Shown here one piece after another: positions 1 through 39,307 of a DNA stretch of 39,307 nucleotides. The notes under the pieces were generated by a model. That model was given only the letters and a program-made list of their open reading frames with translations, did no database searches and was not told where the DNA came from. The translations under genes were made by a program, and so were the position numbers. The DNA comes from Desulfobacula sp. Its GTDB lineage: Bacteria; Desulfobacterota; Desulfobacteria; Desulfobacterales; Desulfobacteraceae. The stretch lies in NCBI GenBank assembly GCA_012031875.1, contig JAAUSZ010000014.1, positions 1-39,307 of the forward strand, in the 5' to 3' direction. The stretch's first letter is position 1; every line of letters begins with the position of its first letter.

Positions 1-1
1 C

Positions 2-404
2 CAGGACGAGGCCGTGGGTCAGATGAAAACCCTTCAAAAAACCTTCCAGGACCTTTCCCTGGCCCTGGATCAGCAAAAAAACATCCTGGAAAAAAAGACC
101 CGGGGACTTTACCCTGTTTTCTTTCCTGGACACCCAGGCGGAAAAAAGCGGGGTTAAAAAAAATGTGGCTTATATGAAGCCCTCCACCCAGGATATGGAA
201 AAAACCGGTTATACCATTTCCAGGGTCAAGGTCAAGATAGAGGAAGTCCACCTGAAAGGCCTGATGGATTTTCTTTACCGGATTGAAACCTCGCCGGACG
301 GGGTGTTGATCACCTCCCTGTCCCTGTCCAAAACCGGAAAAAAAGGGGACCGGCTGGATGCGGTCTTTGATGCCGAAACCCTGATCTTAAAGGGGGCCTC
401 GTGA
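2..404 (+). CDS. gspM: Type II secretion system protein GspM (5' partial, one frameshift)
   Basis: Frame from base 2 reads QDEAVGQMKTLQKTFQDLSLALDQQKNILEKKTRG; adding one G at ~108 continues as DFTLFSFLDTQAEKSGVKKNVAYMKPSTQDM...GLMDFLYRIETSPDGVLITSLSLSKTG, PilO/GspM-like; position directly upstream of gspN/C/D/E. Confidence 0.6.
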
Positions 405-1261
405 AAATGACGCCCAAACCGGTTCTCCTCTACGGCCTGTATTTCCTGTCGGCCCTGGTGTTTTTCGCCCTTGTCCTTTTCCGGAAAAGAAGCGGCCAGG
501 GGGATAACTAATTTTACGGCACGGGCCCTGGGCGGGGTTCGCCTGGATCTGGACGCGGCCGGGCCGGTCTTTCCCGCCGGTCTTGACCTTTCCGGCGGCA
601 GATGGACCCTTTTCCAATTTCCCCCGGTCAAACCGGAAACCATGAGGATAGACCTCTCCCTGACCTCGCTTTTCAGCCCCCTGAAGGATCTGACCTTCAA
701 GGCGGAGATCAACCAGGGACAGGTCAGGGGGAATCTCCGGCAGGTGTTCTTTTCCCGGAAGGAATTCGCCTCCCTGGACATGGATTTGTCCCATATCCGG
801 GTCAGGGAGTTTCCCTATCAGACGGACCCATATCAGATGAAGCTCTCCTTTGACGCCGGAGGCCGGTATGAATATCTGAAAGCTCAGAATTCATCCAGGG
901 CCGGCCTGGTATTGCTGAATTTTACAGCCGATTTGCCGGGGAATCCCGAGGCTGAAAAACTGGGCCTGTCCAAATTGGAATTTACCCGGGTGGAGCTGGA
1001 ATTCACCCTGGAAAACAAACAGATGACCCTTACCAAATGCTCGGCCCGGGGGCCCTCATGAGCCTGGACCTGGAAGGCGAGGTATCCACGGCGGAACCCT
1101 TGGATATCCGGCTGAAAGGCCAATTGAATCCCGGTCCTTCCTTTGTTTCAAAACTCAGCACCCTGGCCTCGGTGAAGGATCTTTTCCGGGATACGCCGGG
1201 CAAGGGGATTCCCATCAGCATATCCGGCACACTCCGCCATCCCGAGATAGGATTCAGATAA
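404..1261 (+). CDS. gspN: Type II secretion system protein GspN (frameshifted at ~480-490 and ~1045)
   Basis: VKMTPKPVLLYGLYFLSALVFFALVLF + EAARGITNFTARALGGVRLDLDAAGPVFPAGLDLSGG... + ALMSLDLEGEVSTAEPLDIRLKGQLNP; GspN-like, in T2SS operon; pieces join by adding single homopolymer bases. Confidence 0.6.
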
Positions 1262-1264
1262 GCC

Positions 1265-1993
1265 ATGAAATATCTGTTCATCCTCCTTCATCTCATCCTC
1301 CTGACCCTGGCTGCGGCCCTGGTGGTGGAGACCGCCTATCAGCGGATCGGTATGGAGACCGCCCCGCCGTCACAGGAGGCGGCCGGAACACCCCCGGCCC
1401 TTGAGGCAGGCAATAAAAAGAAACCCGCTGATTCTTTTAAACGGCAGTATAGCGTCATCGGCTCCAGAAACCTGTTTCGTGTCCTGACGGACGATGCGGC
1501 GACCAAAGGGCCTTCCGTAAAAAACCCGGCCAAAACACCGGAAACGATGAAGCTCACCTCTCTTCAACTCACGCTGAGGGGGACGGTGACGGGCCTTCCC
1601 CAGGTCCATGCCGTGATTGAGGATAAAAAAACCAAAAAACAGGAATTTTACACCGTTGGCGATGCCGTCCAGGGCGCCCTGCTCAAGGCGGTGTCCAAGG
1701 ACCATGTCATCCTGGAATACAATGGAGAGGAGCAGCGCCTGGACATGACGGTCGAAACCGCCCTTCCGGCGGGCAGGGCTCCGGCAAGGCCGGCGGTTCA
1801 GCCCCGGGCCCCAGAGCCCACCCCGCAGGAGGCTCCTTCGCCGGAGGAGGAAACGCCGGGGGATGACGCATTGGACGAGGAAGCACCGGAGGCCCCGGCA
1901 GAAGCGGCCCCGGCAAAAAAGGCCTCAAAAGCAGAGGCCCCTGAACTCACCGGACAGGCAGGACCTGGTAAAGATAAGGACAAAGATGAATAA
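1265..1993 (+). CDS. gspC: Type II secretion system protein GspC-like
   Basis: N-terminal TM, then YSVIGSRNLFRVL and LTLRGTVTGLPQVHAVIEDKKTKKQEFYTVGDAVQGALLKAVSKDHVILEYNGEEQRL homology-region pattern; immediately upstream of gspD. Confidence 0.75.
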   Translation: MKYLFILLHLILLTLAAALVVETAYQRIGMETAPPSQEAAGTPPALEAGNKKKPADSFKRQYSVIGSRNLFRVLTDDAATKGPSVKNPAKTPETMKLTSLQLTLRGTVTGLPQVHAVIEDKKTKKQEFYTVGDAVQGALLKAVSKDHVILEYNGEEQRLDMTVETALPAGRAPARPAVQPRAPEPTPQEAPSPEEETPGDDALDEEAPEAPAEAAPAKKASKAEAPELTGQAGPGKDKDKDE

Positions 1994-3989
1994 GCAAAAA
2001 ATATCAAGGATGGAGCCGGAGAACCGGACATGGATGAAATGGATACAGGCCTGTTTGAGCCTGGGGACGGCCCTCGTGCTGTTTGCATCGGTCTGTCTGG
2101 CTGATCCGGTTTTGGAATCCACCGGGGACAAGCCCGAATACGTCTCCTTTGATTTCAACAATGTGGATATCAACCTCTTTATTAAATTCGTCAGCAAGCT
2201 GACCCAGAAAAATTTTGTCGTGGACAGCAGGGTCAAGGGAAACGTCACCATTATTTCACCGACCAAAATTTCCATCCCGGATGCCTATAAGGTGTTCCAG
2301 TCCGTGCTGGATATCCATGGGTTCGCCGCCGTGGAATCGGGCAGCGTCATCAAGATTGTCCCGGCCGCCAACGCCCTGTCGGATAATGTGGACACCCGGC
2401 TTTCGGAGGGCCTGGAAAGCACGGCGGACAAGCTGGTCACCCGGATCATCCCCCTGCAATACGCCAATTCCGACGAGCTGAAAACCCTTTTGGCCCCCAT
2501 GGTGCCCAAGGGCCATATCCTGTTGTCCTATGGGGACACCAATATGCTGATTGTGACGGCCACCCTGTCCAGCATCGACCGCCTGTTGAAAATCATCGAA
2601 ACCATTGATATCGAAAGCGTTGGCCGGAAAATCGCCGTATTGCCCTTAAAACATGCCGATGCGGTCAAACTCGTTAAAAACCTTTCCGATATTTATAATG
2701 CCCGGGAAAAAGACACCAAAAATAAAAAGAATGCTGAATTTATGGTCAGATTTGTGGCCGACGAGAGAACCAATTCCGTGATTCTCCTGGCCGGGGAACT
2801 GGAAACCCGGCGGATCAGCCAATTAGTGGATATCCTGGACAAGAAGGTGCCTGCGGGAGAGGAGCGGGTCCGGGTCTATCCCCTGGAGCATGCCACGGCC
2901 GAAGATCTGGCCAAGGTCCTCCAGGAGATGCCTGCCAAGGGCGAGAAAAAAACCGAGGGCGAGAAAAAGGCCCCCCTCTTTTCCGATGAGATCAAAATCA
3001 CGGCCGACAAGGCCACCAACAGCCTTCTCATCATTGCGGACAAGGAGGATTACCCCATCCTTGAAGAGGTCATCAAAAAACTGGATACCCCCAGGGCCAT
3101 GGTCTATATCGAATGCCTCATCATGGAGGTGAATGCCGACAAGGGCCTCAGTTTCGGAACGGAATGGCGGGTATCGGAAGGCTATAACGGCAATACCGGC
3201 GTGATCCTGGGCGGGTTCGGGGCCACCGGGGACTCCGGCTTCACCGATTCCTCTTCCGCTGCCGAGGGAAATTTGCCCAAGGGCTTTTCCGTGGGGGTCC
3301 TGGGCAAAAGCCTGAGCATCGGCGGGGTCACCTTCCCCTCCCTCCAGGCCGTGATCAAGGCCTACCAGAGTGATAAAACCGTACAAATCCTGTCCACCCC
3401 CCAGATCCTGACCACGGAAAACCAGGTGGCCACCATTACCGTGGGCAAGAATGTGCCCTTCCAGACCCGGTCGGCGGCCGAATCCGGGACGGCCACCTAT
3501 AATTCCTTTGAATACAAGGATGTGGGCATCACCCTGAAAATCACCCCGTCCATCAGCAAAGAAAAGCTGGTCCGGCTGGCCGTGTTCCAGGAGGTCACCA
3601 AACTGGATTCGGCAAACCAGACCAGCGCGGACCGCCCCACCACCCTGAAACGCCTCATTGAAACCAATATCATTGTTGAAGACGCCAACACCGTGGTCAT
3701 CGGCGGGCTCATCGATGAAAGCCTGACCCAGTCCGTGGGCAAGATGCCCTGCCTGGGGGATATCCCCCTCCTGGGATATGCATTTAAGGATCAGTCCAGG
3801 GGCAGTGAAAAGACCAATCTCTATGTGTTTTTGACCCCCACCGTGGTGAAAAGCCCCCTGGATGCCAAAGCCATTTATGAGGAAAAGAGCGAGGACATCC
3901 GGCAGCTCAAAAAAGAAGAAATCAAATTATATCAGGACAAAGCGCCGGCCCAGGGCCTGCCGCCGGAAACGGGAGAGGTGAGGCCATGA
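1986..3989 (+). CDS. gspD: Type II secretion system secretin GspD
   Basis: YVSFDFNNVDINLFIKFVSKLTQKNFVVDSRVKGNVTIISP (N0), repeated N1-N3 modules, secretin core VQILSTPQILTTENQVATITVGKNVPFQT and IGGLIDESLTQSVGKMPCLGDIPLLGYAFKDQS; ATG at 1986 preferred to the 1863 ORF start. Confidence 0.95.
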   Translation: MNKQKISRMEPENRTWMKWIQACLSLGTALVLFASVCLADPVLESTGDKPEYVSFDFNNVDINLFIKFVSKLTQKNFVVDSRVKGNVTIISPTKISIPDAYKVFQSVLDIHGFAAVESGSVIKIVPAANALSDNVDTRLSEGLESTADKLVTRIIPLQYANSDELKTLLAPMVPKGHILLSYGDTNMLIVTATLSSIDRLLKIIETIDIESVGRKIAVLPLKHADAVKLVKNLSDIYNAREKDTKNKKNAEFMVRFVADERTNSVILLAGELETRRISQLVDILDKKVPAGEERVRVYPLEHATAEDLAKVLQEMPAKGEKKTEGEKKAPLFSDEIKITADKATNSLLIIADKEDYPILEEVIKKLDTPRAMVYIECLIMEVNADKGLSFGTEWRVSEGYNGNTGVILGGFGATGDSGFTDSSSAAEGNLPKGFSVGVLGKSLSIGGVTFPSLQAVIKAYQSDKTVQILSTPQILTTENQVATITVGKNVPFQTRSAAESGTATYNSFEYKDVGITLKITPSISKEKLVRLAVFQEVTKLDSANQTSADRPTTLKRLIETNIIVEDANTVVIGGLIDESLTQSVGKMPCLGDIPLLGYAFKDQSRGSEKTNLYVFLTPTVVKSPLDAKAIYEEKSEDIRQLKKEEIKLYQDKAPAQGLPPETGEVRP

Positions 3990-5679
3990 TTGAGCCCTTC
4001 CTGGACCTGCTTTCAAAAGAGGTGCCGCTGACCGGCGAGAATAAAGACCGGATCAGGGCCGTCTGCGCCAAAGACAGGAAAAAATTCCTGGAACCGGTCT
4101 GCGACACCCGGCTGGTGTCCGAATCCCAGGCCCTCAGGGCCCTGGGCCTTCTCTACGGACTTCCCTTCATGGAAGAACTGCCCCTGGACCATCTGAATCA
4201 TGATTTTACCCGGATCATTTCCAGGAAATTCCTAAAAACCTATTCCGTGGCGCCCCTGATCCGGGACGGCCGGAAAGGCATCATCGCCGTGAATGACCCG
4301 TCGGATTTAAGCGTGGCGGATGAGACGGCAAGGCTGGCGGGCATCAAGGCCCATTCCCCGGTACTGGCGCCGAAAAACCAGATCCTCCTGGCCATCAATA
4401 TGCTCTACGACCATACCGACGGCAATGTCCAGCAACTGGCGGATAATATGGGAGAGGATGATTCCCTGGTCATCGAGGATATGGAGGAGACGGCGGATCT
4501 CCTGGATGACTCCGGGGACGACGCCCCGGTCATCCGCCTGGTCAACCAGATGATTTCCAAGGCGGCCAAGGCCGGGGCCAGCGATATCCATATCGAGCCC
4601 TTCCAGGAGGTGCTCAAGGTCAGGTACCGCATCGACGGCATTGTCTACGAGATGATGACCCCCCCCAAGCTGTTTCAGTCGGCCCTGGTCTCCCGCATCA
4701 AGGTCATGGCCAAGATGAATATTGCTGAAAAAAGGGTGCCCCAGGACGGCCGGGCCCAGGTCCGGCTCGGGAACCAGGAAATTGATCTCCGGATTTCGAC
4801 GGTGCCGACCACCTACGGAGAGCGTCTGGTCATGCGGCTCTTAAACAAATCCGGGTCCTTTATGAGCATTGCCGAATTCGGGTTTTCACAGGAAAACGAG
4901 GCCCTGTTCCGCCGGATCATCCGCCAGAACCACGGGATCGTCCTGGTCACCGGCCCCACGGGAAGCGGCAAACCACCACCCTCTACGCCGGACTTTCGGA
5001 AATCAATACCCCGGACAAAACCATTATCACCATTGAAGACCCGGTGGAATATAATCTGCAGGGCATAGGCCAGATCCAGGTGAATCCGAAAACCGGAGTG
5101 ACCTTTGCAAAAGGCCTGCGGTCCATTGTCCGGCAGGACCCGGACGTGATCCTCATCGGTGAGATCCGGGATGTGGAGACGGCGGAAATCGCCATCCAGT
5201 CGGCCCTGACCGGGCATCTGGTGTTTTCCACCCTGCACACCAACGATGCCCCGGGAGCGGTCACCCGGCTGGTGGACCTGGGAGTGGAGCCCTATCTGAT
5301 TTCCTCTTCGGTCAACCATGTCATCGCCCAGAGGCTGGTCCGGGTTCTCTGCCCCCACTGCAAGGAGGAATATCTCCTGGGCGAACCGGATATCAAAGGC
5401 CTGAACGGCATGGGGGAGGAGATGATGGGCCGGCGGGTGTTCAAGCCAGGGGGGTGCGCCAGGTGCTTTGACACCGGGTATTCGGGGCGCCAGGCCATTG
5501 TGGAAATCCTGGCCCTGGACGATGAATTGAAAACCCTGGTCCTCCAGACCTCCGACGCCAACCGGATCAGGGAGGCCGCCATAGCAAAGGGCATGGTCAC
5601 CCTCCGGCGGGACGGCATGAAAAAGGTCATGGACGGGATCACCTCCATCCGGGAGGTGCTGCGTGTCACCCAGGAATAG
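3986..5679 (+). CDS. gspE: Type II secretion system ATPase GspE (one frameshift at ~4973)
   Basis: [57 protein letters not shown] (frame restored by one A); [42 protein letters not shown]...CARC zinc motif. Confidence 0.93.
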
Positions 5680-6028
5680 AAAATGGGTCTTCCCGGTCCT
5701 GGTCCTCATGGGGACGCTTTTTCCCGGACCGGGACCGGCAGAGGAAACGGCCCATCCCCTGATTCAATTTTACCAGGACCATATTTCAGCCGTTGACGGG
5801 GACCGATGCCCCATGACCCCTTCCTGCTCCGCCTATGCGGCCGAGGCCGTCAAAAAACACGGCCCGGTCATCGGGTGGATCATGGCCTGCGACCGCATTG
5901 TGCGGTGCGGCCGGGATATCAAAAAAATCGCTCCCGTGGTCACGGTCCATGGGGAAAATCTATATCACGACCCGGTGGAAGCCAATGATTTCTGGTGGTT
6001 TGAAAAACCGGAAACAAAACAGGAATAA
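5663..6028 (+). CDS. YidD-like (membrane protein insertion efficiency factor family) protein with N-terminal hydrophobic leader
   Basis: [52 protein letters not shown] matches the YidD pattern (FYQ..IS....CRF.PTCS.YA.EA...HG...G.....R..RC). Confidence 0.8.
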
Positions 6029-6032
6029 GCGT

Positions 6033-6968
6033 GTGACCCAAATAAAAAACCTCTGCCTGATCCTGATCCTTGCGCTGTCGCTGCCGGCCTCCGGCCCCAA
6101 TGCCTTTGGCAAGGATCTGGTCATCAGCCCGGACATGCAGTTCGACTATGCCCTCCAGTGCTATCAGAAAAAAGACTATGAAACCGCTGTCGTAGAATTC
6201 AAGCGCTTTGCCCATTTTCCCCGGGACAGGCGGGCCGGGGAGGCCGGATTCATGGGCGCCATGGGCCTGTATCAGTTGAAACGGTTCCGCGAAGCCGCCG
6301 GGGCCTTCAATGAGATCCTCCTGGCGGAAGGGGACCCGGTTTTCAAGGAAGAAAGCTATTTCATGCAGAGCAAGGCCTTCATGGGCATGGGCAACCTCGG
6401 CTATGCCCGGATCGTCTTGCAGAATTATCTGAAATTGACCGAAGACGCGGCGGCCCGGGACCGGGCCCATTCCATGCTGGCGGACCTGGAGGTCCAGTCC
6501 TCCCGGGGCATGGACCTGAAGGACCTTGAGGATGCAAGGGAAAATCTTTCGAAAATCTCCCCGGAGGGGTCAGCGCAGTATCTGGCGGCGGACCGGGCAG
6601 ACATCCTTGATAAAGCCCTGGCCGCCCCCCGGAAAAACCCTTCCCTGGCCGGCCTTCTGGCCGCGGTTCCCGGCGCCGGCTTTCTCTATTGCGAACGGTA
6701 CCAGGATGCCCTGACGGCCTTTTTATTGAATACCGGCCTCATGGTGGCCGCCTATGAGGCCTTTGACCAGGGAAACGAGGCCCTGGGAGGGGTGATCGGC
6801 CTTGTGGAAACCGGCTTTTACGCCGGGAATATTTACGGGTCCATGACCGCGGCCCACCGTTACAACCAGAATGCCGTCCTGAACATCCTGGGCGCCCAAT
6901 TCAACCTGACCTCGGGCCTGGATATGGAAAACAAGGCCTGGTCCATCGGCCTGAAATACGATTTTTAG
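6033..6968 (+). CDS. TPR-repeat exported protein with C-terminal hydrophobic segments
   Basis: GTG start at 6033; signal peptide LCLILILALSLPASGPNAFG; TPR-like helices (DYALQCYQKKDYETAVVEFKRF...); C-terminal AAVPGAGFLYCERYQDALTAFLLNTGLMVAAYEAF. Confidence 0.7.
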   Translation: MTQIKNLCLILILALSLPASGPNAFGKDLVISPDMQFDYALQCYQKKDYETAVVEFKRFAHFPRDRRAGEAGFMGAMGLYQLKRFREAAGAFNEILLAEGDPVFKEESYFMQSKAFMGMGNLGYARIVLQNYLKLTEDAAARDRAHSMLADLEVQSSRGMDLKDLEDARENLSKISPEGSAQYLAADRADILDKALAAPRKNPSLAGLLAAVPGAGFLYCERYQDALTAFLLNTGLMVAAYEAFDQGNEALGGVIGLVETGFYAGNIYGSMTAAHRYNQNAVLNILGAQFNLTSGLDMENKAWSIGLKYDF

Positions 6969-6990
6969 CGGGGTCTGTTCCGGGAAGGGG

Positions 6991-7032
6991 TCCCTCAATG
7001 CCGGAAGAATTCGCAGCAATGGCATTGAGGGA
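6991..7032. other. 12-bp perfect inverted repeat (stem-loop) between convergent genes
   Basis: TCCCTCAATGCC (6991-7002) / GGCATTGAGGGA (7021-7032), 18-nt loop; no poly-T tract on either strand. Confidence 0.6.
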
Positions 7033-7050
7033 GGGGAAAAGCTTGAGTGG

Positions 7051-7740
7051 CTATTCGTGCTGTTTTCTCCGGGCCAGGGAAAGCCCCAGCAGGGCCGAAG
7101 CAAAGAGAAGCCCGGCCGAGGGGGCCGGAACCGGAGCCGAAGCGCTTATGCTGGTCCTGTCCCAGGTCAGTTGCACCGTATCTTCAATAAAATCATGGGT
7201 GGCCGCAAACCAGGAAAAATTGCTGCCGATTTCATCAACACCGATGATCCATTCCAGCGTATACCCTGATCCATTGGCCGTCTGCTGAGTGACCGGGGTA
7301 CCGAGATTTTGCATCAATCCGTTGTTCCATTGATGAAAATCATGCTGAAAAAAGCCCTGGTCATCTTGCGCCATATTGGGATTGTAATGGCTGTCCAGCG
7401 CATAATCAATCCCTGCCTGGTTCGGCAAATAGGAATAGGAAGCCGGGCTGCCCCCGATGAAAGCGTCAATATAAATCCCATAGATCCCGGCATAATCCGA
7501 GGTCCCCGGAGCCTGGGCCAGATCCATCCGGAAATAATGAAACTCCCCATCCGTGGCGTGCCGGGCGCCTAAGATATCCCTGGCATTGCCCCAATCCTGG
7601 GGATCGGTCACAGACACCACGGAAAGCCCGGCTGGATTATCCCAATCCGGAAAGGAAACCGCCATGGCGGACGCGCTCCCCGATAAGACCGCCGCTTGAA
7701 TCACGGCGGCCAGAACCATAACCAATAACTTGTTTTTCAA
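7051..7740 (-). CDS. PEP-CTERM-type sorted exported protein
   Basis: Signal peptide MKNKLLVMVLAAVIQAAVLSGSASA; C-terminus APVPAPSAGLLFASALLGLSLARRKQHE (VPxP + TM + basic cluster); AGGAGGTG ribosome binding site upstream on the minus strand. Confidence 0.8.
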   Translation of the reverse strand: MKNKLLVMVLAAVIQAAVLSGSASAMAVSFPDWDNPAGLSVVSVTDPQDWGNARDILGARHATDGEFHYFRMDLAQAPGTSDYAGIYGIYIDAFIGGSPASYSYLPNQAGIDYALDSHYNPNMAQDDQGFFQHDFHQWNNGLMQNLGTPVTQQTANGSGYTLEWIIGVDEIGSNFSWFAATHDFIEDTVQLTWDRTSISASAPVPAPSAGLLFASALLGLSLARRKQHE

Positions 7741-7865
7741 CCCACACCTCCTTTTTTTAATTGTTTTGATCCAACGGATTTCTCCATCCTGCTTTCCATG
7801 GGTACACCTTTTTTGTTTGTTTCAGATTACGGTTTTCTGATGATTTGATTAAGAAATGATGAAGC

Positions 7866-9112
7866 CTAGTGGATCAGCTCATTGATTTCAAAGATGGGCA
7901 GGCAGACTGCCAGGATGATGAAGCCGATGACCACCCCCATGATCAAAATGATGACCGGTTCCACAATGGAGGTGGCGGCGGCCACGGCGTTTTGAACCTC
8001 CCGCTCAAAGAGTTCCGCCGATTTTTCAAGCATTTTTTTCATCTCGCCGCTTTTTTCACCGACCTTGATCATCTGGGTGGCAAGGTTTGGAAAGGCCGTA
8101 CTCTTTTCAAGGACCCCGCCCAGGGTGCCGCCCTGTTCAACCGCGTCCGCGGCCTTTTGTATGAGGTCGGAAACCACCCGGTTTCCGGAAATGCTCCGGG
8201 TGATTCCAAGGGCCGTGAGCATGGGCACCCCGTTTTCAATCAATGACCCAAGGGTCCTGGAAAATCTTGCTGCGATGAGCTTTTTGGTCAGGTTCCCGGC
8301 AATGGGAATGGAAATAATGATTTTATCAATGACGGCCCCGCCCGGTCTGTTTTCCGGATGAAATGAAAACAGAAAAATCCGAGTACCGGCAGGAGCATCA
8401 CCAGCCACCAGAAGGATTTCAAAAAGGCGCTCACCGACAGGAGAACCTGGGTGGGAGCAGGAAGGCTATGGTTCATGTCCGTAAAGATCTTCGTGATGCC
8501 CGGTACGATATAGGTCAGCAGGAACAAGAGCACCAGAAAGCCGATCACCGCCATAAGCACGGGATAGGCCAGGGCCGCCTGAATCTGTTTCTTGGTGTCT
8601 TCCCGTTTTTCGGAAAAATCGGCCAGCCGCTCCAGCACGATTTCAAGTGTGCCCGAAGACTCTCCGGCCCGGACCATATTGACATACACCGGAGAAAAGG
8701 CCTGGGGATGGGCGGAAAGCGCATCGGCAAAGCTGCTGCCTTCTTCAAGGGCATCCTTCACCCGGGACAGAATCCGCTGAAAGGTCTTGGAGCCGGTCTG
8801 GGGAACAAGGGTGGCAATGGCCTTGACAAGGGGAAACCCGGCAGACAGAAGGGTGGACATCTGCCGGGTGATCATGGTGACCTCCGATGATTTGATGGAG
8901 GATAAAAAATCAAGGCCGGGCCCCTTTTTCCAGAAGGCCCGGGCCGGGTCCTGAACCCCGCCGGAAGCCGGTGCATCAAGCCGGTTCAGTGAAATAGGGA
9001 AAATATCCCGGGCCTTAAGCTTTTGCTGCCCTGCAGAAAGGCTTTCCGCATCAACCATGCCGGAAATTTTTTTACCTTTGGCATTCAGGGCCGTATATTC
9101 AAAAACAGCCAT
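7866..9112 (-). CDS. gspF: Type II secretion system inner membrane protein GspF (one frameshift at ~8345)
   Basis: MAVFEYTALNAKGKKISGMVDAESLSAGQQKLKARDIFPISL...ITRQMSTLLSAGFPLVKAIATL... and RFSRTLGSLIENGVPMLTALGITRSISGN...LIQKAADAVEQGGTL...EKSAELFEREVQNAVAAATSIVEPVIILIMGVVIGFIILAVCLPIFEINELI. Confidence 0.93.
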
Positions 9113-9238
9113 TATTCCATGATCCTTTTCCTTAGTTGTAAAACAGGCTCCTGCCTGAAAAATGGGTATTATAGCATCCCCCCGGGCCAGGTCTGGTTAG
9201 GATATGGTTAAACTTTGATAAGAAGAGCGGAGCCATTA

Positions 9239-9267
9239 TTGACAGGCTTTTTGGGCCAATTTATGAT
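9239..9267 (+). promoter_or_regulatory. Predicted sigma70 promoter of the tandem PEP-CTERM gene
   Basis: TTGACA (9239-9244), 17-nt spacer, TATGAT (9262-9267), about 60 nt upstream of ATG at 9327 with AAGAAGG ribosome binding site. Confidence 0.6.
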
Positions 9268-9326
9268 TAGGTGCGTGAGTTATGCGCATTTTTAACAGTT
9301 ACCTTAATTTAAGAAGGCGGTACCCG

Positions 9327-10469
9327 ATGTTTGCAAAAAAAATGTTTAAAACCCTTATGGCTTCCATCTTCTGTCTCACGGCAGTATCTGCGGCAGAAGC
9401 CCAGTTGGCATCACCAACCCTTTATTTCAACGGATACCTGGACTATGACGCTGATGCCCGGGTCTTTTCCGTCAACGCAACCATTACCGGACTTGAGGGT
9501 GTCACCGGGTTGACCCCGGGCCAAGGGATACAGTTTTCAGACACTGCTTCATCCCTTGACATCTCCGGCGTTCAGAATACTCCTCGAATCATGCTTTCCG
9601 GCAGTCTCAGCGGTCTTTCCTGGCTCCCGGGCTCAGATTTTTCCTCATCGGCCGATATCCTGGGGCTTGCCCTGCTCAGCAGCGGTATTGTGCTTACGGA
9701 CAGCCTGCTGTCAACGGATTTTACGGCACGGATCAACGGCCGGATGGTTTCAACTTCCCCCCCGTCACCGGTCCCTGTTCCCGCGGCCTGGCTGCTCCTG
9801 GGGTCCGGCCTTGTCCTGACGGCAGGAATCAGAAAACAGGCCAAAACCTCCAAAAAGCTCTTTGCATCTCTGATCCTGGGGCTGATGCTCCTGTTGCCCA
9901 TAAACGCCATGGCCTCCCTGTTTCTGTCTCCCTATCTGGATGTCCAGACCCTGGCTTCAGATGCGGGGGTATGGTTATCCGGAGACGAACTTACACTTAC
10001 AATGGACGCCACGGCCATTGCCCTTGGGGACCCCTATGGGCCGATTGATCCGGCCGATTTCATTTTAACGGCCACAAAAATTTCCGGCAATGATTATTAT
10101 TCCGGGACCCTGTCTGTCGGACCCGGCGGATCCTTGCTCTTCGCATCGTTCACAGACCTTTCCATCACGGTATACAGTTTTGGACTTTTATCCGGTTATG
10201 ATATCTACGCTGGCCTAACCTATACCGGCGGCCTGCTGGCCCAGGGCCTCAGTTCCGGCTTCCTTTTCGGATACACCGACAGCCTGTCCCAGGGTGACCT
10301 GTTTTCCCAGATTCACGAAATAACCCCGTTGTCGACAACCCCGGTTCCCCTGCCGTCGGCGCTGGTCTTCGTCTTTTCCGGCCTGGCAGGCCTTGCCGCC
10401 CTGAAAAAAGGGCCGGCCGGCCTAATCGAATCCTTATATCCGGTTAATCCTTTCAACACATTAAAGTAG
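9327..10469 (+). CDS. Tandem (fused) PEP-CTERM protein with two sorting tails and an internal signal peptide-like segment
   Basis: SP MFAKKMFKTLMASIFCLTAVSAAEA; first tail PSPVPVPAAWLLLGSGLVLTAGIRK; internal SP-like TSKKLFASLILGLMLLLPINAMAS; second tail TTPVPLPSALVFVFSGLAGLAALKK; extreme C-terminus (after LKK) may be a frame error. Confidence 0.75.
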   Translation: MFAKKMFKTLMASIFCLTAVSAAEAQLASPTLYFNGYLDYDADARVFSVNATITGLEGVTGLTPGQGIQFSDTASSLDISGVQNTPRIMLSGSLSGLSWLPGSDFSSSADILGLALLSSGIVLTDSLLSTDFTARINGRMVSTSPPSPVPVPAAWLLLGSGLVLTAGIRKQAKTSKKLFASLILGLMLLLPINAMASLFLSPYLDVQTLASDAGVWLSGDELTLTMDATAIALGDPYGPIDPADFILTATKISGNDYYSGTLSVGPGGSLLFASFTDLSITVYSFGLLSGYDIYAGLTYTGGLLAQGLSSGFLFGYTDSLSQGDLFSQIHEITPLSTTPVPLPSALVFVFSGLAGLAALKKGPAGLIESLYPVNPFNTLK

Positions 10470-10525
10470 TAATTTAGGGGCTGGTTTTTATATCAGCCCC
10501 TTTTCTTTGTCGAGCAGAGCGGCTG
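10421..10525 (+). repeat. Intergenic repeat, copy 1 (about 105 bp, full length)
   Basis: cctaatcgaatccttatatccggttaatcctttcaacacattaaagtagtaatttaggggctggtttttatatcagccccttttctttgtcgagcagagcggctg; closely matches 14318-14422 and the left part of 13488-13563. Confidence 0.9.
10477..10508 (+). terminator. Rho-independent terminator (inside repeat copy 1)
   Basis: GGGGCTG-gtttttatat-CAGCCCC followed by TTTTCTTT. Confidence 0.8.
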
Positions 10526-10550
10526 AGAATTTTAATAACGGCCGTATTCA

Positions 10551-11651
10551 ATGAATGTTCTATTACATGATGAATCAAAACTTCGCCGCTTTATTACGGG
10601 ATATATTCTTGTCGGTTTCGGGCTGTTCCTTTTCATGTATGTAAACCAGCAGAATCTGATTTCCAGGCCCGTGAACAGCTTCACGGCCCATAGCGTCAAG
10701 GTCCTGGCCGAAATATTCAATTACCCGGCAAGTGTGGATCAGGTCACCTATACCCGGGAAAGGGGAAACGATAAAATCTTGGTGCCCACCACCCTTTTGA
10801 TGGTGGGCCGGTACAAGGCCCGGGTCATCTTGGAATGTTCCGCCGTTCACGCAGGGATTCTGCTGGTCACCTTCATTCTGGCCTATCCTGCCCCCGGGTC
10901 CCGGAAAATCTATGGGATGCTTTTTCTGGTTCCCTGCCTGGTGGCGTTCAACTCCATCCGGATTTTCATCCTGATGCTGCTGGGCCATTATTTCGGCCAG
11001 TCCAGCACCGTCTTTCATATATTCCATATCTATGTCATGCAGGTATTGATCATCGCCCTGGTTCTGGTTCTGGCCCTGGTATGGCTGCGCAGGTGCGAAC
11101 TTGGTAAGGCCGATTACCCTGTATGGTTTTTTTTGAAGTTCCTGGTCGTTTCCGCAGGGCTGGTGGTGTTGTGGTTTGGCCTGAGAAACAGGTGGGGTCC
11201 CTATTCAGAAATCATGGAGCGCTTTATTTTTCCGTTTTTGACCTTTGGCGCGCTGGTGCTGTCCGGTTCAACATTCACTCTCCGCAACAGCCGCAGGGAC
11301 ATTGTCATGGGGTTCGGGGTGATGCTCGGGTTTCTGATCCTCGGCCAGGCCGCCAGTTTCACATATGAGCATTTTCATTCTTCATCGGCAGAGCTTTTGT
11401 TTGTCATGATGAATTCAGCACTCAAATATATCCTTCCCTTTGGGTTGTTTTTTTTCCTGATACGGAAAAGCCTCTTTGTCCGGACCGACCCTTCCGGGAA
11501 ACAGGTCTTTGGCTGTCCTCTCTGCGGCAAGCAAGATATTCGGAATCTGAGAGCCCATGCCCAGGCAAGGCATAATACGGAGCTTCTACAAGAAAATGAG
11601 AGGCTTATGAGTGCCATCAAACTGATTGAAGACAGCCTGAAGGTGAAATAA
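10551..11651 (+). CDS. Exosortase/archaeosortase-family transmembrane cysteine transpeptidase with C-terminal C2H2-like segment
   Basis: Multi-TM; VILECSAVHAGILL (Cys), PCLVAFNSIRIFILMLLGH (Arg), VFHIFHIYVMQ (His) match the exosortase Cys-Arg-His arrangement; tail FGCPLCGKQDIRNLRAHAQARHNTE. Confidence 0.8.
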   Translation: MNVLLHDESKLRRFITGYILVGFGLFLFMYVNQQNLISRPVNSFTAHSVKVLAEIFNYPASVDQVTYTRERGNDKILVPTTLLMVGRYKARVILECSAVHAGILLVTFILAYPAPGSRKIYGMLFLVPCLVAFNSIRIFILMLLGHYFGQSSTVFHIFHIYVMQVLIIALVLVLALVWLRRCELGKADYPVWFFLKFLVVSAGLVVLWFGLRNRWGPYSEIMERFIFPFLTFGALVLSGSTFTLRNSRRDIVMGFGVMLGFLILGQAASFTYEHFHSSSAELLFVMMNSALKYILPFGLFFFLIRKSLFVRTDPSGKQVFGCPLCGKQDIRNLRAHAQARHNTELLQENERLMSAIKLIEDSLKVK

Positions 11652-11653
11652 CC

Positions 11654-13492
11654 ATGCTTTGTGTGCAACAAATGCTCAAGTCCTTCACCGCCCTGATTCT
11701 GTTGTTTTTTCTATTCACCGGACCCGGCATGGCCGGCTCGGATTTGCCTGTTTTTGACCCTCGCCCGAAAGACCCGTCCGGACCTGATGCTGCTAAAACC
11801 GGCCGGTATATCATTCACCTGAAAACACCTTCCGGTGAGCGTGAGCTGAAAGCCTTCGGCACCCAGGCCCTTCGAAAGGCACAGAAAGAAGCGGTCCGGA
11901 CCCTCCAGGACCGGTTCATCGAAAAAATCAGCCCGAACAAGGTCATCATCAAGCGCCGGTTTGACTATACCCGGTCCCTTGCCGTGGAAGCCTCGGCCGA
12001 AGCCGTTAAGACCCTGGAAAAAATGAATGAAGTGGATTTTGTGGAGCCGGACTATCCCTTCCAGATTCATACGGCCCAGGGCATCCCCCTGATGAATGCC
12101 CCGGCGGTCCGTTCCGTGTATGCGGGACAGGGGGTATCCATTGCCGTCCTGGACACGGGCATTGATTATACCCATGCTGCCCTGGGAGGGTCGGGATTTC
12201 CCAATGCCAAGGTCATCGGCGGATATGATTTCGGCGACGATGACGCCGATCCCATGGATACCCAGGGCCACGGCACGAGCTGCGCCGGCATTGCTGCCGG
12301 GGATGCGGCCGGAACCGGGAATTATATGGGCGGGGTGGCAAAAGACGCCCGGCTCTATGCCCTGAAGGTGACTCAGGGCAGCACCGGCACCGCCTACAAT
12401 TCAGATATTATTGGCGGCATGGAATGGTGTATCGACCATGCAGAGGATAACCCGGCCTATCCCATCAAAATCATCAGCATCAGTCTGGGCGGCGGCAAAT
12501 ACAGCACGGTCTGCGATTCGGCATTTTCATCCTTTGCCCGGACCGCAGCCATAGCCTTATCCGCCGGAATTACCCTCTTCGCCTCCTCGGGCAATGACGG
12601 ATACTGCGGCAGCCTTGCCTCTCCTGCCTGTGTCTCCCCTATTATCTCCGTTGGAGCAGTGTTTGACGCCAATATCGGCGGCGTCGGATTCTGTGTGTCC
12701 CCGGATTCCTGCGCCCCGAACCAGGGAACCCACGCATCCTGCGGCACCGACCCGGTGGCCTGGGTCTATAGCCCCGCAGCCGATATGGTGGCCCCCTATA
12801 CCAATATTGCAACCTTCCTGGACATCCTGGCGCCCAGCCATAATGCCACAGCTCCCCATGCGGGAGGGGGCTATGTCGCCGCCTTCGGCGGAACATCTGC
12901 GGCCTGCCCCTATGCCGCCGGGGCCGCCGCATGCCTCCAGAGCGCCGTCCACACCGCCCATGGCTATTTTCTAACCCCCGAACAGGTCAGGGAGGAAATG
13001 ACGGTCTCCGGCACAATGATCCAATACACCGGGACTGGTTTTTCAATGGATAAGCCCCGGATCAATCTGGGTGAAATGGACATGGATTCCGACGGGCTGC
13101 CCTCGGCCTGGGAGATTCAGTATTACGGCTCCATTGAAACACCGGTGGACACCGACACGGATGCCGACGGCCTCACGGCGCTCGAAGAATATCAGAACCA
13201 TACCGACCCCACGGATGGGGATACGGATAATGACGGCATGCCGGACGGATGGGAAGTCGCCCATGGCCTTGATCCCCTGACCCATGATGCCGACGGTGAT
13301 CCGGACGGGGACAATTACACCAATATACAAGAATATCTGGCGATGACGGACCCCGGGGAAAAGAACTCCTATCCCCTGCCGGTTCCCGCGGGCCGGCCTT
13401 TTTTAACGGGCCTGGCCTTTCTGGCCTTGGCCGGTCTCGGAATGAGAGCCATCCGGAAGGCAAAAGGCAGAACAAAGGATCGCCCAGCCTAA
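11654..13492 (+). CDS. S8 (subtilisin-like) serine peptidase with I9-like propeptide, Ca-binding-type Asp-rich repeats and C-terminal sorting tail
   Basis: AVLDTGIDYTHAALGG (Asp), GHGTSCAGIAAG (His), GGTSAACPYAAGAAA (Ser); DMDSDGLPSAWEIQYYG...DTDADGLTALEEYQNHTDPTDGDTDNDGMPDGWE; C-term YPLPVPAGRPFLTGLAFLALAGLGMRAIRKAKGR. Confidence 0.93.
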   Translation: MLCVQQMLKSFTALILLFFLFTGPGMAGSDLPVFDPRPKDPSGPDAAKTGRYIIHLKTPSGERELKAFGTQALRKAQKEAVRTLQDRFIEKISPNKVIIKRRFDYTRSLAVEASAEAVKTLEKMNEVDFVEPDYPFQIHTAQGIPLMNAPAVRSVYAGQGVSIAVLDTGIDYTHAALGGSGFPNAKVIGGYDFGDDDADPMDTQGHGTSCAGIAAGDAAGTGNYMGGVAKDARLYALKVTQGSTGTAYNSDIIGGMEWCIDHAEDNPAYPIKIISISLGGGKYSTVCDSAFSSFARTAAIALSAGITLFASSGNDGYCGSLASPACVSPIISVGAVFDANIGGVGFCVSPDSCAPNQGTHASCGTDPVAWVYSPAADMVAPYTNIATFLDILAPSHNATAPHAGGGYVAAFGGTSAACPYAAGAAACLQSAVHTAHGYFLTPEQVREEMTVSGTMIQYTGTGFSMDKPRINLGEMDMDSDGLPSAWEIQYYGSIETPVDTDTDADGLTALEEYQNHTDPTDGDTDNDGMPDGWEVAHGLDPLTHDADGDPDGDNYTNIQEYLAMTDPGEKNSYPLPVPAGRPFLTGLAFLALAGLGMRAIRKAKGRTKDRPA

Positions 13493-13563
13493 TCGAATCC
13501 TCATATCCGGTTAATCATTTCAACACATAAAAGTAATAATTCAGGAGCTGTTGTCGAAAAGCA
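13488..13563 (+). repeat. Intergenic repeat, copy 2 (terminator arm deleted)
   Basis: cctaatcgaatcctcatatccggttaatcatttcaacacataaaagtaataattcaggagctg then ttgtcgaaaag; matches copies 1 and 3 but lacks the hairpin 3' arm and poly-T. Confidence 0.85.
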
Positions 13564-13628
13564 TGGGCATGGAAGGCTTGACAAAAAGATGAAAATATCG
13601 CATTTTGATGTGTATAAGGAGGTGTATG

Positions 13629-13829
13629 ATGAGAACCAATATAGTGCTTGATGATTCCCTTGTAAATGAAGCAATATTATTAAGTGGTGTAAAAACCAAA
13701 AAAGATGTTATCTCTCTTGCATTACAGGAATTTGTTATGTCCAGAAAGCGACTCAATCTGCTTAAATTGGCCGGTAAAATTAAATTCCGGGAAGATTATG
13801 ATTACAAATCCTGCCGGGAAGGCAAATGA
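13629..13829 (+). CDS. vapB: VapB-type antitoxin
   Basis: MRTNIVLDDSLVNEAILLSGVKTKKDVISLALQEFVMSRKRLNLLKLAGKIKFREDYDYK; overlaps downstream PIN-domain toxin. Confidence 0.85.
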   Translation: MRTNIVLDDSLVNEAILLSGVKTKKDVISLALQEFVMSRKRLNLLKLAGKIKFREDYDYKSCREGK

Positions 13830-14229
13830 TTCTTGTTGACACATCGATCTTGGTAGATTTTTTTAAGGGCACTAAAAATGACCCTGTTTCCTGTTTTTTA
13901 GACATTCTCAAAAAGAAAATCCCCTTTGGAATAACATCTGTAATTTATCAGGAACTTCTTCAGGGAGCGAAAACCAAAAAAGAGTACCTGCTTTTAAATG
14001 AATATCTCAGTTGCCAACTTTTTTTCATCCCAAAGATACAGTGGCTTCTTACGAAAAGGCGGCCATGATCTATTTTGTCTGTCGAAAAAAGGGAATTACC
14101 ATTCGAAGTACAATCGATTGCCTAATCGCTCAGATAGCGATTGAACATAATTTATATCTTCTTCATAATGACAAAGATTTTGAACAGATGGCTCCTATTG
14201 TCGGGCTTGAGTTATATCCTCTTGGATGA
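13826..14229 (+). CDS. vapC: VapC-type PIN-domain toxin (one frameshift at ~14020)
   Basis: MILVDTSILVDFFKGTKND...ITSVIYQELLQGAKTKKEY; adding one T to the 7-T run continues as FFHPKDTVASYEKAAMIYFVCRKKGITIRSTIDCLIAQIAIEHNLYLLHNDKDFEQMAPIVGLELY. Confidence 0.88.
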
Positions 14230-14258
14230 AATCCGGAATCTTACCTGGAAAGAGCAGA

Positions 14259-14281
14259 CTAAAGGGGCTTAAATAAAAAAA
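14259..14281 (+). repeat. 23-bp direct repeat, copy A (downstream of vapC)
   Basis: ctaaaggggcttaaataaaaaaa; one mismatch to 16900-16922. Confidence 0.7.
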
Positions 14282-14317
14282 ACCTCCATGAAATACTGCA
14301 ACCTGATCCCGGGAGGT

Positions 14318-14422
14318 CCTAATCTAATCCTCATATCCGGTTAATCATTTCAACATATTAAAGTAATAATTTAGGGGCTGGTTTTGATATCAGCCCCTTT
14401 TCTTTGTCGAGCAGAACGGCTG
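14318..14422 (+). repeat. Intergenic repeat, copy 3 (about 105 bp, full length)
   Basis: cctaatctaatcctcatatccggttaatcatttcaacatattaaagtaataatttaggggctggttttgatatcagccccttttctttgtcgagcagaacggctg. Confidence 0.9.
14374..14405 (+). terminator. Rho-independent terminator (inside repeat copy 3)
   Basis: GGGGCTG-gttttgatat-CAGCCCC followed by TTTTCTTT. Confidence 0.8.
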
Positions 14423-14503
14423 TGAAGCTAAGTTGCGCTCCCCACGGTAACCCATGTAACCGACAGGGCGGAGCTGTCTTTATTGCCTGAAACCGCAGCA
14501 CCT

Positions 14504-16195
14504 ATGAATTCGACCCCCCTAATAAATCTCCTGGTATCCGAAGAACGGCAGGCCCTGCTCAAAAGCCTGGCCCCAGCCATGCCGGATATCATCCTGAACG
14601 ACCGGCAGCTCTGTGATTTCGAACTCCTGGCAACGGGGGTGTTTTCACCGTTAAAAGGATTCATGAAACAGATGGATTATGAATCGGTCCTGGACCGCAT
14701 GCGCCTTGAATCCGGTGAACTCTGGCCCCTTCCCGTCTGCCTCGATATCCCGGAAAACCTGGCCTCAACCCTTGAAACGGGCCAGTCGGTCACCCTGAGG
14801 GACCCGGAAGGCTTTCTGCTGGGCATTATGGCCATCGAAGACATCTGGCCCCTGGACAGGGAAAAGGAGGCCCGGGCCGCCTATAACACCCTGGACCCGC
14901 TGCATCCGGGCGTGGACTATCTTTACAACAAATCCGGCCGGTTCTATATCGGCGGAGACATCCAGGCCTTAAGCCTTCCCATCCATTCTGATTTCAAGCA
15001 GATCCGCAACACCCCGGCCGAGGTCCGGAAAACCTTTGAGAAACTCGGCTGGAAACGCGTTGTCGGGTTCCAGACCCGCCAGCCCATCCACCGGCCCCAG
15101 TTTGAAATGACCCTCTTGGCCATGCAGCAGGCAAAGGCCAACCTGCTCCTGCTCCCCGTGGCCGGGTCACCAAACCCGGAGACTTTGACCATTTCACCCG
15201 CATGAGATGTTACCAGAAGGTCGCGGCCCATTACCCGCCGGACTCCCATGTCCTCAACCTCCTGCCCCTGGCCATGAGGATGGCGGGCCCCAGGGAGGCG
15301 GTCCTCCACATGATCATCGGGAAAAATTTCGGCTGCACCCATTTTGTCATCGGCCATGACCATGCCTCCCCCGGAAACGACAGCAAAAACAAACCCTTCT
15401 ATCCCTATGATGAGGCCACCCGCCTGGCCCAAACCGCTGCGGAAGAGCTGGGAATCGGCGTCATCACCTTTGAAGAAATGGTTTACCTCCCCTTTGAAGG
15501 CGAATACAGAATCGCCGGCGAAGCGCCAGAAGGCACCACCACCATCTCTTTTAACGGCAGTGATATCCAGAAAAGGATCAGGGCCGGAAAGAAGGTGCCG
15601 GACTGGGCCACCTTCCCGGAAGTGGTGGAAGAACTGCCGGAAATCCTGCCCCCCCGCCCCCCAAAACAGGGATTTACCGTTTTCTGCACCGGACTGTCCG
15701 GAGCCGGTAAATCCACCATTGCCAAAATCCTGTACGCCAAATTTCTGGAGCTGGGCACAAGGCCCGTATCCCTCCTGGACGGGGATATCGTCAGGCGGAA
15801 CCTGTCTTCTGAACTGAATTTTTCTAAGGAACACCGGGATATCAATGTCAAGCGCATCGGATTTGTGGCCTCGGAAATCACAAAAACCGGGGCATAGCCA
15901 TCTGCGCCCCCATTGCCCCCTATGAAAAACCAGGACCGCCATCCGCAGATCCATCGAAGCCTACGGCGGCTTTTTCGAAATCCATGTCTCCACCCCCCTT
16001 GCCGAATGTGAAAAACGGGACAGAAAAGGCATGTATGCAAAGGCCCGGGCCGGCCTCCTGAAAGGCTTCACCGGCGTGGACGACCCCTATGAAGCCCCCT
16101 CAAACCCGGAACTGAGAATCGACACCACAGCCCTGACCCCAGACGAAGCAGCCCAGGAAGTCCTGGTCCTGCTCAGCCGGAAGGGGTATATATAA
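14504..16195 (+). CDS. Bifunctional sulfate adenylyltransferase/adenylylsulfate kinase (three frameshifts: ~15170, ~15885, ~15925)
   Basis: ATP sulfurylase: GFMKQMDYESVL, VVGFQTRQPIHRPQFEM, GCTHFVIGHDHASPGNDSK; APS kinase P-loop FCTGLSGAGKSTIAKILYAKF, LLDGDIVRRNLSSELNFSKEHRDINVKRIGFVASEI; then RTAIRRSIEAYGGFFEIHVSTPLAECEKRDRKGMYAKARAGLLKGFTGVDDPYEAP. Confidence 0.92.
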
Positions 16196-16242
16196 ATTGG
16201 CCTGTTTATTGCCCCTAACCACGCTGAACCATTAATTCCCGG

Positions 16243-16270
16243 TTGAAATTCTCGGAAGCTGTGTTAAACT
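16243..16270 (+). promoter_or_regulatory. Possible promoter for the RelBE-type module
   Basis: TTGAAA (16243-16248), 16-nt spacer, TAAACT (16265-16270). Confidence 0.35.
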
Positions 16271-16330
16271 TCATTTTACAGACAATTCGGAAAAAACTTG
16301 TGCAAATAAACATAAGGATGGAGATTTATA

Positions 16331-16543
16331 ATGGAAACACAATTTGTGACAGATGAAAAAGGTATCAAAACAGCCGCAATTGTCCCTCTTGAAGAATGGG
16401 AACGAATGGAGAAAGCAAAAGGTCTTCTTGAGCATGTCTACCTTGCCGGTATTATTGAAGACCGTAAAACAACCACACAAAGTATTAGCCTTGATGAATT
16501 GCTGAACGAAGAAGGGCTAACCCGTGCCGATCTGGAAAATTGA
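16331..16543 (+). CDS. RelB/Phd-like antitoxin
   Basis: METQFVTDEKGIKTAAIVPLEEWERMEKAKGLLEHVYLAGIIEDRKTT; overlaps RelE-type toxin ORF. Confidence 0.75.
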   Translation: METQFVTDEKGIKTAAIVPLEEWERMEKAKGLLEHVYLAGIIEDRKTTTQSISLDELLNEEGLTRADLEN

Positions 16544-16832
16544 GTTAATACCAGAAGCCCGTGCCGACTTTAAAGAGCTGGACGGTAGTGTTAAAAAACA
16601 AGTCTTGAAGCAGCTTATCAAGTTGGAACGAAATCCAAACTGCGGTTCTGCCCTTGGCAACAAGGCCGGCATCAACCTTGAAGGATATTTCAAACTGTAT
16701 GCGGTCAGGAAGCAAATCAGAATTGTTTATCATAGAAAAGGTCAACTCATTAAAATTATTGCCATTGATAAACGAGAAGATATGGAAGTCTATCGCATAG
16801 CGTTGAAGAGAATTTCGGCAATAAAATGTTAA
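16524..16832 (+). CDS. RelE/ParE-family toxin
   Basis: WKIELIPEARADFKELDGSVKKQVLKQLIKLERNPNCGSALGNKAGINLEGYFKLYAVRKQIRIVYHRKGQLIKIIAIDKREDMEVYRIA. Confidence 0.88.
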   Translation: MPIWKIELIPEARADFKELDGSVKKQVLKQLIKLERNPNCGSALGNKAGINLEGYFKLYAVRKQIRIVYHRKGQLIKIIAIDKREDMEVYRIALKRISAIKC

Positions 16833-16899
16833 AAGCAACCATGACAACCTCATATCAAAAAGGCAAAACCCCGGCATCGGCCCGGCATCCCGTTAGCGT

Positions 16900-16922
16900 C
16901 TAAAGGGGCATAAATAAAAAAA
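16900..16922 (+). repeat. 23-bp direct repeat, copy B (downstream of relE-type gene)
   Basis: ctaaaggggcataaataaaaaaa; one mismatch to 14259-14281. Confidence 0.7.
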
Positions 16923-16958
16923 TACGTTCTGATCGTCGCGGTCCTGGCGGCCGGCCTT

Positions 16959-17519
16959 ATGGCTCTCTACCCGGCAGCCGCAGCCTGGCTGGAGTATACT
17001 GAACCGCCGGCGCCCTCCGATGCCGTTGTCCTGTTCGTGGGCCCGGATTACACCGAGCGGAAAAAAGAAGCCTTCCAGCTCCTGGAAGAAGGGTATGCGG
17101 CCCGGATTCTCATCCCGGCCCGGAACATCATCCTCACCAAAGCCGACCCCAAAACACAGGACACGGAATTTTACCTCCCGGTCCAACCGGGCTGGAGCCG
17201 GTACCCGGACTACTATGAAAACACCCACGTGGAACTCCTGGAAGCCAAAAAAATGATGGATGCCGCAGGCCACACCGCTGCCCTCCTGGTCAGCTCACCC
17301 TTTCACATGAGGCGGATCAGCCTGATTTCAAAAACGGTTTTCCCGGACGAAAAATACCAACTGACCTTCCGGGGCAGCCGCTATGTCCGGACCGTCGGCT
17401 TTTTCTCCCTTTTCCAGCCGCTAAAGACGCAACAGGTTTTCAAAGAATATCTCAAGATCTCCGGCTTTTGCCTGTACCGCCTCTATGAACGGGCAAAGCC
17501 CTCTGCAATGGAAACATAA
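16959..17519 (+). CDS. DUF218/YdcF-SanA-like protein (start uncertain, coding signal extends upstream to ~16914)
   Basis: [39 protein letters not shown]...[40 protein letters not shown]218-type core. Confidence 0.7.
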
Positions 17520-17539
17520 ATCCAACAAATGGAACCGTT

Positions 17540-18626
17540 ATGATGAAAAAAGCATTGATCACAGGGATAACCGGCCAGGACGGGGCCTATCTGGCTGAGC
17601 TGCTGCTCTCCAAAGGCTACGAAGTTCACGGCGTCAAGCGGCGGGCCTCTCTTTTTAATACGGACCGCATTGACCACCTCTACCAGGACCCCCATGAAAA
17701 AAACCGCCACATGGTCCTGCATTACGGGGACCTGACCGACGCCACCAACCTGATCCGCATTCTAAAAGAGATACAGCCCGACGAGGTCTATAACCTAGCG
17801 GCCCAGAGCCATGTCCAGGTCTCCTTTGAATCCCCGGAATACACGGCCGACACCGACGCCCTCGGCACCCTCCGGCTCCTGGAAGGCATAAGACTCCTGG
17901 GCCTGGAAAACAAAACAAAATTTTACCAGGCGTCCACCTCGGAACTCTACGGCATGGTCCAGGAAATCCCCCAGACGGAAAAACCCCGTTTACCCCCGGT
18001 CCCCCTATGCCTGCGCCAAACTTTATGCCTACTGGATCGTGGTCAATTACAGGGAAGCCTACGGCATCTACGCCTGTAACGGCATCCTCTTTAACCATGA
18101 ATCCCCCCTGAGGGGCGAAACCTTTGTCACCCGGAAGATCACCCGGGCCCTCTGCCGGATCTACCTCGGCATGCAGGACTGCCTCTACCTCGGCAATCTG
18201 AACGCCCTGCGCGACTGGGGACACGCCAAAGACTATGTGGAAATGCAATGGCTCATGCTTCAGCAGGACAGGCCCGATGATTACGTCATCGCTACAGGGG
18301 AACAGCATTCCGTCCGTGAATTTGTGGACTTCTGCGCCGGAGAGCTGGGCATGACAATCCAATGGGAAGGGCAAGGCATCAATGAAAAAGGCATCAACCC
18401 GGCCAACGGCAAGACCATTGTGGCGGTGGACCCGAGATATTTCCGACCCACGGAAGTGGAAACCCTCCTCGGCGACCCTTCCAAGGCAAAGCAAAACCTG
18501 GGCTGGGAACCCAAAATCACCTTTGAAAGCCTGGTCCGGGAGATGACCCGGTCAGACCTGGAGGAAGCCAAAAAAGACGAACTCTGCCAAAGGGCAGGAT
18601 TTCAGGTATTTAATCACAATGAATAA
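17540..18626 (+). CDS. gmd: GDP-mannose 4,6-dehydratase (two single-base undercalls at ~17982-17993)
   Basis: [126 protein letters not shown]. Confidence 0.96.
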
Positions 18627-19620
18627 AACAGACAAAATCTTTATCGCCGGTGCTTCCGGCATGGTGGGCAGCGCCATTATCCGGAACCTGGTGAAAAAAG
18701 GCCATACAAACCTCATCGGCAGTGTTCATTCAAAAACCCTTGCCGAACAGAAAGATTTCCCCCTAAAGCGGGTGAGACTGGACCTTAAAGACCAGGCCGC
18801 CGTAAACCAGTTCTTTAAAACCGAAAAACCGGATTATGTCTTTCTGGCGGCTGCAAAAGTCGGGGGCATCCATGCCAATAGCACATATCCGGCTGAATTC
18901 ATCCAAGACAACCTATTGGTCCAGACCCTGGTGATCCATGCAAGCCGTGAAAACAAGGTCAAACGCCTGCTGTTCCTGGGTTCGTCCTGCATTTACCCCA
19001 AGCATGCGCCCCAGCCCATGAAGGAAGAGCATCTCCTGACCGGCCTGCTTGAACCCACCAATGAGCCCTACGCCGTTGCCAAAATAGCGGGCATCAAAAT
19101 GTGTGAAGCTTACAACCGGCAATACGGCACCCGTTTTCTGGCCGTCATGCCCACCAACCTCTACGGCCCCAATGACAATTTCGACCTTGAAACCTCCCAC
19201 GTCCTGCCGGCCCTGATCCGCAAATTTCACGAAGCCCGGATCAGCCATGCGGAAAAAGTCGTGGTCTGGGGAACCGGCGCCCCGCGAAGGGAACTTCTCC
19301 ATGTGGATGACATGGCCGACGCCTCGGTCCATATCATGTCCCTGCCGGATACCGTCGTGGACGCCCACTTCACAAACACCCCGGCGCCCTGCTTTGCCAA
19401 TGTCGGAACCGGCCGGGACTGCACCATCAAAGAACTGGCCCTGCTGGTCAAAGAAACGACAGGCTTTGAAGGCCGCCTTGAATTTGATACCTCCAAACCC
19501 GACGGCACCCCCTTGAAACTCCTAAATGTCTCCCGGCTTCAAGACCTTGGCTGGCAGGCAAAAATAACCCTGGAAACCGGAGTCAGGGAAACCTATGACT
19601 GGTTTGTCCGTTCCATATGA
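18619..19620 (+). CDS. fcl: GDP-L-fucose synthase
   Basis: [136 protein letters not shown]. Confidence 0.97.
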
Positions 19621-19653
19621 AACAGACCGGCATGAGTTCGTCCGCCATTTACC

Positions 19654-21030
19654 ATGAAAGCCTTTAAAAAACCGATCTTTTTAGGCCTCCTGCTGCTTTA
19701 TCCGACAATTGCCTTCTGCCGGGATTATTATATAGACCCAATGAATGGCAGAAATTCTAACAAAGGGACATCGTCCTCTTCGCCATGGAAAACCTTATCC
19801 GCCGTAAAAAAATGGGGGGAAGAAAAAGGGTTTAGAGGCGGCGACCATATTCTTCTGAAAAAAGACGGCGTCTGGGATGAAAAGCTATATGCCTATGGCA
19901 CGGGGGCAGAAAAGGAACCGGTCGTATATGGGGCCTATGGTTCAGGAGAAAACCCTTTGATCAGGAAGGGAATTTACCACCGCGACTACATGCATCGCTC
20001 AACCCCATTAAAAAAAAATGAATGGATCCGGTTTGAAAACCTTGTCATTGACGGTGCTGAAAACGGGGTTGATGCAAGGACGATTAATCATATCGATCTG
20101 AAAAATATCCGCATCACCCGTTGTGAAAACGGGATCATCCTGGCGTCAGAAACAGGCCTGCTTGAGCATTGGACCATGGAGGACGTTTTCATTTATGAAA
20201 ATAGAGGGCATGGTGTTTTTTGCTACACGGACATCAATGAGATGAGGGTCAAACGTCTATCCACCTATCATAACGGCAAGGATGGCGCTTCTTTCAGAAC
20301 AGGAGAAAACAACACGGTTGAGGATTCCGTTGCCTACGGCAATGGCGAGGATGGGTTTGATGTCGGAGGCTTCACAGGGGCTTTATCCTATAACCGCTGT
20401 ATTTCCAGGAACAACAAATCCGCAGGCTTCAGCATCAAGGCGAAAGGTGGCGGCAAGGCCGCCGGCCATATCCTTTACTGTCTTTCTCACGGCAATTTTC
20501 AAGGACTGGAAGTCGGCAATGAAAGCAACTCAACCGCTTATAACAGCATTTTTTTCAATAACAGCTTCATCGGAATAGACCTGATCAGCAGCTTTCAGCA
20601 TTCGATTAAAAACTGTATCATTTATAAAAATGGAGAAAATCCGGCTGAAAGAGGCTTCCAGGTATCTTACCGCAATCCGGGACAGCGTCTTGAACTATCC
20701 TCAAACTGCTATGGCAGGCATTCCAAAGACAGGAATATCTACCTGAAGCAGGAGAGACGGTTTGTCACCCTTGAGGAATGGCAGGGCCTATCCTTAAATG
20801 ATCCCCAGGATCCGAACAGCTTTACAGCAGATCCTGAATTTACAGACGCCTTTTCAGAGAATTTTACCCTGAAACCTTCATCCCCATGTATTGATACCGG
20901 CGAAAACATAAACCGGGCGCTAAGATTCGGCATCCACCCCGATTCTTCCTGGGTTCACTCGGTCAGGGTTCTGGATCAGAATCTCCATGGATCAGGATGG
21001 GAAATAGGCCCCTTTGTCTTCAGAAAATAA
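19654..21030 (+). CDS. Secreted right-handed parallel beta-helix protein
   Basis: Signal peptide KKPIFLGLLLLYPTIAFC; YYIDPMNGRNSNKGTSSSSPWKTLSAV; repeated beta-helix turns (IDLKNIRITRCENGIILAS..., VEDSVAYGNGEDGFDVGG). Confidence 0.8.
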   Translation: MKAFKKPIFLGLLLLYPTIAFCRDYYIDPMNGRNSNKGTSSSSPWKTLSAVKKWGEEKGFRGGDHILLKKDGVWDEKLYAYGTGAEKEPVVYGAYGSGENPLIRKGIYHRDYMHRSTPLKKNEWIRFENLVIDGAENGVDARTINHIDLKNIRITRCENGIILASETGLLEHWTMEDVFIYENRGHGVFCYTDINEMRVKRLSTYHNGKDGASFRTGENNTVEDSVAYGNGEDGFDVGGFTGALSYNRCISRNNKSAGFSIKAKGGGKAAGHILYCLSHGNFQGLEVGNESNSTAYNSIFFNNSFIGIDLISSFQHSIKNCIIYKNGENPAERGFQVSYRNPGQRLELSSNCYGRHSKDRNIYLKQERRFVTLEEWQGLSLNDPQDPNSFTADPEFTDAFSENFTLKPSSPCIDTGENINRALRFGIHPDSSWVHSVRVLDQNLHGSGWEIGPFVFRK

Positions 21031-21080
21031 CAAAAATCAACCGCTTCGACCCAAACCAGCCATAAGGACCAATCCGTCCC

Positions 21081-22583
21081 ATGCAGAATGATCAGTTTCT
21101 GGACAGCAGCCATCTGAAAAAAGATTTATATAAACGATCCGCCAGGGGAGGTATCACAACTCTTGGGTCACAAGCCTTTATCATTCTTTTTGACCTGGGC
21201 AGAGGGGCTGTTCTTGCAAGACTTCTTTCCCCTGAGGATTACGGGCTTCAGGGAATGCTGATCGGAATCATCAGTATTGCGCTGATATTCAAGGATCTGG
21301 GTCTTGGAACCGCCACGGTCCAGGAATCCAAAATCAGCCAGGCTCAGATCAGCAACCTGTTCTGGGCCAACAGCCTGATCGGGTTTGTGTCCATGCTGAT
21401 TGTGATGGCCTGCGGCCCCCTGCTCTCATGGTTTTTCAATGAACCCCGGTTACCGGGCATGGCCTTTGTCGTATCCATAGGCTATTTTTTTGGCGGGCTG
21501 TCTGTCCAGCACCATGCGCTTCTGCGCAGGCAAATGCTTTTTGGGCGTATTGCCGTTGTAAACATATCTGCAAATGTATTGAGTTCTTTAGTGGGAATTG
21601 GGCTGGGGTATTTGGGTTTCGGATACTGGGCGCTGGTTTGGATGCTGTCGTCCATGAATATTTTTTTAGCGGTTGGATTTGCCGCTGCAACAGGATGGAT
21701 TCCGGATCACCCTTCAAAACAAACAAGCATCAGAGGCCTCCTCAAAGTGGGAACCGATGTGGCTGCCTTGAACATTTTCGCCACCCTGGCAAAACATATG
21801 GATAAAATATTATTGGGCAAATTTACCAGCGCTTACAGCCTGGGGATTTACAACCGGGCCTTTACCTTTCTGAATCAAAGCAGCGGCAATATAAGGCTTC
21901 CACTGTTCAATGTCGCATTGCCGGCCATGTCTTCGCTTCAATCCAACCCGGACCAGTTCAGATCCTATTACCTGAAATTCGTTTCCATCCTGGCATTCCT
22001 CACAATGCCCTTTGCGGCATTCTGCTTTTGTTTTTCCGATGAAATTGTAAGGATTTATCTTGGACCGAAATGGATGGAATCCGCCCTGTTTCTGAAAGTC
22101 CTTTCTGCCGGCGCTTTTATCACGCCGGTTGTAACCGCCCTGGACCAGATTCCGCTGGCCCTGGGTCATTCAGCGCAATATCGGAATTCAGGGATCTTCC
22201 AGAATACATTTACAGTAATATCCATCTTTCTGGGAGTAACTGGTTTTGGGGCCATCGGCGCAGCCACAGCCATTTCCGCATCAAGCTATCTTTGCCTCCC
22301 GGTTTTCCTGCCCTGGACAACCCACGGCAGCCCGGTCAAACCAGTCATGTATCTGAGAACCCTCCTGGCGCCGGTTGCAGTGACGGGGATTCCGGTCCTC
22401 ATCACTGAAATTTACCGGTATGCATTTTCTGCCTCTTACAGGGCGGATATCGGCCTGGCTCTGTTTTCCGTCCTTTTCCTTTCTGTCTTTTTTATTACGG
22501 ATTATTTCTCAATCGGAACAGACCTCAGCATTACCCACAAAGCCTTTAGGGCCATCCGGACGAGGCTTTCCAGGCAAAATTAA
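21081..22583 (+). CDS. Polysaccharide flippase, Wzx/WzxC-like (MOP superfamily)
   Basis: SARGGITTLGSQAFIILFDLGRGAVLARLLSPEDYGLQGMLIGIISIALIFKDLGLGTATVQ; multi-TM throughout. Confidence 0.9.
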   Translation: MQNDQFLDSSHLKKDLYKRSARGGITTLGSQAFIILFDLGRGAVLARLLSPEDYGLQGMLIGIISIALIFKDLGLGTATVQESKISQAQISNLFWANSLIGFVSMLIVMACGPLLSWFFNEPRLPGMAFVVSIGYFFGGLSVQHHALLRRQMLFGRIAVVNISANVLSSLVGIGLGYLGFGYWALVWMLSSMNIFLAVGFAAATGWIPDHPSKQTSIRGLLKVGTDVAALNIFATLAKHMDKILLGKFTSAYSLGIYNRAFTFLNQSSGNIRLPLFNVALPAMSSLQSNPDQFRSYYLKFVSILAFLTMPFAAFCFCFSDEIVRIYLGPKWMESALFLKVLSAGAFITPVVTALDQIPLALGHSAQYRNSGIFQNTFTVISIFLGVTGFGAIGAATAISASSYLCLPVFLPWTTHGSPVKPVMYLRTLLAPVAVTGIPVLITEIYRYAFSASYRADIGLALFSVLFLSVFFITDYFSIGTDLSITHKAFRAIRTRLSRQN

Positions 22584-22586
22584 AAA

Positions 22587-23828
22587 ATGGAACACGAAAT
22601 GCACATTTTATGGTTTACCAATGCCCCGCTTGAGCCGTTGAAAAAAGAAATCGGAATGCCGGCAGGTGGGTCGGGATACTGGATGACTGCTATGCTGGAG
22701 CAATTTCAGGCCCAGAAAAAATTCAAAATCTCAGTTGCCACCCTAGCGCCTTATGCAGCCGTGCATAAACGGATCGGAGGAATTGAATACTACCTGATCC
22801 CCCAGAAGCAACACAGGTTTTTCCCCCCTTCCGACAGCCATTATCTTCAAAAATGCATGGCGCTGATTCAACAGATCAAACCGGATATCATTCATGTCCA
22901 CGGGACCGAGAAATTTTTTGGCCTTCTCAAAGAGTTTTTTCCCGGCATCCCCTTCCTGATCTCCTTTCAGGGACTTATCGGTCCGACATCCGAATGGAGC
23001 GCTTACTATGGCGGGATCAACTTGAAAATGGTTTTAATGATGGAAACCCTCAGAAGCTTTTTAAACGGCAGCTCTCCTTTAAGGGGGTATTTCCAGCTAA
23101 AGCGGCAGGTCAGGCCCGAACAGAAAACCCTCAAGCTCAACTCGTATTTTGAAGGAAGAACCGACTGGGACAGGGCATACCTGGAAACCCACAACCCAAA
23201 AGCGGTTTATTATTCCATTCCTAATATCCTCCGGGACTCTTTTTTTAACTGCCGATGGGACCCGGGCAGGATCGAGCGCCACCGGATCTTTGTTTCCAAC
23301 TGCCGGACGGCCAGAAGCGGCGCTGACTTGATGCTCAAGGCGTTTAAAACGATCAAGGGCCTATATCCCGGCTCAACCCTGTATATTGCCGGCACAAACC
23401 CGAAACTCAAAAGAGGATATCAAAAATATCTGTCGGATCTGGCAGGCCCGTTTGGCGGAGATTGTTTTTTTACAGGGTATTTAAGCGCCGACGAATTGGC
23501 TGAGCAGCTCTGCAAGGCCCATGTGTTTGTGCATCCCACATATATTGATAACAGCCCCAACAGCCTGGCCGAAGCCCTGGTGGTCGGAACGCCCTGTGTG
23601 GCTAGTTGCGTAGGGGGGAAAATGTCCATGATCCGTCACAATCATACCGGTCTCCTATTTCCAAATCATGATAAATATCTTTTGGCAGAGAGGATCAGGC
23701 AGATTTTTGATTCCGATGAACTTGCCGGGGCCTTAAGTCAAAACGGATGCGAGGAGACAAGAAAGAAGCATAATCGGCATTCAATTTTTGATCAGTACAA
23801 AACCATGTATGAAAAACTTGGCCAATAG
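22587..23828 (+). CDS. Glycosyltransferase family 4-like
   Basis: PDIIHVHGTEKFFGLL...; C-terminal HVFVHPTYIDNSPNSLAEALVVGTPCVASCVGGKMSMIRHNHTGLLF. Confidence 0.88.
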   Translation: MEHEMHILWFTNAPLEPLKKEIGMPAGGSGYWMTAMLEQFQAQKKFKISVATLAPYAAVHKRIGGIEYYLIPQKQHRFFPPSDSHYLQKCMALIQQIKPDIIHVHGTEKFFGLLKEFFPGIPFLISFQGLIGPTSEWSAYYGGINLKMVLMMETLRSFLNGSSPLRGYFQLKRQVRPEQKTLKLNSYFEGRTDWDRAYLETHNPKAVYYSIPNILRDSFFNCRWDPGRIERHRIFVSNCRTARSGADLMLKAFKTIKGLYPGSTLYIAGTNPKLKRGYQKYLSDLAGPFGGDCFFTGYLSADELAEQLCKAHVFVHPTYIDNSPNSLAEALVVGTPCVASCVGGKMSMIRHNHTGLLFPNHDKYLLAERIRQIFDSDELAGALSQNGCEETRKKHNRHSIFDQYKTMYEKLGQ

Positions 23829-23846
23829 CTTATAGCGTTCTTAATA

Positions 23847-24445
23847 ATGAGTCCTGCCGAAATAAAAGAAAAACTGCCTGTTAAATTTTTCTGGATTAAA
23901 AAAAAATAAGAATAAAATTCTACACTTTTTTCTCGATGCTGAACTCTTTCTGGTGGGGGATCCGTTTGGGAAAAAAATGTCAATTTGATGGCCGAACGAT
24001 ATTTTACAAACACCCGGGAAGCACCATCGTAGTAGGAGACCATTGCCGTTTCAACAGCCTGACGGTTTCAACCCAGGCAGGAATCAATAGGCCCTGCAGC
24101 CTCTGGACGAGCAGCCCCGAAGCCCGGATAATAATAGAAGAAGGTTGCGGTTTCAGCGGTACGGCAATCGCCTGTCATAAAAGCATTATCATCAAAAAAA
24201 ATGTCAAAATCGGCAGCAATACGCTTATCATGGATTCAGACCAGCACCTGGATGACCCCAGGGCTGGAATGGCAAAACCCATCGTAATCTCTGAAAATGT
24301 CTGGATAGGTTCCAACGCTATCATCCTAAAGGGAGTGGTGATTGGAAAAAACTCCTTAATCGCCGCCGGCAGCCTTGTTAACAAAGACATCCCGGAAAAT
24401 ACCGTTGCAGCCGGAGTTCCAGCCAAAGAAATCAAACGCCTATGA
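23847..24445 (+). CDS. Left-handed beta-helix (hexapeptide) acyltransferase; ORF track starts at 23936 but coding probably begins at 23847 across a 9-A run
   Basis: Hexapeptide turns IIIKKNVKIGSNTLIMDSDQH...VISENVWIGSNAIILKGVVIGKNSLIAAGSLVNKDIPENTVAAGVPAKEIKRL; upstream MSPAEIKEKLPVKFFWIKKK joins with +1 A to IRIKFYTFFSMLNSFWWG. Confidence 0.85.
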
Positions 24446-25710
24446 ATTCCTGGAAATTTGTGTCGGCCATCCTTACGCTCAGCCTTGGATTTTTCGTCTT
24501 TGGGCAGAGCTGCCTGACTTTGCGGCCCACAGGAATTTTATTCCTTCCGGATATTATTGTTTTTCCCCCGTTTGTCCTTGCCATTGCAGGACTCCTGCTG
24601 GCGGCCGTTATCTCAATCGCTATCGGCGGCCGGCAAAAAAGGTGGGTCAAGCTGGGGTATCTGTTTCTGGGATTTTTAACGCTGCTTTCTCTTTTACAGG
24701 GCCATTTATTTTCCCTATATGCCATTCGCGAAGCCGTTTTCAGCCAGTACGGCATCGGTGTCTGGATGGCCTTTCTTTTGGCCATCCCGGCTTCGAACGA
24801 AAAATTCTGGGTCTATTTCCAGAGGCATTTTCTCTGGCTGTTCAATCTTTTATTATGCGTCCAAATTTTTGCCATCCTCCTGCTGATGAAGGGCAACGAA
24901 GGGCTGACGCGCCTCAATTTTTCAACTTCCGTTTCCCTTTTTATCCTTGCCGCCGGAATACTGCGTTCCGATAAAGCCTATTTCTGGTCCGGCCTGATTG
25001 GCCTGGGGCTGTTTGAAATGCACAGTTTCATTCACGACCAGCGGGAATCCTTTTTGCTCCCGTTTGAATTTATGGCCCTTTTCCTGCCGGTCTATCTTTT
25101 CAGGTCCTTTCATAGCCAGAAAGAAAAAAGATTTAACCGGGCCATGAAAATTATCTCACTGTTATACGTAATGATCATCGTTGCCGGCGGAATCTTTTTT
25201 ATGATGTCGGCCAAATACAAGAAAGCAGCGGAAATGTCTATGCTCACCAGAGATACCCGGTCATACGTTGTGGAGGACTACCTGGCAAGCGAGATGCTCG
25301 AACCCCGGAATCTTCTGCTGGGCAAGGGGGTAAACGGTTATTATAAATCATCGAGACGGACAATGCTCGGAGGGGCCGGGACTTCGGATGTCATTGAAAT
25401 GGGCTATCTGCAAATGATTTTAAATGTCGGCCTCTTGTATGTCCTGACCATGTTTTTGCTGGGGTTTTTCCCCTCCTTAAAGGCGATCTTCAAATCCAGG
25501 AACCCTTTGGCCGCCGTTGCCGGGCTTTGGATCCTTATCCGGCTGGCCAATATGGTTTATATGGCAAAACCCTCCACCAGCCTGGACTGGTTCCTGTTCT
25601 GGATCTGTATCGGCATTGTTCATTCAACCGGCTTTCCCGATATCGCCAATCGTCGGAGAGTACAGGCAAGACGCGGACCCCTTAAGTCCTCTTCGGTTTC
25701 CAGCAAATGA
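24442..25710 (+). CDS. Polytopic membrane protein, probable O-antigen/EPS polymerase (Wzy-like)
   Basis: About 10 predicted TM segments; EPRNLLLGKGVNGYY...GGAGTSDVIEMGYLQMILNVGLLYVLTMF is typical of Wzy/ligase-like proteins; located among GTs and flippase. Confidence 0.65.
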   Translation: MNSWKFVSAILTLSLGFFVFGQSCLTLRPTGILFLPDIIVFPPFVLAIAGLLLAAVISIAIGGRQKRWVKLGYLFLGFLTLLSLLQGHLFSLYAIREAVFSQYGIGVWMAFLLAIPASNEKFWVYFQRHFLWLFNLLLCVQIFAILLLMKGNEGLTRLNFSTSVSLFILAAGILRSDKAYFWSGLIGLGLFEMHSFIHDQRESFLLPFEFMALFLPVYLFRSFHSQKEKRFNRAMKIISLLYVMIIVAGGIFFMMSAKYKKAAEMSMLTRDTRSYVVEDYLASEMLEPRNLLLGKGVNGYYKSSRRTMLGGAGTSDVIEMGYLQMILNVGLLYVLTMFLLGFFPSLKAIFKSRNPLAAVAGLWILIRLANMVYMAKPSTSLDWFLFWICIGIVHSTGFPDIANRRRVQARRGPLKSSSVSSK

Positions 25711-26912
25711 ACCTCATCATCATAGGAGAGACCATCGGATTCCCCATTGGGCTGGCTGCAACGGCAAGGGTTCGATGCCTTGCGAAAGCCCTGAAACGGG
25801 AAGGGCATCATATAACCATACTCAATACCATCGGACTTTCAGAAGCATATACCACGGCCCGGGCCAAAACGTCCGGGGTCTGTCAGGAGATCCCTTATCT
25901 TTTTTGCGGAGGCTATTCGGTCAGGCCTAGCACAAAAATCCAAAGACTGGTCGAAATGGCCATCGGCTACGCAAGGAGCCTTTTCATCATCGTCACACTG
26001 AAGATAACCGGAAAGCTCGACTGTGTCCTTCTCTACTCCCGAAGCCGGTTAATGGTTCGCTATTTCGGGGTGCTGTGCAGGATGCTGAAGCTTCCATTTG
26101 TGATTGAACTGTGTGAATGGCCCGAGGCAATCGGCGCAACCAGAGGCGACCATGGCCCCAAACCCAAACAATACAGCAGGGCAGTGGCAAAAAATGCCAC
26201 CGCCGTTATTCCGATTTCACACTATATTGCCGACCAGGTAAAACAACTGAGCCAAAACAAGCCCATTCCCTTTCAGATTATCCCCATTCTCTTCGATTCG
26301 GATCCCCTGCCGGGCAAAGGCACAGATAAATACATCCTTTATACCGGCTCCGCAGATTACGGGGATATCTGGAGGATTGTTCTTGACAGCCTGGCGCTGC
26401 TGCATGAGCGGGGTCTTGTTTTAGAAATGGTTATGACCTGTTCGGGAAAACCGGCTGCCGTTGAAAATTTAAGGCAATATATTACGAGAAAAAATCTGGG
26501 AAACCAGGTCCGGCATTTGGGATATGTCGATGATGATGCCTTCCAGGACCTGATCAACAGCGCCGCCGTTCTCATTGCCCCCCTTCCGGATAACCTCCAG
26601 TCCATTGCGCGGTTTCCGACCAAACTCGCTTTTTTCCTGGCCAGCGGAAGGCCCGTGGTGACAAGTGACGTGGGGGAAATCCGGTATTATCTGACCGATG
26701 GAAAGAACGCATTTGTCACATCAAGTGGTTGCCGGCCGACGGAATTTGCCGAAAAAATATCTACCATCATGATTAACGGCGAAAATGCTGAAAAAATAGG
26801 CCTGCAGGGAAGAAAAACAGCCTTTGAAAATTTTTATTACAAATCCCAGAGCAGATGCCTATCGGATTTTCTCGAAAATACAGTTTCCGCCTTTAAAAAG
26901 AGCGCCCGGTAA
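25707..26912 (+). CDS. Glycosyltransferase family 4-like
   Basis: ARVRCLAKALKREGHHITILNTIG; IAPLPDNLQSIARFPTKLAFFLASGRPVVTSDVGEIRYYLTDGKNAF. Confidence 0.85.
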   Translation: MNLIIIGETIGFPIGLAATARVRCLAKALKREGHHITILNTIGLSEAYTTARAKTSGVCQEIPYLFCGGYSVRPSTKIQRLVEMAIGYARSLFIIVTLKITGKLDCVLLYSRSRLMVRYFGVLCRMLKLPFVIELCEWPEAIGATRGDHGPKPKQYSRAVAKNATAVIPISHYIADQVKQLSQNKPIPFQIIPILFDSDPLPGKGTDKYILYTGSADYGDIWRIVLDSLALLHERGLVLEMVMTCSGKPAAVENLRQYITRKNLGNQVRHLGYVDDDAFQDLINSAAVLIAPLPDNLQSIARFPTKLAFFLASGRPVVTSDVGEIRYYLTDGKNAFVTSSGCRPTEFAEKISTIMINGENAEKIGLQGRKTAFENFYYKSQSRCLSDFLENTVSAFKKSAR

Positions 26913-26987
26913 TTTCCATCTTTTGCTTCGTCAAGTGCATATTAACTCCTTATATATTTTTCTCTCTCACAGAATCAAAAAAACTGG

Positions 26988-27146
26988 GGGATAGAGATCC
27001 CCAGGTGAACCAGAATCGGAGAAGGTTTTTGTATCGGCCAGCTTGGTGGAATCATTATTTCATCCAATGCAGTTGTCTATAAAGATGTCCCTGATAATTC
27101 CCTTGTTGTTTTATCGCCCGGCCATACAATCATCCCCCGTAAATGA
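26988..27146 (+). pseudogene. Remnant of a serine O-acetyltransferase-like (hexapeptide) gene
   Basis: Frame reads GIEIPR*TRIGEGFCIGQLGGIIISSNAVVYKDVPDNSLVVLSPGHTIIPRK*; resembles the C-terminal third of SAT-like LbH enzymes with in-frame stop and internal loss; no N-terminal part upstream. Confidence 0.6.
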
Positions 27147-27181
27147 TCCAATACTGAAATCATAATTTTAATCAGAGAAAT

Positions 27182-28408
27182 ATGAAAAAAAAGATATGCA
27201 GAATCACTGATAATTTCCCGCCCCCATGGACCGGCGTGTCACCGGCGGCATATGAGCTTAGCGCAGCCCAAAGCAGACAAGGGGTGGATGTCCATGTCAT
27301 AACCAAATGCTGCAAAGGAAGTGGGGAAACAGATGCTGAAGCGCCATTTTCAATATACCGAGTTCACGGCAGATTGATATTTTTTGAAATTATGGCTTTT
27401 GTAAAACTGATTTGTTTACACCATAAATATAAATTTGATGCCATCCATTCCCATGGAAGCAGCTTTTTCTTCTTTCATTTGCTTAGAAAGATCTTTCCTA
27501 AAGTCGGTGTTTTTAAAATACCGGTTGTTGTTTCAATTCATAATATTAGAGACTATCAGGACCAAACATATAAAAAAGCGGACTTTTTTTTATTGGCAGA
27601 AAGCATCCTGGGAAGAAGATTAGATGATCTGCGGGAAAAGAAAAATAAAATGCTCAGAACCCACAACTGGCAGAAAGTTAAACAGAAGGTTTCTTATACG
27701 GATGCAGATTGTTTGGTTACCGTCAGTAAGGCTTTAGAAAATGCTTTGATTTCCCGGTATCGAATCCCCCAAAAAAAAATTAAGACCATATATAACGGCG
27801 TAAGCACCCGATTACTAGCAAAAGGCAAAGAAACGGCGGAACAAAAAAGAGAGCCGAGTGCAAAAACTCTTTTATTTGTGGGCCGAACGATCGGAACGAA
27901 AAATGAGGCTGCTCTTTTAAAAGCAATGCCCATTATCTTGGAAAAATATCCGGAAACCCGGTTGGTCATTATCGGAAATGGCTATTGGCAAAAAACACTT
28001 AAGGAGATTTCGTTCAAGCTATGCATTAAGGACAGGGTCAGCTTTATCAACTATGTAGAACACAAAAAAATATTTGAATACTATATGTCCTCGGATGTGT
28101 TTGTTTTCCCCTCTTTTTCAGAGGGCCTGCCAAAAGTATTGATTGAAGCCATGGCTGCCGGCTTGCCTGTCGTGGCGTCCAATGTGGACGGCAACAATGA
28201 GCTGGTCATGGAAGGGAAAACCGGTTTTTTAGTGGCGCCCAATGATTTTCAAACTTTTGCTGAAAAAATTATGCTGATATTAGGAGACAGAGAAAAAGCC
28301 GTTAAACTGGGGAGAACGGCTCAACTCTCCATTTCTCAAAAGCTCACATGGGACAGTGTTGCAAGAAGTTGTAATGATTTTGTTTTTAATAACACAGGCT
28401 GGTTATGA
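27182..28408 (+). CDS. Glycosyltransferase family 4
   Basis: NFPPPWTGVSPAAYELSAAQSRQGVDVHVITK; LVTVSKALENALISRYRIPQKKIKTIYNGV; VFVFPSFSEGLPKVLIEAMAAGLPVVASNVDGNNELVMEGKTGFLV. Confidence 0.93.
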   Translation: MKKKICRITDNFPPPWTGVSPAAYELSAAQSRQGVDVHVITKCCKGSGETDAEAPFSIYRVHGRLIFFEIMAFVKLICLHHKYKFDAIHSHGSSFFFFHLLRKIFPKVGVFKIPVVVSIHNIRDYQDQTYKKADFFLLAESILGRRLDDLREKKNKMLRTHNWQKVKQKVSYTDADCLVTVSKALENALISRYRIPQKKIKTIYNGVSTRLLAKGKETAEQKREPSAKTLLFVGRTIGTKNEAALLKAMPIILEKYPETRLVIIGNGYWQKTLKEISFKLCIKDRVSFINYVEHKKIFEYYMSSDVFVFPSFSEGLPKVLIEAMAAGLPVVASNVDGNNELVMEGKTGFLVAPNDFQTFAEKIMLILGDREKAVKLGRTAQLSISQKLTWDSVARSCNDFVFNNTGWL

Positions 28409-29570
28409 AAATAGCCCTGGTATGGCCCCTGATTACGTCAGGCGAGTCATCCGAATACTATAATGTTCAGGCTTTCGGCCTGGCCGGGGCCCTGGCGGAC
28501 AGGGGGGCCGAAGTGGCCATATTCACAGCGGCCCGCGGACAAAAAGACAAAGCCCGACACGCTGAAAGATGTGAAAAGATACTCAATTTCCATGTCCATT
28601 ATCTTCCTGCCCGGCCGACATCGTTAAGGTATCCGGTGATGCCGTCGCTTTTCAGGTCCCTGCGCAGGTTTTCCCCGGACTTGATCCAATGCGCCGAGAT
28701 ATTGTCACCAAGTACCTATATGGGGTTTCTTGCCGCCGGAATCCTGAAAAAGCCCTTCTTCATCTATCAGGGAACCTATCAATGGCCGACGCGCTTGACT
28801 CAAGCCATGGGCCTGCTGGGCCCGCTCCTGGTAAGGCCTGTTTTAAAACACTGTGCCGGCGTATTTACCAAATCCGACCAGGCCAAAGCCTTTGTCGTGA
28901 GGAGCGGCGGAAGGACCGAGATAGTGCATACCGTTCATCTGGGCTTTGACAGTCGCCCGTTTTATCCCTCGACGTCCACCTTCCTAAACGACATCGGCTG
29001 CATTCCAAAGGACCGGGCCATACTGCTCTGTGTGGGACGGCTGGTCCCTGCAAAAACCATGCGGCCATCATCAGGGCCGTTGAAAAAATCAGGATGATAA
29101 GGCCCGATGTGCTGCTTGTGATATTTGGAAGCGGTCCACTGAAAGAAGAACTGGACGCCTGTATCAAAGCCGCAGATCTGGAAAATCATGTAAAAATTAT
29201 CGATAAAAAAACAAAACAGGCCGACATGCACCTGGTTTATTCCTCGACCCGCCTGTTTCTCTCCCCTTCCCGGTATGAAATCTTCGGCATGACGGTTCTT
29301 GAGGCCATGGCCTGCGGCCTGCCGGTGATCGGTTCAAGTGTCGGAGGCATGAAAGATATCATCAGCCATGGAAAAAACGGATTGCTTATCGATCCTGAAA
29401 GTGAGGATGAAATATCAGAAGCCGTGCTCCTGCTTTTGAATACCCCTTCTCTATACCATTCCATATCCGGAAACGGGATTCAGACAAGCCGTGGCTTTTC
29501 CTGGGACAGAGTTGCAGAAAAAATGGAACTCGCTTATAAGGCAGCGATGAAATGCACCGAAACAAATTGA
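28405..29570 (+). CDS. Glycosyltransferase family 4 (one frameshift at ~29055)
   Basis: ILLCVGRLVPAK + (one A) NHAAIIRAVEKIRMIRPDVLLVIFGSGPLKEELDACIKAADL...LFLSPSRYEIFGMTVLEAMACGLPVIGSSVGGMKDII. Confidence 0.92.
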
Positions 29571-29598
29571 AACCTAATAAAATCCGGTTGGAGAAAAA

Positions 29599-30537
29599 AT
29601 GAAGCTAAAGCATCTTATCCTGGGTATCATTACATTTTTACCTGGCTTAAATAAATTCAAAGCAAAGGGAACGGGAGGGACGGGCTCCGCAAGATACTGC
29701 TATTCTGTATGGCTGCGGCATATGGTCCTGGCCAAAAAGAATGGATTAAATCCGTACCCCGAGGTCGTGGCAGAACTCGGACCGGGAGATTCATTGGGAA
29801 TCGGCATGGCCGCCTTAATCTCAGGCTGTAAACGATACTTTGCCTTTGATGTAATTGAACACTCAAATACGGAAAAAAATCTTCAAATATTTGATGAACT
29901 GGTATCTCTCTTTCAAAACAGAGCTGCTATTCCCGGAGAAGAAGAATTCCCGGAAGTCAAACCATATCTGGATGACTACAATTTTCCAGCAGACATATAT
30001 GATGAAGGCAGATTAAGCCATGCCCTGGGAAAATCACGGCTTAGAAAAATCAGAACAGCGGTCGGTCTTCCACCGGGTGCAGAATCGTTATTATCCTGTA
30101 AAACCTCTTGGTATGATGAGCATGCTCTTGAAAAAGAATCCGTGGATATGATTTATTCTCAAGCAGTTCTTGAGCATATTGATGATTTGCGGAATGCATA
30201 TAGAGCCATGAGGCTCTGGCTTAAACCAGAGGGCTATATATCCCATCAGATTGATTTTAAGAGCCACGGAACGGCCGACGAATGGAACGGCCATTGGATG
30301 TACTCGGATTTGATGTGGAAACTGATGAGGGGAAAACGGCCTTATTTAATTAACAGGGAACCCCATTCAGCCCATTTGGCCATTCTTAAAGAACAAGGAT
30401 TCAAACTCCTCTGCGACAAAAAAATCCAATCAAAATCAAATTATACCTTGGATGACCTATCCCAAAGATTCAAATCCATTACCAGCGAAGATCTGATTAC
30501 AAGCGGCGCCTTTATTCAGGCCATTAGAATTGGTTAA
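29599..30537 (+). CDS. SAM-dependent methyltransferase (class I)
   Basis: VVAELGPGDSLGIGMAALISGCKRYFAFDVIEHSN; VDMIYSQAVLEHIDDLRNAYRAMRLWLKPEGYISHQIDFKSH. Confidence 0.85.
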   Translation: MKLKHLILGIITFLPGLNKFKAKGTGGTGSARYCYSVWLRHMVLAKKNGLNPYPEVVAELGPGDSLGIGMAALISGCKRYFAFDVIEHSNTEKNLQIFDELVSLFQNRAAIPGEEEFPEVKPYLDDYNFPADIYDEGRLSHALGKSRLRKIRTAVGLPPGAESLLSCKTSWYDEHALEKESVDMIYSQAVLEHIDDLRNAYRAMRLWLKPEGYISHQIDFKSHGTADEWNGHWMYSDLMWKLMRGKRPYLINREPHSAHLAILKEQGFKLLCDKKIQSKSNYTLDDLSQRFKSITSEDLITSGAFIQAIRIG

Positions 30538-31003
30538 AATCCATATGCTTGAAAACCACAAAAACCCAAAATGGAAATCCCATAGAAAATGGGGGGCAGA
30601 AAGGCTTTATTATCTCAGCCATAATTTATTTAACATGAAGTTTAAAAAAATTTCATATGTTATCAAATACTTGAATATGATGATATTTCGAAACTTTATT
30701 CCGCCGGAGGTCAAAATTGGCAGACAGTTAGACCTGCCGCACGGCGGATTTGGTGTTGTCATGCATAAAGATACGGTAATCGGTGACGATGCCATCATCT
30801 TTCATAATGTTACCTTTGCAAACGGTGGAGCGAGGATAGGAGACAGGGTATATATTGGAACCGGAACCGTGATTGTTGGGGAGGTCAAAATCGGCAACGA
30901 TGTCGTGATTGGAGCCAATACAGTAATCAATTTTGACATTCCGGACGGCGCCACTGTGGTAGGCCAAACCGGAAGAATCATAAAAACAAAAGCCCTCTAT
31001 TAA
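30530..31003 (+). CDS. Serine acetyltransferase-like hexapeptide acyltransferase
   Basis: LDLPHGGFGVVMHKDTVIGDDAIIFHNVTFANGGARIGDRVYIGTGTVIVGEVKIGNDVVIGANTVINFDIPDGATVVGQTGRII. Confidence 0.9.
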   Translation: MVKIHMLENHKNPKWKSHRKWGAERLYYLSHNLFNMKFKKISYVIKYLNMMIFRNFIPPEVKIGRQLDLPHGGFGVVMHKDTVIGDDAIIFHNVTFANGGARIGDRVYIGTGTVIVGEVKIGNDVVIGANTVINFDIPDGATVVGQTGRIIKTKALY

Positions 31004-32010
31004 TGAATGATCCCTTTTTTATTGTCGGTAATTCCCGGAGCGGCACAACTCTGGTGTCAAGAATACTCAAAAACCACCCGGACATCCATGTCCTGAACGA
31101 AACTCATGTTTTTGATGAGTTTGCCGCTGAAAAGCATAGATTTCAAGACTTCAATGAGTCTGAGATATTCAGAATGATCAATTCCATGCTGACCATTCAG
31201 CGGAAAGACTATTACCGAAAATCAGAATATGAAGAGTATCCTGAAGAGGCCGGCGCCATCCTTGCAGCTTTCAGACAGCACCAGGATCAGACTTTCGGAG
31301 CCCTGAACAAATTGTTCTTTGATCATGAAGCTGCAAAAAAGGCAAATCAAGGTCAGGAGACCAGACCCCCAGGCATGTTTTTAATATTGACGAGATATTC
31401 TTATTGTATCCCGAAGCCAAAATCATCCACATGGTCAGGGACCCGAGGGCTGTTCTCTTTTCCCAGAAAAAAAAATGGACGTGGCCTTAGGCGGAAACAA
31501 CCTCTTTTTGAGGTCATCAGAACTTTTATCAACTACCATCCCATCACGATGTCCATTCTATGGGGCAGGGCCGTTAATGCCGGATTAAAAGCCGAGAGCC
31601 GGTACGGGCCGGAACGAGTCAAAACAATATTCTTTGAAGCATTCGTCATGACCCCTGAGGACCATACCCGAAGCCTGTGTGCGTTTATCGGGGAATCGTT
31701 TTATCCGGGAATGACAGAGGTCGATGTTGAGCTTTCAGCCTCTTCCGAAAACGAAGGCAAAAAGGGGGTTGCAAGCGCCATCGCAGACCAGTGGAAAAAC
31801 AAGCTTTCGGGGACCGAGACCTTTTTCTGTGAAAAATACGCCGGTGAGACGATGCTAAAGACCGGGTATACACTGACCGGGGCAAATCCAAACAGGCTCC
31901 TTTGGGCGGGCTATTTGGCCTGGCTGCCGCTTCACCTCGGAATCTCTTTTTTAATGAATCTCACCCGGATGGGCAATCCAGTCCAGTATATTGCCAAACG
32001 TTTCTTTTAA
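31003..32010 (+). CDS. PAPS-dependent sulfotransferase family protein (two compensating indels hide the 3'-phosphate-binding motif)
   Basis: 5'-phosphosulfate loop FFIVGNSRSGTTLVSRILKNHPDIHVLNE; alternate frame at ~31365-31480 reads QTPRHVFNIDEIFLLYPEAKIIHMVRDPRAVLFSQKKKW; original frame resumes FEVIRTFINYHPITMSILWGRAVNAG. Confidence 0.87.
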   Translation: MNDPFFIVGNSRSGTTLVSRILKNHPDIHVLNETHVFDEFAAEKHRFQDFNESEIFRMINSMLTIQRKDYYRKSEYEEYPEEAGAILAAFRQHQDQTFGALNKLFFDHEAAKKANQGQETRPPGMFLILTRYSYCIPKPKSSTWSGTRGLFSFPRKKNGRGLRRKQPLFEVIRTFINYHPITMSILWGRAVNAGLKAESRYGPERVKTIFFEAFVMTPEDHTRSLCAFIGESFYPGMTEVDVELSASSENEGKKGVASAIADQWKNKLSGTETFFCEKYAGETMLKTGYTLTGANPNRLLWAGYLAWLPLHLGISFLMNLTRMGNPVQYIAKRFF

Positions 32011-32018
32011 TTTAAACC

Positions 32019-33251
32019 ATGAATCTGTTGTTTCTCAATAACTACAATTATCTTCGCGGCGGGTCGGAACAGGTCTATTTTGGAGAAATGGATCTGTTGA
32101 CATCCCAGGGGCATGAAGTCAGGGCCTTTGCACGGAAAACGCCCATGGACCTGCCCTCGGAACTATCCGGATTTTTCCCGGAGGATATGAAAACAGACCG
32201 TTTGAATCTCGGTTTCGGAGCTTTCCGGACTTTAAAGGAAATCATTTATTCCTCCGAGGCAAAGAGATGCCTTGGGCGCGCACTGGAGACCTTTACCCCG
32301 GATATCGCCCACGCCCATAATATTTATGGCAGACTCACCACATCCGTCCTTGACCTCTTGAGCAGAAACGGAATTCCTGCCGTGATGACGCTTCATGACT
32401 ACAAACTGGTCTGCCCAAGTTACAAACTCATGGCAGGCGGCAAGGTCTGTGAGGACTGCAAGGGAAGAAACTATTCCGCCGCCGTGCGGAACCGTTGCCA
32501 CAAAAACAGCAGAGCTGCCTCTGCCGTTTATTCGTTTGAATCCTGGTTCAATGATGTTTTCAAAAAATATGATAAAAATATCGCGTTCTTTATTTCTCCA
32601 AGCCGGTTTCTGAAATCCAAACTGATGGAATTCGGCTATCCGGAAGACAAAATTGTTTATATTCCCAACTATATTGAATCGGAAAAATTTCTGCCCAGGT
32701 ATGAGGGCGAAGACTACCTTGTTTATATCGGGAGGCTCTCTGCGGAAAAAGGCATCTCCACCCTGCTCAAAGCCTTTAAAACCCTTAAGGCCGAAAGCAC
32801 AAAGCTGGTGATTGCCGGAGACGGTCCCATGAGGGCGGAGCTTGAGGCCATGGCCGGTCAGGACGGCCGGATCCGGTTCTTGGGGTATCTTTCCGGCCAG
32901 GCCCTTTCAGATGTGACAAGAAACGCGAGGGCCGTGGTGATCCCTTCGGAATGGTATGAAAATGCACCCATCTCCGTACTTGAAGCCTTTGCCTTTGGAA
33001 AGCCGGTAATCGGCGCCCGGATCGGGGGGATTCCGGAGATGGTGGATGAATACAAAAACGGCCTTTTGTTTGAATCCGGAGAGGACGAAGCCCTTGCTGA
33101 AAAATTGAACGAGTTTTTATGTTATCCAGAGAAAACGGTTGCTGAAATGGGGCGGGCGGGCCGAAAAAAAGCAGAAACAGAATACAGCCGGGCGCTGCAT
33201 TACGAAAAGCTGGTTCAGGTCTATGCGCATGCGATGCGGGTGAATGGCTGA
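32019..33251 (+). CDS. Glycosyltransferase family 4
   Basis: MNLLFLNNYNYLRGGSEQVYFGEMDLLTSQGHEVRAFA; DYLVYIGRLSAEKGISTLLKAFKTL; PISVLEAFAFGKPVIGARIGGIPEMVDEYKNGLLF. Confidence 0.93.
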   Translation: MNLLFLNNYNYLRGGSEQVYFGEMDLLTSQGHEVRAFARKTPMDLPSELSGFFPEDMKTDRLNLGFGAFRTLKEIIYSSEAKRCLGRALETFTPDIAHAHNIYGRLTTSVLDLLSRNGIPAVMTLHDYKLVCPSYKLMAGGKVCEDCKGRNYSAAVRNRCHKNSRAASAVYSFESWFNDVFKKYDKNIAFFISPSRFLKSKLMEFGYPEDKIVYIPNYIESEKFLPRYEGEDYLVYIGRLSAEKGISTLLKAFKTLKAESTKLVIAGDGPMRAELEAMAGQDGRIRFLGYLSGQALSDVTRNARAVVIPSEWYENAPISVLEAFAFGKPVIGARIGGIPEMVDEYKNGLLFESGEDEALAEKLNEFLCYPEKTVAEMGRAGRKKAETEYSRALHYEKLVQVYAHAMRVNG

Positions 33252-34358
33252 ATCCGGGATGAAAATCGCATTTTTGGCCGTAAAAGGCATTCCCATTGGC
33301 GGGGGCATTGAAAAGCTCACCGAGGAAATCGGGATCCGGCTGGTGAAAAAAGGCCATGAGGTGGTGGTCTATGCCAGCCGGGACTATGGGACAACAGACT
33401 GCACTTACAACGGCATGCAGATCCGGACGGTGCCCTCCGTTAACACCAAGAGCTTTCATAAGCTGTCCATCTGCTTTAACGCCACCCTGGATGTGCTGAA
33501 AAAAAGGGATGCAGATATTGTTCATGTCCATGCCATCGGGCCTTCCCTGTTTTCCATATTTCCGAGAATGGTGGGCATACCCACCGTGGTTCAGACCCAC
33601 GGCATTGAATGGCAGCGGGACAAATGGGGGTTTGCGGGAAGAACCTTTTTAAAGCTCAGTGATTATACGGCGGTTTATTTTCCCAATGCAACGACTGCGG
33701 TGTCAAAGGTTCAGAAACAGTATTTTGAAGAAAAATACGGCTGCACGGTTGGGTATATCCCCACGGGCGTAAACCGGGTGGAGTACCGAAGCCCGGATAA
33801 AATTCGTAAACTGGGTTTGGAAAAGGACCGGTATATCCTTTTGCGGCAAGGCTGGTGGCTGAAAAAGGACCCCATTTTCTGATCAGGGCCTTCCGGGATC
33901 TGGATACGGATATGAAGCTGGTAATTGCCGGGGATGCGGCCCATGCAGAAAACTTCAAGGCCGAACTCCGGGACCTGGCCGGAGATGACGGCCGGATTCT
34001 CTTTCCCGGCTTTGTGACGGGCCGGCTTTTGGAGGAGCTGTTCAGCAATGCCTATGTGTTCTGCCTGCCGTCCACCCTGGAAGGGCTGCCCATTGCCCTG
34101 CTGGAAGCCATGAGTTACGGGAACTGCTGTCTGGCCAGTGATATCCCGGAAAACCGGGAGGCGGTTGAAGATTTCGGATTTACCTTCAGAAACAGGGATG
34201 TGGAGGATTTACGGGAAAAGCTGCTCAATTTGATTGAACAGCCGGAACAGGTGGAAGAAAAAAAGAAAACCGCAAGACACCATGTCCTGAAGCATTATTC
34301 CTGGGACACGATCACAGACCGGATGGAAGCCTTATATCTTTCCATCCTCGGGAGATAA
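33244..34358 (+). CDS. Glycosyltransferase family 4 (one frameshift at ~33842)
   Basis: MKIAFLAVKGIPIGGGIEKLTEEIGIRLVKKGHEVVVYASRDYG; +1 T restores ARLVAEKGPHFLIRAFRDLDTDMKLVIAGDAAH...FCLPSTLEGLPIALLEAMSYGNCCLASDIPENREAV. Confidence 0.93.
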
Positions 34359-34359
34359 A

Positions 34360-35408
34360 ATGGAAGCCTCTGTTATTACGACTTTTCGCTGCCCCATGCG
34401 GTGCAGCATGTGCGATATCTGGAACAATCCCACAGACCCTCAAAAGGAGATCACGGCCAGGGATCTTGAACGCATGCCCCTGGTGAATGTTACAAACATT
34501 ACCGGAGGCGAACCCTTGATCCGGGAGGATCTGGCCGAGCTGGTGGAGGTGATTTTCAAAAAATCCAAGCGGGTGTGCATTTCCACCAGCGGGTTCTATA
34601 CGGAACGAATTTTTTCACTGGCGGAAAGATTCCCGGCCCTGGGGTTCCGGGTGTCCCTGGAAGGGTTGTCTGAGAAAAATGATGAGCTGAGGGGACGGCC
34701 GGGGGGGTTTGACCGGGGGCTCCGGACCCTGCTGGGGCTCCGGGAAATGGGCAGAAAGGATGTGGGATTCGGGATCACGGTGTCCAATAATAATTCCAAC
34801 GATATGATCTGGCTCTATGAATTGTCCCGGCAGCTCGGAATGGAATTTGCCACGGCAGCCTTTCACAATTCATTTTATTTCCACAAGGAGGATAATAGCA
34901 TTACCAATAAGGAAGAAGTCATCGGGAATTTCCAGGTTCTCATTGAAAAGCTGCTGAAAGAGAACAAGCCCAAATCCTGGTTCCGGGCTTTTTTTAATCT
35001 CGGGCTCATCAATTATATCCGGGGCAACCGGCGGATGCTGCCCTGCGAGGCCGGAACCGAAAATTTTTTATTGACCCCTACGGCGAAATCCTGCCCTGCA
35101 ACGGCATGGAAAAAAAATACTGGTTTGAGAGTTTCGGGAATATCCGGGAAAAAAGCTTTGAAGAGGCCTGGCAGGGGCCCCAGGCCCAAAGGGTGAGGGC
35201 CTTGGTGTCCAAATGTCCGAAAAACTGCTGGATGATCGGCTCGGCCTCGCCGGTCATGAAAAAATATATCCGTCACCCTTTGAAATGGGTGATCATGAAT
35301 AAAATCAAGAGTCTGTCCGGCGGCGGGGTTAATATTAACGATATCCCCTGGTATGATGTGGGGCAAGACCCGGAACAGGGCAAATTAAGGGAGAGTGTAT
35401 CCATATGA
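34360..35408 (+). CDS. Radical SAM protein with SPASM-like C-terminus (one frameshift at ~35065)
   Basis: FRCPMRCSMCDIW (CxxxCxxC), NITGGEPLIREDL; restored C-terminus NFFIDPYGEILPCNGMEKKYWFESFGNIREKSFEEAWQG...VSKCPKNCWMIG. Confidence 0.9.
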
Positions 35409-36952
35409 AAGGTTTGAATCCTGCGGTCCAGGCTGTTATCCTGGCCCTTGCCTTTGTGGGGGCCTATTATGTGCCCTTCAGTTCCCTTTATCATACCTGG
35501 ATGACCAATGACGATTATTCCTACGGCCTGCTCATCCCCCTGATCTCCCTTTATTTTTTGTGGGAAAAGAAAAAGAGTCTGATGGCCGTCCCCATCCGGC
35601 CTTACTGGCCGGCCCTGCCGGTGCTGATCCTGTTTGTGATGGTCTCCATCTACGGCATCCTGGGGTCCAGCGGCCATATATCAAGACCGGCTCTGCCGGT
35701 TCTGATTGTTTTATTTGCCCTGTTCTGCTTTGGGTGGAATCTGTTTAAGAAAGCGGCTCTTCCCCTGTGCTTCCTGGTATTCATGATTCCATTGCCGACA
35801 GTTCTGGACAGGACCATCGGCGTTTACCTGAAAAGCATCTCGTCTGAACTGGGCGGGCTTTTTTTGAGAATTCTGGGCTATTCGGTTCATGTCAGCGGCA
35901 ATGTGATCGATCTCGGCGTGACCCAGCTTCAGGTGGTGGATGCATGCAGCGGGCTCAGGTTCTTATTTCCCCTGGTTGCCCTGGGTGTGGTGTACGGTTA
36001 TTTTTTTGAGCGGGTTTTGTGGAAACGGGTGGCCTGTGTTCTGATCACCGTACCCATTGCCATCCTGACCAATGTCCTGAGAATCGGGATTGCGGGCATC
36101 CTGACCTATAATTTCGGTTCCGGCATGGCTGAAGGCTTTTTCCACGATTTCCAGGGCTGGGCCATTTTCATGGCCTCCCTGGTTTTTCTCTTCATTTTCA
36201 GCTTGTTTTTGCGTCTTTTTTCAGCCAAGCCAAAGGATTTCCGGAAAGAGTCGGGCTTTTCAGGACTGGGCATAAAGAATAAAAACAATACCCTTGCGTT
36301 TGGTGTGTCAATGCTCCTTCTACTGGCTGTGGCCGTACTGACCTTTAATACAAAGGCCCTGCCGCCGGTGAAGATCAAAGGCGGCGTGGAAAGTTTTCCC
36401 GTCGCCTTCAGCGGATGGACCGGTAAATCAAGCCTGGTGAGCCCTGAAATCATCGAAGCATCCGGGGCTGAAGAATCATTTAATGCCGTATATCAGGATA
36501 ATGCCGGGCAGGCCATTTCCCTTTATATGGGATACCGGAGTACGGCCTTTCTGGAGAATGAGAATTTTTTTCACAGCCCCACGGTCTGCCTGCCGTCTTC
36601 GGGCTGGAAAACCATCAGCAATTCCAAATATATCATTAACGCCGTACCCGTGTTCGGCAGCCTGGCGGTAACGGAAATGGTGATGGAATCCATGGGCGAA
36701 AAACAACTGGTGTATTTCTGGTTCCAGACCAAGGACAAGGCCACCCATGACAAGAACATCAACCGGTTCCACCTGGCTTTGCATGCCATTCAAAAAGACA
36801 ATACCCATGATCTTTTCATCCGGCCCATTACCATGATTGGAAAACAGGAGTCCATTGAAATTGCAAGACAGCGGATGGATGGATTTGTAAGAGAAATGAT
36901 GGCCACCCTGGACACCTTTTTAAAGGAAAACCAGTTCGAGGAACCGGGTTAA
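35405..36952 (+). CDS. xrtD: Exosortase-EpsI fusion, XrtD (VPLPA-CTERM-specific) type
   Basis: Multi-TM N-terminus with DACSGLRFLFPLVALG, VPIAILTNVLRIGIAGI, GMAEGFFHDFQGW; C-terminal EpsI-like domain PVAFSGWTGKSS...LYMGYRSTAFLENENFFHSPTVCLPSSGWKT; exosortase+EpsI architecture. Confidence 0.85.
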   Translation: MKGLNPAVQAVILALAFVGAYYVPFSSLYHTWMTNDDYSYGLLIPLISLYFLWEKKKSLMAVPIRPYWPALPVLILFVMVSIYGILGSSGHISRPALPVLIVLFALFCFGWNLFKKAALPLCFLVFMIPLPTVLDRTIGVYLKSISSELGGLFLRILGYSVHVSGNVIDLGVTQLQVVDACSGLRFLFPLVALGVVYGYFFERVLWKRVACVLITVPIAILTNVLRIGIAGILTYNFGSGMAEGFFHDFQGWAIFMASLVFLFIFSLFLRLFSAKPKDFRKESGFSGLGIKNKNNTLAFGVSMLLLLAVAVLTFNTKALPPVKIKGGVESFPVAFSGWTGKSSLVSPEIIEASGAEESFNAVYQDNAGQAISLYMGYRSTAFLENENFFHSPTVCLPSSGWKTISNSKYIINAVPVFGSLAVTEMVMESMGEKQLVYFWFQTKDKATHDKNINRFHLALHAIQKDNTHDLFIRPITMIGKQESIEIARQRMDGFVREMMATLDTFLKENQFEEPG

Positions 36953-36971
36953 CGTCTGAAAAGAAATAACC

Positions 36972-38612
36972 ATGCAACTGTTTACGGTTTTCATTCTTTC
37001 TTTGTTTCTGACCCTTGCCCTGGTGCCGGTATTCCGGCGCCTGGCCTTCAGGATGAATATCGTGGATGTGCCGGACGAGCGAAAGGTCCATGTGCTTCCC
37101 ATGCCCAAGACCGGGGGGATTTCCATGGCCGTGGGCGCCTTTATTCCCTTTTTCCTCTGGGTTCCCAAAGATGATTTTGTCAGTGCGGTTTTCATCGGGT
37201 CCATGATTATTGTCTTTTCCGGACTGGCCGACGATATCCGGCCCCTGGCGTCCTGGCAGAAGCTGCTTCCCCAGGTTGCGGCGGCCCTTCTGGTCATTTT
37301 CTGGGGAGGGGTCAGGATACGGTATACCGGCCTTTACGGAGTTGAGGAGACGGCTTTGCCGGAAGCGGTTTCCGTTGTTCTGACGCTTTTTGTCATCATC
37401 GGCGTGACCAATGCCATCAATCTTTCCGACGGCCTGGACGGGCTGGCCGGGGGGATTTCCATGCTCAGCTTTGTGATGATGGCCTTCCTGGCCTTCCAGT
37501 GCGAAACCATGTCCGTGGCCCTGGTGTCCATTGCCATGGTGGGCGCCATTGCCGGGTTTCTGCGGTTTAACACCCATCCGGCGGTCCTGTTCATGGGGGA
37601 TGCCGGAAGCCAGCTTCTGGGGTTTCTGGCCGTGGTCTTTGCCCTGGTCCTGACCCAGGGCAACACCCCCTATTCCAGGGTATTGTCCCTGACCCTCATC
37701 GGTTTTCCCATCCTGGACACCCTCATGGTGATGGTGGAGCGCATGGCCAAGGGCCGCTCCCCCTTTAAGGCCGATAAAAACCATTTTCACCACCGGCTGC
37801 TCCGGCTGGGGTTTTCCCATGCCGAAGCCGTGCTGATCATCTATCTTCTCCAGGCCTGTTTTCTGTCCCTGGCCTTTATCTTCCGGTTTTACGAGGGCTG
37901 GGTCCATGTCCTGATCTTCGGGTTTTTCTCGGTCACCATTCTTTCCCTGTTCTTCTATGCCCATCAAACCGGGTGGCGGGTGACCCCGGACCCCGGGGCC
38001 CTGTCGGTCCGGAAAAAATGGGTCAAGGCTGTAAAAGACCGTAAAATTTTTATCCGGACCTGTTTTGGTGCAGCCAGATACGGCCTGCCGGTCCTTTTGG
38101 CGGCCCAGTGCGCCATTCCTGAATCCATTCCCAGGTCCATGGCTGCTGCGGCCCTGGTGCCGGCCGGCCTGCTGGGGTTCCTGCCCCTTATCCCCCAGCG
38201 GTTTCAGAAGGCCGTGCTCAGATCGGTCATCTGCCTGATGATCCCCCTGATTCTGTATCTGACGGAGATGAACCCGGGACCCTGGTTCACCCGGAATTTT
38301 TACCACCTGAATATCCTGGCCCATGTGGGACTGGTGATATCGGTGCTGCTGACCATGAGGCTGACCCGGCGGCGGAAGGGCTTCAAGCTGACCACCATGG
38401 ACATCCTGGTCTTCATCGTGATCCTGGTCTTTCCCAATCTGCCGACCACTCATTTTGAGGCCTTTGGGGCCGGGGCCGCTTTGGCCAGGGCCCTGGTTCT
38501 TTTCTTCAGCTTTGATGTGCTCCTCGGAGAATTCAGGGAGGAAACGGGGTTCATGGCCCGGTCCTGCATGGCGGTCCTGTCGGTGTTCATCCTCAGGGGT
38601 TTTTTCGGATAA
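36972..38612 (+). CDS. Polyprenyl-phosphate sugar-1-phosphate transferase (MraY/WecA family) with extended C-terminal membrane domain
   Basis: NIVDVPDERKVHVLPMPKTGGISM; GLADDIRPLASWQKLLPQ; TNAINLSDGLDGLAGG; MGDAGSQLLGF; PFKADKNHFHHRLLRLGFSH. Confidence 0.95.
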   Translation: MQLFTVFILSLFLTLALVPVFRRLAFRMNIVDVPDERKVHVLPMPKTGGISMAVGAFIPFFLWVPKDDFVSAVFIGSMIIVFSGLADDIRPLASWQKLLPQVAAALLVIFWGGVRIRYTGLYGVEETALPEAVSVVLTLFVIIGVTNAINLSDGLDGLAGGISMLSFVMMAFLAFQCETMSVALVSIAMVGAIAGFLRFNTHPAVLFMGDAGSQLLGFLAVVFALVLTQGNTPYSRVLSLTLIGFPILDTLMVMVERMAKGRSPFKADKNHFHHRLLRLGFSHAEAVLIIYLLQACFLSLAFIFRFYEGWVHVLIFGFFSVTILSLFFYAHQTGWRVTPDPGALSVRKKWVKAVKDRKIFIRTCFGAARYGLPVLLAAQCAIPESIPRSMAAAALVPAGLLGFLPLIPQRFQKAVLRSVICLMIPLILYLTEMNPGPWFTRNFYHLNILAHVGLVISVLLTMRLTRRRKGFKLTTMDILVFIVILVFPNLPTTHFEAFGAGAALARALVLFFSFDVLLGEFREETGFMARSCMAVLSVFILRGFFG

Positions 38613-38649
38613 AACAATAAACAGACAAGAATAAAAAAAGGAGTCCTGT

Positions 38650-39307
38650 ATGAATAAACGGATGAATCTGTCATCTATTGCCCTGTTCCTGGTTTGCCTG
38701 ATGGTCCTGGGATGCGGCAGCCCGGAAGATAAAAAAAAGGCTTTTGTGGCCAAGGGCAAGACCCTGTTTGAACAGGGGGATTTTGTCAAGGCCAAGCTGG
38801 AGTTTAAAAACGCCATCCAGATCGATCCTGAATTTGCCGAGGCCTATTTCATGCTGGGCCAGACGGCCCTGAAGGAAGAAGATTTCCAGGCCGCCTACCA
38901 GATGCTGAATAAGACCGTGGCCCTGGACCCGGAAAACCTGGCGGCCCGGGTTGACCTGGGCCGGCTTTTTCTGAGCGCCAGAGCCGGGGACAAGGCCGAA
39001 GAACAGGCCGCCTATGTTCTGGCCAAGGACCCGAAAAACGTGAAGGCCCGGCTGCTCATGACCTCGGTCTATTTTTTAAACAAGGCCCTGGACCAGGCGA
39101 GGCCCTGTTGCAGGAACTGCTGGCGGAAAAGGAAACCCTGCCTGAAATCTATCTGATGATGGCCTCTCTGTCCGAGCAGAAAAAAGATCCGGCCGGGCCA
39201 GACAATACCTGGAAACCGGCCTGGAAAAAAACCCGGACCACCGTTCCCCTGTTGATGGGCCTGGCCCAGTCTGCGGCCAGAGAGAAAAACGATGATAAGG
39301 CGGAAGG
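38650..39307 (+). CDS. TPR-repeat lipoprotein, PrsT-like (3' partial, frameshifts at ~39098 and ~39195)
   Basis: Lipobox LMVLGCGS; KGKTLFEQGDFVKAKLEFKNAIQIDPEFAEAYFMLGQTALKEEDFQAAYQMLNKTVALDPENLAARVDLGRLFL; restored frame ALLQELLAEKETLPEIYLMMASLSEQKKDPAG. Confidence 0.82.

Follow-up and report, generated by a model that had tools for sequence, protein, structure and literature searches.

A conserved gene of Desulfobacula with two PEP-CTERM-like units in one frame, possibly encoding a tandem preproprotein

Substrates of the PEP-CTERM/VPLPA-CTERM systems (TIGR02595, PF07589, TIGR03370; exosortase XrtD, TIGR04152) share a Sec signal peptide, a variable domain, and a tail that consists of a P-x-P motif, a TM helix and a basic end. 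FbcH of Bradyrhizobium, the cytochrome b-c1 precursor, is a single bacterial precursor that is split at an internal signal peptide. The PEP-CTERM tail itself has been described as virtually always C-terminal, with the suggestion that the exceptions may be non-functional (Haft 2006, PMC1569441). Internal sorting tails that originate from gene fusions are already known in two other systems. The Haloferax volcanii protein HVO_0405 is the fusion product of two genes, and ArtA cleaves it at a centrally located site (PMC7157517), whereas MXAN_5598 of Myxococcus contains an internal MYXO-CTERM motif that was ascribed to gene fusion, with processing proposed (PMC11980579).

We analyzed a contig of 39,307 nucleotides from a Desulfobacula sp. 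(JAAUSZ010000014.1; hereinafter, the window), in which positions 9327-10469 form a single ORF of 380 amino acids that starts with ATG 9327. The encoded protein consists of a signal peptide (SP1), domain 1, VPVPAAW-TM-RK, KTSKK-hydrophobic-AMA/S (the slash marks the predicted cut), domain 2, and VPLPS-TM-KK. Like this gene, HVO_0405 is a fusion with an internal sorting site, which in its case is cut by an archaeosortase, a relative of exosortase; it is archaeal, and its description presents one central site rather than a repeated signal-peptide/tail unit. MXAN_5598 differs in that myxosortase belongs to another protease family and, in place of a second tail-bearing unit, the protein ends in a beta-barrel with OmpA domains, whereas FbcH comprises respiratory proteins without sorting tails. 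Compared to ordinary PEP-CTERM substrates, the window protein carries two units per chain, one of the tails is internal, and the tail scores are below the cut-offs; as is typical of these systems, an XrtD-like exosortase is encoded among exopolysaccharide genes on the same contig. A tandem PEP-CTERM precursor, with a repeated signal-peptide/tail unit, was not found described in the literature searched, the coverage of which was incomplete.

A syntenic copy of the gene is located between gspF and sat in another Desulfobacula MAG (G016:C30, contig JAMPXP010000015.1). The features of the window locus are the following:

9239..9267 (+), sigma-70-like promoter TTGACA-17-TATGAT, near-perfect, also in G016
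9312..9317 (+), Shine-Dalgarno-like AGAAGG, 9 nt 5' of ATG 9327, identical in G016
9327..9401 (+), signal peptide 1, residues 1-25, ending VSAAEA/Q, 96% identity with G016
9402..9767 (+), domain 1, residues 26-147, family matches being tail matches only
9768..9836 (+), internal PEP-CTERM/VPLPA-type tail 1, PVPVPAAWLLLGSGLVLTAGIRK, residues 148-170, assigned from sequence and hydropathy, dN/dS about 0.22
9837..9914 (+), predicted cytoplasmic KTSKK loop and signal-peptide-like helix (SP2) to AMA/S, residues 171-196
9915..10340 (+), domain 2, residues 197-338, without a family match, strand-rich in a low-confidence model
10341..10409 (+), C-terminal tail 2, PVPLPSALVFVFSGLAGLAALKK, residues 339-361, assigned from sequence and hydropathy
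10410..10469 (+), doubtful C-terminal extension, with a 1-nt gap near 10414 versus G016
10476..10501 (+), intrinsic terminator stem-loop followed by TTTCTTT, also in G016
35405..36952 (+), XrtD-like exosortase (VPLPA-CTERM type, EpsI domain at the C end), best model TIGR04152

There is an alternative in-frame ATG at 9282, and 9327 is preferred as the start because the ribosome-binding site points to it. SP1 combines KK, a hydrophobic core, an AEA/Q site and a hydropathy peak, as expected of an N-terminal Sec signal peptide. Further hydropathy peaks coincide with tail 1, SP2 and tail 2, and a weaker one falls within domain 1, so that the two-unit layout proposed in the initial annotation is borne out by both the sequence and the four peaks. 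Tail 2 lies near the extreme C-terminus, with about 12-19 residues following it, and tail 1 is internal. Because both the promoter and the terminator are conserved in G016, the fused gene looks like a transcription unit of its own. Over the 25 codons of SP1 (window 9312-9400), there are no synonymous changes relative to G016, the whole-gene dS being about 0.43; the region around SP1 is conserved, and the 5' end of the gene is possibly under regulatory constraint. The annotation had further suggested that the two halves begin similarly and arose by internal duplication, which was not supported: in local alignments with 1000 shuffles, the halves showed no detectable similarity (P=0.22 for the window, P=0.50 for G016). 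AlphaFold2 models (pLDDT 28 for the full protein and 36 for domain 2) were too poor for a fold search.

The G016 copy is a single open frame with 72% amino acid identity to the window protein over residues 1-362, and retains the promoter, the terminator and, in each unit, the tail and the AxA site. At the nucleotide level (20% divergence), the in-frame gaps measure 3, 6 and 9 nt and are confined to the second half of the gene, and the junction is gap-free. The first frame-breaking gap, the one near 10414, lies 3' of the final KK; it alters all residues beyond KK361 and shifts the stop from the homologous TAA (10445-10447) to TAG (10467-10469). Judging from this alignment, the ~19 C-terminal residues encoded in the window are probably wrong because of a 1-nt deletion. 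Versus G016, at least five single-base deletions, mostly in short homopolymers, are present between 4110 and 16300 of the window (in gspE, gspF and three in sat-cysC), along with two opposite-direction gaps in sat-cysC, so the contig looks indel-prone. The initial annotation had raised an indel at the junction as a concern, yet the junction itself aligns without gaps, and its inspection confirmed that no single indel there yields two complete genes.

From tail 1 to the middle of the SP2 core, neither genome contains an in-frame ATG, GTG or TTG, and the first in-frame starts past the junction would, in both, yield a signal peptide that lacks the basic n-region; there is no usable internal start, and the second half is therefore exportable only within the fusion. 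A search of 86 genomes of the family identified the fused gene in these two genomes only, fused in both, with neither separate-gene relatives nor any other full relative of either half, so that the ancestral state was not observed in this set. A weak match in G028 (E 0.0025) contains five stops and was rejected as a separate-gene relative. Neither viral contigs nor a PDB sequence search gave a match. Given the syntenic ortholog in the same frame, with the same tails and AxA sites and a single promoter and terminator, the fusion is considered real, as originally suggested, and the gene a genuine, conserved two-unit exosortase-substrate-like gene.

Both tails display the tripartite organization, P-x-P motif, TM helix and basic cluster, in both genomes, by sequence and hydropathy. 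The window tails score below the curated cut-offs (13.5 versus 25.35 bits for TIGR03370 and 13.7 versus 20.7 for PF07589), and tail 2 is a weak match to the nearest VPLPA model; tail 1 of G016 comes near the Pfam cut-off (19.8 versus 20.7 bits). Three exosortase-type genes were detected in the window genome and two in G016, one of the latter sharing a contig with the fused gene at a distance of about 18 kb. The XrtD-like exosortase of the window (382.9 bits against TIGR04152, cut-off 400) is encoded among exopolysaccharide genes that lie 25 kb away from the fused gene and is the most likely candidate for the processing enzyme.

In both orthologs, SP2 shows a charge of +3 to +4, signal-peptide-like hydropathy and an AxA site (AMA/S or ASA/S), and this pattern is retained at an identity of only 54%. 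Signal peptides often conserve character over sequence, and SP2 appears to be conserved in character rather than in letters. As a control, a home-made score (not SignalP) was applied to 150 TM helices, first helices excluded, of 23 multi-pass ORFs; a strict, rightly placed AxA was found in 13, and combined with a net charge before the helix of +2 or higher in only four. Single PEP-CTERM proteins were scored likewise: of their 102 N-terminal signal peptides, 63 contain a strict AxA, and 56 combine it with a net charge of +1 or higher, a threshold that differs from the one applied to the TM helices. The composition, the rarity of the pattern and its retention in both orthologs thus support the internal signal peptide put forward in the annotation. 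In pairwise NG86 comparisons of the window with G016, based on small segments, dN/dS was about 0.42 for domain 1, 0.22 for tail 1, 0.49 for domain 2 and 0.43 for tail 2, and SP2 (26 codons, about 0.76) was the fastest-evolving segment. Tail 1, with 87% amino acid identity, is under no weaker constraint than tail 2.

We searched about 785 Desulfobacterota genomes for similar junctions, scoring about 16-18 candidates per genome, so that the rarity is approximate; in addition, a two-sequence profile (window and G016) was run against 390 genomes of the order. The junction profile had 12 rows, of which three were real junctions and the others chimeras in which a single tail was joined to a signal peptide, both taken from related proteins. 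Among the matches listed in the order and phylum searches, the stop-free, full-length ones were the window, G016, G247 and G528, and the class search added no further two-tail ORF among the matches listed. G247 and G528 resemble the window gene in the signal peptide-domain-tail-signal peptide-domain-tail arrangement within one frame, with unrelated domains, and each was found in a single MAG. Both are weaker cases than the window pair. G247:C92 (420 aa), which surfaced with the two-sequence profile and matches the VPLPA model in two stretches (29 bits), consists of a lamin-tail-like domain, a VPIPGAVW tail, MKSTKKILAGVICVLGIFFGVSNALA, another domain and a VPIPGALW tail. At its junction (L089 716-874 (-)), eight A's run into ATGA; with one base fewer, gene 1 would end in RKK and a stop, and gene 2 would start at the junction ATG, so this fusion possibly results from an assembly error or slippage, and the fused and separate states could switch. 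The halves of G528:C4 (484 aa) are evident copies of each other (alignment score 489), and its unit has single-unit homologs in the same genome and family; because G528 is absent from the junction profile, its discovery is independent. G528 keeps an in-frame ATG at SP2, with a TGG, one substitution away from a stop, just before it. Retention of the in-frame ATG at the SP2 start in both G247 and G528, but not in the window pair, suggests a path from adjacent genes through stop loss to start loss, presumably in this order. Three other candidates were rejected: G397 turned out to be a multi-pass membrane protein, and G250 and G083 are single-tail proteins.

We favor the reading, with a probability of about 0.58, that two genes for exosortase substrates fused and stayed fused, the product being a tandem PEP-CTERM preproprotein that each of the two enzymes would cut twice. 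Sec would export domain 1, tail 1 would stop the transfer with RK in the cytoplasm, and the KTSKK loop with the second helix would restart translocation. Signal peptidase I would then cut after SP1 (AEA) and after SP2 (AMA). Cutting and anchoring at both tails would fall to an exosortase, for which the XrtD-like enzyme encoded at this locus is the most likely candidate, the outcome being two separate surface or matrix proteins at 1:1 and a discarded tail 1-SP2 hairpin. With the archaeosortase precedent of HVO_0405 (PMC7157517), such double cutting is plausible. This reading is based on the open G016 ortholog with its gap-free junction, only 3n indels before the last KK and no internal start; on the conserved SP2 pattern, rare in TM helices, and the constrained tail 1; and on the conserved promoter and terminator, the exosortases on the same contig in both genomes, the two additional ORFs, and the precedent of HVO_0405. 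The sub-cut-off scores of the window tails, the high dN/dS of SP2, the two carrier genomes only, and the earlier suggestion that PEP-CTERM motifs at internal positions may lack function (PMC1569441) count against it.

An alternative is that the fusion is real and the domains are not split, tail 1 and helix 2 linking two periplasmic domains as a membrane hairpin, with only SP1, and perhaps the last tail, processed. The rapid evolution of SP2 and the atypical position of an internal tail (PMC1569441) fit such a protein, but the n-region charge and AxA of helix 2 in both orthologs, a combination seen in few TM helices, the constraint on tail 1, and the cleavage of an internal tail by archaeosortase in HVO_0405 make it less likely. 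We consider it improbable that the protein is half-processed, signal peptidase I freeing a tail-2-sorted domain 2 while domain 1 is held by the uncut tail 1-SP2 hairpin, or, in reverse, exosortase alone cutting at tail 1. In its favor, the cuts are independent of each other, tail 1 is unusually placed, and the sequence evidence is the same as for the tandem preproprotein; against it, both genomes retain tail 1 with all three parts of the signal. Joining of two genes by a sequencing or assembly error, to which the 1-nt deletions in gspE, gspF, sat-cysC and the 3' end of the ORF would lend some credence, is largely refuted by the independent G016 assembly, fused in the same frame across a gap-free junction, and by the lack of a second start codon in both genomes.

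If the tandem preproprotein reading is correct, both the PEP-CTERM tail and the Sec signal peptide would be functional at internal positions of a chain, contrary to the 2006 view (PMC1569441), and the gene would provide a bacterial example of a surface-protein polyprotein. More tentatively, exosortase substrates might repeatedly evolve from neighboring PEP-CTERM genes into polyproteins with alternating signal peptidase I and exosortase cuts, yielding two surface proteins at a fixed 1:1 ratio. Exosortase cutting has so far been hard to follow because the removed tail is tiny. In a natural substrate whose internal tail precedes a large second domain, the cut would be readily seen as a change in size, as it was for archaeosortase with HVO_0405.

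The T2SS genes gspC, gspD, gspE and gspF flank the fused gene, and a link to the export of its product is a matter of speculation. Positions 10551-11651 of the window encode a divergent exosortase with an XrtH-like core and a C-terminal extension ending in the C2H2-like CPLCGKQDIRNLRAHAQARH, for which only distant relatives (31-32% identity) were found, in one other genus. It is directly followed by a subtilase (11654-13492) with an I9 propeptide, TSP3 repeats and a sorting-like tail, VPAGRPFLTGLAFLALAGLGMRAIRK, which sits between the fused gene and sat in the window genome only; the two are possibly a dedicated enzyme-substrate pair. Because this exosortase is absent from G016, it is not required for the fused protein, and both neighbors, missing at the G016 locus, were rejected as required partners. 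A single-tail PEP-CTERM protein (PVPAPSAGLLFASALLGLSLARRK) is encoded at 7051-7740 (-) of the window and at the same position in G016.

Follow-up and report, generated by a model that had tools for sequence, protein, structure and literature searches.

Exosortase H (XrtH) pairs with cargo bearing an IPTLxxWG-CTERM tail. Most exosortases act on a large number of substrates, which makes them difficult to study. Dedicated sorting systems are known, namely a rhombosortase with a single GlyGly-CTERM target and a Gram-negative LPXTG cassette, and S8-type (subtilisin-like) proteases occur among GlyGly-CTERM/rhombosortase cargo (PMC3237569). For archaeosortases, a model has been proposed in which a thioester forms and is then attacked by a lipid amine (PMC7157517).

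The stretch of DNA analysed here (the window; 39,307 nucleotides from Desulfobacula sp.) encodes an exosortase and, directly downstream, an S8 protease with a sorting-type tail of its own. We think it likely that the exosortase sorts the protease as its main substrate and that the two genes were acquired together. They probably form an accessory and largely self-contained unit, which both exports the protease it encodes and anchors it.

The exosortase and protease genes

10551-11651, forward strand: gene for a long XrtH-like exosortase (366 aa; Cys96, Arg137 and His159; about eight membrane helices)
11514-11573, forward strand: CxxC...HxxxxH zinc-finger-like stretch in the C-terminal region of the exosortase (best Pfam match zf-Di19, below cut-off)
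11654-13492, forward strand: gene for a subtilisin-like protease of family S8 (612 aa, with signal peptide, I9, catalytic domain, TSP3-type repeats and tail)
13382-13489, forward strand: tripartite C-terminal tail of the protease (VPAGRPF, then a hydrophobic helix, then the basic stretch RKAKGRTKDR; fits the [VI]P[AT]xxx[WYF] register)

The original prediction, an exosortase paired with a tailed, Ca-repeat S8 protease, was exact in lengths, coordinates, strand and the gap of 2 nt between the exosortase stop and the protease start. The tight coupling that it proposed is borne out by that gap and by a Shine-Dalgarno-like AAGGTGA within the final exosortase codons, directly upstream of the protease ATG; translation of the two is probably coupled. 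The prediction was right in substance and wrong on the catalytic signature and the tail motif, and its interpretation is partly supported.

The exosortase scores above the cut-offs of the exosortase/archaeosortase signature TIGR04178 (46.3 bits against 23) and of Pfam EpsH (29.4 bits against 25.7). Among specific families it matches exosortase H (TIGR04177) best, at 58.4 bits, under the curated cut-off of 86. Cys96, Arg137 and His159 are invariant in an alignment of 13 sequences. The ECSA signature had been regarded as an oddity, a view that does not hold, since ECSA, ECTA and ECSP are the norm among XrtH-like proteins; ECSA/ECTA being normal in this branch, the signature merely separates the enzyme from EpsH-type enzymes. 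Surveyed XrtH proteins are mostly about 180 aa, with long forms of about 280-370 aa that have a second membrane domain, and by its sequence the window enzyme is a member of this long XrtH-like form. Its C terminus contains CPLCGKQDIRNLRAHAQARH (residues 322-341), followed by a long helix; the sub-cut-off match to zf-Di19 has an E-value of 0.034 here and 0.001 in locus L035, and the only relative seen to share the CxxC...HxxxxH architecture of the window enzyme is that of genome G346. An AlphaFold model (pLDDT 81.5) predicts a multi-helix membrane fold with strands preceding the active-site Cys; the model has no structural neighbour in the PDB and the sequence no solved homologue.

The enzyme is remote from its relatives, sharing 22-28% identity, 28% at best, with other long XrtH-like exosortases and lying in the tree on a very long branch that makes its placement impossible. 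A single-sequence scan of 85,462 genomes recovered no close relative, an alignment-based query reached 12 loci, 25 other genomes of the genus lacked the exosortase, and no plasmid-borne relatives were found. A 475-aa protein with an exosortase-like domain in genome G078 (L024:8924-10348) is a weak relative, at 26% identity.

The protease passes Peptidase_S8 (PF00082; 126.3 bits against a cut-off of 21.8), with matches also to the I9 propeptide and the TSP3 repeat. A signal peptide is followed by I9 (residues 51-139), the catalytic domain (158-449), Ca-binding repeats of the TSP3 type (about 474-567) and a C-terminal hydrophobic helix (582-600), and the D-H-S boxes are kept (AVLDTG at 164, GHGTS at 205, GTSAACP at 413). 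With a signal peptide and a motif-helix-basic tail, the protein has the anatomy of a cargo, its cleavage being predicted.

An accessory block bounded by direct repeats

9282-10469, forward strand: resident PEP-CTERM neighbour (a single frame encoding two fused preproteins, each with a tail of the type that belongs to other exosortases)
10421-10529, forward strand: direct repeat copy 1 (marks the left edge of the block and takes in the final codons and the terminator of the resident PEP-CTERM gene)
13488-13550, forward strand: direct repeat copy 2 (truncated by loss of the terminator arm; overlaps the protease gene end, with similarity to copy 1 from 13470)
13605-13829, forward strand: VapB-type antitoxin (PF09957, 60.8 bits)
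13826-14229, forward strand: VapC-type PIN toxin (divided between the frames 13826-14068 and 14011-14229 by a frameshift or a misassembly)
14318-14426, forward strand: direct repeat copy 3 (marks the right edge of the block; 93% identity to copy 1)
35405-36952: XrtD-type exosortase, about 24 kb downstream of the pair (TIGR04152, 383 bits, just under the cut-off of 400)

The pair lies between copies of a direct repeat of about 109 nt, of which copies 1 and 3 contain an intact terminator; the repeat is confined to this contig and was found nowhere else in this genome. A close relative, G046, has flanks 86-96% identical to those of the window, syntenic through 10529 and resuming from 14316, and carries one repeat copy. 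It lacks the VapBC pair and lacks exosortase, protease and tail together, while retaining the flanking PEP-CTERM gene and an XrtD-type gene. Because direct repeats flank them and the same site is empty in this relative, we consider exosortase, protease and VapBC to be a single accessory block of 3.8 kb, which was probably acquired. The divergence of the repeats is about equal to that of the genomes, so that gain here and loss in G046 are not separable by age; since all 25 congeners searched lack the exosortase, gain is favoured. The original prediction had recognised the pair and had rightly kept it distinct from the XrtD-type gene, a separate locus, while missing its membership of a repeat-bounded block absent from a close relative.

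Integron attC sites were considered as an identity for the repeats and rejected by eye, there being no paired core sites; the repeats are contig-confined and hold a resident terminator. The VapB antitoxin is intact although the VapC-type PIN toxin is split. The fused PEP-CTERM frame runs from a signal peptide and a domain to a PVPVPAAW tail, and on, through another signal peptide inside the frame and another domain, to a TPVPLPS tail, with no stop between the halves. The same fusion is present in G046 (L132:4995-6209), which makes an assembly error unlikely, and such a two-tag polyprotein is unusual. Beyond the block, an ATP sulfurylase/APS kinase gene (14483-16196) has frameshifts near 15200 and 15895 in this assembly; the G046 copy is intact, and contig C86 of this assembly carries another homologue, which is uninterrupted.

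Recurrent linkage to S8 proteases

Among 20 distinct long XrtH-like loci inspected, the window locus included, four have an S8 neighbour detected by HMM, the others being in Geobacter sp. L1geo (where S8 gene and exosortase are 19 bp apart), Nitrospiraceae SURF_66 and Thermodesulfovibrionia DeMMO3_26. In a fifth locus the exosortase adjoins a TSP3-bearing protein (L044/L050) whose S8 fold is not provable by sequence, and which we count as S8-like only, because Pfam, hhalign, PDB search and an AlphaFold model (pLDDT 36) gave no decision. No S8 neighbour was seen in 20 further TIGR04177-positive loci, mostly of short XrtH and some on short contigs. S8 genes are sparse, with no more than 68 matches across about 101 Mb, so that less than 1% of 10-kb neighbourhoods would be expected to contain one. 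The linkage is therefore recurrent and above chance. It is not universal: S8 linkage is absent from five genomes of the family's other exosortase-bearing genus, whose exosortases adjoin a VPVPG-tailed protein instead, and several long XrtH-like exosortases adjoin non-S8 tailed proteins, which makes the protease no more than a candidate sole substrate. The predicted association with S8 proteases thus recurs in other lineages, although it fails as a general rule, being lacking in about 16 of the 20 long XrtH-like loci.

Other features of these neighbourhoods recur too. Both Nitrospirota loci have a conserved 158-aa protein between S8 gene and exosortase (L051:7357-7830 and L053:7351-7824), ending in DYVYRY..DGCRWENDW and resembling a glycogen-binding module. 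In seven loci from several phyla (L019, L020, L022, L023, L051, L053 and L056) the neighbourhood comprises a PEP-CTERM protein and a PBP-like 'NVYGASAQY' protein, to which some add thioredoxin-like and outer-membrane secretion-like proteins; this common neighbourhood is possibly a conserved surface system.

The S8 or S8-like proteins adjoining long XrtH-like enzymes have tails with VPAGRPF, VPAFSGY, VPALSGY, VPACSSW and VPAFSIF, and all five fit [VI]P[AT]xxx[WYF], a pattern that was picked by inspection, after the tails had been seen. The same survey met IPTLSEWG-type tails next to short XrtH, and these share the register, VPAGRPF and the IPTLxxWG type matching under a relaxed pattern only. 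Eleven other sorting tails of this genome were compared, and not one fits it. Further substrates in this genome are possible, the search for them having covered a Pfam PEP-CTERM search, which found only other tail kinds elsewhere in the genome, and a 228-kb sample, which was uninformative. The unlinked orthologues (G346, G351 and G382) have protease tails without VPAxxx[FWY] and with no strict common motif. Having been found by inspection and being missing from unlinked orthologues, the register is no more than suggestive. Of the tail originally described, the motif-helix-basic anatomy stands, and PVPAG as its motif falls, not being kept in orthologous tails.

Co-occurrence across the order

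A single draw of 390 genomes of the order, used for both genes, contains the exosortase in 12 genomes, a close protease homologue in 14 and both in 7. Fisher's test gives 1e-8 per genome (kinship ignored), 6e-4 per genus, and 7e-6 at genus level for tailed homologues only. All five membrane-tailed homologues (G000, G026, G346, G351 and G382, the window's own included) are in exosortase carriers, and homologues in exosortase-free genomes end in dockerin-like or plain sequence. Physical linkage varies among these carriers: the tailed protease is 18 kb from the exosortase in G026, and far from it or on another contig in G346, G351 and G382. Two genomes, G023 and G029, are exceptions, carrying the exosortase with an untailed S8 homologue.

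Alternative explanations

That the protease is processed by the neighbouring exosortase is a prediction that we consider well supported, and other explanations must be weighed against it. XrtD-type and XrtW/A-like enzymes are present in this genome and VP-containing tails are their kind of cargo; the protease could be sorted by the resident XrtD-type enzyme (35405) or by a third exosortase (C275), the neighbour serving other proteins and the adjacency reflecting co-insertion only. We find this unlikely, given that the protease tail contains neither VPLPA nor VPEP and is matched by no PEP-CTERM or VPLPA model, that G046 has the XrtD-type gene yet no tailed protease, and that co-occurrence tracks the XrtH-like enzyme. 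The tail might instead be a plain C-terminal membrane anchor, or be shed by another protease, with the exosortase acting on other cargo and the linkage incidental. Such an anchor would suit the divergent tails of the unlinked orthologues, and that of G351 in particular, which ends with a single basic residue; it would not account for a linkage that recurs in independent lineages with a VPAxxx[FWY] register common to them, nor for homologues being untailed where the exosortase is absent, and it strikes us as rather unlikely.

The relationship could also be reversed, the protease acting on the exosortase system by maturing other sorted proteins or the exosortase itself. The genes are adjacent and probably co-translated, and the exosortase has an unusual C-terminal extension; the protease nonetheless bears its own sorting-type tail and a TSP3 stalk, we found no precedent for such an arrangement, and we regard this reversal as highly improbable.

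A model for the pair

In the model that we prefer, in which the exosortase sorts the adjacent protease, the protease would be exported via its signal peptide, after which its C-terminal helix would retain it in the inner membrane. The XrtH-like exosortase, using Cys96, Arg137 and His159, would cut at or near VPAGRPF to form an enzyme thioester and, by analogy with the archaeosortase model, might transfer the protease to an envelope acceptor, either a lipid or linked to exopolysaccharide. The result would be a Ca2+-stabilised protease, self-activating through its I9 propeptide, displayed at the cell surface.

A broader reading is tentative, and we would put it forward as possible and no better than that: a self-sufficient, horizontally moving 'surface protease cassette', in which an XrtH-like sub-branch, some members having zinc-finger-like tails, is repeatedly paired with Ca-stabilised S8 proteases and was inserted as one block, next to a toxin-antitoxin pair, via the repeats on either side, the whole being independent of the resident XrtD/VPLPA system. 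A two-gene unit that joins a single enzyme to a single cargo would offer a compact means of studying cleavage, transfer and the acceptor, with protease activity as the readout; close relatives live without the pair, and the unit could be moved into a laboratory host.

Comparison with known systems

Our literature searches, which covered open-licence papers, found no paper on exosortase-S8 pairs. The closest described family, exosortase H (TIGR04177), is like the window enzyme in its ECS(A/T)...N..R...H.Y residues and in the relaxed [VI]P[AT]xxx[WYF] register of its cargo, and differs in length (about 180 aa against 366 aa), in the second membrane domain and CxxC...HxxxxH tail of the window enzyme, and in the latter's score of 58 bits against a cut-off of 86. 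Several long XrtH-like exosortases likewise score just at or below that cut-off; those of Desulfobacterales, Geobacteraceae and Nitrospirota have the two-domain layout of the window enzyme, but their identity to it is low and the zinc-finger-like tail recurs in G346 only. XrtD with its VPLPA-CTERM cargo (TIGR04152) also belongs to the exosortase superfamily, but to another family, with another tail motif and an EpsI-like domain.

The dedicated rhombosortase and LPXTG systems depend on rhomboid or sortase chemistry, and so on unrelated enzymes, whereas the window pair is a candidate single-target system built on an exosortase; in all of them no more than one gene separates the sorting enzyme from its target (PMC3237569), and here the gap to the putative target is 2 nt. 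The S8 cargo of the window pair parallels the sorting of subtilisin-like proteases by GlyGly-CTERM and rhombosortase. Side-by-side pairs of dedicated enzyme and target are an established pattern, of which the pair described here is a variant.
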